Origin: Archangium sp.
GTDB lineage: Bacteria > Myxococcota > Myxococcia > Myxococcales > Myxococcaceae
Direction: 5' to 3'
DNA length: 64,000 nt
Assembly: GCA_030681645.1 (NCBI GenBank)
Contig: JAUXRX010000049.1
Coordinates: 496,001 to 560,000 of the forward strand
Position 1 is the first letter of the stretch. Every line of letters starts with the position of its first letter. Positions 1 to 64,000 of this stretch are shown piece by piece. Both the position numbers and the translations under genes were made by a program. The notes beneath the pieces were generated by a model. The model was not told where the DNA came from. It saw nothing but the letters and a program-made list of their open reading frames with translations, and did not search any database.

Positions 1-2
1 CC

Positions 3-1253
3 GGCATCGTGCGCGCGCTCGGGCTGGAGAGCCGCATCGCCACGGTCGTCGGCCTCGAGACCACGGGCCACATCCCCTTCATGACCGTGCCCGGCTACGG
101 CTTCCCGCTGGTGATCGGCCACTACAACTTCTGGCCGCTCCGCTACGATCCGTCCCTGCCGCGCAACGGTGGGCCGTTCGACGAGCGCGTCGAGCCGGGC
201 ATGCTCTTCGAGCGCACCAGCCCGCTCTTCAGCGGTGAGCCGCTGATCGAGCTGAACCACCCCTGGGCCGACCCCGAGTTCGGGCGCGACCTCGGCTTCC
301 CCCGCGCCATCTTCCTCGACCTGCAGAAGAACCTGCCCGCCGGTGACGACGGCACGCGCCAGGCGTTCCTCGCGCGCACGCCCGCGGGCGCCACCTTCTC
401 CAACTCCGGTCACCACGTGCAGGAGGTGATGAACGGCACCGACAACGGCCTGTTCCTCCAGTACCGCGCGTTCTGGCACTACGCGCTGAGCCAGGGGCTC
501 TTGAAGACCGGCACGGCGAACTCCGACTCGCACTCGCTCACCGACAACACCGTGGGCCTGCCGCAGAACCTGGTCACCTCGGCCTCGGCCGGCGGGCAGG
601 CGTTCGACGTGGGGGTGTTCAACCGCGCGCTGAAGGAGGGCCGCTCGCTGGGCACCAACGGCCCGGTGATCGAGGCCACCATCGAAGACACCGGCAGCGT
701 GGCGCGCTCGTTCTCGCTGACCGCCTTCGCCCCGCGCACCGGGGCCACGGTGAAGGTGAAGATCTCCTCGGCCCCGTGGGTGCCGGTGCAGGAGGTGCGC
801 TTCATCGTCAACGGCGAGGTGAAGAAGGTGATCGGTGATCTCCCGCTGCCCGGCGATCCATTCGCGGAGACCGGGAGCCTGGTGCGCTACGAGGGCGAGG
901 TGCCGCTGAGCGAGCTGACCGCGGGCCTGACCGGTGACGCGTGGCTGGTGATCGAAGCGGGCCGGCCGCTGCTGGTCGCCGGCGATCTGGGCGGCGGGCT
1001 CGAGGGCGCGAAGGACGGCATGCCCGACACCACCGACAACGACGGCAACGGCGTAGTCGACGCGGCCGACGTGAAGGAAGGCTCCAAGGTGGGCCCGCTG
1101 GCCGATCCACCGAAGCCGAAGCGCGGAGAGACGGGCTACGACTACGGCGCGATCACCAACGGGTATCCGCTCGCCTTCACCAACCCCTTCATCCTCGACC
1201 TGAACGCCGACGGCGCCTTCACCGCGCCGGGCGCGAAGGGAGGCCAGCCGTGA
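3..1253 (+). CDS. PHP-type metallo-dependent hydrolase, C-terminal part (5' end outside window)
   Basis: The frame is open from the first base, so the N-terminus lies upstream of the window; an internal GTG at 9 is unlikely to be the true start. The visible part carries histidine-rich motifs of PHP-type (CehA/McbA-like) metal-dependent phosphoesterases: IELNHPW, FSNSGHH and GTANSDSHSLTDN. Toward the C-terminus it has an EF-hand/dockerin-like calcium loop, DNDGNGVVDAADV, and a second Asp/Asn-rich segment, LDLNADGAF, which suggests a secreted calcium-binding protein. The stop overlaps the GTG start of the next gene by 4 bp, so the two are probably translationally coupled. The family call is by motif, and substrate and catalytic competence cannot be judged from a partial sequence. 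Confidence 0.7.
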   Translation, partial: GIVRALGLESRIATVVGLETTGHIPFMTVPGYGFPLVIGHYNFWPLRYDPSLPRNGGPFDERVEPGMLFERTSPLFSGEPLIELNHPWADPEFGRDLGFPRAIFLDLQKNLPAGDDGTRQAFLARTPAGATFSNSGHHVQEVMNGTDNGLFLQYRAFWHYALSQGLLKTGTANSDSHSLTDNTVGLPQNLVTSASAGGQAFDVGVFNRALKEGRSLGTNGPVIEATIEDTGSVARSFSLTAFAPRTGATVKVKISSAPWVPVQEVRFIVNGEVKKVIGDLPLPGDPFAETGSLVRYEGEVPLSELTAGLTGDAWLVIEAGRPLLVAGDLGGGLEGAKDGMPDTTDNDGNGVVDAADVKEGSKVGPLADPPKPKRGETGYDYGAITNGYPLAFTNPFILDLNADGAFTAPGAKGGQP

Positions 1254-2077
1254 ACGCGCTCGTGCTGTTGACCCTCATCTCGCTCACGTCGGTGCCGAAC
1301 GAACCGGTCGACGCCTCGCCCGCGCTCGGCTGCGATCGCTGGCGCTCGAAGGGGCTCGGCGAGGGCCCCGCGGCGGTCGGCTATGCAGAGGCCGACATGG
1401 GCACCGGCCGTCGTGCCTGTCCACGCACCGAGATCGGCCTCGGCGCGCGCTTCGGGGCGATCATCGATACGCCCGACTTCTACGGCGCCGTGAGCGTCAA
1501 CGGCCTGCTCTATGGATCGTGGGCGGTGCGCCCCACCACCGAGCTCTTCGCCACGCTCGAGGCGGTCAACTTCACCTACGCGGTCAACGCGGTGCTCACC
1601 TCGACCCAGCTCACCCTGGGCAACCTGACGGTGGGCGCCACGCAGGTGCTGGTGCAGAGCGAGACCTTCATCGGCGCGGTGACCGCGCGGCTGCTGCTGC
1701 CGACCTCGTTCGAGATTCCGGGGGCGCGGCTGATCGGCGGCGAGCTGGGCGCGAACGCGTCGTGGCGGCCGAACGAGTGGCTCGAGGTGCACGGCTACCT
1801 CGGCGGTGATCTCTCGGGTGCGGTCGGACGTGCGGCCGGGCTCCCCCGCGGAGGCGCCACGCTGCTGGCAGGTGCCCAGCTCTCGCCCTTCACCTGGGGC
1901 GCGCTGGTGATCGATCTCACCGGCCGGCTTGGGCCCCTGAGCTACTTCGCGCCGTCCGTCGCCTTCCGCTTCGCCATCGGCAAGCTGGGCATCGAGCTCG
2001 CCGCCACCCGGCCCCTCGTAGGCACCGATCGCCACACCGTGATCGGCGGCCTGCGGGTCAACTACCGCTTCCAGTAG
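1250..2077 (+). CDS. Secreted, probably outer-membrane beta-barrel protein of unknown function
   Basis: 275 codons starting at a GTG that overlaps the preceding stop (GTGA). The N-terminus MNALVLLTLISLTSV looks like a signal peptide. The remainder alternates short hydrophobic and polar stretches with many Gly, Thr and aromatic residues and ends in VNYRFQ, as transmembrane beta-barrels often do. I do not recognise a specific family. Its coupling to the PHP-type hydrolase suggests an envelope partner for that secreted enzyme. The 3' end overlaps the convergent oxidoreductase gene by 20 bp. Confidence 0.7.
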   Translation: MNALVLLTLISLTSVPNEPVDASPALGCDRWRSKGLGEGPAAVGYAEADMGTGRRACPRTEIGLGARFGAIIDTPDFYGAVSVNGLLYGSWAVRPTTELFATLEAVNFTYAVNAVLTSTQLTLGNLTVGATQVLVQSETFIGAVTARLLLPTSFEIPGARLIGGELGANASWRPNEWLEVHGYLGGDLSGAVGRAAGLPRGGATLLAGAQLSPFTWGALVIDLTGRLGPLSYFAPSVAFRFAIGKLGIELAATRPLVGTDRHTVIGGLRVNYRFQ

Positions 2078-3518
2078 CGCTCAGCTCGCGCACCGCCTTC
2101 GCGCCCTCGCGGAAGGCCTCCTCGTTGAGGGGGATGAGGGCGGTCTTGTGCTTGAGGCTGCGGTCGAGCTCCCCCAGGAAGGTCTTCTCGGTGAGCAGCT
2201 TCGCCGCTTCCTGCAGCGCGCCGAGGGCGACGACGTTCTTCACCACCACCGCGCCGAGCCGCTGGGCGATGCTCGCGCAGGGCACGGGCAGCACGCGCAC
2301 CCCCTCGGCCACCAGGGGCGGCTTCGAGATCACGCTCGAGTCGTAGATGAGAATGCCGCCGGGCCGCACCGTCGCCGCGAACTTGTCCAGGCTCGGCGCG
2401 TTGAACGCCACCAGCACGTGGGGTGAAGGCGCCGCGGGCGAGAGCACCTCGTCCTTCGCGAGGTGCACGTCGGCGTAGGACGTGCCGCCCCGCGACTCCG
2501 GCCCGTAGCTGGGGATGTGCGTCGAGTCGAAGCCCTCGCTGATGGCCGCGCGGGTCAGCAGCATGGCCGCCGTCTGCGCGCCGTCGCCGCCCGAGCCCGC
2601 GAGCTTCACCGAGACGTCGAGCGGATCGAGGTGCGTGGGGAAGCCGGTGCAAAACCGCTCCACGGGCACGCGCTGCGCGTCGAGCACCTCGAGCACCCGC
2701 TCGGGATCGAAGGTGGGCGTGCCCGGTGCGAACCAGGGCTCCCGGGTCTCGTCCTTCACCACGCCCAGCGGGTAGACCTTCGACAGCACGTCGCGCACGT
2801 GCTCCTCGGACTGCTGCGCCGAGAGACCCCAGTGGGTGGGGCACTCCGCGAGGATCTCCACGAAGCCGAAGCCGCGCCCCTCGACCTGCAGCTGCAGGGC
2901 CTTCTTGATGGCGGTCTTGCAGCGCTTGCGTTCCTTCTGGCTGAAGAGGGCGCACCGCTCGACGTAGCTGGCGCCGTCGAGCTGGGCGATCACCTCCGAC
3001 ACCTTCATCGGCTGGCCCTGCATCGGGCCGCGGCCGTCGGGGGTGGTGCTCGACCACTGGCCCATCAGCGTGGTCGGCGCCATCTGCCCGCCCGTCATCC
3101 CGTAGATGGCGTTGTTGATGAAGATGACGCTGATGGGAATGCCCAGCTGCGCGGCGTGGATGATCTCGGCCAGGCCGATGGAGGCGAGGTCACCGTCGCC
3201 CTGGTAGCTCACCACGATGGACTTCGGGTTGGCGAGCTTGTGGCCCAGCGCCACCGCCGGGGCGCGGCCGTGCGCGGCCTGCGTGTTGCCGGTGTCGAAG
3301 TAGTAGAAGAGGAACACCGCGCAGCCGACCGGCGAGACCATGATCGTCCGGTCTTCCACGCCGAGCTCGACCAGCGCCTCGGCGACGTACCTGTGGGCCA
3401 GCCCGTGGCCGCAGCCGGGGCAGTAGTGGGTGGTGCCGCCCTTGAGGCCCTTGCCGTGGGCGTGGCGATCGAAGTGCTCGAAGAACGCCGCGCCAGTCTT
3501 CGTCGGGGTGGTGCTCAT
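2058..3518 (-). CDS. 2-oxoacid:ferredoxin oxidoreductase, fused beta (TPP) and gamma subunits
   Basis: 486 aa. Residues about 25-275 form the thiamine-diphosphate-binding beta subunit: YCPGCGHG near the start, GDGDLASIG as the Mg-TPP GDG motif, then NNAIYGMTGGQ. From about residue 320 a gamma subunit follows, starting at SVKLAGSGGDGAQTA and containing SYGPESRGGTSYADV. Beta and gamma are usually separate chains in KorABCD/VorABCD complexes, so this is a natural fusion. It overlaps the upstream alpha gene by 4 bp (ATGA), indicating translational coupling. The complex oxidatively decarboxylates a 2-oxoacid to acyl-CoA and reduces ferredoxin in the cytoplasm. Whether the substrate is 2-oxoglutarate or a branched-chain oxoacid cannot be read from sequence. 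Confidence 0.9.
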   Translation of the reverse strand: MSTTPTKTGAAFFEHFDRHAHGKGLKGGTTHYCPGCGHGLAHRYVAEALVELGVEDRTIMVSPVGCAVFLFYYFDTGNTQAAHGRAPAVALGHKLANPKSIVVSYQGDGDLASIGLAEIIHAAQLGIPISVIFINNAIYGMTGGQMAPTTLMGQWSSTTPDGRGPMQGQPMKVSEVIAQLDGASYVERCALFSQKERKRCKTAIKKALQLQVEGRGFGFVEILAECPTHWGLSAQQSEEHVRDVLSKVYPLGVVKDETREPWFAPGTPTFDPERVLEVLDAQRVPVERFCTGFPTHLDPLDVSVKLAGSGGDGAQTAAMLLTRAAISEGFDSTHIPSYGPESRGGTSYADVHLAKDEVLSPAAPSPHVLVAFNAPSLDKFAATVRPGGILIYDSSVISKPPLVAEGVRVLPVPCASIAQRLGAVVVKNVVALGALQEAAKLLTEKTFLGELDRSLKHKTALIPLNEEAFREGAKAVRELSATGSGS

Positions 3519-4891
3519 TGCTCGACCTCCGTGAGGCCGCGAACGACCTGGTAGATCTCTTCGTCGGTGGGAAGAATTCCCCCCATGTGACGCAGGTGGT
3601 GAATCTCGACCTGCGGCACGTTCGCGTGGTGCAGCGCCAACCGCATCTCGTCTTCGAGCTGGCCCGCGCTCGCCTCGACCACCACCACCCGCTGCGCCGT
3701 CTTCAGCAGCGGCTCGAGCGCCTTGATGGGGAAGGGCCAGAGGGTCTGCGGCTGAAAGAGCCCCGCCGGCCGGCCCTCGCGGCGCAGCCGCTCCACCGCG
3801 GCCTTGGCCATGCGCGCCGGCGTGTTGCACGCGATCACCAGGGTGCGCGCGCCGTCGAGCCGGTAGCCCGTCGAGCGTTGCTCGGTCGCTCGCATCGCCT
3901 CGTACTTTTCGCAGAGCAGCTCGTTGTGCTTCTCGAGGTCGACCCAGTCCTGGAAGATGCTGCTGTGGAGGTTGCCCCGGTGCGCCGCGTCGCCCCACAC
4001 CGCCCAGTCCGGCAGGCCGGGATCGATCAGGTGATCGGGCAACGTGACGCGGCCGGTGATCTGGCCGAGGAAGCCGTCGGCCGCGATGATCACCGGGTTG
4101 CGGTACTTGAAGGTCAGCTCGAAGGCCTCGAAGGTGAGGTCGAGCATCTCCTGCGGCGAGGTGGGCGCCAGCACGATGGCGTGAGTGTTCCCGTGGCCCA
4201 GGCCGCGGCACATCAGCTTGATGTCGCTCTGCTCGGGGCCGATGTACCCGAGGCCGGGCCCCGGGCGCATCACGTTGACGATCACGCCGGGCAGCTGCGC
4301 GCCGATCATGTAGCTGATGCCTTCCAGCATGAGGCTGAAGCCGGGCGAGCTGGTGAAGGTCATGGTGGGCAGGCCCGCGCCGCCCGCGCCGTACATGTGA
4401 TTGATGGTGGCGACCTCGCTGCACGCCTGGAGGAAGACGCCGTGCAGCTTCGGCTGCAGCTTCGCCATCAGCTCCGCGCCCTCGGTGGACGGGGTGATGG
4501 GGTAGCCGAAGACGTGGCGGCAGCCAGCGAGGATCGCGCCGATGGCCGAGGCGTAGTTCCCCTTGAGCACCAGCGGCTCGACCTTCGGCAGCCCCACCTT
4601 CCGGCGCGGAATGGTCTGGGGCTTCGGGCGGCGGGCGCTCTCACCGTAGAGGTGCTTGGGGTCTTCGAGCTCGTACCGCTCGGTGCCCAGCCCGTACGGC
4701 TCCGGGCAGGCCGAGATGCACAGGCCGCAGTCGTTGCAGATGTCGTGATCGATGTGCACGGGCATCAGGCCTGAGGCCTGGTTGATCTCCGTGCCCAGCG
4801 AGATGGCGTGCTTCGGGCAGGCGTCGACGCAGCGACCACAGCCCTTGCACAGCGCCTCGGTGACGATGACCTCGGGTCTCGGTGCGCCCAT
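3515..4891 (-). CDS. 2-oxoacid:ferredoxin oxidoreductase, fused ferredoxin (delta) and alpha subunits (KorA/VorB-like)
   Basis: 458 aa. The start at 4891 is chosen because AGGA lies 8 nt upstream; an in-frame extension to 4912 lacks such a site. Residues 1-75 hold two 4Fe-4S motifs, CKGCGRCVDACPKH and CNDCGLCISACPEP. The alpha subunit follows, starting at KGNYASAIGAILAG and including the GYPITPSTEGAE segment. With the downstream beta/gamma fusion, two polypeptides carry all four classical subunits. The ferredoxin domain probably passes electrons to free ferredoxin. The two genes form a closed minus-strand operon, with 115 bp separating them from the EamA gene. Confidence 0.9.
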   Translation of the reverse strand: MGAPRPEVIVTEALCKGCGRCVDACPKHAISLGTEINQASGLMPVHIDHDICNDCGLCISACPEPYGLGTERYELEDPKHLYGESARRPKPQTIPRRKVGLPKVEPLVLKGNYASAIGAILAGCRHVFGYPITPSTEGAELMAKLQPKLHGVFLQACSEVATINHMYGAGGAGLPTMTFTSSPGFSLMLEGISYMIGAQLPGVIVNVMRPGPGLGYIGPEQSDIKLMCRGLGHGNTHAIVLAPTSPQEMLDLTFEAFELTFKYRNPVIIAADGFLGQITGRVTLPDHLIDPGLPDWAVWGDAAHRGNLHSSIFQDWVDLEKHNELLCEKYEAMRATEQRSTGYRLDGARTLVIACNTPARMAKAAVERLRREGRPAGLFQPQTLWPFPIKALEPLLKTAQRVVVVEASAGQLEDEMRLALHHANVPQVEIHHLRHMGGILPTDEEIYQVVRGLTEVEQ

Positions 4892-5006
4892 GTGGTTGGT
4901 CCTTTCCCTCAAGCCACACTAGCCCCCGGGTTCGCGCGCACACGGGTTCGCGCCGGATCGACAGAGGTGTCGCTTCTGGGAGCCTGAAGGACGGCAGGGG
5001 CTCAGC

Positions 5007-5909
5007 TCAGGCCGCGGACTCCGCCGTCGTCTCGAGCTTCGGGGCCGGCTTGCGGATCACCAGCACCGTCGCCGCGATGATCAACGCCACCGCGATGAAG
5101 ATCTCCGGGCCCGCGTGTTCGCCGCCCATGCCCACGCCCATCGCAACCGCGATGGCCGGGTTCACGTACGCGTAGCTGGTGGCCACGGACGGCCGCGCGT
5201 TGGCGAGCAGGTACGTGTACGCGCTGTACGCCACGAGCGAGCCGAAGATCGCCAGGTAGACCCAGGCGAGCACCGACCTGAGCGGTGGGTTCACCGGCAC
5301 CTCCTCGCGCGCCACGACGCTCACCAGGGACATCACCAGCCCGCCCGTGAGCATCTGGGTGGCGGCCGACATGAGGCCCTTCGCCAGCGGCAGCCTGCGC
5401 GCGAGCAGCGAGCCCAGCGCCCAGCTCACCGGGGCGATGAAGAGGATGACCGCCGAGAACGGCTCTGCCTTGAGCTCGCCGCCGAAGCTGAGCACCGCCA
5501 CCCCGCCGAAGCCGAGCACCAGCGCCAGCCATTCGCGCAGCGACGTCTTCTCGCCGAAGAAGCGCCCCAGCGCGGCGACCCACAGGGGCATGGTGCCGCA
5601 CACCACCGCGGCGACTCCCGACGAGAGGTGCTTCTCGGCGACCGCCACCGTGCCGTTGCCCAGCACGAACATGAGCACGCCGACCGGCGTGGCGTAGAGC
5701 CACTCGCGCCGGGTCGGCCAGGGCGCCCCGCGTGCGCGGAGGAAGGCGAGCAGCACCACCCCGGTGAGGATGAAGCGGGTGCTGGCCATCATGAATGGCG
5801 GGAGACCTTCGACCGCGACGCGCATCGCCAGGTAGGTCGAGCCCCAGATCAGATAGACGGCGGCGAGGGCGGGGATGACGAAACGGGGCGTCGGTGCGGC
5901 GGTGCTCAT
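5007..5909 (-). CDS. EamA/DMT-family inner-membrane exporter
   Basis: 300 aa with about ten hydrophobic helices, the usual size of EamA (drug/metabolite transporter) proteins, arranged as two repeats of five. The first helix contains AAVYLIWGSTYLAMRVAVEG, typical of the family (YedA/RhtA-like), and the second repeat has LVAYSAYTYLLANARPSVA. Such proteins export amino acids or small metabolites; the substrate here is unknown. The start MSTAAPTPRF at 5909 places the first helix close to the N-terminus. An upstream in-frame ATG at 5975 would add 22 residues not typical of the family. No clear Shine-Dalgarno is seen. Confidence 0.85.
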   Translation of the reverse strand: MSTAAPTPRFVIPALAAVYLIWGSTYLAMRVAVEGLPPFMMASTRFILTGVVLLAFLRARGAPWPTRREWLYATPVGVLMFVLGNGTVAVAEKHLSSGVAAVVCGTMPLWVAALGRFFGEKTSLREWLALVLGFGGVAVLSFGGELKAEPFSAVILFIAPVSWALGSLLARRLPLAKGLMSAATQMLTGGLVMSLVSVVAREEVPVNPPLRSVLAWVYLAIFGSLVAYSAYTYLLANARPSVATSYAYVNPAIAVAMGVGMGGEHAGPEIFIAVALIIAATVLVIRKPAPKLETTAESAA

Positions 5910-6019
5910 AGAAGGCAGCGTGCTGTGTAACCGCGCACCGGCACAGATGCAGGAATGTGAGGTCGCGACCGGCACAGAGGAAGTGTGCGCATGAAGGCGG
6001 GCCCGGGTGTTCTCACCCC

Positions 6020-7099
6020 ATGCCTGCGAAATCCACCCTGTTGGCCGCGTTGACCGTCCTTCTTTCCGCCTGTGGCGGTACGGAAGCGGCCCCGACCTGC
6101 GCTGACGGGGAAAAGAACGGCGCGGAGACCGGCCTCGACTGCGGCGGGCCGTCCTGTGGCCGGTGCTTCGACGGCATGGAATGCCAGGGGCCGACGGACT
6201 GCCTGAGCGGGCGGTGTACGGCCGGGCGCTGCTATTCGTCAGTCTCGACCGGAGGAGGGGGTGGCTCGTCGTCTGGTGGTGGCGGCGGCGCGACCGGTGG
6301 CGGCACGGGCGGCGGCGCGACCGGTGGCGGGACAGGCGGCGGGGCGACTGGTGGCGGGACTGGCGGTGGCGCGACCGGTGGCGGCACGGGCGGTGGCGCG
6401 ACCGGTGGCGGGACAGGAGGCGGGACAGGCGGCGGCGCGACCGGTGGCGGCACGGGCGGCGGCGCGACCGGTGGCGGCACAGGCGGCGGCGCGACTGGTG
6501 GCGGCACGGGCGGCGGCGCGACCGGTGGCGGCTCCGCCGTCGAGGTGCTTCACATCAGCCAGGTCCAGACCCGCGGCGACAGCGGCGGCAACGATGAGTT
6601 CATCGAGCTCTACAACCCCACCAACACGCCCGTCGTCTTCGACAGCACGTGGACGCTGGGCTTCCGCAGCGCCACGGGTACGTGCTCGACCAACACGGAA
6701 TCGGAGCGCACCGCGGGCGCAGGCCAGGTCATCCCCGCCCGCGGGCACCTGCTCCTCACCAACACCAGCTACAACGGCACCGTCGCGGGCGATGGCACCT
6801 ACTCCCTGGGTCTGGTGGACGCGGGCAACCTGGTGCTCCGCCACGGCTCGGTGATCGTCGACGCCCTGTGCTTCCAGTTCGATGCGATCACGCTGGCCGC
6901 ACTGACCACCTGCTCGCCCGCCTTCGTGTGTGAGGGGACGCCGCCGCTGAATCCTCACAACAACACCACGGGCGCCGGCTCGAACGTCGACACCAGCCTC
7001 ATGCGAAGGCCCGATCAGGACTCGCAGGACAACAGCGCTGACTTCCTGACCACGACGATCTCGACGCCGCGAAACCGGTTCGGGCCCTCCGCTCCCTGA
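6020..7099 (+). CDS. Lipoprotein with Gly/Thr repeat linker and lamin-tail (LTD) domain
   Basis: 359 aa. The start at 6020 gives a lipoprotein signal, MPAKSTLLAALTVLLSAC, with lipobox LSAC. A short Cys-rich region follows (CADGEKNG, CGGPSCGRCFDG), resembling Cys-rich motifs common in myxobacterial lipoproteins. Residues about 90-172 are a low-complexity Gly/Thr/Ala linker built from a 9-residue repeat. The C-terminal 185 residues start VEVLHISQVQ and contain NDEFIELYNPTN, a signature of the lamin-tail domain found in extracellular bacterial proteins. It is probably displayed on the outer membrane, with the linker acting as a flexible spacer. Function is unknown. Confidence 0.8.
   Translation: MPAKSTLLAALTVLLSACGGTEAAPTCADGEKNGAETGLDCGGPSCGRCFDGMECQGPTDCLSGRCTAGRCYSSVSTGGGGGSSSGGGGGATGGGTGGGATGGGTGGGATGGGTGGGATGGGTGGGATGGGTGGGTGGGATGGGTGGGATGGGTGGGATGGGTGGGATGGGSAVEVLHISQVQTRGDSGGNDEFIELYNPTNTPVVFDSTWTLGFRSATGTCSTNTESERTAGAGQVIPARGHLLLTNTSYNGTVAGDGTYSLGLVDAGNLVLRHGSVIVDALCFQFDAITLAALTTCSPAFVCEGTPPLNPHNNTTGAGSNVDTSLMRRPDQDSQDNSADFLTTTISTPRNRFGPSAP
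6290..6531 (+). repeat. 27-bp in-frame tandem repeat, about nine copies
   Basis: A 27-bp unit encoding Ala-Thr-Gly-Gly-Gly-Thr-Gly-Gly-Gly is repeated about nine times within the lamin-tail lipoprotein. One copy carries an extra 12 bp (TGGG) near the middle and the last is truncated before GGS. Copies differ only by silent third-position changes, suggesting recent expansion or purifying selection on the peptide. Such a tract is prone to in-frame length change by slippage. Confidence 0.9.
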
Positions 7100-7141
7100 G
7101 CCCTCTCCAGGGACTGCTGTTCTGGAACACGGCCTGCCCAT

Positions 7142-7175
7142 CTGTACCGGTCTCGACGCACCCAAACCGTTACAG
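7142..7175. promoter_or_regulatory. Probable MocR-type operator
   Basis: CTGTACCGGT at 7142-7151 and ACCGTTACAG at 7166-7175 form an inverted repeat with 9 of 10 matching positions and a 14-bp spacer, ending 8 bp before the ATG of the MocR-like gene. Sites of the CTGTACC type are known upstream of genes controlled by MocR/GntR-aminotransferase regulators. The position over the probable promoter suggests autoregulation. Confidence 0.55.
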
Positions 7176-7183
7176 TCCGGTGC

Positions 7184-8620
7184 ATGAGCGGGCTCCTTTA
7201 CGAGCAGGTCGCCGAAGATCTCACCAGCGCCATCCGGCAGGGCACGCTGCGCGGGGGCGATCGCATGCCCTCCGTCCGGGGTCTCGCCCGGCAGCGGGGC
7301 GTGAGCATCGCCACCATTCTCCAGGCCTACGTGCAGCTCGAGAACGACGGCCTGATCGAGGTGCGGCCCCGCTCGGGTCACTTCGTGCGCGCCCGCAGCG
7401 TGGCTCCCATCGCCGAGCCCCGCACCGCCCGCCTCAACCTGTCCCCCGCCACCGTGTCCGTCACGCCGGGCGTCCGCGCGCTGATGCAGTCGATGCGCGA
7501 TCCGGGCGTGGTGCCCTTCGGCGCCGCGCAGGTCTCCCCTTCCCTGCTCCCCATTCGTGCCCTCAACCGCAAGCTCGCCGCCATCGCCCGCGAGATGCAG
7601 GACGCCGGCGGCAGCTACGGCGACACCACCGGCGTACCCACCCTGCGCCGCCAGCTCAGCAAGCGCAGCGTCACCTGGGGCATGTCGCTCCACGAGAGCG
7701 AGTTCGTGGTCACCATCGGCGCCATGGAGGCGATCCACCTCGCCTTGCGCGCGGTGGCGAAGGCCGGTGACGCCATCGCGGTCGAGACGCCGGGCTACTT
7801 CGGCGTGCTGCAGGCGATCGAACAGCTCGGCCTGCGGGCCATCGAGGTGCCAGCCAATTCCCGCACCGGCCTCGACCTCGACGCGCTCGAGCAGGTGCTC
7901 CGCCAGGGCGGCGTGAAGGCCGTGCTCGCCTCGCCCAACGTGTCCAACCCGCTCGGCGCGGTGATGCCCGATGAGAACAAGGAACGCCTGGTGCGCCTCT
8001 GCGCCCGCCACGACACGCCCCTCATCGAAGACGACGTGTACGGTGATCTCGCGTTCGACGGCCGGCCCCGCCCCGCCGCGCACTGGGACAAGGACGGCCG
8101 CGTGCTGCTGGTGGGGTCGATCAGCAAGACCCTCGCGCCCGGCTACCGCATCGGGTGGATCGCCGCGGGCCGCTACCAGGAGCGCATCGAGCGCCTCAAG
8201 TACGCGCTCACCGTGAGCACGCCCGAGATCCTCCAGATGGCGGTCGCCGAGTTCCTGGGGAGCGGCGGCTACGATCGCCACATCCGCAAGCTGCGCAGCC
8301 ACCTCCACGGGCAGGTCGATCGCACCCGCGCCGCCATCGCCGAGGCGTTCCCCGACGGCACGCGCATCGCCACGCCCGCGGGCGGCTTCGTGTTGTGGGT
8401 CGAGCTCCCGCCGCACGTCGATGCGTATGCGCTGCAGGGCGCCGCGCTGGCCGAGAAGATCTCGCTGGCCCCCGGGCCGATCTTCTCTCCGCGGGAGCGC
8501 TTCTCGAACTGCATCAGGATCTCGTGCGGCTTTCCGTGGACCGAGCGCACCGCGAAGGCGATCAGGACCGTCGGGCGGCTGACGCACGAGCTGGCGGCAT
8601 CTTCGCGCCGGAGTGCCTGA
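7184..8620 (+). CDS. MocR-family transcriptional regulator (GntR HTH + class I aminotransferase domain)
   Basis: 478 aa. Residues 1-75 are a GntR winged helix (YEQVAEDLTSAIRQG, MPSVRGLARQRGVS, GLIEVRPRSGHFV). Residues from about 110 are a fold-type I PLP aminotransferase with the Schiff-base lysine at about 315 in GSISKTLAPGYR, and the PNVSNPLG and DDVYGDL motifs that contact PLP. This architecture is MocR/PdxR/GabR-like: a PLP- or amino-acid-sensing DNA-binding protein, usually without free aminotransferase activity. It stands alone in this orientation, and the adjacent inverted repeat suggests it controls itself. Its regulon cannot be told from the window. Confidence 0.9.
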   Translation: MSGLLYEQVAEDLTSAIRQGTLRGGDRMPSVRGLARQRGVSIATILQAYVQLENDGLIEVRPRSGHFVRARSVAPIAEPRTARLNLSPATVSVTPGVRALMQSMRDPGVVPFGAAQVSPSLLPIRALNRKLAAIAREMQDAGGSYGDTTGVPTLRRQLSKRSVTWGMSLHESEFVVTIGAMEAIHLALRAVAKAGDAIAVETPGYFGVLQAIEQLGLRAIEVPANSRTGLDLDALEQVLRQGGVKAVLASPNVSNPLGAVMPDENKERLVRLCARHDTPLIEDDVYGDLAFDGRPRPAAHWDKDGRVLLVGSISKTLAPGYRIGWIAAGRYQERIERLKYALTVSTPEILQMAVAEFLGSGGYDRHIRKLRSHLHGQVDRTRAAIAEAFPDGTRIATPAGGFVLWVELPPHVDAYALQGAALAEKISLAPGPIFSPRERFSNCIRISCGFPWTERTAKAIRTVGRLTHELAASSRRSA

Positions 8621-8636
8621 GCGCGGAGCCTGAAAC

Positions 8637-8747
8637 TTCTCCCTGCGCAGCGGGGAGAAGGTCGGCCGCAGGCCGGGTGAGGGGCGTTTCTTGAGCGGTT
8701 GGCCCCTCACCCCAGCCCTCTCCCCGCTGCGCAGGGAGAGGGAGACA
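8637..8747. repeat. REP-like palindromic element, family A, inverted pair
   Basis: Two arms of the same element face each other: one from about 8637 (CTTCTCCCTGCGCAGCGGGG...GGTGAGGGG) and the reverse version at 8702-8745 (CCCTCACCCCAGCCCTCTC...GCAGGGAGAGGG). Each contains a GCGCAGC-centred hairpin. The pair lies exactly between the convergent MocR gene and the small membrane-protein gene, so it may act as a bidirectional terminator or mRNA stabiliser. Related copies occur at 32607, 35532 and 36059. Confidence 0.8.
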
Positions 8748-8752
8748 GGAGC

Positions 8753-9151
8753 TCACCGCAGCGCCAGAAATGCCGCGGCCGCCAGGATGACGAACAGCAC
8801 GGCGACCCCGATCACGATCGCGAGCGAAGGGCCTCGCTCCGCCATGGGCGGGTCGAGCTGTGAGGGTGGCTTGCCCGTTGAAACCACCGGGGCCACGACC
8901 ACTCGCGGCGCTGCGGCAGGCGGCGCGATCGCCAACGGCCGCGCCACCAACTCTTCGACCGCTTCCTCGAAGACCTGAAGGAGCGCCGGTGACACGCGCG
9001 AGGTGAACAGCGCGCGCCCCTCCTGCACCGGCGCCGAGATCAACGCGGCCCGCTGGTCGATCGGCGCGTCCTTCACCGTGCCGTTGTAGAGCATCACGTC
9101 GGCACAGATGGCCCGGGCCAGCCGCCTCGCCTTGTCGGCCTCGTCGATCAC
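8753..9151 (-). CDS. Small tail-anchored protein of unknown function
   Basis: 132 aa. The GTG start at 9151 overlaps the stop of the upstream gene by 4 bp and has a GGAGG-type site about 7 nt upstream. The N-terminal 80 residues are soluble and largely helical (EADKARRLARAICADVMLYNG). A Pro/Ala linker follows, and the C-terminus is one hydrophobic helix, LAIVIGVAVLFVILAAAAF, ending in LALR. This is a tail-anchored topology with the soluble part in the cytoplasm. I recognise no family for the soluble part. Coupling to the DMP19-like gene suggests a shared role. Confidence 0.65.
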   Translation of the reverse strand: MIDEADKARRLARAICADVMLYNGTVKDAPIDQRAALISAPVQEGRALFTSRVSPALLQVFEEAVEELVARPLAIAPPAAAPRVVVAPVVSTGKPPSQLDPPMAERGPSLAIVIGVAVLFVILAAAAFLALR

Positions 9152-10086
9152 GTCAGCTCCCTCCGGTGCGCTCGAGCATGAGCGATCAGGGCCTCGATGG
9201 TGGGCAGCCGCAGATCGTCCAGCTCCCACTGCATCGCGCGCAGCCGGGTCAGGGCATCGTCGCTGAGCGCGGCCAGCGCCGTTCGGCGCACGCCATCGTC
9301 GGTGGGGTACGGCGACGGGAGCACCGCCATCGCGCGCTCCACCACCGCCGCAGCGTCAGTGGCGTCGGCCGCCTCCAGGGCCGCGTGGGCCTCGGGCGCG
9401 TACCTGCCCTTCGACGAGAAGAGGTAGCTCAGCCCGCCCTCGTCGCTGATCTCCCCGAAGGCGTGAATGGCCAGCTGCAGCCCGCGCTCCAGCGGCGAGA
9501 GCGGCGCCTTCCGGTGAGCCAGCCGCACGTACAGCGCGGGGATCGCCAGGTCTGCCGCCAGGTCGCGCGCGAGGATCTCGTCGAGCGTGACGTCGTCGGG
9601 AAACGAGACCGGCCGGAACGCGGCCAGGCCCGCGTTGGACAGGGTGAACTCGCGTTCGTGCTGCTCGATCCACCGGCGGAGCGCTTCGAGCAGCCGATCG
9701 GTCGCCGCGTCGACCTGCTTGCCCAGTGCCTCGAGCTCGGCGCGCGCCGCGGGGCTCAGCGCAGACGCGAGCTCGTGCCGCTCGGCCCGCGCGCCCGGCG
9801 GGAAGTGCAGAAGGCTGCGCTCGAGCGCGGCCGCCAGGTCGGGCTCCCCCAGCTCGCGCAGCGCCGCCGGCACCAGCGGGGCGCGCTCGCCTGAGCTGTT
9901 GCCGAAGAACTGATCGACGCCGCCGTTCGACACCTCGCCGCACAGCTCGAAGACGAGCCAGAGCACCTGCTCCGCGCGCGACATGCCGAGGATGCCTCTC
10001 GTCGAGTGGCGCGAGATCAGCCGGCGAAACAACATCCCCGGGACGTCAGCGCGACGCGGCCAGGCGAGGAGATCAGGCAAGTCCAT
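9148..10086 (-). CDS. Protein with two DMP19/DUF4375-like repeats
   Basis: 312 aa. Two segments align with each other: about residues 37-110 (EQVLWLVFELCGEVSNGG, VDQFFGNSSGE) and about 205-275 (ERGLQLAIHAFGEISDEGG, LSYLFSSKGR), each followed by an Ala-rich helix and a block ending in FP or PSPYP. The NGGxxQFFxNxxG pattern is the hallmark of the DMP19/DUF4375 family, whose Neisseria founding member is a DNA-mimic protein. A tandem arrangement is not the usual form. The second repeat has diverged (LSYLFSSKG). It is translationally coupled to the tail-anchored protein downstream. Function in this organism is unknown; the family call is by motif. Confidence 0.7.
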   Translation of the reverse strand: MDLPDLLAWPRRADVPGMLFRRLISRHSTRGILGMSRAEQVLWLVFELCGEVSNGGVDQFFGNSSGERAPLVPAALRELGEPDLAAALERSLLHFPPGARAERHELASALSPAARAELEALGKQVDAATDRLLEALRRWIEQHEREFTLSNAGLAAFRPVSFPDDVTLDEILARDLAADLAIPALYVRLAHRKAPLSPLERGLQLAIHAFGEISDEGGLSYLFSSKGRYAPEAHAALEAADATDAAAVVERAMAVLPSPYPTDDGVRRTALAALSDDALTRLRAMQWELDDLRLPTIEALIAHARAHRRELT

Positions 10087-10142
10087 GAACGCAGGCTAAA
10101 CAGCTTCGCTGCCGGAGGGGATCATTTGAGCCCCGTTCACGC

Positions 10143-11900
10143 TCAGGAACGCCAGCGGTTCCACCACGATCGGAGCGGGGCATCGACCGTGGGGTGCTCC
10201 TCGAAGCCCAGCTCGATCTCCCTGAGCGCCGCCGCGAACCACTCCATCGAGACCGGCCGCTTCGCCAGCTCGCGGGCCAGGCCCATCTCGAGCAGCCGCT
10301 GAATCTGCCACGGCACCTGCTCGCCCAGGAAGGTGGTCTCGCCCACCGGCATGGCGTCGCGCTGCAGCCGCTGCATCACCACCTGCGACAGATCGCTGCC
10401 CGCGAAGGGGAAGCGGCGCGTCAGCAGCACGTACATCACCATCGACAGCGAATAGACGTCGGCCCGGGCGTCGACCTGGTGCCCCATCACCTGCTCGGGC
10501 GCCATCCACAGCGGAGTGCCCACCACCTGCCCCACCTGGGTCCGGTAGGCGGCGTTCATGTCGGCCCCCCGAATGCGCGCCACGCCGAAGTCGAGCACCT
10601 TGAGCTGATCGAGGCCCTCGGCGTCGCGCTCGACCACCAGGTTGTCCGGCTTGATGTCGCGGTGAATCACGCCCACGCCGTGCGCGGCCGCGAGCGCCTC
10701 GGCCGCCTGGCGCATCAACCGCACCACCCGCGTCAGCTCGATGGGCGCGTCCTTCGCGAGCACCTTGAGCGACTTGCCCGAGAGCAGCTCCATCACGAAG
10801 TAGACCCGGTCACCTTCGCGCACGAGATCTTCGATGGCGATGATGTTCGGGTGCTTCACCATGTTGACGGCCTGCGCCTCGGCCACGAAGCGCTGCACCT
10901 GGCTGTCGACGCGCGAGAGCTCGGGCCGCAGCACCTTGATGGCCACCTGGCGATCGATCGACAGGTGGCGGGCCGAGAACACGTGGCCCATGCCGCCCTC
11001 GCCGATCATCGCCTCGATCCGGTACCGGCCCAGCACGTCGCCGGGCTTCAGCTCACCCGCCCGGGCAGGCTCGGGATCGCCCAGGTGCACCTCGATCGCC
11101 GGCGTCTCCAGCGGCTTCAAGGTGCGCAGCACGTCACGCAGCTCGGCCAGCGAGCCGTACCGATCGGCCGCGCGCTTGGCCAGGCAGCGGGTGAGCACCG
11201 GCGCCCACTCCTCCAGGCCCGGCTGCAGCGGGGGCATCGGCGCGTGCAGCTGCAGCGCGCGCGTCTCGGTCACGCCCTTCCCCGAGAACGGCGGTTCCTT
11301 CGTGAGCAGCTCGTGCAGCAACACGCCCATGCCGTACACGTCGCACGACGGCGTGGCGCGTCGCCCCGCGCAGCGCTCGGGAGACAGGTACTCGGGCGCC
11401 ACCAGGATCTTCCCCCGCGGCACGCTCTTCGTGCCGCGGAACAGCAGCAGCGCCGTGTCGAGCAGCCGCACCTCGGGGTGCAGAAGGTCGCCGTCGAGGA
11501 AGAGGTTGTGCGGCGCGAGGTGGCCGTGCACCACGCCGTGCGCGTGCAAGAACTCGAGCGCGTCGCAGATGCGCACCCCCCACCGAATCGCCTCGGCCGT
11601 GTCGAGCGGGCCCCGCTCACGAAGATGATCCGCCGCGGTGCGACCGCTCACAGGGCCGGTGACGAGCACGAAGCTGCCGTCGGGCTCGCAGCGGGTGATC
11701 TCGGGGGAGAGCAGCGCCGGGTGGCGGTGCTGCGTCGACGTCACCCGCGTGGTGTCCAGAAAGCGGCCGTAGAGCTCGGGATCTGCGGTGACCTCGGGGT
11801 GGCTCACCTGCACCAACACGCTCCCGGCGTTCGAGTCTGCGAGGTACGCGTCCACCGCGGACCCGGTGGCGATCTTCCGGCGAAGCTGGAGGTTCTTCAT
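10143..11900 (-). CDS. Tandem pseudokinase-Ser/Thr protein kinase (Pkn type)
   Basis: 585 aa with two protein-kinase folds. The C-terminal one (about 290-565) is complete: glycine loop GEGGMG at 300-305, VAIK lysine 322, HRDIKPDN with Asp415, DFG with Asp437, and APE. The N-terminal one (about 5-262) has kept the fold (VVHGHLAPHNLFL, VAPEYLSPERC, DVYGMGVLLHELLTKEPPF) but lost catalysis: HRD is HGH with Ala for the conserved Lys region, DFG is LDT, and no VAIK lysine is present. It is therefore a pseudokinase, probably regulating or docking the active domain. No transmembrane helix is seen, so the protein is cytoplasmic. Myxobacteria carry many such eukaryote-like kinases. Confidence 0.92.
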   Translation of the reverse strand: MKNLQLRRKIATGSAVDAYLADSNAGSVLVQVSHPEVTADPELYGRFLDTTRVTSTQHRHPALLSPEITRCEPDGSFVLVTGPVSGRTAADHLRERGPLDTAEAIRWGVRICDALEFLHAHGVVHGHLAPHNLFLDGDLLHPEVRLLDTALLLFRGTKSVPRGKILVAPEYLSPERCAGRRATPSCDVYGMGVLLHELLTKEPPFSGKGVTETRALQLHAPMPPLQPGLEEWAPVLTRCLAKRAADRYGSLAELRDVLRTLKPLETPAIEVHLGDPEPARAGELKPGDVLGRYRIEAMIGEGGMGHVFSARHLSIDRQVAIKVLRPELSRVDSQVQRFVAEAQAVNMVKHPNIIAIEDLVREGDRVYFVMELLSGKSLKVLAKDAPIELTRVVRLMRQAAEALAAAHGVGVIHRDIKPDNLVVERDAEGLDQLKVLDFGVARIRGADMNAAYRTQVGQVVGTPLWMAPEQVMGHQVDARADVYSLSMVMYVLLTRRFPFAGSDLSQVVMQRLQRDAMPVGETTFLGEQVPWQIQRLLEMGLARELAKRPVSMEWFAAALREIELGFEEHPTVDAPLRSWWNRWRS

Positions 11901-11971
11901 CTGCCCGGACTGTAGAACTACAGTGCCACGCGCACGCTAGTGCCCGATGTAGTTGGTGCCCCCACAAATAC

Positions 11972-12009
11972 GAAACCGCCCTCCCCACTCGCGCAGGGAA
12001 GGCGGTTTC
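11972..12009 (-). terminator. Rho-independent terminator of dnaK
   Basis: GAAACCGCC at 11972-11980 pairs with GGCGGTTTC at 12001-12009, extended by a partly paired inner segment. On the minus strand this is a GC-rich hairpin followed by a short T-containing run (GTATTTGT), 17 bp past the dnaK stop. Confidence 0.75.
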
Positions 12010-12025
12010 TCAGCGGCCCGACGGC

Positions 12026-13939
<1,914 letters not shown>

Positions 13940-14230
13940 TGCCATGTCTCCTAAAGAGTTGATTTGACGGCCGGAATTGTGGTGCCCGGCGACTTCGTCA
14001 AACTAACCACCGGCCCCCCCACGTCAACCCACCCCCGGCGGCCGCAGTGCGTAGCCCCCTTCGCAGCAACTGCCACCGCCGGGTTCCAATCGGGGCTCCC
14101 GACCCCATCCGTTACCCAATTGTTTCGAGGGCTTGACGCGTCGAGTCAAGTGGCAAGGTTGATGCTGTGAAACGGGTCACTGCCGTTCGACGGGTGTGGG
14201 GGCACACCGTCGGCCAGGAGGGCCGCAACC

Positions 14231-15313
14231 GTGTTCGTTCAACCGTTCCGAGCTGACGTCGAGCAGATTCCCCCGAGACTCGAGGTCGATCACCGCGTGG
14301 CCGTGCTGCTGAACCTGAGCGCGCGCAAGGTGACCCAGAAGATCGTCCGCGCCCTGTCCCACGTGGTGCCCGAGGGCGATCTCTTTCTGTCCCGCTCCGA
14401 GCTCGACGCGCGCCGCATCGCCCAGCAGGTGGTCGACCGCGGCTACCACACGGTCTTCCTGGGCGGCGGTGACGGCACGCTCACCTGCTTCGTGAACGAG
14501 ATCCTCACCCAGGTGGCCTTGCGCCGGCAGCACCACCCCACCCCCACCCCGCGCTTCGGCGTGCTCAAGCTGGGCACGGGCAATTCGGTCGCGTCGCTGG
14601 TGAAGGCGTCATCGACCCGGGCCGACGGCTTCGTCGACGACGTGCTCCGCGCGCGCGCCGGTGAAGTGCCGGGGTACCGCACGATCGATCTCCTCCTCAT
14701 CGACGGCAAGCGCGCGCCGTTCGCCGGCCTCGGCATGGATGGGAAGATCCTCAACGACTACAACACCGTGAAGAACAACTTCGCGCAGGGCCCGTTCTCG
14801 AAAATGATGACCGGCGCCGCGGGCTACTTCACCTCGGTCGCGTTCAAGACGGTGCCGTACTACCTGGCCAACTCGAACACGGTCGACTGCGAGGTCACCA
14901 ACGGCCCGGCGATCGCGTACCGCATGGGGCCCGATGGCACGCCGGTCGAGACGTTCGTGCCGGGCCAGACGATCTACAAAGGTCCGCTCGTCATCGCGGC
15001 CGCGGGCACGGTGCCGTTCTACGGCTTCGAGCTGAAGATGTTCCCGTTCGCCGGCAAGCGCCGCGGAATGATGGACCTGCGCCTGGGCACCGTCGCGGCC
15101 ACGGCCATCCTCGCCAACCTGGGCAAGATGTGGTCGGGCACCTGGTTCCCCGAGGGGCTCAACGACTACCTGGTGAAGGACTGCACCATTCGCTTCTCGC
15201 GGCCGATGCCGTTCCAGATCGCTGGCGACGCTGAGGGCTACCGCGAAGAGGTGCACTTCCAGGTTTCGCCTGAGCCGATCGACGTCGTCGACTTCACCGG
15301 CGCGCTGCACTGA
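14231..15313 (+). CDS. Diacylglycerol/sphingosine-kinase-like lipid kinase
   Basis: 360 aa, GTG start with AGGAGG 9 nt upstream. The DAGK catalytic signature is present: VFLGGGDGTLTCFVNE, then FGVLKLGTGNSVASL, then FAGLGMDGKILNDYN. This matches the LCB5/DgkB/YegS fold, in which the GGDGT loop binds ATP. The C-terminal half forms the beta-sandwich lipid-binding lobe. It probably phosphorylates a membrane lipid such as diacylglycerol. A 19-bp interrupted palindrome, CTTGAC-N7-GTCAAG, lies at 14132-14150, about 80 bp upstream, and may be an operator. Part of the 3' end is duplicated about 340 bp downstream in decayed form. Confidence 0.85.
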   Translation: MFVQPFRADVEQIPPRLEVDHRVAVLLNLSARKVTQKIVRALSHVVPEGDLFLSRSELDARRIAQQVVDRGYHTVFLGGGDGTLTCFVNEILTQVALRRQHHPTPTPRFGVLKLGTGNSVASLVKASSTRADGFVDDVLRARAGEVPGYRTIDLLLIDGKRAPFAGLGMDGKILNDYNTVKNNFAQGPFSKMMTGAAGYFTSVAFKTVPYYLANSNTVDCEVTNGPAIAYRMGPDGTPVETFVPGQTIYKGPLVIAAAGTVPFYGFELKMFPFAGKRRGMMDLRLGTVAATAILANLGKMWSGTWFPEGLNDYLVKDCTIRFSRPMPFQIAGDAEGYREEVHFQVSPEPIDVVDFTGALH

Positions 15314-15541
15314 CTGGCCGGTCGGTGCGCCCGCTGAAGGCCCAGAAGAGGCCTTGATGTGCGTGGGGCGGGCGGGTCTCAGACCGTGCTCGTCGCGCGC
15401 TTGCCCCTCGACTTCGGGCAAGGACGCTCATGTGACGCCTGCGTTCATCAAGGCGGCGACCGCGTCGTTTCGCGTCCTCGCCCGAGGCGAGAGGCCGCTC
15501 AGCGGATGGCTGCAGTTCGAGTTCCCGTCCCGTTGAGCGAC

Positions 15542-15636
15542 CGGCCGATGCCCTTCCAGATCGCCGGCGACGCCGAGGGCTACCGCACTTCCAGGTCTCG
15601 CCCGAGCCGATCGACGTCGTCGACTTCACGGGCGCG
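15542..15636 (+). pseudogene. Frameshifted partial duplicate of the lipid-kinase 3' end
   Basis: This stretch repeats 15200-15305 of the lipid kinase (from CGGCCGATGCC through GACTTCAC) with a few substitutions and one 10-base deletion after GGCTACCGC, which destroys the frame. In the intact gene the same region encodes the final block of the protein, RPMPFQIAGDAEGY onward. The remainder of the 328-bp gap (15314-15541) shows no recognisable gene. The fragment ends 6 bp before the stop of the Imm22-like gene, so the duplication junction lies close to that gene. Confidence 0.85.
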
Positions 15637-15641
15637 AGAAC

Positions 15642-16070
15642 CTATTTCGACATCCACCGACCGACGTCGGTCGCCGGTCTCCGAAATTTCGCGACCACGG
15701 AGAACCTGAGCTCAAGGTCGGGGGTGATCCACGAAGTGCGGCTCGTGGTCGGGGTTCGGAAGTCATAGAGACAGATGAAGCAGTTGTCGTCAGGACTCAG
15801 CTGAGCTCCAGCTTGCACCAACGCGGGAATCGCCTCCGCTTCGTATGAGATCCCGCTGAGTAGTTCGTTGAGAGACTTCGCCTGCTTGTTCTGCTTCATC
15901 GCCTCGCGGAGATCCTCGTCGTACCTGACGCCGAACGCGCGGCCGAACGCGGAGCCCAGCGAGCTGCCGCTTTCTGAGTACCGAATCTTGAGCGCGTGAT
16001 CGAAGGCCCGCTTGGTTCTCGCCCAGCCCAGCCACAGCGAGATGTGGCTGGTCTCAGTCCTCAAGGCCAC
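15642..16070 (-). CDS. Imm22-family immunity-protein-like
   Basis: 142 aa from the GTG at 16070; a TTG at 16064 is an alternative. The protein begins with HISLWLGWARTK and continues with GSAFGRAFGVRYDEDL, LNELLSGISYEAEAIPAL and NCFICLYDF. This pattern (short-strand SLWLG, acidic YDED, LLxGxSY, hydrophobic LYDF) matches immunity protein 22 of polymorphic toxin systems as I know the family. Such proteins neutralise a toxin in the cytoplasm, but no toxin gene is visible nearby. It overlaps the end of the protease gene by 17 bp. The last 6 bp abut the duplicated lipid-kinase fragment, so its C-terminus may have been altered by that event. Confidence 0.6.
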   Translation of the reverse strand: MALRTETSHISLWLGWARTKRAFDHALKIRYSESGSSLGSAFGRAFGVRYDEDLREAMKQNKQAKSLNELLSGISYEAEAIPALVQAGAQLSPDDNCFICLYDFRTPTTSRTSWITPDLELRFSVVAKFRRPATDVGRWMSK

Positions 16071-17490
16071 TCTCGATGGGGCGCGCCTGCCAGGCGACCG
16101 GGCCCCACCATGAGCGCGGCGCTGTTCTCCCGCTGATCGCGTACAGCTGACCGAGCAGCTCGAGCTGCACCCGCGCCACCATCTCACCCGGCAGCAGCAG
16201 CGGCGGCGCGAAGGCACGCGGCAACGAGGCCAGCTCTTCTTCACCTGCCGGCGTGCGCTGGTGCCAGCGGTCCATGCCGTCCTGCGCCCAGACCTCGCTG
16301 AAGCGGTACTCGGTGCCGTCGGCGTTCCGCCCGATCAGCAGCACCCACGCCAGGTGGGGCTTCACCCGCAGCGTCGACTCGACCCGCACGCCCCGGCGCA
16401 GCAGCTTGCGGATGGCGCGTTGATCGGTGAGCTCGATCTCCAGGCGGTTCTCGGCCTTGAGGCGCTGCTTCTGTGAGCTCAGCAGCGCGCGCGCCTCGCG
16501 CACCAGCGGGTCGAGCGCGGCAGGCAACGGAGGCAGCACGTTGTCGACCGTCGAGCGCTGGCCGTCACGCACCGCCGCCCGCAGCAGCCCCTTGCTCTGC
16601 TTGAGCCACTTCGAACGATCTCCGCTGGCGATGCTGGCCAGCGCTTCGCGATCGACGTGCCCTTCCAGGCTCTGCCTCGCGTGCTCGAAGTAACGCCAGC
16701 GGTGATCCCAGTCGAAGCACTCCTCGAGGTTGGGCGAGGCGAGCTCCTGCGCGCGAATGCAGCTCGAGGCCGCCTTCTCGGGGGTGGACAGGTCGAGCCC
16801 GAAGGACCGTGACTCCTCCTCGAGCAGCCAGCGCGCCATGCCGATGGGCCGGGCGAAGCCGACGCCGTCCGTGTCGCCGAACACCTTGGCGCTGCTGACG
16901 CCGACGAGCTCGCCACGCTGGTTGATGAGCGGTCCACCCGAGCTGCCCGGGTTCACGGCCGCGTCGTGCTGAATGGCGCCGTTGTGGAGCGCGCTCACCA
17001 CCCCGCTGGTGAAGCTCCACACCGTCTCCTGGGGGTGGCCCAGCGCGAGCACCGCTTCCCCGCGGTGAGGGAGCTCTTCGGCCAGCGGCAACAACGGCAC
17101 GGCGGACGTCTCGGTGTCGAGGCGCACCAGCGCCAGGTCGTTCGCCTCGTCGATGCGATCGAGCGCGACGTCGACCAGCCGCGAGCGGTTCTCGAAGAGG
17201 AAACGATCGAGCCCGCCATCCATCGGCGTGTAGGAGACCAGGCCCGGCGCGTAGAGCATCGCGCGCAGGTGCGTCATGCCGCGCACCAGGTGCAGGCAGG
17301 TCAGCACCCGGCCATCGCGGCTCACGATGATGCCCGAGCCGAACGAGGTCTTCCCGTCAGGGCGCTCGCCGATCAGCAGCACCAGCGAAGGCAGCGCGGC
17401 GGCGACCAGTTGTTCCGTGCTCCGCGCCTCGGGCCCGGGTTGGGTGTGGGCGCAGGCGAGCAGCAGCATGAACAGCGGCATCGTTCGCAT
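16054..17490 (-). CDS. Trypsin-like serine protease lipoprotein (HtrA-type catalytic domain, no PDZ)
   Basis: 478 aa, AGGAGG just upstream of the start. The lipobox LLAC puts the lipidated Cys at residue 13. The S1/HtrA catalytic triad is complete: His67 in TCLHLVRG, Asp118 in ANDLALVRL and Ser184 in NPGSSGGPL. After about residue 220 no PDZ domain follows. Instead there is a helical region (LEECFDWDHRWRYFEHAR), then a beta-rich C-terminal domain that I do not recognise. It is probably anchored in the envelope and acts on periplasmic or surface proteins. The overlapping downstream Imm22-like gene suggests coupled expression. Confidence 0.85.
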   Translation of the reverse strand: MRTMPLFMLLLACAHTQPGPEARSTEQLVAAALPSLVLLIGERPDGKTSFGSGIIVSRDGRVLTCLHLVRGMTHLRAMLYAPGLVSYTPMDGGLDRFLFENRSRLVDVALDRIDEANDLALVRLDTETSAVPLLPLAEELPHRGEAVLALGHPQETVWSFTSGVVSALHNGAIQHDAAVNPGSSGGPLINQRGELVGVSSAKVFGDTDGVGFARPIGMARWLLEEESRSFGLDLSTPEKAASSCIRAQELASPNLEECFDWDHRWRYFEHARQSLEGHVDREALASIASGDRSKWLKQSKGLLRAAVRDGQRSTVDNVLPPLPAALDPLVREARALLSSQKQRLKAENRLEIELTDQRAIRKLLRRGVRVESTLRVKPHLAWVLLIGRNADGTEYRFSEVWAQDGMDRWHQRTPAGEEELASLPRAFAPPLLLPGEMVARVQLELLGQLYAISGRTAPRSWWGPVAWQARPIESGLED

Positions 17491-17525
17491 ACCGCCTCCT
17501 GCCTGGTTCGCCCTCTCCCCGACCC

Positions 17526-18275
17526 TCAGCCGCCGTCGCGTGACGGGGGCGGCTTCTCGCCGGGCTCTTTGCGCCGGGCCACGATGAAGCCGATCGTCAC
17601 GCCGGTCTTGCCGGTGCGGTGGAGCGCGATCTCGCCCCGCAGCGCCAGGGCGCCCCCGGCGTTCGTGTCGGACGTCTTGCCCAGCACCGTCTCGACCTCG
17701 CGGTAGTACTCGTCGAGCTCCTGGTCGCTGAGCGTCTCGATCAGCTCGGGCTCGTAGCCTTCGGTCTCGATGCTCATCAGCGTCTCGCGCGGCGTGAGCA
17801 ACGCCACGCCCAGGCGCTCCTTCCACGCGGCGAGCACCGGCTCGTTGGCGATGCGGCCGACCTTCACCACCGCGGTCAGGCCCAGGCGGCCACCGACCGC
17901 CAGCGAGGGGCGCCACTGCTTCGCCACCTGCGCGGGGTTCCCGATCACCCGGCCGAACGAGAAGATGCCGTCGAAGGCGCGCTCGGCGAACTTGATGCTG
18001 CCCACCGGCCCATGCTGCACCGCGACCTTGTCGCCGACGCCCACCACCCGCGCCCTTTCCTTGATCGCGTCGGCCAGGCGCTGCTCGGGCTCGACGATCG
18101 TGAGGTGGCACGAGAGCGCCTTGGCGATGGCGAGCGCGCCGAGGCTGCCGTGCAGCTCCAGGAGGCTGGCCCCGTCGTTCCAGTGCGCCATCTGCGCGAA
18201 ACGCCGCAACAACGACTCGGACTGAAAGAGCCGGCGCGTCTCGGGCGGGACATACAGCGGGAAGGGGTCAGCCAT
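17526..18275 (-). CDS. Class I SAM-dependent methyltransferase-like protein
   Basis: 249 aa from ATG 18275. Residues 40-135 have the Rossmann layout of class I methyltransferases: SLLELHGSLGALAIA in place of the usual GxGxG loop, then LTIVEPEQRLADAI as the acidic SAM-ribose strand, VAVQHGPVGSIKF, and AFDGIFSFGRV. The glycine loop is atypical, so methyl transfer is likely but not certain and the substrate is unknown. The C-terminus ends in a Pro/Arg stretch encoded by a degenerate palindromic repeat. Upstream in-frame ATG at 18293 is an alternative start. Confidence 0.65.
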   Translation of the reverse strand: MADPFPLYVPPETRRLFQSESLLRRFAQMAHWNDGASLLELHGSLGALAIAKALSCHLTIVEPEQRLADAIKERARVVGVGDKVAVQHGPVGSIKFAERAFDGIFSFGRVIGNPAQVAKQWRPSLAVGGRLGLTAVVKVGRIANEPVLAAWKERLGVALLTPRETLMSIETEGYEPELIETLSDQELDEYYREVETVLGKTSDTNAGGALALRGEIALHRTGKTGVTIGFIVARRKEPGEKPPPSRDGG

Positions 18276-18311
18276 GGTGTGCAGGACCCCCATACACAGG
18301 GCCTGAAACCC

Positions 18312-18611
18312 TCACAAGTAGTAGACGATTCGCTTGTCGGCGTGGATGTCGATGTAGATCTTCTGCCGCTGCTCCTCGGAGAGCAAATACACGGACACGG
18401 TCAGCGAGACGAAGCGGCCCTGCTTCGACACGTTCTCCGAGATCGAGTCGCGGCTGACCTCGCTGCCCATCAACCGGCTGAACTTCTGGCGGATGTACTC
18501 GGCGAAGCCATGCTCGAGCTTCCCCATCACCTTGAAGGCGTAGACGGTGGGGTAGGCGATGAGCGGCGGCGGGCCGCCCGGTGCGGGCTTCTCTGGCGCT
18601 TCGTCGGACAT
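18312..18611 (-). CDS. DUF493 (YbeD-like) family protein
   Basis: 99 aa. The sequence YPTVYAFKVMGKLEHGFAEY and the conserved end IYIDIHADKRIVYYL fit the small ferredoxin-like DUF493/YbeD fold, which may bind a small ligand and act as a regulator. The start MSDEAPEKP at 18611 follows a Pro-rich N-terminus; a TTG 9 bp upstream is possible. It lies 5 bp after the PhoH-like gene on the same strand, so the pair is probably cotranscribed. Confidence 0.8.
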   Translation of the reverse strand: MSDEAPEKPAPGGPPPLIAYPTVYAFKVMGKLEHGFAEYIRQKFSRLMGSEVSRDSISENVSKQGRFVSLTVSVYLLSEEQRQKIYIDIHADKRIVYYL

Positions 18612-18616
18612 GGCGA

Positions 18617-19939
18617 TCAAAGGAGGTTGGTGGCGATTTCCGCCAGCGCGCTGCGTTCACCCTTGGTCATCGTGACGTGGCCCGCGATCTTCTGGCTCTT
18701 GAAGCGGTTGACCACGTGCACCAGCCCGTTGTTCGTCGAGTCGACGTAGGGGTTGTCGATCTGCGCCGGGTCGCCGGTGAGCACGATCTTCGTGTTGTCG
18801 CCCACGCGGGTGACGATGGTCTTCACCTCGTGGGGGGTGAGGTTCTGGGCCTCGTCCACGATGATGTACTGGTTGGGGATCGACCGGCCGCGGATGTACG
18901 TGAGCGGCTCGATCTCGATGATCCCCAGGTCCATCAGCTCGTGGTACCCGCGCCCCGACTTCTTGTCGTTGCGGGACAGGTTGAGCAGGTACTCGACGTT
19001 GTCGAAGATCGGCTGCATCCACGGGTTCAACTTCTCGTCCACCGAGCCCGGCAGGTAGCCGATGTCGCGCCCCAGCGGGAAGATGGGGCGGCTCACCAGC
19101 AGCTTCTGGAAGGCGGCCTCTTCAGTCACCTTCTGCAGCCCCGCGGCGATCGCCATCAGCGTCTTGCCGGTGCCCGCCTTGCCCACGATGGTCACGATCT
19201 TCAGGTCGTCGTTCAGGAGCAGGTCGATGAGGAAGCTCTGCTCCATGTTGCGCGGCCGCACGCCCCACACGCCGTCCTTCACCTGGCGGTTGAGCGCCAC
19301 CACGGCCTGCTTGTCGCCGTCGAAGCGGCCCATCGCGGTGTGCGACGGGTTCGCCTCGTCCTTGAAGAGGACGAACTCGTTGGGCCCCAGCTTGTCGAGG
19401 TCGGGAATGGTGACCTGGGCGCCGGGCTTGTAGAGCTGGTTGATGGTCTCGGCCGAGACGAGGCGCTCGCTGATGCCGGTGTAGAGATCGCTGATCTCCA
19501 CCCGCTCGGGCTCGAAGTCCTCCGAGATGAGCCCCAGCGCGTCGGCGCGAATGCGGAGGTTCGTGTCCTTGGTGATGAAGACGGTCTGGTTGCTGGGGTC
19601 GCGCAGCCGCGTCTCGATGCCCACGGCCAGAATGCGGTTGTCCATCAACTGCCCGTCGGCCATCGACTTGGGCAGGTCGTGCTCGACGAACGAGACCTTC
19701 AGCATGCCGCCGTTGGGCAGCGGCACCCCTTCGGCGAGCGTGCCTTCCTTGCGGTGGGTGTCGAGGTAGCGCGCGACCTGGCGGGCGTTGCGGCCCAGCT
19801 CGGACATGTCCTTCTTGAACATGTCGAGTTCTTCGATGACGTAGATGGGGATGATGACCGTGTTGTCGTCGAAGCTGTAGATCGACCTTGGGTCGTGCAG
19901 CAAAACGTTGGTGTCGAGAACGAAGTTCTTCCGCGCCAA
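18617..19939 (-). CDS. PhoH-family protein with N-terminal PIN domain
   Basis: 440 aa with a TTG start. Residues 1-140 are a PIN nuclease-like domain (FVLDTNVLLHDP, with further acidic residues in MDNRILAVG and ITKDTNLRIRA). The C-terminal domain is the PhoH P-loop NTPase: Walker A GKAGTGKT, Walker B YIIVDEAQN, and LTGDPAQID. PIN-PhoH (PhoH2/YlaK-like) proteins are described as ATP-dependent RNA helicase/RNases. Acts in the cytoplasm, probably in RNA turnover. The TTG start leaves no room for any other start before the PIN motif. Cotranscribed with the DUF493 gene. Confidence 0.9.
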   Translation of the reverse strand: MARKNFVLDTNVLLHDPRSIYSFDDNTVIIPIYVIEELDMFKKDMSELGRNARQVARYLDTHRKEGTLAEGVPLPNGGMLKVSFVEHDLPKSMADGQLMDNRILAVGIETRLRDPSNQTVFITKDTNLRIRADALGLISEDFEPERVEISDLYTGISERLVSAETINQLYKPGAQVTIPDLDKLGPNEFVLFKDEANPSHTAMGRFDGDKQAVVALNRQVKDGVWGVRPRNMEQSFLIDLLLNDDLKIVTIVGKAGTGKTLMAIAAGLQKVTEEAAFQKLLVSRPIFPLGRDIGYLPGSVDEKLNPWMQPIFDNVEYLLNLSRNDKKSGRGYHELMDLGIIEIEPLTYIRGRSIPNQYIIVDEAQNLTPHEVKTIVTRVGDNTKIVLTGDPAQIDNPYVDSTNNGLVHVVNRFKSQKIAGHVTMTKGERSALAEIATNLL

Positions 19940-20012
19940 AAAAGCCCCCGGTGGGAGTGGTGAACGGCTCGCTTTTCGAGGACGTACTTAAGCACGCGCG
20001 CGGGCTGAGCCC

Positions 20013-20567
<555 letters not shown>

Positions 20568-20600
20568 GCGGCGCCTCTATCACGGAGCCTCAGTCGTGCT

Positions 20601-21185
20601 ATGCGCCGCCTCATGCGCACCCTGGCCTTCATGAGCGTCCTGCTGCTCTCGGCTTGCGAGCGGATCGACTACATCGAGCTCGAGCCCGCCGAGATCGTCT
20701 TCAAACAGGCCAAGGCCGAGAAGTGGCTGGAAGCCAAGTGCATGGCCCGCAACGGGGCCCGCGCGGTGCGCACGCCCGTCAGCTGGTCGGTGAAAGACCC
20801 CACCATCGCCACGGTCAGCGCCAAGGGCCTGGTCCAGCCGGTGGGCGACGGGGAGACCGAGGTGATCGCCAGGGCCGGCGACGTCGAGGCGCGGGCGACG
20901 GTCCAGGTCATCTACGTCGACCGCATCGAGGTCGAGCCCAAGGAGCTCACCATCAAGGAAGGCGCCGAGTCGGTGCACGTCAAGGTGAGGGCCTTCCGCA
21001 AGAGCGGCAAGGAGCTTTCCGACCGCAAGGCCCTGTATTCGTCCGCCGACAGGAAGATCGTCCAGATCGTGGGGGACAACGCGATTCTCCCCCTCGATCC
21101 GGGCACCACGACCGTGAAGATTCAGGTAGAGGGCGCCACCGCGTCGGTGCAGGTGACCGTAGAGAAGGACAAAACGAAAAAGTGA
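20601..21185 (+). CDS. Lipoprotein with bacterial Ig-like (BIG2) repeats
   Basis: 194 aa. A signal sequence with lipobox LLLSAC ends at about residue 19. The mature protein has Ig-like segments typical of BIG2 domains: PVSWSVKDPTIATVSAKGLV then VGDGETEVIARAGD, and a second region starting EVEPKELTIKEGAES. It is likely a surface or periplasmic adhesin-like protein; no specific function can be assigned. The gene ends 7 bp before tRNA-Lys, so it and the tRNAs may share a transcript and the strong terminator after tRNA-Glu. Confidence 0.75.
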   Translation: MRRLMRTLAFMSVLLLSACERIDYIELEPAEIVFKQAKAEKWLEAKCMARNGARAVRTPVSWSVKDPTIATVSAKGLVQPVGDGETEVIARAGDVEARATVQVIYVDRIEVEPKELTIKEGAESVHVKVRAFRKSGKELSDRKALYSSADRKIVQIVGDNAILPLDPGTTTVKIQVEGATASVQVTVEKDKTKK

Positions 21186-21192
21186 AGGTTGA

Positions 21193-21265
<73 letters not shown>

Positions 21266-21273
21266 AGTAGCAA

Positions 21274-21346
21274 GGCCCCGTCATCTAGTGGCCCAGGATA
21301 CGGCCCTTTCAAGGCTGTTACACGGGTTCGAATCCCGTCGGGGTCA
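21274..21346 (+). tRNA. tRNA-Glu (anticodon TTC)
   Basis: Acceptor GGCCCCG pairs with CGGGGTC (one G-T pair), discriminator A, anticodon loop CTTTCAA, T-loop TTCGAAT. CCA is not encoded. Eight bp after tRNA-Lys, so probably one transcript. Confidence 0.95.
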
Positions 21347-21348
21347 TT

Positions 21349-21392
21349 CCCCGGAGTTCCGAGAGCATCGGAACTCCGGGGATTGATTGTTT
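21349..21392 (+). terminator. Strong rho-independent terminator after tRNA-Glu
   Basis: CCCCGGAGTTCCGA at 21349-21362 pairs perfectly with TCGGAACTCCGGGG at 21368-21381 across a 5-nt loop, followed by ATTGATTGTTT. It closes the tRNA-Lys/tRNA-Glu transcript. Confidence 0.9.
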
Positions 21393-21521
21393 CTGGCAGT
21401 TATCGATGACGTGCCGGCTAGTTACACCCCGTCATCGATGCGGCGTGGTTCTCTTCTCCCTGCAGCCAACCAACGGGAGCGACGCTTCACTGAGCGGCGC
21501 GACCAGCAACAGGGAGACACC

Positions 21522-21812
21522 ATGTCGAAGATGGAGACCGGTTCGATTCACTCGCCTGCCTGGGTCGTGCAGACCTGGCTCTCGTTCGTGCTCGCCGTCG
21601 GCGTCACCTCGATGGGGATCTGGTTCCTCCCCGTCGACGTCTGGGTGAAGGCCTTCATGGCGATGGGCCTGCTGTTCTCGGTGGGCAGCACCTTCAGCCT
21701 CGCCAAGACCGTGCGCGACGTGCACGAGTCGGAGTCGCTGCGGAAGCGCATCGACGAGGCGCGCGTCAACCGCATCATCGCGGAGCACGACCCGCTCAAG
21801 CCGGCAATGTGA
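21522..21812 (+). CDS. YiaA/YiaB-like small inner-membrane protein
   Basis: 96 aa from ATG 21522, with AGGGAG 5 nt upstream. Two transmembrane helices (WLSFVLAVGVTSMGIWFLPV and AFMAMGLLFSVGSTFSLA) are followed by KTVRDVHESE, the conserved YiaAB two-helix family pattern. Function of the family is unknown. The remaining C-terminus is polar and cytoplasmic. It overlaps the convergent DUF gene by 17 bp. The longer in-frame reading from 21387 would run through the tRNA terminator flank and is not favoured. Confidence 0.85.
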   Translation: MSKMETGSIHSPAWVVQTWLSFVLAVGVTSMGIWFLPVDVWVKAFMAMGLLFSVGSTFSLAKTVRDVHESESLRKRIDEARVNRIIAEHDPLKPAM

Positions 21813-22656
21813 CCGCCGGCAATTCCAGGAGCGCGAAGAACAACGCTCCCTCGGCGTCAGGCGGCTGGGCCCGGAAGAGCCCTCGCGCGCCGATGCTCAC
21901 GGCGAGGTGACCGGCGAGCGCCCACGCGAAGCCCTCGTCGCAGTGGAAGTGCGGCCGCCAGAACGCGGCCAGCCCATCGGGCTTGAGGTCGGGCTGGCAG
22001 ACGCGCCGCACCCGATCGGTGGAAGCGGGCTGGGCCAGCTCGTCGCTCCAGCTCCACATCCAGGTGAAGACGTCGGGGAGGTAGCTGCCCACGAGCTGCG
22101 CCTGCAACTCCACCGGGCCGCCCGGGCGATCGACGCGCAGCACGCCGTGCGCGGGGTCGAAGGCGAAGCCGGTGACGCGCCCCAGGTGGTGCTGCAGCTG
22201 GCCCTGCAGATCGTGAAAGGCGCGCTCGGTGCCCTGCAGCGCGTCGAAGAGGTCGTCGGTGATCAGCAGGGACTGCAGTTCGGCGCGCTCGAGGCGGGTG
22301 AACCAGGCCACCGAGCCATCGGCGCGCAGCAGCTTCCAGTCGGCGAACTCGGGGCTGGGGCGCTCGACGAGCACCCTGCCCGGCTCCCAGCGGCCCTTCA
22401 GCAGGGCGGCCAGCTCGGTGAGCGCTTCGCCCAGGCGGGTGGCCTCTTCGCGCGGATCGACGTGGAGCTGCGGGCGGGGCTTCGGTTCCTTCGCGCCGTC
22501 GCCCTTGGTCTGCAGCTCGGTGACGCGGAGGCCCTCCGGGGTGCGCGTCACGCCGAGCTCGACCCTGGTCCAACCCGGCGGCGCGAGCAGCATCAGGCTG
22601 TCGTGAAGGGCGAAGACGAGCGGCTTGGGATCCACGGACGCGCGCCTACCGTTCAT
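21796..22656 (-). CDS. Hypothetical protein, DUF6882-like
   Basis: 286 aa from ATG 22656; a GTG at 22635 is an alternative, because the first codons lie inside a palindromic repeat (family B). No signal peptide. The C-terminal half has TWMWSWSDELAQPAST and WALAGHLAVSIGARGLFR, resembling DUF6882 proteins with a conserved WxWxW segment. The N-terminal half is a separate domain with the Trp-rich segment EFADWKLLRADGSVAWF. Function unknown, probably cytoplasmic. The family name is tentative. Confidence 0.6.
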   Translation of the reverse strand: MNGRRASVDPKPLVFALHDSLMLLAPPGWTRVELGVTRTPEGLRVTELQTKGDGAKEPKPRPQLHVDPREEATRLGEALTELAALLKGRWEPGRVLVERPSPEFADWKLLRADGSVAWFTRLERAELQSLLITDDLFDALQGTERAFHDLQGQLQHHLGRVTGFAFDPAHGVLRVDRPGGPVELQAQLVGSYLPDVFTWMWSWSDELAQPASTDRVRRVCQPDLKPDGLAAFWRPHFHCDEGFAWALAGHLAVSIGARGLFRAQPPDAEGALFFALLELPAVTLPA

Positions 22657-22732
22657 CCCAGGCGGAGTCGAGGGATCCCAACTGCTCACCCCGTGAGGGT
22701 TGATCCGTTCACCCCGAGCGGAGTCGAGGGGC
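22650..22732. repeat. Family B repeat, two copies
   Basis: Two copies of a short element of the form GTTCA(C/T)CCC-(A/G)-GCGGAGTCGAGGG lie at about 22651-22673 and 22709-22731, with a third partial CTCACCCCGTGAGGG between. The first overlaps the start of the DUF6882-like gene. Further copies are at 27649 (inside a gene) and 53770. Confidence 0.75.
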
Positions 22733-22741
22733 GAAAGGGGA

Positions 22742-23926
22742 TCACGGGCAGTCGGTCGGCTTCACGTCGTACTCGACCACGCCCAGCCCACCCGTTCCGG
22801 CGAGGCGCACGTGGTACGTCTGACCCGCGACCGGGTTCCATCCATCGCGGAACACCGCGACCGTCGCCTGGCCGTACGAGCCGTTGAGGATCTCCAGGCG
22901 CGTGGGCATCTCCATTCCGTCGCCCGTGCGCGTCACCACCACCGTGGTGCCCGACAAGGGGATGTTGCCGTGAATGGTCCAGTGCCACTGGGTGATCGGC
23001 GTGGGCGAGAAGCCCGGCGGAGGGAAGGCCACGAAGTCCGGCCGGGGCCCGCTGCCGCTGCTGCCGAAGACGCTGATGCACGACGCCGAGCCGTAGTTGT
23101 TGCCGCCGCGGTAGTGCCCGATGCCGACGGGGCTGAGCGGCGGGTTGAGCAGCCAGCGACGGTGACCGAACGTCGTCTCGTTGCCGAAGTCGATCATCCA
23201 CAGGTCGATCGCGTCTGACGCGTCACGCGCGCCCCACGCGATGTTGCTCGAGCCCGCGCCGCTCGCGCCGCCCGGCGTGTAACAAGTGGCGCTCGATTGC
23301 GGGAAGTGCGCCGAGGGGCCGGCCGGGTTCCACGCCGAGACGACCGCGCAGGCCTGGCCGGTGGTGTTCGCGCCCGGATCGTCGGTGGTGGGCCCGAGCC
23401 CGACCAGCCAGCGGTAGAAGTTGAGCCGCGCCAGCGCGTCATCGAGGGCGTTGCGAGAGAGCACGCCCGGGTCGCAGGTGGTCATGGTGTTGGTGAAGCC
23501 GTCGCCCGTCTCCTTGCGCGTCTGGGCCGCGTCCCACGCCGAGCACACCTGCGCGGACGTACGCGTCTCGGGGCTGCCCGGTGCGACCGGCGTGCAGGTG
23601 CTGCCATCACCCGTGAAGCCCGGCCCGCATACGCAACGGGCGAGCGCGCGTTCACACCGGGCACCCGTCGCGGTGCAGGTGATGCCCGCGCAGGGATCGA
23701 CGCCGGCATCCACCGCTGGCGTGCCGGCGTCGGCCACGGGGGTCACGCCCGCGTCGGTCGCCGGAGTCCCCGCGTCGGTCACCGTCGTGCCCGCGTCGTC
23801 CGCAACGATCACCGTGCCCGAGTCACTCGCCGGCTCCGTCTGGAGCGACGCGGTTACCAGCGCGGGATCTGCCAGGCCCACGCAGCCTGTGAGGATGATC
23901 AAGCTGACGATGAAGACGGGGCGCAC
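22742..23926 (-). CDS. Lipoprotein with Asp-Ala-Gly repeat linker and CAP/SCP domain
   Basis: 394 aa, GTG start. Lipobox LTGC near residue 15. Residues about 40-75 are a repetitive linker of DAG(T/V) units. A short EGF-like Cys-rich module follows (CAGITCTATGARCERALARC, CGPGFTGDGSTC), then from about residue 145 a CAP/SCP-PR1 domain: LDDALARLNFYRWLVGLG with the characteristic RLNFYR and VSAWNPAGPSAHF, and FGHRRWLLNP. CAP proteins are secreted and bind sterols, lipids or metals. It is probably outer-membrane or surface anchored. The C-terminal beta domain is unassigned. Confidence 0.8.
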   Translation of the reverse strand: MRPVFIVSLIILTGCVGLADPALVTASLQTEPASDSGTVIVADDAGTTVTDAGTPATDAGVTPVADAGTPAVDAGVDPCAGITCTATGARCERALARCVCGPGFTGDGSTCTPVAPGSPETRTSAQVCSAWDAAQTRKETGDGFTNTMTTCDPGVLSRNALDDALARLNFYRWLVGLGPTTDDPGANTTGQACAVVSAWNPAGPSAHFPQSSATCYTPGGASGAGSSNIAWGARDASDAIDLWMIDFGNETTFGHRRWLLNPPLSPVGIGHYRGGNNYGSASCISVFGSSGSGPRPDFVAFPPPGFSPTPITQWHWTIHGNIPLSGTTVVVTRTGDGMEMPTRLEILNGSYGQATVAVFRDGWNPVAGQTYHVRLAGTGGLGVVEYDVKPTDCP

Positions 23927-24035
23927 ACTTTGTTCTCGCCCCCCGCTGACACCCGGTGCGGCGCTCTCAGGTCTTGAGAGAAGGCCTGCCCACGCGCGTG
24001 ACAGCCGCCCGAATTTCCACAGTGCTTACCGACAG

Positions 24036-24590
24036 TTAGAAGCGGGCACTCAGGCCGATCGGGGTGAGGCTCACGGTCACTCCTTCGAGCAGGCGTCCCG
24101 TCAGGCGCGCGTTCAGGATTCCCATGGTGAGGTCGAACAGCACGAGGAAGGCTCCCTGGATCACGAGCGCCTGGCCGAAGCCGACGAGCTTCTGATCGCC
24201 GGTCGCCTCGCCGCGCTGCCAGAGAAACGCGGCCGCGGCGAGGTAACCGAGGTCGAGCGCGCCGTTGATGAAGAAGATCTTCTCGAGCTGCTCCGAGGCC
24301 TCGAGGCTCTTCTTCGCGTCGAGCGCCGCGGGGTTCTCGTTCCACTCGCGAATGAGCGTGTTGAGCGCGAGCCCGAGGTTCACCGCGTTCCACACCAGGT
24401 TGCCGAGGTGAAGAAAGCGCAGCCGCTCGTCGCGCTCGAGCCCGAAGCCGAACGCGCCCACGCCCATGTTCCCCACTGCCCAGGCGCCCAGCACGATCAT
24501 CCCCACGCGGCTGGTCTGGAGCCGCTCGCGGTTCCATGCCTCGAGATCGACCGGGGCGCAGAGCGTGAGGGCGGTGAGCAACGCGAGCAT
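24036..24590 (-). CDS. Integral membrane protein, DUF6992-like
   Basis: 184 aa, mostly hydrophobic, with about four transmembrane helices (GMIVLGAWAVGNMGVGAFGF, WNAVNLGLALNTLI, FFINGALDLGYLAAAAFLW, ALVIQGAFLVLFDLTMG). The conserved start LEAWNRERLQTSR and the helix pattern resemble DUF6992 proteins; this family name is from memory. No enzymatic residues stand out. It is divergent from mutY with 36 bp between the two starts, so both promoters must sit in a very short shared region. Confidence 0.6.
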   Translation of the reverse strand: MLALLTALTLCAPVDLEAWNRERLQTSRVGMIVLGAWAVGNMGVGAFGFGLERDERLRFLHLGNLVWNAVNLGLALNTLIREWNENPAALDAKKSLEASEQLEKIFFINGALDLGYLAAAAFLWQRGEATGDQKLVGFGQALVIQGAFLVLFDLTMGILNARLTGRLLEGVTVSLTPIGLSARF

Positions 24591-24626
24591 GCCCAGGTGA
24601 GTAGCACCTGTGTTGAGGTGGCTCAC

Positions 24627-25703
24627 GTGACGAGTCCCGTTCAGCGCGCCCGCGAAGCACGCCCCGTGGTGCGCCCCCTGTTGCTGCGCTGGTTCGATCG
24701 ATCGAAGCGCGATCTGCCATGGCGCAAGTCGAACGCGCCGTACGGCGTCTGGGTCAGCGAGGTGATGCTGCAGCAGACGCAGGTCGAGCGCGTGGTGCGC
24801 TACTGGACGAAGTTCCTCGAGCGGTTCCCCACGGTGAAGTCCCTCGCGGCCGCCGAGCTGAAGGACGTGCTCGGGCTGTGGACGGGCCTGGGCTACTACT
24901 CGCGGGCGCGCAACCTCCACCTCGCGTCGAAGGAGCTGGTGCTGCGCTTCGGCGGCGAGCTGCCTGACTCGGTCGACGCGCTGCTCACGCTGCCGGGTTT
25001 CGGGCGGTACACGGCGGGCGCCGTGGCGTCGATCGCGTTCGAGCTCGAGGCGCCCCTGGTCGACGGCAACGTGGCGCGCGTGCTCTCGCGGCTGCTGGAG
25101 CTCGACGGCGTGCCCGGTGAGAAGACCCGCGAAGCGGCGCTGTGGGCGGCGGCTGAGGTGATGGTCGAGGGCGCGCGTCCCGGTGACTGGAACCAGGCGC
25201 TGATGGAGCTGGGCGCGACCGTGTGCGTGCCGCAGAACCCGCTGTGCCTGGTCTGCCCGGTCCGCACGTCGTGTCGAGCGCTCGCCGCGGGCCGGGTCGA
25301 CGAGCTGCCGCGGCCGAAGAAGCCGCCGAAGCGGAAGCGCCTCGAGTTCGCGGTCGCCGTGGCCAGGCGAGGCCAGGAGGTCCTGCTCGCGCGCCGCGAA
25401 GAAAAGGGGCTGTTCGGCGGCCTGTGGGAGCTGCCGGGCGTCGAGCTCGCGGCGGGCGCCGACGGCGACGCCGCGCTGCAGAAGTTCCTGGGGAAGAAGG
25501 CGAGCATCGGCCCCGAGCTCACGGTGGTGGAGCGCACGCTGACCCACCGCGACCTGGTGCTGAGGCTGCACGCGATCTCCCTGCCGAAGCGGCTCGCGAA
25601 GCCGCCGGCCGGCTACCTCGAGTGGCGCTGGGTTCCCCGCGCGGAGATCGGCGCGCTCGGCATGAGCTCAGCGATGCAGGGAGCCCTCGCCGAAGCAGGA
25701 TGA
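24627..25703 (+). CDS. mutY: A/G-specific adenine DNA glycosylase MutY
   Basis: 358 aa, GTG start at 24627. Excises adenine opposite 8-oxoguanine. Conserved elements: catalytic Glu45 in WVSEVMLQQTQV, HhH motif LPGFGRYTAGAV at 122-133, catalytic Asp146 in LVDGNVARVL, and the 4Fe-4S cysteines 200, 207, 210 and 216 with the C-x6-C-x2-C-x5-C spacing of MutY/EndoIII. The C-terminal 120 residues form the NUDIX-like 8-oxoG-recognition domain (EKGLFGGLWELPG). The full motif set and length match the family. It follows a divergent membrane-protein gene. Confidence 0.96.
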   Translation: MTSPVQRAREARPVVRPLLLRWFDRSKRDLPWRKSNAPYGVWVSEVMLQQTQVERVVRYWTKFLERFPTVKSLAAAELKDVLGLWTGLGYYSRARNLHLASKELVLRFGGELPDSVDALLTLPGFGRYTAGAVASIAFELEAPLVDGNVARVLSRLLELDGVPGEKTREAALWAAAEVMVEGARPGDWNQALMELGATVCVPQNPLCLVCPVRTSCRALAAGRVDELPRPKKPPKRKRLEFAVAVARRGQEVLLARREEKGLFGGLWELPGVELAAGADGDAALQKFLGKKASIGPELTVVERTLTHRDLVLRLHAISLPKRLAKPPAGYLEWRWVPRAEIGALGMSSAMQGALAEAG

Positions 25704-25834
25704 GTGTCTCTCGCTGTCCCCGCTGATCCGCGCGATTCGTGCGCCGCTGGGTGGCTCCACGCAAAGCCCGGCCCGATGGCGCGCGCCTTCGCCCTGAAAC
25801 CACGCGGGCACATCCGTTGCTCTACCCACCGGAA

Positions 25835-26968
25835 ATGCCGCAACGGGCCAACGCGAATCTCTGGCGAAGGGCACGACGCATCATGGGGATCGCACTCTCG
25901 GTCGTAGCCGCGACGGTGCTCGGACTCGCAGGGCTGCTGCTCTTCTGGAGCTACCCCGGCCAGCCAGCGGCCTTCCTCGACGCGAATGGGCAACCGCTCC
26001 CGAACAGCATCTCGGAGAAGGTCTTCGTCGAGATCAACGGCACGAGGCAGGGCATGTTCCTCAGGGGGAAGGACCGCACCAGGCCGGTGCTGCTCTACCT
26101 CCACGGCGGACTGCCGGAATACTTCCTCGCCGAGCGGCACGAGCCCGTCCTGGAAGAGCTGTTCGTCGTCTGTTGGTGGGAGCAACGCGGCGCCGGGCTC
26201 TCCAACACCCCCGGGCTCGACCCGAAGGCGATCACCACCGATCAGTTCATCGCCGACACGATCGAGGTCACCCAGTACCTGCGCCGCCGCTTCGGCCAGG
26301 AACGCATCTTCCTGCTGGGACACTCGGGAGGGTCGTTCCTCGGGGTGTTGGCCGCGGCGCGGGCACCGGAGCTGTTCCGGGCGTACGTCGGCGTCGCCCA
26401 GATGGCGAACCAGCTCGCGTCTGAGACGCGCGCGTTCGACTCCATGCTCGAGCAGTTCAGGCAACGGGGCGACACGAGAATGGTCCAGAAGCTCGAGGCT
26501 GCCCCCGTGACGCTGACGGGCGGCTTCCCGGGCGCCTACGCCGCGGTGCGCGACGAGGCGATGCACAAGCTCGGAGGAGGCACGACCCATCAGATGAAGT
26601 CCGTCGTCTCAGGGATCTTTCTGCCCTCGCTGCGAAGCCCCGCCTACTCGCTGGGCGAGAAGCTCAGGCTCTGGCGGGGAAAGGCGGCGGCCGGCGTAAG
26701 CCCGATGTTCGACGAGATGCTCACGACGAACCTGGCGGCGCGGGTCCCCGAGCTGCGCGTGCCCGTGTATTTCCTCCACGGCGCCTTCGACTACACCTGC
26801 ACGAGCGCGGAGGCAGAGGCGTACTTCGACGGGCTGAAAGCACCGCTCAAGGGGTTCTACCGGTTCCCCGAATCGGCCCACAGCCCGATGCTCGAAGAGC
26901 CCGCGAGATTCCGAAGAGTCCTCAACGACGTGCTGTCGGGCACGAACGACCTCGCCGACAAACGCTGA
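25835..26968 (+). CDS. Alpha/beta hydrolase (proline iminopeptidase-like), membrane-anchored
   Basis: 377 aa. An N-terminal hydrophobic helix (ALSVVAATVLGLAGLLLFW) suggests a signal anchor. The alpha/beta-hydrolase core has the oxyanion LHGGLPEYF, nucleophile GHSGGSF, and late acid/His elements HGAFDYTCTSAEAE and PESAHSPMLEEP. This resembles peptidase family S33. The start is uncertain: ATG 25835 lacks a clear ribosome site, while ATG 25883 has GAAGG about 12 nt upstream. It is convergent with the MetE-like gene, 9 bp apart. Substrate unknown. Confidence 0.75.
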   Translation: MPQRANANLWRRARRIMGIALSVVAATVLGLAGLLLFWSYPGQPAAFLDANGQPLPNSISEKVFVEINGTRQGMFLRGKDRTRPVLLYLHGGLPEYFLAERHEPVLEELFVVCWWEQRGAGLSNTPGLDPKAITTDQFIADTIEVTQYLRRRFGQERIFLLGHSGGSFLGVLAAARAPELFRAYVGVAQMANQLASETRAFDSMLEQFRQRGDTRMVQKLEAAPVTLTGGFPGAYAAVRDEAMHKLGGGTTHQMKSVVSGIFLPSLRSPAYSLGEKLRLWRGKAAAGVSPMFDEMLTTNLAARVPELRVPVYFLHGAFDYTCTSAEAEAYFDGLKAPLKGFYRFPESAHSPMLEEPARFRRVLNDVLSGTNDLADKR

Positions 26969-26977
26969 CGGCGTGCC

Positions 26978-27967
26978 TCACAGCAGCGCGCGCAGCCGCA
27001 CCTGCGCAGCCCGAACCTCAGCGCTGATCCGCGCCGCGCCCTCCACCGAGTGCAGCGCCAGCCCGCACGCCGGCGAGAGCGACATGCGCGCGAGCACCTT
27101 CTCGAACTGAGGGGTGGTGGCCCGCAGCGACGCCTCCACCGAGTCGCACAGCTCGTCGACCGAATACCGCGCACCGAGGTTGGTGGGGATGATGCCCAGG
27201 CACAGCGTGCCGCCCCGCTCGAGGAAGCCCAGCCAGGCGCGCCGATCCTCCAGCAGCGCGTCGAGCGAGTGCCGCGCGTCGATGCTGATCACGTCGAAGC
27301 CGAGGCCGAGCAACTCGGCCCACCGGGCCTGCCCGCAGCAATGGAGGCCGGTGATCGCCCCCGCGTCACTCGCCGCCTTGCGAACGCGCTCGAGCGCAGC
27401 CAACGGCAGCTCACCCAGGCCCAGGCCCGGTTCGTCGAAGACGATCATCGGCGTCACCTGCGCCGCGCTCATCGCCCGCGCCATCGAGGCCGCCTTCGCC
27501 GCGAGGTGCTCGATCACCCGCTCCACCAGCCGGGGCACCTGCGCCGCGCGCGATCCCGTCGAGGTGCGGGTGAAGGCCATCACCGTCGCCGGCCCCGCGA
27601 GCTGCGCCTTCGCCACGCCCCGGCGCAGATCGAAATTCCGGGGTGCGACCCGTTCATCCCGAGCGGGGGAAGCGAGCGCTGCCAGGAACGCAGCCATCGC
27701 CAGCGGCGTCGCCTCGCGGGAACCGCTCGCGTTCACGTCGAGGGTGCAGGTGCCATCTGAGGCGACGGAAAGGCCCCCAAGGCCGCTGAGGGCCGAGGGG
27801 ATCATCAGCTCGCTCACGCTCAGCCTCGGCAGCTCGGGCAGGCATGGAACATCCTGTTGCATCGAAAGGGCGACCGCTGCGTCGAGCTGTAAATGCGGGA
27901 GGCTACCGATGCCGGTCGTCGCACATGGTGGGATTTGGTCCAACGCACCCCGTCGATCCACGGGCAC
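26978..27967 (-). CDS. MetE/UROD-superfamily (cobalamin-independent methionine synthase-like) protein
   Basis: 329 aa from a GTG at 27967; TTG 27988 and GTG 27961 are alternatives. The N-terminus contains TGIGSLPHLQLDAAV, typical of proteins related to the C-terminal catalytic half of MetE. Later, LHCCGQARWAELL supplies a histidine-cysteine metal site and GIIPTNLGARY is family-like. It is shorter than MetE and lacks the N-terminal half, so it may methylate a corrinoid or other substrate rather than act as full methionine synthase. About 20 codons near residue 105 coincide with a palindromic repeat copy (27649-27668). Divergent from the YfiR-like gene. Confidence 0.7.
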   Translation of the reverse strand: MPVDRRGALDQIPPCATTGIGSLPHLQLDAAVALSMQQDVPCLPELPRLSVSELMIPSALSGLGGLSVASDGTCTLDVNASGSREATPLAMAAFLAALASPARDERVAPRNFDLRRGVAKAQLAGPATVMAFTRTSTGSRAAQVPRLVERVIEHLAAKAASMARAMSAAQVTPMIVFDEPGLGLGELPLAALERVRKAASDAGAITGLHCCGQARWAELLGLGFDVISIDARHSLDALLEDRRAWLGFLERGGTLCLGIIPTNLGARYSVDELCDSVEASLRATTPQFEKVLARMSLSPACGLALHSVEGAARISAEVRAAQVRLRALL

Positions 27968-28007
27968 AAGTGTAGCGGTCCGTCGCAAGCGCGCTACGCT
28001 TCAGGCC

Positions 28008-28559
28008 ATGGGAGTACGGGGGTTTCTCGCAGCGGCGTTGCTGACCGCTTCGACAGCCAGCGCGCAGGTCGACGTGAAGGCAGCCCTGCCGGTGCTGCTC
28101 AAGGTCCTGACCTACGACGTCAACTTCGACGCGCGGGGCGCGGGCCCCTTCGTGCTGCTCGTGGTGTCCGATCCCGGCCAGTCCGCCGATCGCAGCGCGC
28201 TCATCGGCAGCCTCAAGGACTCCAGCGTCACCGAGGTGAAGAAGCGCCCGCTCAAGTACATCGCCGTCGACTTCCGCGACGAAGCGCAGCTGCAGGGTGA
28301 GATCGACAAGCACAAGGCCTCGGCGCTGCTCGTGGTGCCCGGCACCCCGACCGCGACCGTGAAGGCGCTCTGGGAAGTCGCGCAGGACAACCAGCTCTAC
28401 GCGCTCGCCCTCGACGCCGAGACCGTGCAGTCCTTCTTCCCGGTCGGCGTCACCATGGTCGGCGACAAGCCGCAGATCATCATCAACGAGAAGTCGTCGA
28501 AGGCCGTGGGCGCGCGCTTCGAGACGGTGGTCCTGCGCATGGCCAGGGTCATCCAGTGA
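28008..28559 (+). CDS. YfiR-family (DUF4154-like) periplasmic protein
   Basis: 183 aa. Signal peptide MGVRGFLAAALLTASTASA with probable cleavage before QVDVK. The mature protein contains YDVNFDARGAGPFVLLVVSD and ends GVTMVGDKPQIIINEKSS then ARFETVVLRMARVI, matching the YfiR/HmsC-like family. In the known YfiBNR system YfiR represses a diguanylate cyclase; no cyclase is seen next to this gene. The ATG is at 28008. The 3' end overlaps the retron reverse transcriptase by 11 bp in convergent orientation. Confidence 0.7.
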   Translation: MGVRGFLAAALLTASTASAQVDVKAALPVLLKVLTYDVNFDARGAGPFVLLVVSDPGQSADRSALIGSLKDSSVTEVKKRPLKYIAVDFRDEAQLQGEIDKHKASALLVVPGTPTATVKALWEVAQDNQLYALALDAETVQSFFPVGVTMVGDKPQIIINEKSSKAVGARFETVVLRMARVIQ

Positions 28560-30624
28560 CCTCGTCGAGCGCGGCCTTGAGCTTCTGGCCCTTCGCGCGG
28601 TCCACCATCATCACGTACGCGATCTTCCCCTCGAGCACGCGGCGGTAGTCGGGCACCTTCTCGCGGTTCTGCGCCTCGAGCCCCGTCTTCTTCGCCTGGT
28701 GGAGGATCGCCCGCAGCCGCTTGAGCTCGTCGCGCGGAACGCCCGGCTTCACGTTCACCACGATGCCCGTCACGTCCTGCCGGCCACCCTGCCCCTGCGC
28801 CCGGCCCTTCTTCGGGTTGAGCGCGAAGCCCTCGTCTTCCACCACGTGGCGAATGCTGGCGTGCACGAAGCCGAGGTCGCCGCGGGTGAAGGTCTTCTTC
28901 GAGAAGGACAGGTCGTCGGCGTAGCGCGTGTAGACCCAGCCCTTCTTGCCCAGGCGGCCGCGAAGGCGGCGGTCCAGCTTGCGGCTGATCGCGTTGGCGA
29001 TCGCCGGGCTGGTCGGCGCGCCCTGCGGCAGGCAGCGCTCACCGACGGCCACCCACCAGTCCGCGCCGTCGAACGTCACCTTGCGGCGCGGCGCCTCGGT
29101 GCAGAGCAGGCCCAGCACGGTCGCCGCCGCGGGTGAGTAGCCCAACGACTGAAAGAGCCCGCGCACCCGGCGGAACGAGACGGTGGGGAAGAAGTCCTTC
29201 AGGTCGACGTTGAGCACCACGCCCTGCCCCACGTGCGGCGTGGCGTTGGTGACGGTGCTGCGGCCCTTCACGAAGCCGTGCGCCTCGGGCTCGAGCGGGA
29301 TCTTCGCCAGCACCTCGTCGAGCACCTTGCGCTGGGTGGTCTTGAGCAGCACGTGCGGCGCCGAGAGCAGCCGCTTGCCACCGCTGCGCTTGGGGATCTC
29401 GAAGTAGAGGTAGTGCGTCTTGCGCGTGGCCTCGGCGTGGAAGCACAGCCAGCGCAGCTGCTTGATGGTGAGCCCCAGCCCCTTCGCCACGTCGGCCGGC
29501 GTGCCCCACACCGGGAGCCCCAGCTTCTGCAGCGCCTCGACGTTCGCCCGTCGATCGGTGAGCCCACGCGAGACGCCGCGGCCCAGGAAGATGATGTCTT
29601 CCGCGCGACGCTTCGCCACCCCTTCCACGCGCGCGGCTTCCTTCGCCTCGGACGCCTTCTTGCGCTCCTCGCGCTTCTTCAGCTTCGCCGCGCGGAGCTG
29701 CTCGATCGCCGCGTCGGCCGTCTTGAACGCGGCAGCGGTGGCGAGCCGGTCGGCGTCGTGGAAGCGCAGCCAGAGATCACCCACGCGGTGGATCTCGGCG
29801 ATCTGCACCTCGGTCAGCAGCCCGCGCAGGAGGAGCCCGCGATCGATCAGCGCCGTCCGCTCGTCGCTCTGCGGGGGGATGGTGTCCACCCGGCCGATCC
29901 ACGCGGTGCGGTACGGGTTGATCTTCACCGCGCGCTTGCGCAGCTCGTCGGCGGACAGGCCGAGGATCTCCGGGTTCGCGTCGTAGCTGGTGTTGACGAC
30001 GGCGGGCGCAGGAGGTGGCGCCGCGACCCGCACCGGCGGCGGCGGTCGTTGCTGCTGTTGTTGCTGTTGCTGGCGAGCCGGGGGCGGCGGAACGATGCCG
30101 TGCCGCCAGGTGCCCGAGACCAGCGAGTACCCGAGCCCGGGGAGCAGCTCGTTGGCGATGCGCCCGACCAGCGTCACCACCGTCATGAAGTCGGGGTTGG
30201 TGGTGCGGGTGATCTCGGCGGCGATCTCCATGGTGTTGAACGGCTCGCGCTTCGCCGCCCGGGCGTGAATCGCCGCGCGCACCCGCTGCTCGGTCGAGAG
30301 GCCGCCACCGACCGCGGCCACCACGTTCGCCGGCGGCACCTGCAGCGGAGGCGAGCTCACCGGCCCGAAGGTGCCCCCGCTGTCCTGTGCGTAGCCCAGC
30401 GGCGTGAGCAGCCCGTCCTTGAACAGGCGGTGCACGGTGTCGCTGGCGAGGCGCAGATCGTCGGCGGTGCGGTGGGGATCGTTCGCCGTCACCTCATTGG
30501 CGATGTCGAGCGCGGTGAAGCGCTCCTTGCGCGCCACCCGGCCCAGCATCGCGTCGCGCACGAGGTTCTGCGCCGCGGTGCCGCCGCCGCCGAACATGCG
30601 CCTGACTTGATCCCAGAAAGACAA
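28549..30624 (-). CDS. Retron reverse transcriptase with long N-terminal extension
   Basis: 691 aa from a TTG at 30624; GGGAGGG is 6 nt upstream (a TTG at 30630 would abut it, and ATG 30598 is another candidate). The C-terminal ~320 residues are a retron RT: LNVDLKDFFPT, NATPH as the retron NAxxH motif (about residue 460), QGAPTSPAIANAISR, YADD catalytic motif (about 568-571) and VTG in the thumb (about 618-620). Residues 22-80 and 114-170 are two similar copies of a helical, probably winged-helix, module (VRDAMLGRVARKERFT, VRAAIHARAAKREPFN). A polyglutamine tract of eight follows, then a charged helix (KLKKREERKKASEAKE). It makes msDNA from the adjacent RNA and stays bound to it. The gene follows the ncRNA by 18 bp. 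Confidence 0.95.
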   Translation of the reverse strand: MSFWDQVRRMFGGGGTAAQNLVRDAMLGRVARKERFTALDIANEVTANDPHRTADDLRLASDTVHRLFKDGLLTPLGYAQDSGGTFGPVSSPPLQVPPANVVAAVGGGLSTEQRVRAAIHARAAKREPFNTMEIAAEITRTTNPDFMTVVTLVGRIANELLPGLGYSLVSGTWRHGIVPPPPARQQQQQQQQRPPPPVRVAAPPPAPAVVNTSYDANPEILGLSADELRKRAVKINPYRTAWIGRVDTIPPQSDERTALIDRGLLLRGLLTEVQIAEIHRVGDLWLRFHDADRLATAAAFKTADAAIEQLRAAKLKKREERKKASEAKEAARVEGVAKRRAEDIIFLGRGVSRGLTDRRANVEALQKLGLPVWGTPADVAKGLGLTIKQLRWLCFHAEATRKTHYLYFEIPKRSGGKRLLSAPHVLLKTTQRKVLDEVLAKIPLEPEAHGFVKGRSTVTNATPHVGQGVVLNVDLKDFFPTVSFRRVRGLFQSLGYSPAAATVLGLLCTEAPRRKVTFDGADWWVAVGERCLPQGAPTSPAIANAISRKLDRRLRGRLGKKGWVYTRYADDLSFSKKTFTRGDLGFVHASIRHVVEDEGFALNPKKGRAQGQGGRQDVTGIVVNVKPGVPRDELKRLRAILHQAKKTGLEAQNREKVPDYRRVLEGKIAYVMMVDRAKGQKLKAALDEVTG

Positions 30625-30641
30625 CGGCAACCCTCCCAGCG

Positions 30642-30888
30642 CTTCACGAACTCAGGGAGGACCCGACCACCGACTTCTACCTCTGGACCACGTCCGATAA
30701 CCAAGGGGCCGGCGTCCACCACGGGATGAAAACCACGTTGCTTTGGTCGTCGCGAAGCGACTCCCGTGGTGGACGCCGGCCCCAAAAAGAACATCGGGCG
30801 TGGGGTCGAATGGATGAGACGGCGCCACCCTGGCGGAACACCAGGGCATGACGGGCTCGGTGGTCAGGTCCTCCCTGCGATCGTGAAG
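30642..30888 (-). ncRNA. Retron msr-msd non-coding RNA
   Basis: Transcribed on the minus strand with its 5' end near 30888. The a1 region (30857-30877) pairs with a2 (30653-30673) over all 21 positions with one U-G pair. Beyond a 3x3 internal loop the pairing resumes for 8 bp (30881-30888 with 30642-30649). Just after a1 is the AGC, with the probable 2'-branching G at 30856. An msr hairpin, CCCTGG with CCAGGG, lies at 30828-30846. The msd is dominated by a 22-bp perfect stem (30705-30726 with 30762-30783) and a 35-nt loop carrying its own 5-bp hairpin (GTCGC-GAA-GCGAC, 30749-30761). It starts 10 bp after the SWIM gene. Confidence 0.93.
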
Positions 30889-30898
30889 TGAAAAGACA

Positions 30899-32602
30899 TC
30901 AGTGCAACAGCTCCTTCTTGGCAGAGTCAGGCGACAGAATCTCTGCGTTCTCGAACAGCTTCAAGGCGATGAGGTGGCGGCACGGCCCCTTCTTGAGCCG
31001 GAAGTGGCGGAAGTAATCGCAGCCGCAGGTGGCCTTGGAATAGCCGCCGTCAGAGTCGAACAGCGCCTCGCAGCGGGTGCCCACCCGGGAACCCTCGGTG
31101 CGCACCTGGGCGATGAGCAGCTGGCGCAGGTTGGGCAACACCTCGCGCCGATCGAGCGACACCCCGCCCCGCCGGTACGCGTCGATGCCGAAGGTGAGTT
31201 CGGGCGACGGCGGCCCCAGCACGCTCTCCGAGAGCGCGACCGGCATCACCTCGCGGAAGCGGTACTGCTTGGTGGCGAAGTCGAAGATCACCTGGCCCTG
31301 CTGCGCGAGGTGGTGCAGCGAGCCGATCAGCGACGGCCGCGCTATCTCCACCAGGCGCGAGAGTTCGTCGAAGCCCGCCACGTGCTGCTTCTTCAAGTGC
31401 TCGAGGATCCGCGCGCTCGCCCGCAGGTCGGCCACGAAGGCGCCCGAGAGCAGCTCGAGGTTGCTGCCCGAGGTCCAGTCGTTGGTGGTCCAGCCCGAGA
31501 GCCCGAGCACGAAGCGCATGTCGCCCAGGTGCGCGGTCCAGATCGACGGCAGGCCTGAGCCGAGCAGCTGCACGGTGACGCGCTCGGCGATGGGCAGCAG
31601 GCGCGCCAGCACGCCCAGGCGGCGGCGGCCCCAGACCTTGATCGTCTCGGGCTTCTCGCCCACGAACGCCTTGCCGTGGCTCTCGACCTTCACGCCCCAC
31701 GGCTGCAGCACCATCACCGGCGCTTTGCCGGGGGTGAGCTGGAACTCGATCGACCGCGGGCCCACCTTCTCGCGGTGGCGCTTGAGGTGGGCGAGCACGG
31801 AATAGACGGCGTCGATGCTCAGCTCGACCTCGCGCGACGGCAGCGCCATCGCGGCGGAGAGCTGGCCGAAGCCCTTGAGCCAGCTGGGCGGGAGATCGAT
31901 CTTCTCTTCGCGGTACCCGCCCGCGCTCTCGACCTTCACCTCGAAGCCGGTGGGGTCCACCAGCAGGCGCGTCTCGCGGTAGGTGCGCAGCGTCTGGAAG
32001 TGCTCGTAGAGCGCGATGGAGTAGTCGACGTTGGTGGTGCCCAGCCCCGAGCTCGCGCTGCCCTCGAACGCGTCGCGATCGACGAAGAGGCAGCCATACG
32101 ACGACTCGTCCTTGGCGAAGCACTCGAAGAAAACGGTGTCGGGCGCGACGGTGACCACCGGGTCGCAGGGCACCAGCGCGCGGAACATCTCGGGGTCGGA
32201 CCTGGCCAGCTCGTTGGCCCACTGGCGCCGCGCGTTCCAGTAGAGCGAGTGCATCTTGCGGAAGTCGTGTTCGAGGTTCGGCGGCGGCGCTTCCCCCTTG
32301 ATCCGCTCGATCTCCTTGCGCTTCTCGTGGTCGACGATCGAGGCGCGGAGTTCGTTCTCCTGCTTCGTCTGCTCGGCCTTCCACGCGTCGTAGAGCGACT
32401 TGTCGCGCCTCTTGAAGCGGAGGTCGCCGACCACCACGTCGTGCAGCGCGCTCATCGCCTCGCGGAAGCGCAGCGGGTTCTTCATGCGCTGGTCGAAGAA
32501 GACCTTGGGGCGCGCGAGGTTCGGCTGAAACGAGAGCGCCGACGAGCCCGAGGCCGACTCGATCAGGCCCGAGGAGCCGAGGTATTTCAGATCGAGATTC
32601 AA
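30899..32602 (-). CDS. Winged-helix SWIM-domain protein, probable retron accessory protein
   Basis: 567 aa, TTG start; GGGAGAGGG and GGTGGAG lie just upstream and are partly formed by a palindromic repeat. The C-terminus is a SWIM zinc-binding domain with C526, C528, C541 and H543 (CxC-x12-CxH). Residues about 405-460 are a winged helix (ILEHLKKQHVAGFDELSRL then GQVIFDFATKQYRF). The N-terminal 400 residues are unassigned, beta-rich. The SWIM plus winged-helix combination, the same orientation and the 10-bp gap to the retron RNA identify it as the likely WHSWIM partner of an ARM/WHSWIM/RT retron. Its biochemical action is not known. Confidence 0.85.
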   Translation of the reverse strand: MNLDLKYLGSSGLIESASGSSALSFQPNLARPKVFFDQRMKNPLRFREAMSALHDVVVGDLRFKRRDKSLYDAWKAEQTKQENELRASIVDHEKRKEIERIKGEAPPPNLEHDFRKMHSLYWNARRQWANELARSDPEMFRALVPCDPVVTVAPDTVFFECFAKDESSYGCLFVDRDAFEGSASSGLGTTNVDYSIALYEHFQTLRTYRETRLLVDPTGFEVKVESAGGYREEKIDLPPSWLKGFGQLSAAMALPSREVELSIDAVYSVLAHLKRHREKVGPRSIEFQLTPGKAPVMVLQPWGVKVESHGKAFVGEKPETIKVWGRRRLGVLARLLPIAERVTVQLLGSGLPSIWTAHLGDMRFVLGLSGWTTNDWTSGSNLELLSGAFVADLRASARILEHLKKQHVAGFDELSRLVEIARPSLIGSLHHLAQQGQVIFDFATKQYRFREVMPVALSESVLGPPSPELTFGIDAYRRGGVSLDRREVLPNLRQLLIAQVRTEGSRVGTRCEALFDSDGGYSKATCGCDYFRHFRLKKGPCRHLIALKLFENAEILSPDSAKKELLH

Positions 32603-32606
32603 GCTC

Positions 32607-32677
32607 CACCCTCTCCCTGCGAAGCGGGGAGACGGCGAACTCGCGCCTCGAGGGGAAGGTGGCCGGGGTGAGGGGAC
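32607..32677. repeat. REP-like element, family A
   Basis: CCACCCTCTCCCTGCGAAGCGGGGAG at the left, and GGCCGGGGTGAGGGGA at the right, with a CGAACTCGCGCCTCGAGGG spacer. It lies between the HEAT and SWIM genes; on the minus strand its GGGAGAGGG is next to the SWIM start and may act as a ribosome-binding site. Confidence 0.75.
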
Positions 32678-32681
32678 CAGC

Positions 32682-34538
32682 TCATTCCGTCACCTCGTCA
32701 CCAACGAACCTGAGCTCAGGCAGCTCACGAGAGAGCAGCTCCTTGAGCGTCGAGTCACGAGTCGCCGCCCGCACCACCTGGGCCAGCGCCGCTCTCCGCT
32801 CCGCATGCCGCACGCTGCGCAGCGTGTACCCCAGCAGCTTCACCAGCCCCTGCGCCTCCTCGGGCTTCTGCACCATGCGATCCGCCACCTGCCGCGCCGC
32901 GTGCCGCTTCGCCCGGCTGCCGCGGTGCACGGACAACAACGTCGTCGCCCACACCCGCTGCAGGGTGTCGGGAGAGAACTTCGCCTCGCGCGCCTCGAAG
33001 TCGACCAGGAACCGATCGCGCACGTCGGCGTACGGCGTCTCGCTCATCGCCAGCCACAGCTCGACGGCCTCGCCGAAGCGGGAATCGCGCTGCATCAGCT
33101 CCATCGCGGTCTTGCGCACGTCGACGTGCCGCGCATCGAGCAGCTCTCGCACCAGCAGCGGCCGCGCCGCGTCTTCGAGAATGAGCTGCTGCGCCACCCA
33201 CTCCACGCCCTCCTGGCGCACGTGCGGCGCCTCGGCGTTGCGCAGCTTGAGCAGCGTCTCCAGCTCCTTCGCGGTGCGCACCGGCCGGGCCTTCGCCCAG
33301 GACAGCCCCAGCTCGGCCACCGGAGCGGCCCGCGCGCAGGCCAGCTGCACGCACTGCTCGAGCGACAGCCGCGTGGGCGCGACGTGCACCTTCACCGCCG
33401 CGCACACCTGCGTCAGCACCTCGGGGTTGGTGATCGACAACAGCTCGAGCCAGTCCGAGATGGGCAGCGCCTCGAGGCCCTTCGCCGTGCTCAGCACCTT
33501 CGCCCCGAGCCGCTGCACCTCTTCGTGCGGGCTCTTGAGCAACGGAATGAGCCGGGCCGCGGGCAACCCGTCGAGCTGCACCGCGTGGTGCGTCTCCAGC
33601 GCCCACACCGCGAAGCGCCGCACCGGCCTGGCCTGCGCCGTGAGCGCGAGGGTGAGCAGCACCTCGAGGCAGTCCTTCCACGCGTCGGGCGCGAAGGGCG
33701 TGAACTGGAGATCCTTGAGCGCCTTGCCCGCGGCCACCTTGATGCCCAGGGGCGCGCGGTCGAGCACGTCGGTGCCGGCGTAGAGCGCGTGCACCAGGAA
33801 CCACGCGTCGAGCAGCGCCTCGGTGCTGGCGAGGTGATCGTCGCGGAAGCGCGCGAGCACGGGGAGCACTGCCTGCCGGTAATCGAACGCCGACTGCTTC
33901 GAGAGCTTGCGGAAGAAGCGCCACGTGCGCCGCTGCAGGTAGCGGCGGGTGGAGAAGGTGAAGCGCAGCGGGTCGGCCCGCTCTTCGCCGCCTCCGTGGT
34001 TGGTGGTTTCCCAGCGGTTGGTGCTCGGGTTGCGGCCCCAGCGGCGGTGCGGGCCGACCAGCGGAATGTACGGGCGGCGCATGCGCGTGGTCACGCCGCT
34101 GAGCGGGTTCGTGTAGGTGCGCCGGGCGCCCTTCCACCGGGGGAGCCGCGGCACCAGGTCTGCCGGCTCGCGCAGCACCTGCTCGGTCACGCCGCGCCGC
34201 GCCTGCCAGTCCCACCGGCTCTGGGTGACCAGGCGGCGGCGCACCAGGCGATCGAAGGCCACCGCGAAGTGACCCATCAACTCGACGTCGTTCGCCTTCT
34301 CGGCGGCCTTGAAGAGCGTCTTGACGAAGACGCGGTGCCCGGGGCGATCGCAGCCGTCGTCGATGTACCCGATCAGCACCTGGCGGGCGAAGGGGCGGCT
34401 CTCCGTGAAGAGCCGCTGGGCGAGGCTGGCCAGCTTCTTCTGGGTGCGCGCCCCGAGCAGCTCGGCCAACGCGCGCACGTCGCCCGCGTCGAGCAATTCG
34501 TCGAGCAGCAGGCTGGAGCTGGCGGTTCCTCCCGACAT
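32682..34538 (-). CDS. HEAT/ARM-repeat protein, probable retron accessory protein
   Basis: 618 aa. The region from about residue 220 to the end is a series of helical repeats with the periodic hydrophobic pattern of HEAT/ARM solenoids, e.g. LLTLALTAQARPVRRFAVWA, LIPLLKSPHEEVQRLGAKVL and VRELLDARHVDVRKTAMELM. Residues about 140-185 are an insert rich in Arg, Pro and Asn (RTYTNPLSGVTTRMRRPYIP). No catalytic motif is evident. It is the first gene of a same-strand HEAT, SWIM, retron RNA, RT set and divergent from nuoA with 64 bp between starts. It may sense or hold the msDNA-RT complex, but this is inference from context. Confidence 0.8.
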   Translation of the reverse strand: MSGGTASSSLLLDELLDAGDVRALAELLGARTQKKLASLAQRLFTESRPFARQVLIGYIDDGCDRPGHRVFVKTLFKAAEKANDVELMGHFAVAFDRLVRRRLVTQSRWDWQARRGVTEQVLREPADLVPRLPRWKGARRTYTNPLSGVTTRMRRPYIPLVGPHRRWGRNPSTNRWETTNHGGGEERADPLRFTFSTRRYLQRRTWRFFRKLSKQSAFDYRQAVLPVLARFRDDHLASTEALLDAWFLVHALYAGTDVLDRAPLGIKVAAGKALKDLQFTPFAPDAWKDCLEVLLTLALTAQARPVRRFAVWALETHHAVQLDGLPAARLIPLLKSPHEEVQRLGAKVLSTAKGLEALPISDWLELLSITNPEVLTQVCAAVKVHVAPTRLSLEQCVQLACARAAPVAELGLSWAKARPVRTAKELETLLKLRNAEAPHVRQEGVEWVAQQLILEDAARPLLVRELLDARHVDVRKTAMELMQRDSRFGEAVELWLAMSETPYADVRDRFLVDFEAREAKFSPDTLQRVWATTLLSVHRGSRAKRHAARQVADRMVQKPEEAQGLVKLLGYTLRSVRHAERRAALAQVVRAATRDSTLKELLSRELPELRFVGDEVTE

Positions 34539-34564
34539 CCCGGGCGCACCCTAGGAGAAACGCT

Positions 34565-34592
34565 TTGACCGTGAAACCCCGGATCCTTATGG
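34565..34592 (+). promoter_or_regulatory. Possible sigma-70-type promoter of nuoAB
   Basis: TTGACC at 34565-34570 and TTATGG at 34587-34592, 16 bp apart, end 10 bp before the nuoA ATG. The -10 is weak and the leader would be very short. The opposite strand of the same 64 bp must also hold the HEAT-gene promoter. Confidence 0.35.
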
Positions 34593-34602
34593 TGCCTCCG
34601 CG

Positions 34603-34971
34603 ATGGAAAACCCCCTCACTCCGTACCTGCCGGTCGCCGTCATCCTGCTGTTGGCCGGCGGCATGGCTGCCATCATCCCCCTCCTCGCCGGTGCGCTCGG
34701 CCCGCGCAGCACCACCCTGGTGAAGTCCGAGGCCTTCGAAGGCGGCAACGCGCCCATGGGCTCGGCGCGGCAGCGCTTCGCGGTGAAGTTCTACGTGGTC
34801 GCCCTGCTCTTCATTGTGTTCGACGTCGAAGCCGTGTTCCTGTACCCGTGGGCCGTTAACTTCAAGGCGCTGGGCTGGTTTGGGTACGCCACCATGGCGG
34901 TCTTTGCATCAACGCTCGTCGCTGCGCTCGCCTACGTCTGGAAAAAGGGCGCGCTGGACTGGGAGAGCTGA
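34603..34971 (+). CDS. nuoA: NADH-quinone oxidoreductase subunit A
   Basis: 122 aa, the standard NuoA/NdhC size. Three transmembrane helices and the conserved Ala/Asp-containing segment [23 protein letters not shown], preceded by [10 protein letters not shown], identify it. Inner-membrane subunit of complex I next to the quinone chamber. It is followed 1 bp after its stop by nuoB. Confidence 0.96.
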
Positions 34972-34972
34972 C

Positions 34973-35527
34973 GTGTCCGACGACATCGCGCCGATCATCA
35001 CCACGCGGAAAGATGAGGCCACCGGCTTCATCCAGAACATGATCTCGAAGGGCCTGGGCTGGGCGCGGAAGTACTCGCTCTTCACCTACCCCTACGCCAC
35101 CGCCTGCTGCGGCATGGAATACATGTCGGTCGCCGCCGGCCGCTACGACATCTCGCGCTTCGGCGCCGAGTTCCCCCGCTTCTCACCGCGCCAGGCCGAC
35201 CTGTTGTTGGTGGTGGGGACGATCAACCTGAAGCAGGCGCCTATCCTCAAGCGCGTCTACGAGCAGATGACCGAGCCCAAGTGGGTGATCAGCTTCGGCG
35301 TGTGCGCGTCGTCGGGCGGCTTCTACGACAACTACGCGGTGCTCCAGGGCATCGACCGCATCATCCCGGTCGACGTGTACATCCCCGGCTGCCCGCCCCG
35401 CCCCGAGCAGATCCTCGACGGGCTCATGATGCTCCAGGAGAAGATCCAGGGGCAGCGCCACTACATCGGCAACAAGCAGCCGATCACCGAGCGCCCCGGC
35501 TACCGCGACATCGCGAACAGCAAGTAG
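34973..35527 (+). CDS. nuoB: NADH-quinone oxidoreductase subunit B
   Basis: 184 aa, GTG start 1 bp after the nuoA stop. It carries the N2 cluster cysteines: [21 protein letters not shown] and [11 protein letters not shown]2 is the last iron-sulfur cluster before quinone. The nuo operon normally continues with nuoC and nuoD, but here the strand changes and a thioesterase follows, so the rest of complex I must be encoded elsewhere. Confidence 0.97.
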
Positions 35528-35531
35528 CTGT

Positions 35532-35575
35532 TCCCTCTCCCTGCGAAACGGAGAGAGGGCCAGGGTGAGGGGCCA
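35532..35575. repeat. REP-like element, family A
   Basis: CCCTCTCCCTGCGAAACGGAGAGAGGG followed by CCAGGGTGAGGGG. The left part forms a hairpin. It fills the gap between convergent nuoB and the thioesterase gene and probably terminates both. Confidence 0.75.
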
Positions 35576-35584
35576 CAGCTCCTT

Positions 35585-36052
35585 TCACCAGCGGTGGTAC
35601 GCGGGGTGTCCCGGCTCGACCGCCACGAAGGTCCCCCTGCACGTGCCGCGCACCTTGCCCGCGGCCTCGAGCACACCCTCCACCACGCACCGATCATTCG
35701 TCGCCTCGACCACCTTCGCGGTGAGCGAGACGGGCCCGTCCGTGGGACAGGGCCGCTTGAGCACGATCGCGTAGTCCGCCGTCACGGTGCACGGAGGCGT
35801 GGCCACGCCGCGCGTCTTCATCAGGTGGTGCGCCGCGGCCCAGTTGCAGTGACAGTCGAGCAGCGAGCCGATGATCCCGCCGTTGAGCACGCCCGGGAAC
35901 GCCTCGTGGTGCGGCTCGGGTGTCCACGTGGCCACCACCACCTGGTCGCCCTGCACGAAGCTGCGAATGCGCAGGCCCTTCTCGTTGCTCGGCCCGCAGC
36001 CGAAGCAGGCGTTGTGAGGCGCGTACGTTTCCTGAAGGCTCTTGTCGATCAT
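35585..36052 (-). CDS. PaaI-type hotdog thioesterase
   Basis: 155 aa. The start NACFGCGPSNEKGLRI and the segment PGVLNGGIIGSLLDCHCNWAA are typical of PaaI/YdiI-type hotdog acyl-CoA thioesterases: HN-CFGCG at the N-terminus and the Gly-Gly-Asp catalytic helix. The C-terminal strands include LKRPCPTDGPVSLTAKV. Cytoplasmic; the acyl-CoA substrate is unknown. A family A repeat lies on each side, one before the start and one after the stop. Confidence 0.85.
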   Translation of the reverse strand: MIDKSLQETYAPHNACFGCGPSNEKGLRIRSFVQGDQVVVATWTPEPHHEAFPGVLNGGIIGSLLDCHCNWAAAHHLMKTRGVATPPCTVTADYAIVLKRPCPTDGPVSLTAKVVEATNDRCVVEGVLEAAGKVRGTCRGTFVAVEPGHPAYHRW

Positions 36053-36058
36053 TGTCGG

Positions 36059-36102
36059 CCCCTTACCCCAACCCTCTCCCCGCTTCGCAGGGAGAGGGAG
36101 AC
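36059..36102. repeat. REP-like element, family A
   Basis: CCCCTTACCCCAACCCTCTC then CCCGCTTCGCAGGGAGAGGG, the same element as at 8702 and 35532, between the thioesterase and lytic transglycosylase genes (both minus strand). Confidence 0.75.
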
Positions 36103-36104
36103 TG

Positions 36105-36746
36105 TTAGCGCGAGGCCATCGTCCAGTCGCCGGACTCGCCGTGGGCCTTCTTGAGCACCGCGTACTCGCGACGCACGGCCCTCACGTAGTTGTGCCAGGG
36201 CTCGGTGTTGCGCGCCTTGAGGGCGCCGGCCAGCTTGTTGGGCCCGCAGTTGTAGGCCATCAGGGTGAGGTCGAGGCGCCCGCGGAAGAGCTCCTTCAAG
36301 TACTTGAGGTAACGAACGCCCAGCCGCACGTTGAGCGAGGGGTCGGCTTCCAGCTCGGCCCGGCTGAGCTTCACCCCTTCTCGCTGGGCCACCCAGACCA
36401 GGGTGGTCGGCCGCAGCTGCATCAGCCCGCGCGCGCCCACCACGGACGTGGCGTGCTGACGGAACTCCGACTCCACGTCGATCACCGCCAGCACCAGCAT
36501 GGGGTCCAGGCCGGCCCGCTCAGACTCCTCGGCGATGGCCTCGGCGACGTGGTTGCGCAGCTCGATGCCCCAGCCGGGGGCGCGCTCGAGCAGCGTCGCT
36601 TCGATGCGCTCGAAGTCGGGGTGGCGCACCGTGCGCACGCCCTCGACCTGCACCCGGGTCGCCGCAGGCGGCTCCGCCAGGGGCTTGAGGGTCCAGGCGA
36701 TGGTGGCCGCGCTCGCGACCACCACCAGTGGCAGGAGCCACTTCAC
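36105..36746 (-). CDS. Lytic transglycosylase (SLT domain), membrane-anchored
   Basis: 213 aa. The N-terminus is one hydrophobic helix (WLLPLVVVASAATIAW), then a short linker and a goose-lysozyme-like SLT domain: catalytic Glu in AVIDVESEFRQ, GARGLMQLRP, and MAYNCGPNKL. It cuts peptidoglycan glycan strands in the periplasm. The GTG start overlaps the stop of the upstream phasin-like gene by 4 bp (GTGA), indicating coupling, which is odd given the different compartments of the products. Confidence 0.9.
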   Translation of the reverse strand: MKWLLPLVVVASAATIAWTLKPLAEPPAATRVQVEGVRTVRHPDFERIEATLLERAPGWGIELRNHVAEAIAEESERAGLDPMLVLAVIDVESEFRQHATSVVGARGLMQLRPTTLVWVAQREGVKLSRAELEADPSLNVRLGVRYLKYLKELFRGRLDLTLMAYNCGPNKLAGALKARNTEPWHNYVRAVRREYAVLKKAHGESGDWTMASR

Positions 36747-37024
36747 TTCGTGAGCCCCTCGAGCCGGCGGCTGAGCGCGTCGAGCCGCGCGTTGAGCTGC
36801 GCCACTTCGTCACGCCGCGGCACCTTGAGGCGCGCCACCGAGGCCTTCACCACCTCGTCCATCCGCCGCTCGAGGTCCTTCCGCTGAGTGGCGAGGCGCT
36901 CGCCGAGCTTGCGCGCCTCGTCCTGGCTCATGCCCTGGAGTCGTCCCAGGAGCTTCTGCGCCTCTTCCTCCGCCCCATGGACGGTGGTCAGCGCCTGGCT
37001 CCAGATCTGTTGGAAGAACTCCAT
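36743..37024 (-). CDS. Phasin-like small coiled-coil protein
   Basis: 93 aa from ATG 37024 with GGAGG 7 nt upstream. Sequence is almost entirely alpha-helical and charged, with heptads (FFQQIWSQALTTVHGAEEEA, LGERLATQRKDLERRMDEVV) and a C-terminal Leu-rich helix (LDALSRRLEGL). This resembles PhaI/PhaF-type phasins, which coat polyhydroxyalkanoate granules, but no PHA synthase is in the window. It is one of two such genes in a row. Confidence 0.6.
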   Translation of the reverse strand: MEFFQQIWSQALTTVHGAEEEAQKLLGRLQGMSQDEARKLGERLATQRKDLERRMDEVVKASVARLKVPRRDEVAQLNARLDALSRRLEGLTK

Positions 37025-37077
37025 AGGCGCACCTCCAACCACATGTAGCGGGCAGGGGGCAACCCCCTGCGCGTGGA

Positions 37078-37452
37078 TCAGGCCGAAGCCGTGGGCTTCT
37101 TGGACAGCAGCAGGTCGACCTTCTTCGAGAGGCGCACAAGCTCTCGATTCAACTCGACAATTTCGTCGTGCGAGGCGACGCCCAGCACCGCGAGGACCTG
37201 GTCCTGGAGGCCGTTGAGGCGGTTCTTCACCTCGGCGCCGACGGCGACAGCCTGCTTCTCGATCTGCTTGAGCTGCTTGCCCGAACGGACGCCCTTGATG
37301 AGCGACTCGATCTCCTTCTGCTGCGCGCGGCCCTTCTTCACCAGCTCCTTCTCGAAGTGCACGAGGCGCTTGCGCGCGTCCTCCAGCTGGCCGAGGACGA
37401 GGTTCTGAACTTCAGCGACGGGCGACGACTGAACGGTCTGCTTCCGAGCCAT
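37078..37452 (-). CDS. Phasin-family protein
   Basis: 124 aa from ATG 37452 with GGAGG just upstream. N-terminus MARKQTVQSSPVAEVQNLVL, then a long amphipathic helix (KELVKKGRAQQKEIESLIKG) and a basic region; the C-terminus VELNRELVRLSKKVDLLLS is a Leu-zipper-like helix shared with the upstream neighbour's LNARLDALSRRLEGL. A phasin or a structural coiled coil. The two genes probably arose by duplication and are 53 bp apart on the same strand. Confidence 0.65.
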   Translation of the reverse strand: MARKQTVQSSPVAEVQNLVLGQLEDARKRLVHFEKELVKKGRAQQKEIESLIKGVRSGKQLKQIEKQAVAVGAEVKNRLNGLQDQVLAVLGVASHDEIVELNRELVRLSKKVDLLLSKKPTASA

Positions 37453-37588
37453 GGTGTGACCTCCGACTGCGTGTTTGACGCACCGCATATAACGCAGCGC
37501 AGCAAAGGTGCAAGGTCGAGGGGTCGATGAGCTGGCGTGCGCAAATGGTCTCCCCAGCGGTTGATGGCGCCACCTGAGCGCGGCGGCC

Positions 37589-37939
37589 TTGGTCGTCACC
37601 ACGGTCCTGTCGCTCGGCGTGCTGCCCGTCGTGTTTGAGGTGTTCGAGGACTCTGGGGGCAGTCCGATGCGCGTGCGGTTGGCGGCGTCTCCTTGGTGGG
37701 CGCTGTGCAACATCGTGGCTTCAGTGCTGGGAATGCTGGCCGCGCACGCGCTCGGGCGCCGACCCTACGCCAGCGCATGGGTTCTGGTAGCGACCACACT
37801 GCTGTTGCTGGCGGGAGCTACTTTCACCGTCTGGTCGGCACTGGCCCTTTCGTGCCCGCCCCTCGGAGCGGTCGCCTGCTGCTTCGCTGCGCTGTTGGCG
37901 AAGAGGTTCGTGCACCAGGCTCCCTCGGTGCGGCGCTGA
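37589..37939 (+). CDS. Hypothetical small membrane protein
   Basis: 116 aa if started at the TTG at 37589. Three hydrophobic stretches are plausible helices (WALCNIVASVLGMLAAHALG, VLVATTLLLLAGATFTVWSA, LGAVACCFAALLAKRF). There is no clear ribosome site and no recognisable family. Hydrophobicity argues for a real gene; the start and even coding status are uncertain. Confidence 0.45.
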   Translation: MVVTTVLSLGVLPVVFEVFEDSGGSPMRVRLAASPWWALCNIVASVLGMLAAHALGRRPYASAWVLVATTLLLLAGATFTVWSALALSCPPLGAVACCFAALLAKRFVHQAPSVRR

Positions 37940-38526
37940 TTGCACAACCGGTCTCGAGCACGCGGGTGATGGTGGGCCGCGCAGCGGGTGCACGATCCCT
38001 TTGAGGCGGCAGCCCTGTTGAGAGCGCTGAAGCGGCTCGGGTAGTCGTGCTTCGCGCGCCGCGGAGGAGCGTTCGGATGCAATCAGTGGGCGCGCTGCGG
38101 CGCGATCGTGAGTCCGTCTCGGCGCGTCGGAGACCTCACCTTGGTCGGGCAGCTTCAGCTCGAGGTCGCGCGGGTAGGTGGCAAGGTCGGGGCGCTTCTC
38201 CGGGGCGCGTAATGGACCATTACCGCGAGCGAATGGTTCATTACACGCTTGGGAGCGGCGGCCAGGCGGGGCACGTCACGTGAAGATCCTCGCCCGAAGT
38301 GAGGGGCCAGCCCGTAACACGCACGGAAGGAGCCTTCCTTCACCACACTCCTCGAGGCTTCTCGACGTTCACTCGCGCATGTCGGTCGAGCCCTTGTCGA
38401 TCCCTGCTAAATCGCGGCCTTCCTCAATCTGTCGTGCCCCCCCGCGCACCGGCGCCGCGGCTGCATGTCAGTCCCGATCCGTAGAGTGCCGGCCTTCGGC
38501 AATCACGCCGACCTGACGGGGGCCAC
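37940..38526. other. 587-bp intergenic region with two operator-like palindromes
   Basis: No convincing gene is seen here; short readable frames have no homology cues or ribosome sites. Two palindromes of the form AATG-N3-CATT sit at 38211-38221 (part of a perfect 15-bp palindrome, 38209-38223) and 38232-38242, with centres exactly 21 bp apart, two helical turns. They look like a dimeric binding site for a helix-turn-helix regulator. Confidence 0.55.
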
Positions 38527-39309
38527 ATGAACGCAACGACACTCCAGAAAACCGACGAACTGATCAACCTCGAGCGCGAAGTCTCTGAGGGCAACGCCAG
38601 CCCAGCGGTGCTGCGGCGCCTCGAGCGCCTCAGGCACAAGAACGAAAAGGCCACGCTGGGCCTGCTCGCGAAGGCGCTCTCCTCCTACGAGTTCCGCGAC
38701 GACGTGCTTCACACCGCGCGGCTGCGCGACACCAAGTACCTGGCTGAGTGCGCGAAAGACGCGCAGTGGGCCACCGTGGAAGTGCTGGATCTCGGGTGGA
38801 ACAGCCTGAAGCGGCTCGGCATCGCGACCTCCGATTTCCTCGCTTCGATGCCGCTCCTCCACACGCTCTTGATCCAGGCGGCCCAGGTGCCGGAACGCCC
38901 CTGCCCCTCCATCACCACGCTGCGCCTGACCGGGGACCTGGAAATCGCGGTCATCGCCGAGCGCTTCCCCGGGCTGACCACGCTCGAGCTCGACTACGTC
39001 AGCCAGCCCGCGGAGCTCTGGGCTCACCCCTTCGCCCAGCAGCTCGAGTCGGTCACCGTCGGCTCGCTCACCTGGAAAGAGGACGTGCTCTTCCTTCGCC
39101 CCGGGGGGAGCTCCTCGGTCGAGTGGATCGCGCAAGGGCCGGCGCTGCGGCGCCTCGAAGTGCAGGAAGAGGAGCTCCACGACGAGCGGCTGTGGGATCT
39201 GCAGCAGCTCTTCGACGCCGCCCGGCGCAAGGGCGCAGAGGTCGTGCTGCTGCCCGAGCCGGGGCCCCGCCCCTCCTGGCGTCCGAGGCGGTACGAGCGC
39301 TGGCACTGA
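38527..39309 (+). CDS. Hypothetical leucine-rich-repeat-like protein
   Basis: 260 aa, ATG start. The middle of the protein shows imperfect LRR-like periodicity with conserved leucines and asparagine: VEVLDLGWNSLKRLG, MPLLHTLLIQAAQVP, ITTLRLTGDLEIAVI, LTTLELDYVSQPAEL. No signal peptide, so cytoplasmic. LRR proteins are usually protein-binding. The N-terminus is a helical segment (NLEREVSEGNASPAVLRRLE) reminiscent of short domains preceding myxobacterial LRRs. It ends in a shared bidirectional terminator with rpoC. Confidence 0.65.
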   Translation: MNATTLQKTDELINLEREVSEGNASPAVLRRLERLRHKNEKATLGLLAKALSSYEFRDDVLHTARLRDTKYLAECAKDAQWATVEVLDLGWNSLKRLGIATSDFLASMPLLHTLLIQAAQVPERPCPSITTLRLTGDLEIAVIAERFPGLTTLELDYVSQPAELWAHPFAQQLESVTVGSLTWKEDVLFLRPGGSSSVEWIAQGPALRRLEVQEEELHDERLWDLQQLFDAARRKGAEVVLLPEPGPRPSWRPRRYERWH

Positions 39310-39315
39310 GCCCAA

Positions 39316-39350
39316 CGAAAAAGGCGGCCCCTTTCGGAGCCGCCTCTTTC
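39316..39350 (-). terminator. Terminator of rpoC (probably bidirectional)
   Basis: AGGCGGC at 39322-39328 pairs with GCCGCCT at 39339-39345 across a 10-nt loop. On the minus strand it is followed by TTTTTCG, so it ends the rpoBC transcript; CTTTC on the plus side could also stop the LRR-like gene. Confidence 0.85.
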
Positions 39351-39373
39351 ACTTCCTTCGGCTGAAGCTCAGC

Positions 39374-43597
<4,224 letters not shown>

Positions 43598-43633
43598 GGA
43601 ATCACCTGTTGGAAAGAAGAGAAGTGGGAGTGA

Positions 43634-47842
<4,209 letters not shown>

Positions 47843-47899
47843 TTTTCAGCTTCTCCAGAAAACAGGACCTGAAAACAAACGGACCATCAAGACGGGCAA

Positions 47900-47930
47900 A
47901 GCCGGTGACCTGTTTGGGAGGTCACCGGCT
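47900..47930 (-). promoter_or_regulatory. rplL-rpoB intergenic hairpin (attenuator/processing site)
   Basis: AGCCGGTGACCT at 47900-47911 pairs perfectly with AGGTCACCGGCT at 47919-47930 across a 7-nt loop, in the 114 bp between rplL and rpoB. The T-run after it is weak, so partial termination or RNase processing is likelier than full termination, as known for rplL-rpoB in other bacteria. Confidence 0.65.
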
Positions 47931-47956
47931 CGCCCACGAACCGACTTTTCTGCGAA

Positions 47957-48328
47957 TTACTTGAGCTCGACGGTGGCGCCGGCGGCCATCAGCTTGTCCT
48001 TCATCTTGGCCGAGTCCTCCTTGTTGACGCCTTCCTTCACCGTCTTGGGCGCGCCCTCGACGAGGTCCTTGGCCTCCTTGAGGCCCAGGCCGGTCAGCTC
48101 GCGGATGACCTTGATCACGTCGATCTTCTTGTCGCCGGCCTTCGCCAGGATGACGGTGAACTCGGTCTGCGCCTCGGCGGGAGCCGCGGCGGCTGCCGCA
48201 GGGCCTGCAGCGGCAACAGCGGCCGCGGCGGAAACGCCCCACTTCGACTCCAGCTGCTTCACCAGGTCGGCCGCCTCGAGAACCGTGAGGCCCGAGAGCT
48301 GGTCGATGATTGCGTTGATGTCTGCCAT
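47957..48328 (-). CDS. rplL: 50S ribosomal protein L7/L12
   Basis: 123 aa. N-terminal dimerisation domain, an Ala-rich hinge ([20 protein letters not shown]), and the globular C-terminal domain with [20 protein letters not shown] and [16 protein letters not shown]. It forms the ribosomal stalk with L10 and recruits GTPase factors. Precedes rpoB, with a hairpin between. Confidence 0.98.
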
Positions 48329-48380
48329 GACTTTTTTCTCCAGAAATTGAACTGCGGTAGTGGTTGAAAAACGGGTTTGG

Positions 48381-48893
48381 TTACGCCTTCTCCGACTTTG
48401 CCTTGATCACGCGCACCAGGGCCGCGCTCGGTTCCTTGATGGTCCGAAGCAGCTTGGTTGCGGGCTGGTTGATCATGCCGAGGATCGTCGACCGCAGCTC
48501 GTTCAGACCCGGCAACTTCGCCAGGGCCTGGACGCCCGCCTTGTCGATCTTCTGACCCTGAACGACACCCGAACGGATCTTCACCGTCTCGAGGTCTTTC
48601 ACGAACGCCGCCAGGATCTTGGCCGGCGCAACGACGTCGTCGTAGCTGATGGCAAGCGCCACCGGCCCCACGAAGTCGTCAGAGATCTTCTCGACAGAGG
48701 TGCCCTTCGCTGCGCGTCTGGCCAGCGTGTTCTTCAGCACCTTCCATTCGACCCCGCCGTCACGAAGCTTCTTGCGAAGCTTGTTCACGGTGTCGACGTC
48801 CAACTTGTTGAACTCGGCCAGAATCACACCCTTTGCACGGGTGAATTTGTCGCTGAGTTCCTTGATCAGGATTTCTTTCTCGCTCTTGAGCAT
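48381..48893 (-). CDS. rplJ: 50S ribosomal protein L10
   Basis: 170 aa from ATG 48893, with GGAGGT 7 nt upstream. Starts [18 protein letters not shown] with [14 protein letters not shown] and [12 protein letters not shown]; ends in a helix binding L7/L12 dimers. The in-frame extension to 48992 is part of the leader, not coding. L10 usually represses its own operon by binding the leader. Confidence 0.97.
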
Positions 48894-49280
48894 TTGCACA
48901 CCTCCTTCCGTCTTTGACATCCCGGTAAAGCGAATGCAGGAGCGAGATTTCGTCGTGAGGCTCAGGAAGGGCGTCTCGCCATTCCCTCTCACCGCTCCCC
49001 GTCTCGGCAGGGCAGCCCGTCAAGGCCACCGTTTAAGCAACTTCGCTTCGTTCCACCGTCTCCCCCACCCCTCATCGGAGTGAGTTGCCAAGAGACTGTG
49101 GCGCTCGGCTCAGCTGCCCCTGCTGTCTTCATCCAGGGTCTATTCTTTTGAATTTGGCGCCCTCGTACTTGGCGCCTCGATTGCAAAGCTCGCCGCGCTT
49201 ACACGAGGTAGGCGCGGCGTGTCAATAGGGTGAAACTCAAGGCGTCAAGCCGACTTTGCTGGACGGCTGGCAACCAGGGC
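48894..49280 (-). promoter_or_regulatory. 387-bp rplJL leader, probable L10 autoregulatory RNA and promoter region
   Basis: This untranslated stretch separates rplA from rplJ. Near its 5' end on the minus strand is a hairpin GGCGCC...GGCGCC (49157-49177) and in the middle other GC-rich pairing segments. Leaders of this kind bind the L10-L7/L12 complex to feed back on translation. No gene is seen in it. Confidence 0.55.
49196..49225 (-). promoter_or_regulatory. Probable rplJL-rpoBC promoter
   Basis: On the minus strand TTGACA (49220-49225, a perfect -35) and TAAGCG (49196-49201) are 18 bp apart, in the 5' part of the rplJ leader. It would give a separate transcript start for rplJL-rpoBC. Confidence 0.5.
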
Positions 49281-49988
<708 letters not shown>

Positions 49989-50033
49989 GGTGGGAACCTT
50001 TTCTTGAAGTAGGGGTGGAAGGGAGAGGAAGAC

Positions 50034-50477
50034 TCAGGTGACCGTGATGCCCATCGAACGCGCCGTGCCTGCGATGGTGCGCATGCACGCCTCGATGCTG
50101 CCGGCCGTGGTGTCCTGGATCTTCAGCTTGGCGATCTCTTCGACCTGCTTCTTGGTCACCTTGCCGACGACCTCCTTGCCAGACTTCTTGGCACCGGAGC
50201 CCTTCTTCTTCTCAGTGTGCAGCCCGGCCGCCTTCTTCAGCAGCACCGACGCAGGAGGCGTCTTGAGCTCGAAGGTGAACGACCTGTCCTGGTACACGGT
50301 GATGATCACGGGAATGATCATCCCGTCCTTCATCGCCTGCTGGGTCTTGGCGTTGAACTGCTTGCAGAACTCCATGATGTTCACGCCCATCTGACCGAGC
50401 GCGGGACCAATCGGAGGGGCCGGGTTTGCCTTCCCGGCGGGGATCTGCAGCTTGACCTGTCCTGTGACCTTCTTCAT
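50034..50477 (-). CDS. rplK: 50S ribosomal protein L11
   Basis: 147 aa starting [20 protein letters not shown] then [20 protein letters not shown] and ending in the rRNA-binding domain [19 protein letters not shown]. Part of the GTPase-associated centre. Slightly longer than usual because of a Lys-rich insert near residue 91 ([13 protein letters not shown]). Confidence 0.98.
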
Positions 50478-50537
50478 TTCGTACTTCTCCTGTGGTTCGA
50501 ACGGCGGGGTCTCCGCCTCCCACTGTGGTGCTGCGTG

Positions 50538-51095
50538 TTAACCAGTCGTCTTCTCGACCTGCATGAAGTCGAGCTCCACCGGGGTCGAGCGGCCGAAGAT
50601 GCTCACGAGCACCTTCACGCGGCCCTTCTCGGGGTTGACCTCTTCGATGGTGCCGTTGAAGTTCGCGAACGGGCCGTCGATGACGCGCACCGTGTCGCCG
50701 TCGTCGTACTGCACCTTGGGCTTGGGCCGCATGGTGCCTTCGGACAGCTGGGTGGTGAGGCGCTGCACCTCGGCGTCACGCAGCGGCGGCGGGTCGTCCT
50801 GGCCGACGGCGCCGAGGAAGCCGGTCACCTTCGGGGTGTTCTTGACCAGCGACTTGGTCCGGTTGTTCATCGCCATGTTGACGAGGATGTAGCCGGGCAT
50901 GGTCTTGCGGCGGGTGGTGCGCTTCTGGCCGTCACGCATCTCGACCACCTGCTCGGTGGGCACGAGGATGTCGCCGAAGAACTCCTGGAGTCCCTCGAGC
51001 TTGATCTTGTCCTCGAGGCTCTTCTTCGCCTTGCCCTCGAAGTTCGAATACGTGTGCACCACGAACCACTTCTTCTCGGTGTTCTCGTCGCTCAT
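50538..51095 (-). CDS. nusG: Transcription termination/antitermination protein NusG
   Basis: 185 aa from ATG 51095, which overlaps the secE stop by 4 bp (ATGA). The NGN domain contains [20 protein letters not shown] and [10 protein letters not shown]; the KOW domain has [20 protein letters not shown] and ends in LDFMQVEK. It links RNA polymerase to Rho or to ribosomes. Confidence 0.98.
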
Positions 51096-51538
51096 GAACC
51101 CAGACTCCCCCAGAGAGCCGGCAACCACTTGACCATCAGGTTGTAGCTGAGCGTGTCCATCCCGAAGAGGAGGACAGCAGCTACCAGCGACGCCACTACC
51201 ACGGCGATGGTGGACACGCGCACGTCCTCCCACGACGGCCAGGTGACCCGCATCAACTCGGTGGCCACCTCCATCGAGAGGCTCTTCACCTTCGGGTTCA
51301 TCCACGCGTAGGCCGCGAGGCCCGCGGTGATCACGAACCCCGAGAGATCGGCCACCTTGATCTGGGTGCCGGTGATGATCTCGGTGTTGGTGATGCTCAG
51401 CTGGGCCATCAGCATCTCGATCAGACGCCCCAGGAAGAGGGTCAAGATCAGCCCGAACACCAGGTAGCTCACGACGACGAGCCGTCGCGGGTCCATCTCC
51501 GCACGGTTCGCTTGCTGGCTCGCTTCAGTCACCGACAT
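51092..51538 (-). CDS. secE: Preprotein translocase subunit SecE
   Basis: 148 aa from ATG 51538, a long SecE with three transmembrane helices ([53 protein letters not shown]) as in E. coli, rather than the single-helix short form. The conserved cytoplasmic motif [20 protein letters not shown] precedes the last helix. Coupled to nusG by a 4-bp overlap. Confidence 0.93.
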
Positions 51539-51610
51539 GGCGGGACCCTTCCATTTCCACAGACACACACGGTGCTTCCCCGCCAAGCAGAGGAGGAGAG
51601 CATCAGAAAC

Positions 51611-51686
51611 TGGCACGCCAGGCAGGATTCGAACCTGCAACACGCGGTTTTGGAGACCGCTGCTCTACCGTTGGAGCTACTGGCGT
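51611..51686 (-). tRNA. tRNA-Trp (anticodon CCA)
   Basis: Acceptor ACGCCAG pairs with CTGGCGT, discriminator G, CCA encoded. Anticodon loop CTCCAAA. Located between rpmG and secE, the usual place in proteobacteria-like operons. Confidence 0.95.
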
Positions 51687-51699
51687 CCGAAGAGAAAAC

Positions 51700-51867
51700 T
51701 CAGCCGACCTTGCCTTCTTTGTGATCGGTGTGCTTGCGGCACTTGCGGCAGAACTTGGACATCTCGAGCTTGTCCTGCTGCTTGCGACGGTTCTTCGTCG
51801 TCACGTAGTTCCGGTCTTTGCAGACGGTGCACTCGAGCGAAATGAGGCTGCGGTTGCCCTTGGGCAT
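51700..51867 (-). CDS. rpmG: 50S ribosomal protein L33
   Basis: 55 aa, [20 protein letters not shown] then [19 protein letters not shown] and [12 protein letters not shown]. Four cysteines in CxxC pairs make this the zinc-binding (C+) form of L33. It lies between tuf and tRNA-Trp. Confidence 0.96.
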
Positions 51868-51981
51868 GACACGACTCCTTGAAAGATTACGACAGAGGGG
51901 ACGGCTCCCTGACAGAAGCCCTCCCCTCGTGTCAAGAGGTACGCGCCTTTGAGGCGCGCCCCGGGAAATTTGGCAAACGAC

Positions 51982-53172
51982 TTAGGCGATGATCTCGGCC
52001 ACGACGCCGGAACCAACGGTGCGGCCACCCTCACGGATGGCGAACCGCAGCTCCTTCTCCATCGCGATGGGCGTGATCAGCTCCACCTCGATGCCCGTGT
52101 TGTCGCCCGGCATGATCATCTCGACGCCTTCGCCGAGCTGCACGGTGCCAGTCACGTCCGTGGTGCGGAAGTAGAACTGGGGGCGGTAACCCTTGAAGAA
52201 CGGCGTGTGACGACCACCCTCTTCCTTGGTCAGCACGTAGATCTGCGCCTTGAACTTCGTGTGCGGGTTCACCGAGCCGGGCTTGGCGAACACCTGGCCG
52301 CGCTCGATGTCTTCGCGCTTGAGGCCACGAACCAGCGCGCCGATGTTGTCGCCGGCCATGCCGCTGTCGAGGAGCTTCTTGAACATCTCGACGCCGGTGA
52401 CGACCGTCTTCTGGGTGGGGCGCAGGCCGATGACTTCGACTTCTTCGCCGATCTTGATGATGCCGCGCTCGACGCGACCGGTGGCGACGGTGCCACGGCC
52501 TTCGATCGAGAACACGTCTTCGACGGGCATGAGGAAGGGCTTGTCGATCGCGCGAACGGGGGTCGGGATGTACGAGTCGACCGCTTCCATCAGCTTGAGG
52601 ATCGCGGGCTCGCCGATCTCCGACATGTCACCCTCGAGGGCCTTGAGGGCCGAGCCGGGGACGACCGGGATCTTGTCGCCGGGGAACTCGTACTTCTTGA
52701 GCAGGTCGCGGATCTCTTCCTCGACCAGCTGGCGCAGCTCGGCGTCGTCGAGCATGTCGACCTTGTTCAGGAAGACGACGATGTAGGGAACACCGACCTG
52801 GCGGGCGAGCAGGATGTGCTCACGGGTCTGCGGCATCGGACCGTCCGGCGCGCTGACGACGAGGATCGCGCCGTCCATCTGGGCGGCGCCGGTGATCATG
52901 TTCTTCACGTAGTCGGCGTGGCCGGGACAGTCGACGTGCGCGTAGTGACGGTTCTTCGTCTGGTACTCGACGTGCGCGGTCGAGATGGTGATGCCGCGGG
53001 CGCGCTCTTCGGGCGCCTTGTCGATCTGGTCGTACGCGAGGAAGGTGGCGCCGCCCGACTTGGCGAGCACCTTGGTGATCGCGGCGGTCAGGGTGGTCTT
53101 GCCGTGGTCAACGTGGCCGATCGTGCCGATGTTGACGTGCGGCTTGTTTCTCTCGAACTTTTCCTTCGACAT
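51982..53172 (-). CDS. tuf: Elongation factor Tu
   Basis: 396 aa from ATG 53172, with AAGGAAG upstream. G1 [10 protein letters not shown]3 DCPGHADY, G4 NKVDM and G5 SALKAL, then the conserved domain II/III segments ([28 protein letters not shown]). Delivers aminoacyl-tRNA to the ribosome. It follows four tRNA genes, the classic tufB arrangement. Confidence 0.99.
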
Positions 53173-53229
53173 GTCGGTCTTCCTTGTTGGTGAGTCAGTG
53201 CGGGTTGAGTTTTTGACTTCGACTTCAAA

Positions 53230-53305
<76 letters not shown>

Positions 53306-53366
53306 ACTGCCTTCGCTTCGTGCTGCGTGCTGCGTGCTGCTGCTGCGCCTGCGTACTGCGACTGCC

Positions 53367-53442
53367 TGGAGCGGGGAACGGGATTCGAACCCGCGACATT
53401 CAGCTTGGAAGGCTGACGCTCTACCAGCTGAGCTATCCCCGC
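53367..53442 (-). tRNA. tRNA-Gly (anticodon TCC)
   Basis: Acceptor GCGGGGA with TCCCCGC, discriminator T, CCA encoded, anticodon loop CTTCCAA. Between it and tRNA-Thr is a short GTGCTGC direct repeat (53319-53343). Confidence 0.95.
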
Positions 53443-53466
53443 ATGGGCCTTGGTTCGACTGAAAAG

Positions 53467-53550
53467 TGGAGGGGGGTGGATTCGAACCACCGAAGGTCGA
53501 GGACCGACAGATTTACAGTCTGTTGCCGTTGGCCACTTGGCTACCCCTCC
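53467..53550 (-). tRNA. tRNA-Tyr (anticodon GTA)
   Basis: 84-nt class II tRNA with a long variable arm. Acceptor GGAGGGG with CCCCTCC, discriminator A; CCA is not encoded. Anticodon loop CTGTAAA. Confidence 0.95.
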
Positions 53551-53599
53551 GGAAGGGCTTGTGCATATTCAATTGTGCTTCGCCTCGACTCGACTTCGT

Positions 53600-53672
53600 G
53601 GCCGGCGCCGGGATTCGAACCCGGGACCTACTGATTACAAATCAGGTGCTCTACCAGCTGAGCTACACCGGC
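53600..53672 (-). tRNA. tRNA-Thr (anticodon TGT)
   Basis: Acceptor GCCGGTG pairs with CGCCGGC (one T-G). Anticodon loop TTTGTAA. The discriminator reads C, which is unusual, and CCA is not fully encoded. First tRNA of the tuf operon. Confidence 0.92.
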
Positions 53673-53726
53673 AAGGTTCCGTAACTGCTTGAGGAAACCC
53701 GCCACCCGCCTGTCGAGGGGCGGCGC

Positions 53727-53756
53727 TCTCTATCCACGCGTGCCGCGGCAAGTCAA
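53727..53756 (-). promoter_or_regulatory. Probable promoter of the tRNA-tuf operon
   Basis: On the minus strand TTGACT (53751-53756) and TAGAGA (53727-53732), 18 bp apart, lie 55 bp before tRNA-Thr(TGT). GC-rich discriminator follows, as expected for a stringently controlled promoter. Confidence 0.5.
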
Positions 53757-53769
53757 GGAGAACCAAAGC

Positions 53770-53797
53770 GTCCCTCGACTCCGCTCGGGATGAACGG
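53770..53797. repeat. Family B repeat copy
   Basis: TCCCTCGACTCCGCTCGGGA followed by TGAACGGA, the reverse of the copies at 22650-22732. It lies just before the tRNA-tuf promoter and after rlmB. Confidence 0.75.
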
Positions 53798-53802
53798 AGG
53801 GA

Positions 53803-54540
53803 TCAGCCGCGCTGCCGCGCGATTTCGTAGAGCAGCACCCCGGTCGAAACCGACGCGTTGAGGCTGGCCACCTGACCCTGCATGGGGATGCGGACCTTGA
53901 AGTCGGCGTGGCCCAGCACGCCCTTGCGCACGCCGCCGCCTTCGGCGCCGACGATCACCGCCAGCGGGCCGGTGAGCTTGGCGTTCCAGGCGATGTCCTT
54001 GCCCTCGGGATCAGCGGCGACGGACCAGAAGCCCGCTTCCTTGAGCTCCTCGATGGCGCGGGACAGGTTGGTGACGCGCGCCACGTGGCAGTGCGAGGTG
54101 GCCCCGGCCGAGGCCTTCACGGCGACGGCGGTGACCTGCACCGCGCGGTCTTTCATGATCACCACGCCCTGCGCTCCGAACGCGTGCGCCGAGCGGATGA
54201 TGGCGCCGAGGTTGTGTGGATCCTGGATGCCGTCGAGCAGCACGATGACCGGCTGCTTGCCGCTGGCCTTGGCCTTCTTGATGAGCTCGGTGAGGCCGAT
54301 GTATTCGAAGTCCTTCACCTCGGCGACGACGCCCTGGTGCGACTCGCCTTCGGTCATGCGATCGAGGCGCTCGCGATCGACGACCTCGACCTTCACCCTC
54401 GCCTCTTTGGCGCGGGTCATCAGCTCGCCCTGCACGCGCTGGTTGACCACGCCCTCGGCGATGGCGATGCGCTCGACGGTGTCGGGGCGGCCCTTGAGGG
54501 CCTCCATCACCGGGTTGACTCCAAAGATGATGCCGCTCAC
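53803..54540 (-). CDS. rlmB: 23S rRNA (guanosine-2'-O-)-methyltransferase RlmB (TrmH family)
   Basis: 245 aa from the GTG at 54540, overlapping the upstream gene by 4 bp. SPOUT fold with an N-terminal substrate domain (IFGVNPVMEALKGRPDTVER) and the trefoil-knot motifs LLDGIQDPHNLGAIIRSAHA, AVIVGAEGGGVRKGV and IPMQGQVASLNASVSTGVLL. It 2'-O-methylates G2251 of 23S rRNA. Confidence 0.94.
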   Translation of the reverse strand: MSGIIFGVNPVMEALKGRPDTVERIAIAEGVVNQRVQGELMTRAKEARVKVEVVDRERLDRMTEGESHQGVVAEVKDFEYIGLTELIKKAKASGKQPVIVLLDGIQDPHNLGAIIRSAHAFGAQGVVIMKDRAVQVTAVAVKASAGATSHCHVARVTNLSRAIEELKEAGFWSVAADPEGKDIAWNAKLTGPLAVIVGAEGGGVRKGVLGHADFKVRIPMQGQVASLNASVSTGVLLYEIARQRG

Positions 54541-54950
54541 ATGACCTCGACGGGGAACGAGAGGTTCTTCACCTGGCGCGAGCACAGCTTCTCGGTGCAG
54601 ATGAAGAAGGTCACCTTCGCCTCGACGGTGCTGCTGCCGTGCGCGGTCGGGGTGAAGGGCACCTCGAACCGGGGGTCTTCCTTCTTCGCGTTGAGCGAGT
54701 CGGCGAGCGTCAGCTTCTCCTTGCCCAGCTTCGACTGCTTGCTCGAGAGCTCGATCTTGAGCGGCGCCTCGTCGGAGACGTGCGCCCCGTTCTTCGACTT
54801 GATGGCGATGATCACCTTGCCGGTCTCGCCGGCCTTCAGCTTCGTCGACGTACCGTCGGTGGTGACCTCGTAGAACGACGCCAGGTCGGTCTCCGCCCAG
54901 GCAGGAAGTGCAGCAACGACCATCAACACCGACATCAACGTACGCATCAT
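54537..54950 (-). CDS. Small secreted protein, possibly DsbD-alpha-like fold
   Basis: 137 aa. Signal peptide MMRTLMSVLMVVAALPAWA. The mature protein is beta-rich (KAGETGKVIIAIKSKNGAHV, VEAKVTFFICTEKLCSRQV), with two cysteines spaced CTEKLC. The fold of the sequence resembles the N-terminal periplasmic domain of DsbD in which a CxxxxC-like pair is redox active; this is a guess from pattern. Translationally coupled to rlmB. Confidence 0.5.
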   Translation of the reverse strand: MMRTLMSVLMVVAALPAWAETDLASFYEVTTDGTSTKLKAGETGKVIIAIKSKNGAHVSDEAPLKIELSSKQSKLGKEKLTLADSLNAKKEDPRFEVPFTPTAHGSSTVEAKVTFFICTEKLCSRQVKNLSFPVEVM

Positions 54951-54984
54951 GTTCTCTCTGTATGGCGGGCGGCCGGCTTCGGTT

Positions 54985-55875
54985 TCAAGCCGGGTGAAGC
55001 TCCCTGTACATCACTTCGGCCCGGATGATGATGGCTGAGGCGAGATCGACCCCGGTGGCAGCCTCCATTTCGGGCAGGGACGGCGAAGCGTTCACCTCGA
55101 AGATACGAGGCTTGCCCTGCCCCAATTCGAGCACGTCGACGGCACACACCTCGAGCTCGGTGAGGCGGGCGGCGGCCTCGGCGGCCTCCTTGAGCTCGGC
55201 GGTCACCTCGGTGGGCTCGATGCGGGCGTGGCGGGACAGGGTGCGGGACAGCCGGCCGGCGCGGGGAATGCGGGACGCCGCGGCCATCGCCACGCCACCC
55301 ACCACGAAGACGCGCACGTCGCGCTGGGCCTTCTTCACGTATTCCTGCATCACGATGTTGTGGCCCAGGCCCAGCACCGCCTCGAGCGCGGCCTCGAGCG
55401 ACTGGCGCGACTCGCACAGCATCACCCCTCTTCGTTCGCTGCCGGCCAGCAGCTTCACCAGCACCGGCACCCCGCCCACCTCGTCGACCATCGCCTGGAG
55501 ATCGCTGACCTCGCGCGACATCACGGTGGCCGGAATGTCGAGGCCGGCCGACGCGAGGCGCTGCAGGCAGCGCGCGGGGTTTCGGGAGACGCCGATGGCG
55601 CGGGCGCTGTTGAGCACGATCGCGCCGTGCGCCTGGAACTGGTCGACGATCGACAGGCCGTAGCTGGCGATCGACGCGGCGATGCGCGGAATGACGACGT
55701 CGGGCATGCGCAGCTGCTTCTGCCGGTAGACCAGGCCGGGCTTCTTGCGCCCCAGCCGCACCGACACCTCGACGGGGTTGAGCACCTTCACGAAGTGATC
55801 GCGGGCCTTCGCCGCTTCGATCAGCCGCCGGGTCGACGGGATGCTCCGGGAGCGGCTGAGGAGGACGATCTTCAT
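54985..55875 (-). CDS. rimK: RimK-like ATP-grasp ligase
   Basis: 296 aa from ATG 55875. N-terminal domain KIVLLSRSRSIPSTRRLIEA, then the ATP-grasp fold: PVLVKLLAGSERRGVMLCES, VMQEYVKKAQRDVRVFVVGG and the metal-binding FEVNASPSLPEME. RimK adds glutamate residues to ribosomal protein S6; related ligases make cofactors such as tetrahydromethanopterin. The length matches RimK. Confidence 0.85.
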   Translation of the reverse strand: MKIVLLSRSRSIPSTRRLIEAAKARDHFVKVLNPVEVSVRLGRKKPGLVYRQKQLRMPDVVIPRIAASIASYGLSIVDQFQAHGAIVLNSARAIGVSRNPARCLQRLASAGLDIPATVMSREVSDLQAMVDEVGGVPVLVKLLAGSERRGVMLCESRQSLEAALEAVLGLGHNIVMQEYVKKAQRDVRVFVVGGVAMAAASRIPRAGRLSRTLSRHARIEPTEVTAELKEAAEAAARLTELEVCAVDVLELGQGKPRIFEVNASPSLPEMEAATGVDLASAIIIRAEVMYRELHPA

Positions 55876-55939
55876 CGGCCTGCAGGCATATGACGAACTC
55901 CTGCAACGGATTCCAGTGCGGCCTGCCACCCAGCAGGTC

Positions 55940-57190
55940 ATGCGACTCTCCGGGCTGGCGGCGGCGGTGGTGCTGGTGTCGTGTCAGACGTACGACTTCG
56001 AGCGGGTGGTGCCGCTGACCGTGGCGCAGACCACGACGGACATCGTGGTGGCCAGCAAGCGGCTCAAGCCGAACGTGATGCTGCTGGTGGACAAGTCGGG
56101 ATCGATGAAGGAAGCGATCGACGACATGGCGCCGGGCTGCACCCTGAATTGTGGAAAGAGCGGCTTCCCCGATTGCCTCGCGGGGTGCCCCACGCGGATC
56201 TCCGAGCTGCAGAGCGCGATGTCGACGTTCCTGCAGTCCTCGGGCACGGTGGCGCGCCTGGGAGCAACCACGTACCCCATCGACGAGGGCTGCACGGCGC
56301 CCGCCAACATCGACGTCGCGCTGCCTCCCCCTACGACGAGCGACGAGGGGGCTGAAGCTGAGCTCGCTGACTCCGCGACCCGCATTGGAATGCTCATCAA
56401 CGGGCCGCGCCCGGTCGGAGGAACCCCGACGGCAGCGTCGCTCGCGTTCATCGGCACCTACAACGAGCTCAACAGGAACGCGGCCTCTGGGCAGGACGAC
56501 TACCGCGACGACTACGTGCTGCTGCTCACCGATGGGCTGCCCAACTGCAACGGCGCCAACCCGAACGGGATCTGCGGCTGTGGCAACAGCTGTAGCGTGG
56601 CGCAGACCACGGCCTGCGCCTGCACGTCGGCGTCAGCGAGCTGCGTGGGACTCAACTGCACGCGAGGCTGTCTCGACTCGGACGGCGCCGTCGAGAGGGT
56701 CAAGGCGCTCAGGCAGAAGGGCATCAGGACGATCGTCGTGGGGTTCGGCGCAGACCTCGCGTCCGGCTCGGGCCCGCAGGTGCTCAACGCGATGGCGCGC
56801 GAGGGCGGCGTGGCGCGCGAGTGTGCTACCGAGGGGACCGACCGCGAGTGCGGAGGCACGCAGGGGAGCTGCAACGTCACCACGAAGCAGTGCTCGACCG
56901 CGTTCTACCAGGCCGCGAACGGCACCGAACTGGCCACGACGCTCAGGAAGATCCTCGAGGTGATCGTGCCAGGCGACCCGTGCGAGTTCACGCTCGTGGC
57001 GAGGCCTTCCGACGCGCGGTACCTCACGGTGATGATCGACGGGGTCTTCACCGCTGAAGGCTCGGCCACGTACTCGTACGACTTCAACGCCAACAGGGTC
57101 ACCTTCCTGGGGCCACTGTGCGAGCGGCTCAAGGCCTCCACGCCTCAACATCCAGTCGCAGTGCAATTCCGGATCGTCGAGCGCTTCTAA
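55940..57190 (+). CDS. cglB: CglB-like VWA-domain lipoprotein (gliding motility family), copy 1
   Basis: 416 aa, the same as I recall for M. xanthus CglB. Lipobox LVSC with Cys15; QTYDFERVVPL follows, then a von Willebrand A domain with a DxSxS-type MIDAS (MLLVDKSGSMK, Asp51), TGGTPTAASL and LLLTDGLPNCNG. It is very Cys-rich (more than 20). CglB is an outer-membrane lipoprotein that acts as an adhesin in adventurous gliding of myxobacteria. It sits 64 bp from rimK, divergently, and is followed by a paralogue. Confidence 0.8.
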   Translation: MRLSGLAAAVVLVSCQTYDFERVVPLTVAQTTTDIVVASKRLKPNVMLLVDKSGSMKEAIDDMAPGCTLNCGKSGFPDCLAGCPTRISELQSAMSTFLQSSGTVARLGATTYPIDEGCTAPANIDVALPPPTTSDEGAEAELADSATRIGMLINGPRPVGGTPTAASLAFIGTYNELNRNAASGQDDYRDDYVLLLTDGLPNCNGANPNGICGCGNSCSVAQTTACACTSASASCVGLNCTRGCLDSDGAVERVKALRQKGIRTIVVGFGADLASGSGPQVLNAMAREGGVARECATEGTDRECGGTQGSCNVTTKQCSTAFYQAANGTELATTLRKILEVIVPGDPCEFTLVARPSDARYLTVMIDGVFTAEGSATYSYDFNANRVTFLGPLCERLKASTPQHPVAVQFRIVERF

Positions 57191-57220
57191 GGGCTCGATG
57201 AGTCAGCTAGGGTGCCCGCC

Positions 57221-58450
57221 ATGATGCGTTCCGTTGCGCTCTTCACCGTGCTGCTCTTCGCCGGTTCCTGCCAGACCTACGACTTCGAGCGGGTCGTGCC
57301 CCTCGCCGTCGCGCAGACCACCGACAAGACGATCGTCGCCAGCAAGCGCCTCAAGCCGAACGTGATGATCCTGGTCGACAATTCCGGGTCGATGGAGGCC
57401 CCCATCAGCCCCTGTGCGGCAGCGCCGACCTGCGGCTCGCCAGGGAACCGGTGCCCTCCCGGCTGCCCCACTCGCATCAGCGAACTCAAGAGCGCCATGG
57501 CGACGTTCCTTCAGACCTCGGCCACCATCGCCCGGCTCGGGGTGACGAAGTTCCCCGTCGACTCGCTGTGCGCAGCTTCGTCGAACGTGAACGTGCAATT
57601 TCCGGCGAAGTCCGTCACCGACGACGGCACCGACCCGGTGCTTTCGGCGAATGCACAGTTGGCCAACGGTTTCATCCAGGCCCTGGTGCCTGAGGGCGGC
57701 ACCCCCACCGGTGCTTCGCTCGACTTTCTCGGCACCTACCAGGAGCTGAACAACAGCGGCGACTCGAACGACGACTTCCGAGACGACTTCGTGCTGCTGC
57801 TGACGGACGGCCTGCCGAACTGCAACGACGCGAATCCCAACCAGCTCTGCAGTTGCGGCGGCACCTGCAGCGCCGCCCAGATCTCGAGCTGTTCTTGCAC
57901 CACCTCCACCTGCACCAACACGTTGTGCGCCAAGGGCTGCCTCGACAGGGACAACGCAGTCGACCGGGTGAAGGCGCTCCGCATGAAGGAAATTCGCACC
58001 ATCGTGGTCGGCTTCGGCGCAGACCTGACCTCCGGTTCCGGCCGGGACGTGCTGAACGCGATGGCCATCGAGGGCGGCTTCGCTCGCGACTGTCCCAATG
58101 GGACTGATGCCGAGTGCGGTGCGGGGGGCAGCTGCAACAACTTCACGAAGAAGTGCACCACCTCGTTCTTCCAGGCGTCCAACGGCACCGAGCTGGCGGC
58201 CGCCCTCCGGAAGATCAGTGAGTCGTTCCTCGGCGACCCTTGCGAATTCCTGCTCTCTGCCCGCCCGTCCAACCCGGCCTACCTCGCCGTCATCGTCAAC
58301 GGACAGAGCCTCGCGGCGGGTCCGACCACCTACTCGTTCGATCCGGCCTCGAACAAGGTGACCTTCCTCGGCGCGCAGTGCACTGCGCTCAACGCGTCCA
58401 CGGCGCAGAACCCGGTCAACGTCGAGTTCCGCATCGTCGAGCGGTTCTAG
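57221..58450 (+). CDS. CglB-like VWA-domain lipoprotein, copy 2
   Basis: 409 aa from ATG 57221, with AGGG upstream. Lipobox GSC with Cys17; the same QTYDFERVVPL start as copy 1, MIDAS MILVDNSGSME (Asp53), EGGTPTGASLDFLGT and LLLTDGLPNCND, and an equivalent Cys pattern. The two genes are clearly a tandem duplication that has diverged through substitutions and a few length changes. Both end in VEFRIVERF or VQFRIVERF. Confidence 0.8.
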   Translation: MMRSVALFTVLLFAGSCQTYDFERVVPLAVAQTTDKTIVASKRLKPNVMILVDNSGSMEAPISPCAAAPTCGSPGNRCPPGCPTRISELKSAMATFLQTSATIARLGVTKFPVDSLCAASSNVNVQFPAKSVTDDGTDPVLSANAQLANGFIQALVPEGGTPTGASLDFLGTYQELNNSGDSNDDFRDDFVLLLTDGLPNCNDANPNQLCSCGGTCSAAQISSCSCTTSTCTNTLCAKGCLDRDNAVDRVKALRMKEIRTIVVGFGADLTSGSGRDVLNAMAIEGGFARDCPNGTDAECGAGGSCNNFTKKCTTSFFQASNGTELAAALRKISESFLGDPCEFLLSARPSNPAYLAVIVNGQSLAAGPTTYSFDPASNKVTFLGAQCTALNASTAQNPVNVEFRIVERF

Positions 58451-58514
58451 ACAACCTCGCCTCGAGCGGAATGCGGCTCTCGCGTCTCGACTTCGCTCGA
58501 CGTGAAGAAGGTTT

Positions 58515-58913
58515 TCAGAAGGTCAGCACGCGGGCCTCTTCGGTCAGCCGCCAGATCTGCGGCAGACCGAGGACCTCGTCGATCACTCCGGCTTCCTTCA
58601 GCTCGGCGGCAGACAGCCCGCACAGCTTCACGGTGGTGTCGCACGCCATCGCGCGCGCACCCATGCCGCGGGCGTCCTGGATCATGCGACCCGGCAGCGG
58701 CGCTCCCAGCCCTTCACCGCGCGTGGCCTCGGCGCGTTCGCGATCGGTGAGCGGCTTGCCGAAGGTGCCCTTCGCCAGCGCGCGGAGCGCCTCGAAGGAG
58801 AAGACGAAGATCACCTCGTCGCCCATGGCGGCGGCGGTGATGCCGGTCGAGGCGGTCTGCCAGGCGGCCTCGTAGCCGGCGTTGCTCACGAAGAAGACGA
58901 CGCGTCGGGACAC
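58515..58913 (-). CDS. DsrE-family-like protein
   Basis: 132 aa from a GTG at 58913. RRVVFFVSNAGYEAAWQTAS, then GDEVIFVFSFEALRALAKG and MGARAMACDTTVKLCGLSAA fit the DsrE/DsrF-like fold: a nucleotide-binding-like N-terminal strand and a conserved cysteine pair (ACDTTVKLC). Such small proteins are often sulfur carriers; exact role unknown. It is in the same orientation as, and 17 bp after, the nucleotidyltransferase gene. Confidence 0.65.
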   Translation of the reverse strand: MSRRVVFFVSNAGYEAAWQTASTGITAAAMGDEVIFVFSFEALRALAKGTFGKPLTDRERAEATRGEGLGAPLPGRMIQDARGMGARAMACDTTVKLCGLSAAELKEAGVIDEVLGLPQIWRLTEEARVLTF

Positions 58914-58930
58914 GGTGGTGAGTCTAGCCT

Positions 58931-59494
58931 TCAGGTCGCGTCGACGTCTGCGAGCAACTGACGCCATCGCACCAGGCGCACATCGTCGGTGCCCACGATC
59001 TCGGTCAGGGCCGCCGCGACATAGTGCCGATCGAAAGCCGCTCCACCGAACGCCACGAGCCGCTCGACGTCGATCAGGTCCTTCGCTCTGAAGAACAGGA
59101 GCTTCATGACGGCGAGGTCCTCCTGCGAAATGAAGGAAGCGGGCCGCCCCTCGAGCGAAGCCACCCGCAGCCGCCGCTGAATGCTCTCGTAGAAGGGAAT
59201 GCTCGGCACGAAGACGTCGACGCGCATCGAGCCTGCCCACGCCTGGAAGTCACCCCGCTCGGTTGCCTGTTGCGAAGCGCTCGCCTCGTCCACCGTGCAA
59301 CCAGCGACGCGCAGCGCGGCGAAGACCGGACCCAGGCGTGCGGGATCGACGAAGACGTCCACGTCGACGTCCTTCGTTGCGCGGGGAAAACCCCAGACGC
59401 CGAGAGCGAGCGCGCCACCGACGCCGTAGGGAATTCCAGCAGCCTCGAGCTCGTCTGCGACACGCCTCGCCACCTCGGGGGCGCTCAGGCTCAT
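58931..59494 (-). CDS. Nucleotidyltransferase of the MNT/AbiEii type
   Basis: 187 aa from ATG 59494. IPYGVGGALALGVWGFPR then ATKDVDVDVFVD is the polymerase-beta-like nucleotidyltransferase GG...DxD motif; a third acidic residue follows in SMRVDVFVPSIPF. The C-terminal segment FISQEDLAVMKLLFFRAKDL then DVERLVAFGG is shared with AbiEii-type proteins. It overlaps the upstream 80-aa gene by 4 bp. The family includes toxin nucleotidyltransferases of toxin-antitoxin modules, though roles here are unproven. Confidence 0.8.
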   Translation of the reverse strand: MSLSAPEVARRVADELEAAGIPYGVGGALALGVWGFPRATKDVDVDVFVDPARLGPVFAALRVAGCTVDEASASQQATERGDFQAWAGSMRVDVFVPSIPFYESIQRRLRVASLEGRPASFISQEDLAVMKLLFFRAKDLIDVERLVAFGGAAFDRHYVAAALTEIVGTDDVRLVRWRQLLADVDAT

Positions 59495-59733
59495 TTGCGC
59501 GCCGCCGCGACCAGCCGGCTCCACAGGGCCAGCGACTCTGGCGACCGCTTGTCCTCCCAGGCCCACGCCCGCTCCCGCTGGGGGTTGGCGTCGAGTGAGT
59601 CTCGGGCCCACCGGCACAGTTCGCTCAGGGTCCGGGAGCGCTCCTCGACGCTCATGCCCACGTAGGGGGCGATGTCTTCCCTGATGGCCTCACGGTCGGA
59701 ACGTGCCTGGAGCGACTTCGGAAGGACGGTCAT
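59491..59733 (-). CDS. Small helical partner of the nucleotidyltransferase
   Basis: 80 aa from ATG 59733. Helical and charged, with VEERSRTLSELCRWARDSL and EDKRSPESLALWSRLVAA. The stop overlaps the nucleotidyltransferase start (ATGA), indicating translational coupling. Short proteins of this type are often paired with AbiEii-like nucleotidyltransferases, so it may be an antitoxin or specificity partner; this is inference. Confidence 0.65.
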   Translation of the reverse strand: MTVLPKSLQARSDREAIREDIAPYVGMSVEERSRTLSELCRWARDSLDANPQRERAWAWEDKRSPESLALWSRLVAAARK

Positions 59734-59835
59734 CACCGACGAGGATACACCCGTTTTTCGGGGTCGCTGCGCTAGGCTTCTCCTTCTCGACGCCGGCTCA
59801 ATCAAGGCCACCCGGCGCCGCTTCTGGAGACGTTG

Positions 59836-60387
59836 ATGAACCCCCGAAAGCTTCTGGCGCTGCTCGTGTTGTCGACCGCCGCCTCCGCCACCGTCGTCGT
59901 GCACCGGACCCTGGATGAGATGGCCCAGCGCTCCCCGGTGATCGTGCGCGCGCGCGTGGTCCGCTCCATCGCCGCCTGGGACGAGCAGAAGCGCACCATC
60001 TGGACCTGGACCGAGCTGACGGTGACCGACCCCATCAAGGGTAAGCCGGGGCCGCTGGTGCTGGTGAAGCAGCCCGGCGGCGAGGTCGATGGCATCGGCC
60101 AGGCCGTCTCGGGTGCGGCCACCTTCCGCGAGGGCGATGACTGCGTGCTCTTCCTCGAGCCTGCCCCTCACGAGACGGGCGCGTTCATGGTCAGCGGCAT
60201 GGCCGCGGGCAAGGTGCTGATGACGCAGTGGAAGGGCCTGCCTGCTGCCGTGCGCGACACCCAGGGCCTCGAGTTCGCGCGCCCCGCGGGTGGAGGCGTC
60301 GTCGAGAAGGTGCAGGGCCCCGAGTTCCTCGGCAGTCCTGAGGCCTTCATCCAACGCATCCGCGCTGCGGCCGGAGGTGTGAAGTGA
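59836..60387 (+). CDS. Secreted protein of unknown function
   Basis: 183 aa from ATG 59836 with GGAGA upstream. Signal peptide PRKLLALLVLSTAASA. The mature sequence LDEMAQRSPVIVRARVVRSI and IWTWTELTVTDPIKGKPGPL is beta-rich, with no catalytic motif. The stop overlaps the metalloprotease start by 4 bp (GTGA), so it is translationally coupled and may be an accessory, chaperone or inhibitor of it. Confidence 0.7.
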   Translation: MNPRKLLALLVLSTAASATVVVHRTLDEMAQRSPVIVRARVVRSIAAWDEQKRTIWTWTELTVTDPIKGKPGPLVLVKQPGGEVDGIGQAVSGAATFREGDDCVLFLEPAPHETGAFMVSGMAAGKVLMTQWKGLPAAVRDTQGLEFARPAGGGVVEKVQGPEFLGSPEAFIQRIRAAAGGVK

Positions 60388-62591
60388 ACGCCCGCTTCGC
60401 CCTGCTCGCCCTTTCGCTCTTCTCCTCCACCGTGACCCTCGCTGACCCCAGCGGGCGGCGCTGGGGCCTCGCGGCGTGTGGCGCCGGCTGCGCCATGGGC
60501 ACGCAGTGCGTGTCGAACAAGTGCGTGCCGCAGTACCGCATCGCCACGTCGATCGAGAACACCGGCGGCACGACCATCAACCCGGCGCTCAGCTACGCGA
60601 GCTTCGTCACCCGCACCCAGGCCGCGTTCGCCGCGTGGACCGTGGGGCGGGTGAGCTGCAGCACCAGCTGGAACTCGGTGGTGGTGGCGCAGTTCTCGAC
60701 GCCCGCCGGCCTCGCCGCGAAGAACGGCTCGGATCGCTTCAACAACATCATCTGGCTCAGCGGCGGCTCGTGGATGCACCTGCCCGAGCAGCTCGCCGTC
60801 ACCACCACCAGCTACTACACGGCCAACAACGAGATCTTCGACGCCGACATGGAGATGAACAACAACGTCCGCTGGTCGGACAACCTCGCGGCGAACACCT
60901 ACGACGTCGAGTCGGTGGTGCTCCACGAGGCCGGGCACTTCCTGGGCTTGAATCACACCTCGAGCGGGAACGCGGTGATGTACGCCGACGTGAACCTGGC
61001 CGAGTCGAAGCGCGTGCTCACCGGCCTCGACACCGCCGACGTCTGCAGCGTGTACCCCGGTGACTCGGGCGCGCAGGGGCAGTCGTGCACCGCCGACGCG
61101 GAGTGCACCGGAGGCCGGGTGTGCCGTTCCCGCGCGGGCGGCACGTCGAAGATCTGCACCACCACCTGCACCACGTCCACCACCTGCACCACGGGCAACA
61201 CCTGCCAGGCCGCGAACCTGGGCATGGCGTGCCTTCCCCAGGTCGGCGCGCCCGATCAGTGCAAGTTCTGCCAGACCGGCGGCGAGTGCAGCTCGGCCCT
61301 GTGCCTGCGCTTCGACACCGGCATCACGTTCTGCAGCTTGAGCTGCACCGAGTCTGCGCAGTGCGGGCCGAACTACACCTGCCAGATGCCCGAGGGCTTC
61401 TGCGTGCCCAACGCGATGACCTGCACCAACCAGTGCACCACCGCCACCGAGTGCGCGACCGGGTACACGTGCACGGGTGGCACCTGCACTCCGCGCGGCG
61501 ACACCGGCGATCCGTGCACCGTCTCGCTCGTGTGCAAGGCGTGCAACGTGTGCACGAGAGAGAGCGCGGCGAGCCCGCTGTCATACTGCCGCGCGTGCTG
61601 CGCCGGCATGGGCCAGGGCGGGTTCTGCACCGCGTGCGCTGACTCGACGTGCGGTTCGGGCAACACCTGCGCGGCGCTGTCGTCGGGTGCCTCGAGCGTG
61701 TGCCTGCCCGGCTCGACCGCCCCCACCACCTGCCAGGCCTGCAACGGGACCCAGTGCGCCCAGGGCCTCACCTGTGTCGCGGGCCGGTGTCGCGCCGGCT
61801 GCAACCCCGCGGCGCCGGGCGCCTGCATGGCGTGCTTCTCGACCGGCGTATGCGCCTGCTCGGATGAGATCGGCTCCGAGGGCGAGGCCTGCGGAATCAT
61901 CGGCAACACCCTGGCGGCCTGCGGCGCGGGCCTCGCCTGCGTGGGCAGCACCACCACCGTGTGCCGCGCGAGGTGTGACGTGAACCAGGCCAACTCGTGC
62001 AGGACCGGGCAGTCGTGCCAGCTGATCAACGGCGTCGGGGTCTGCGTGCCCGGCACCGAGGGCAGCAAGTGCGCGAGCTGCGTTCCGGGCGCCAATACCT
62101 GCAACGCCGGCCTCGAGTGCTTCCTCGGCCGCTGCTACGAGCCGTGCAACACCAACCTGCCCAACGCGTGCTCGACCTGCGTGCAGTCGGTGGCAGGCGG
62201 CCAGGGCATCTGCGGCTGCCAGGATCAGATCAGCCCCGAGAATGGTCCGTGTGGCACCGCGCCCGAGGTGCATGCGTGCCAGGTGGGAACGAAGTGTCTC
62301 GCCGGGTTGTGCCGGGCCCGGTGCGATCCGATGAGCCCGCTCAACTGCCCCCTGGGGACGTCGTGTCAGAACGTCGGGGGACTCGATTACTGCGCGGACG
62401 AGGTGGCGAGCGGAGGAGGAGGAGGGACTGCCACGGGAGGCGGAGGCGGCACGCGGACCGGAGGGGGAGGAGCTGCTGCAGGCGGGGGGGGGGGGACGAC
62501 GGATCTCGGGTGCGGGTGCGGGGCTTCGGGCGGGCCGATCGGGGCTTTGGTGTTCGGGATCGTGGCGCTGATGCGTCGGCGGCGACGGTAG
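60384..62591 (+). CDS. Secreted matrixin-type metalloprotease with Cys-rich repeats and MYXO-CTERM tail
   Basis: 735 aa, GTG start overlapping the preceding stop. Signal peptide FALLALSLFSSTVTLA. Metzincin zinc motif HEAGHFLGLNH with His181, Glu182, His185 and His191, and Met-turn Met199. From about residue 225 the protein is a long series of Cys-rich modules (CTADAECTGGRVC, CTNQCTTATECATGYTC), then a Gly/Thr linker, and a C-terminal MYXO-CTERM-like sorting segment: LGCGCGASGGPIGALVFGIV followed by RRRRR. This predicts export, anchoring by a Cys-containing tail and later surface release. Such tails are a myxobacterial feature. Confidence 0.9.
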   Translation: MNARFALLALSLFSSTVTLADPSGRRWGLAACGAGCAMGTQCVSNKCVPQYRIATSIENTGGTTINPALSYASFVTRTQAAFAAWTVGRVSCSTSWNSVVVAQFSTPAGLAAKNGSDRFNNIIWLSGGSWMHLPEQLAVTTTSYYTANNEIFDADMEMNNNVRWSDNLAANTYDVESVVLHEAGHFLGLNHTSSGNAVMYADVNLAESKRVLTGLDTADVCSVYPGDSGAQGQSCTADAECTGGRVCRSRAGGTSKICTTTCTTSTTCTTGNTCQAANLGMACLPQVGAPDQCKFCQTGGECSSALCLRFDTGITFCSLSCTESAQCGPNYTCQMPEGFCVPNAMTCTNQCTTATECATGYTCTGGTCTPRGDTGDPCTVSLVCKACNVCTRESAASPLSYCRACCAGMGQGGFCTACADSTCGSGNTCAALSSGASSVCLPGSTAPTTCQACNGTQCAQGLTCVAGRCRAGCNPAAPGACMACFSTGVCACSDEIGSEGEACGIIGNTLAACGAGLACVGSTTTVCRARCDVNQANSCRTGQSCQLINGVGVCVPGTEGSKCASCVPGANTCNAGLECFLGRCYEPCNTNLPNACSTCVQSVAGGQGICGCQDQISPENGPCGTAPEVHACQVGTKCLAGLCRARCDPMSPLNCPLGTSCQNVGGLDYCADEVASGGGGGTATGGGGGTRTGGGGAAAGGGGGTTDLGCGCGASGGPIGALVFGIVALMRRRRR

Positions 62592-62597
62592 CGGAAG

Positions 62598-62713
62598 GTC
62601 GGGTCCGGGTCGGGCCCGGGTCGGAGACGCCGGGGTCGGAGACGCCGGGGTCGGGGTCGGAGACGCCGGGGTCGGGGCCGGGATCGGGATCGCGATCGGG
62701 TTCGCGATCGGGA
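62598..62713. repeat. Short tandem repeats of GGTCGGAGACGCCGGG type
   Basis: About 115 bp between the metalloprotease and a lipoprotein gene built from GGGTC/GGATC units. The 16-bp unit GGTCGGAGACGCCGGG occurs three times (around 62630, 62647 and 62666) flanked by simpler GGGTCC and GATCGC motifs. No gene or terminator is evident. Confidence 0.75.
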
Positions 62714-62755
62714 AGGGGGGCGGATTCGTGGACGGCGTCCGGGCCTTCGGTGGCT

Positions 62756-63574
62756 TTAGAGCGGGTCGTCGGCTTGCTGAACTTCGCCCGGCTTCGCGCG
62801 CGGCTTCGCGGCGTCAGGTGTCGTCGACTGCTCGCGACGCTCGGCGGGCGTCAGATCTTTCGCCACCTGCGCGGAGATCGCCGCGACGATCTGCTTGATG
62901 CGCGCACTGAAGAGCTCGGTGTTCTTGCGCACCGCGAACGGATCCAGGGGCTCCAGCCCGGCGCTCAGATCGTCCGAGTAGAAGCGGCGGTGGTACAGCT
63001 CGGGGCCGTTGATGCGGAACATGCGCGCGAAGCCCACCAGGTAGGCCCCCGCTTTCCCCCTCTCACTGCGCATGCCGTACTCCTCGACCACGATCTCCAC
63101 GATGGTGTCCGCTCCCAGCGCCGCCAGCAGCTCGTAGTCGGGGGCGTTCGCCGGCACCTCGTGCACCAGGAAGCTCTCGAGCACCCGCGCCACCTCCACG
63201 GGGTGAACGACCTCGCTCCACGGAGACTGCTTGGGCAACAAGGCCAGCGTGTTCGCCCGCAACGAGTCGGCCACCTCGAAGCGCGAGATGGTGTGGTGCG
63301 TCACCTCGTACTCACCCTGCTTGTTCTTCTCGAGGCTGCCCACCGTCAGCGCGTTGCCCAGGCGGCGGTCGCCTTCCTTGTCGTCGAGGCGCTTGAGCCG
63401 GTCCTTGTACGAGCCGTCGTTGCGGAACACGTTCGACCTCGGGCCCGCCTCGTCTTCGATGCGCGCGATGAAGGCGATCAGCTTCGTCTGGTCGAGCTCC
63501 GACGCGGACAGGGGCTTGTGGGCGCAACCGGCCAGGGAGAGAAGCAGCACGACGAGCGACATCGACGAGCGCAT
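62756..63574 (-). CDS. Lipoprotein of unknown function
   Basis: 272 aa from ATG 63574. Lipobox LAGC at residue 17. The mature protein has LIAFIARIEDEAGPRSNVFR, VHPVEVARVLESFLVHEVPA and DTIVEIVVEEYGMRSERG, resembling periplasmic or outer-membrane lipoproteins, and a Lys/Pro/Asp-rich C-terminus (AAKPRAKPGEVQQADDP). No family recognised. Confidence 0.7.
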   Translation of the reverse strand: MRSSMSLVVLLLSLAGCAHKPLSASELDQTKLIAFIARIEDEAGPRSNVFRNDGSYKDRLKRLDDKEGDRRLGNALTVGSLEKNKQGEYEVTHHTISRFEVADSLRANTLALLPKQSPWSEVVHPVEVARVLESFLVHEVPANAPDYELLAALGADTIVEIVVEEYGMRSERGKAGAYLVGFARMFRINGPELYHRRFYSDDLSAGLEPLDPFAVRKNTELFSARIKQIVAAISAQVAKDLTPAERREQSTTPDAAKPRAKPGEVQQADDPL

Positions 63575-63668
63575 GAAGGCTCGTCTACCCCGAAACTCTC
63601 TGGACCGGCGAGCCTGATTCCGCTACGAGGCGTCGACCTTTCAACGACTTGCGAGGGGGAATTTCGCG

Positions 63669-64000
63669 ATGATGAGCCTTCGATGTGCTGCCGCCGCCGT
63701 GTTGGGACTGTCTCTGGGACTGATGGGTTGCCCCGAGAAGAAGGCTGATCCGCCCCCGCCCAAGCCCGTGGAGGTGAAGCCCGTCGTGGTGGCTCCGCCC
63801 CCCGTCGCTGAGCCGCGCGCCGACAAGGAATGCGCTGCGCCCATCGACCCGGGTCCCGTCACCGAGCTCAAGTTCGGCGAGCGCGTCGCCAAACAGACCG
63901 GCGCGCGCCTGACCTTCACCGAGAAGGACGCCGACGGCGCCCTCACCTTCGGCGTGCTCGGCCCCGTCAACGAGGACTCCGGCCTCAACATCATGGCCCT
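63669..64000 (+). CDS. Lipoprotein, 5' part (cut by window end)
   Basis: At least 110 codons from ATG 63669 (a second ATG is 3 bp later), GAGGGGG upstream. Lipobox LMGC, then a Pro/Lys-rich spacer (KADPPPPKPVEVKPVVV) and the start of a globular domain (LKFGERVAKQTGARLTFTEK). No family can be assigned from the visible part; it resembles the N-termini of large surface lipoproteins. Confidence 0.75.
   Translation, partial: MMSLRCAAAAVLGLSLGLMGCPEKKADPPPPKPVEVKPVVVAPPPVAEPRADKECAAPIDPGPVTELKFGERVAKQTGARLTFTEKDADGALTFGVLGPVNEDSGLNIMA

Follow-up and report, generated by a model that had tools for sequence, protein, structure and literature searches.

A type XIII retron of Archangium sp. with a predicted sliding-clamp-like partner protein and a fast-changing, self-complementary msd stem

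Which class of retron is encoded in this stretch of Archangium DNA, and how could it act, given that no toxic enzyme domain was recognised in its HEAT or SWIM protein? The window, i.e., the whole stretch of 64,000 nucleotides that was analysed, corresponds to positions 496001-560000 of contig C62 (JAUXRX010000049.1) in the Archangium sp. assembly GCA_030681645.1, which comprises 10.24 Mb in 66 contigs with a completeness of 98.9% and a contamination of 6.66%; one further genome of this genus, used for comparison, is a MAG that carries the label Archangium sp. The retron spans positions 28549-34538 of the window, and its order of transcription is HEAT/ARM protein, SWIM protein, RNA and reverse transcriptase (RT). 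A reading made from the letters of the window alone (the sequence-only reading) had described a four-part retron on one strand, and all the parts lie on the minus strand where that reading had placed them:

32682-34538, minus strand: HEAT/ARM protein, 618 aa, a short form without a WGR domain (PADLOC HEAT-ARM_XIII, E = 2.9e-165; alignment with 29 relatives)
30899-32602, minus strand: SWIM protein, 567 aa (PADLOC SWIM_XIII, E = 3e-169; Pfam SWIM, 1.4e-4)
about 30642-30888, minus strand: msr-msd RNA (z = −11.1; compensatory change in 33 of 46 consensus pairs)
28549-30624, minus strand: retron RT, about 691 aa (PADLOC RT_XIII, E = 1.7e-151; retron Ec86 RT, E = 5e-43)

The sequence-only reading had assigned the pairing of a HEAT/ARM protein with a winged-helix SWIM protein to type XIII and had proposed a comparison with PADLOC profiles. 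In this comparison, RT_XIII, SWIM_XIII and HEAT-ARM_XIII were all matched, each at E ≤ 1e-150; type XIII is the top match for all three proteins, and RT_XIII ranks first among 58 profiles with 503 bits compared to 364 for the runner-up. The class assignment is thereby upheld, and it is nearly certain that the locus is an intact type XIII retron, belonging to a known class and not to a new one; the class is reportedly defined in the retron classification of Mestre et al. from 2020. The locus shares with type XIII retrons all three protein families, the order HEAT-SWIM-RNA-RT and the single strand, and as a member of the class it is ordinary. It differs in the two winged-helix domains at the N-terminus of its RT and in its short HEAT protein without a WGR domain; this domain is N-terminal in all three of the tested HEAT relatives of about 1000 aa from the other clade. 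The Pfam HEAT_2 match in the HEAT/ARM protein is weak and below the cut-off. What is new here is the predicted clamp fold of the SWIM protein, the two extra winged helices of the RT, and the fast-changing, self-paired msd stem with its tandem copies. The clamp-like fold (for type XIII retrons as for the SWIM protein itself), the extra winged helices and tandem RNAs with unrelated self-paired stems are undescribed in the openly licensed papers searched, which is weak evidence of novelty.

The RT consists of the following domains:

30361-30576, minus strand: RT winged-helix domain 1 (AlphaFold2; weak single-domain winged-helix matches)
30100-30330, minus strand: RT winged-helix domain 2 (AlphaFold2; weak single-domain winged-helix matches)
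28804-29397, minus strand: RVT_1 polymerase domain (Pfam PF00078, E = 1.1e-18)

The start codon is TTG, at the place where the sister genome has GTG, and the N-terminus is composed, in order, of a conserved FW..VK..FGG-like stretch, the two predicted winged helices and a Q/P-rich linker. The winged-helix pair is absent from the sequence-only reading; the motifs named there, NAxxH (as NATPH), YADD and VTG, are all read in the translation. As that reading had expected, the RT groups with retron RTs, which are its nearest solved relatives with Ec86 first, and it falls in the type XIII clade of the tree. Among the 55 RTs in this tree, the window-type group comprises 28 rows (SH-aLRT 99) from Myxococcota, Planctomycetota, Verrucomicrobiota and one Acidobacteriota MAG, and the WGR-HEAT clade (19 rows, SH-aLRT 100) is separate from it, as are the Mx162-like and Mx65-like groups. 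The number of N-terminal winged helices in the relatives is 0, 1 or 2 and changed several times on the tree, where the counts exclude the first HMM, which drifted into the RT core in round 2.

Between the SWIM and RT genes, the msr-msd RNA is composed of a long a1/a2 stem, a GAGC branch context, an msr hairpin and an msd stem in which each arm has 24 paired bases:

30859-30888, minus strand: a1, pairing with a2 (fold, covariation)
30856, minus strand: candidate branch G, the third letter of GAGC at 30858-30855 (GAG invariant in 23 RNAs; Retron-Mxa2 context)
30827-30847, minus strand: msr hairpin, 9 bp, with a UUC loop (fold, covariation)
30793-30803, minus strand: 5' side of the inner stem, pairing with 30688-30698 (fold, covariation)
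30762-30785, minus strand: arm 1 of the msd stem, hypervariable (arm comparison)
30703-30726, minus strand: arm 2 of the msd stem, complementary to arm 1 (arm comparison)
30688-30698, minus strand: 3' side of the inner stem (fold, covariation)
30642-30671, minus strand: a2, pairing with a1 (fold, covariation)

The minimum free energy of the RNA is −162.3 kcal/mol, compared with −103.7 ± 5.3 kcal/mol for dinucleotide shuffles, and none of the 200 shuffles is as good. In the alignment of 23 RNAs, the 46 consensus pairs fall in the a1/a2 stem, the msr hairpin, the inner stem and the long msd stem, and 33 of them show at least one change on both sides that keeps the pair, although these counts are not independent events because near relatives are included among the 23 rows. 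The folding check that the sequence-only reading had suggested and the compensatory pairs support the a1/a2 ends and the msd stem that it had claimed, and the branch G stays a candidate. All 23 RNAs have GAG in the branch context, and GAGC is the branch context of Retron-Mxa2, as CAGC is of Mxa1 (PMC6868368). A 74-nt msr profile was found in nearly all the window-type loci with enough sequence, normally between SWIM and RT; the Rfam search returned tRNAs only and no retron RNA family. The branched msDNA would be about 125-135 nt in length by our estimate; the earlier figure of about 120 nt was a guess.

The modules of the SWIM protein are as follows:

31499-32500, minus strand: predicted sliding-clamp-like region, residues ~35-58 and 149-368, containing an inserted coiled coil (AlphaFold2; Foldseek; boundaries read from the secondary structure of the model)
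31256-31426, minus strand: winged helix, residues ~393-449 (secondary structure of the AlphaFold2 model)
30956-31036, minus strand: SWIM zinc finger, CxC...CxH, residues 523-549 (Pfam PF04434, match of 1.4e-4 above its cut-off; Cys and His invariant)

The AlphaFold2 model, based on a 50-sequence alignment, has a moderate pLDDT of 75.7 and a pTM of 0.70. Foldseek gave 440 matches against the PDB at E ≤ 1e-3, and the best 50 of the 440 are all sliding clamps (PCNA, 9-1-1); the best clamp match has E = 5.7e-8, and the TM-score to the target is about 0.47-0.64 among the matches listed, for a model which is itself a prediction. A library of viral structures independently returned mainly PCNA, beta clamps and herpesvirus processivity factors. 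Residues 257-368 are predicted to form a strand, a helix, strands, a helix and three strands, an order which we take to be that of one PCNA domain, and residues 35-58 and 149-215, with the coiled coil between them, would be a second, less regular copy. These predictions make it quite probable that the protein has a PCNA-like sliding-clamp fold, followed by the winged-helix and SWIM modules. The Pfam clamp families gave no match in 50 members of the SWIM family, and the hhalign comparison with one archaeal PCNA, for which an approximate sequence was used, was not significant and placed a short piece (residues 336-367) on the C-terminal strands of PCNA. Because no match to a clamp was found at the sequence level, the clamp is a claim of fold only. 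A sequence search for solved relatives of the SWIM protein, the HEAT protein and the RT N-terminus gave none that was significant. The sliding clamps (PCNA, 9-1-1, beta clamp) are ring proteins that surround DNA while it is replicated, and what residues ~35-368 share with them is the predicted fold; they differ in having no sequence similarity and in being fused to a winged helix and a SWIM finger. The predicted fold in a conserved partner is a directly testable handle, through structure, DNA loading and contact with the replication machinery, and it is a first clue to the working of a little-studied retron class.

The first retrons to be discovered were those of myxobacterial msDNA in 1984, and no role for them is settled in the openly licensed papers searched. 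Five retron-like RTs were observed in the source assembly, on C62, C17, C48, C13 and C66, to be read together with its contamination of 6.66%. Three of them belong to type XIII sets, the one on C13 was assigned as 'RT_other/outgroup', and that on C66 is nearest to the type XI RT-Protease. From the branch contexts CAGC and GAGC, the size and the host, we infer that the C17 and C48 loci are Mx162-like (Retron-Mxa1) and Mx65-like (Retron-Mxa2), respectively. Judged from these loci, the Myxococcus xanthus retrons share with the window retron a homologous RT, a homologous SWIM protein (about 28-34% identity) and an msr hairpin ahead of a long msd hairpin, whereas they fall in separate RT clades and have another RNA sequence, and the HEAT protein of the Mx162-like locus greatly exceeds that of the window retron in length (PDLC02919).

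The arms of the msd stem were compared among 25 distinct RNAs, all of which have a recognisable 3' anchor. The local pairing score of the two arms within a locus has a mean of 20.9 and a minimum of 14, compared with a mean of 6.5 and a 95th percentile of 10 between loci. Between the RNA of the window and that of the genus relative, the flanks are 94% and the loop 91% alike, and the arms, aligned with gaps, 59%. In the Mx162-like RNAs of the family, the base and loop are nearly constant, and the arms vary with pairing kept; within Myxococcus, the arms change stepwise with compensation. The long msd stem changes fast yet stays self-complementary, and arms of this kind reveal where in the msDNA the pressure acts.

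We explain the locus as an msDNA-latched anti-phage complex acting on DNA, with a probability of roughly 0.6 for this explanation as a whole. Following retron biochemistry, the 2'-OH of G30856 in the folded transcript is the most likely primer for the RT, which would copy the msd into the branched msDNA with its long hairpin retained. Strict co-occurrence and the solved retrons make it most likely that the RT and the msDNA assemble with the HEAT/ARM and SWIM proteins into a single complex. In this complex, SWIM probably provides a clamp-like DNA-binding surface and winged-helix and zinc-finger contacts, with HEAT as the scaffold, and the winged-helix pair of the RT may add contacts to DNA or protein. 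In Ec86, Ec83 and Eco8, the effector is held by msDNA and released by phage factors (PMC13158370). These solved complexes have a homologous RT and the same RNA architecture; they differ in that their effectors are enzymes or nucleases, none of which is recognised in the window retron. By analogy with them, the msDNA would keep the complex inactive until HEAT-SWIM is released by a phage protein that acts on the msDNA through binding, unwinding, cleavage or modification, and the freed HEAT-SWIM might then bind DNA or forks, halt replication and abort the infection. The anti-phage function, by extension from other retron types, is fairly probable. That HEAT-SWIM acts on DNA or replication and not through an enzymatic activity is put forward tentatively, as a hypothesis drawn because no enzyme domain is recognised. 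The explanation is favoured by the type XIII profiles, the retron RT, the RNA pairs, the cross-phylum linkage, the clamp fold found in two libraries and the winged helices. Against it stand the absence of a recognised toxic enzyme and a clamp that lacks sequence support, with a pLDDT of 75.7 and TM-scores of about 0.5-0.6. It is rather doubtful, though conceivable, that type XIII retrons in general, probably including relatives of the first retron found, use a clamp-like protein on a HEAT scaffold to act on DNA or forks, with fast-diversified msDNA stems as a changeable bait and no conventional toxic enzyme.

The spread and inheritance of the set bear on whether its role is instead a cellular one. 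As for the conservation of the partner genes beside the RT, on which the sequence-only reading had made its case depend, the set is well conserved: of 36 window-type loci, 35 have HEAT and 32 the RT, and most absences are near contig ends. The HEAT-SWIM-RT linkage extends across Myxococcota, Planctomycetota and Verrucomicrobiota with different flanks; the genes that flank the retron in the window (nuoA, nuoB, a thioesterase, a lytic transglycosylase and mutY) are, among the 36 loci, shared with the genus relative only, and in the sister genome the retron is at the same place, beside nuoA. The set therefore moves or persists as one block, and in this genus it was inherited without a change of place. 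In some genera of myxobacteria, SWIM_XIII is nearly universal, and the type XIII set is nearly absent from viral contigs, where one fragment was found. Near-universality and in-place inheritance fit a cellular role equally, and the main rival is a vertically kept myxobacterial DNA-maintenance module, in which a clamp-like SWIM protein, a HEAT scaffold and msDNA would act at host forks or breaks, phage defence being secondary or absent. Its predicted clamp-like, winged-helix and zinc-finger folds and the vertical inheritance of myxobacterial retrons (PMC6868368) agree with such a module. However, the set is patchy across phyla with differing flanks and reaches up to four copies per genome, and the fast turnover of the msd arms is more easily explained by conflict. 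To our knowledge, moreover, the retrons of other types tested so far are all defensive. We consider the maintenance module unlikely.

In the Mx162-like type XIII retron on C17 (G000:C17; L038 8130-8760, minus strand), two tandem msr-msd copies lie ahead of one RT; their flanks are near-identical, and their arms are unrelated and each perfectly self-complementary. G098, G100 and G154 also have tandem copies, as probably does the genus relative, whose assembly is interrupted within the repeat. In Limnoglobus roseus (L083 9519-9844), two tandem window-type copies with different stems sit between HEAT and SWIM, not between SWIM and RT. Tandem RNAs with different stems and one RT suggest that the cell may display several msDNAs at once. 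The replacement of arms between unchanged flanks and loop, the unrelated arms of tandem copies and a 34-nt exact genomic match of one C17 arm would fit arms that are exchangeable cassettes acquired from other DNA, which would give the msDNA a variable target or bait and a memory-like role. This is very improbable, since the Myxococcus arms change stepwise with compensation, phage matches are not above chance, and no genomic source was found for the window arm or, within its genome, for the C17 copy-2 arm. Three arms had no exact match in viral contigs, and neither had a control-like fourth pattern; BLAST against phages stayed at chance level, and the window arm gave 2-mismatch genomic matches only, at the level of the control. 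The 34-nt copy (G000:C33:46239-46272; L178 8240-8273) lies at the 3' end of a gene for an unrelated hydrolase. It is more likely derived from msDNA than the reverse because it includes the conserved stem base GCTCTCC, and it probably represents a piece of msDNA in the chromosome. In Nannocystis, partial copies of msDNA have been reported (Lampson & Rice 1997; Lampson 2002; both cited in PMC6868368). A search for more such fragments in the family found none outside retron loci among the 8 candidates scored per genome. A 32-nt exact match to the C17 msd loop lies in another genome of the genus (L194 1444-1475; G068:C626:23943-23974), with no retron recognised nearby.

A selfish or decaying retroelement with no host function, as might be supposed from the fact that no function for the type XIII class was found in the openly licensed papers searched, is scarcely credible given the retained open frames and catalytic motifs, the RNA pairs maintained by compensation and the partner genes linked across phyla.

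In Minicystis rosea (L069 12300-20700), an insertion splits the operon between the RNA and the RT, and at L074 2050-11600 the operon is split between SWIM and the RNA; the insertions in these two loci are 8-9.5 kb. At L054 7754-9222, an Mx65-like RT is split over two reading frames; a damaged copy or an error in the sequence may be the cause.
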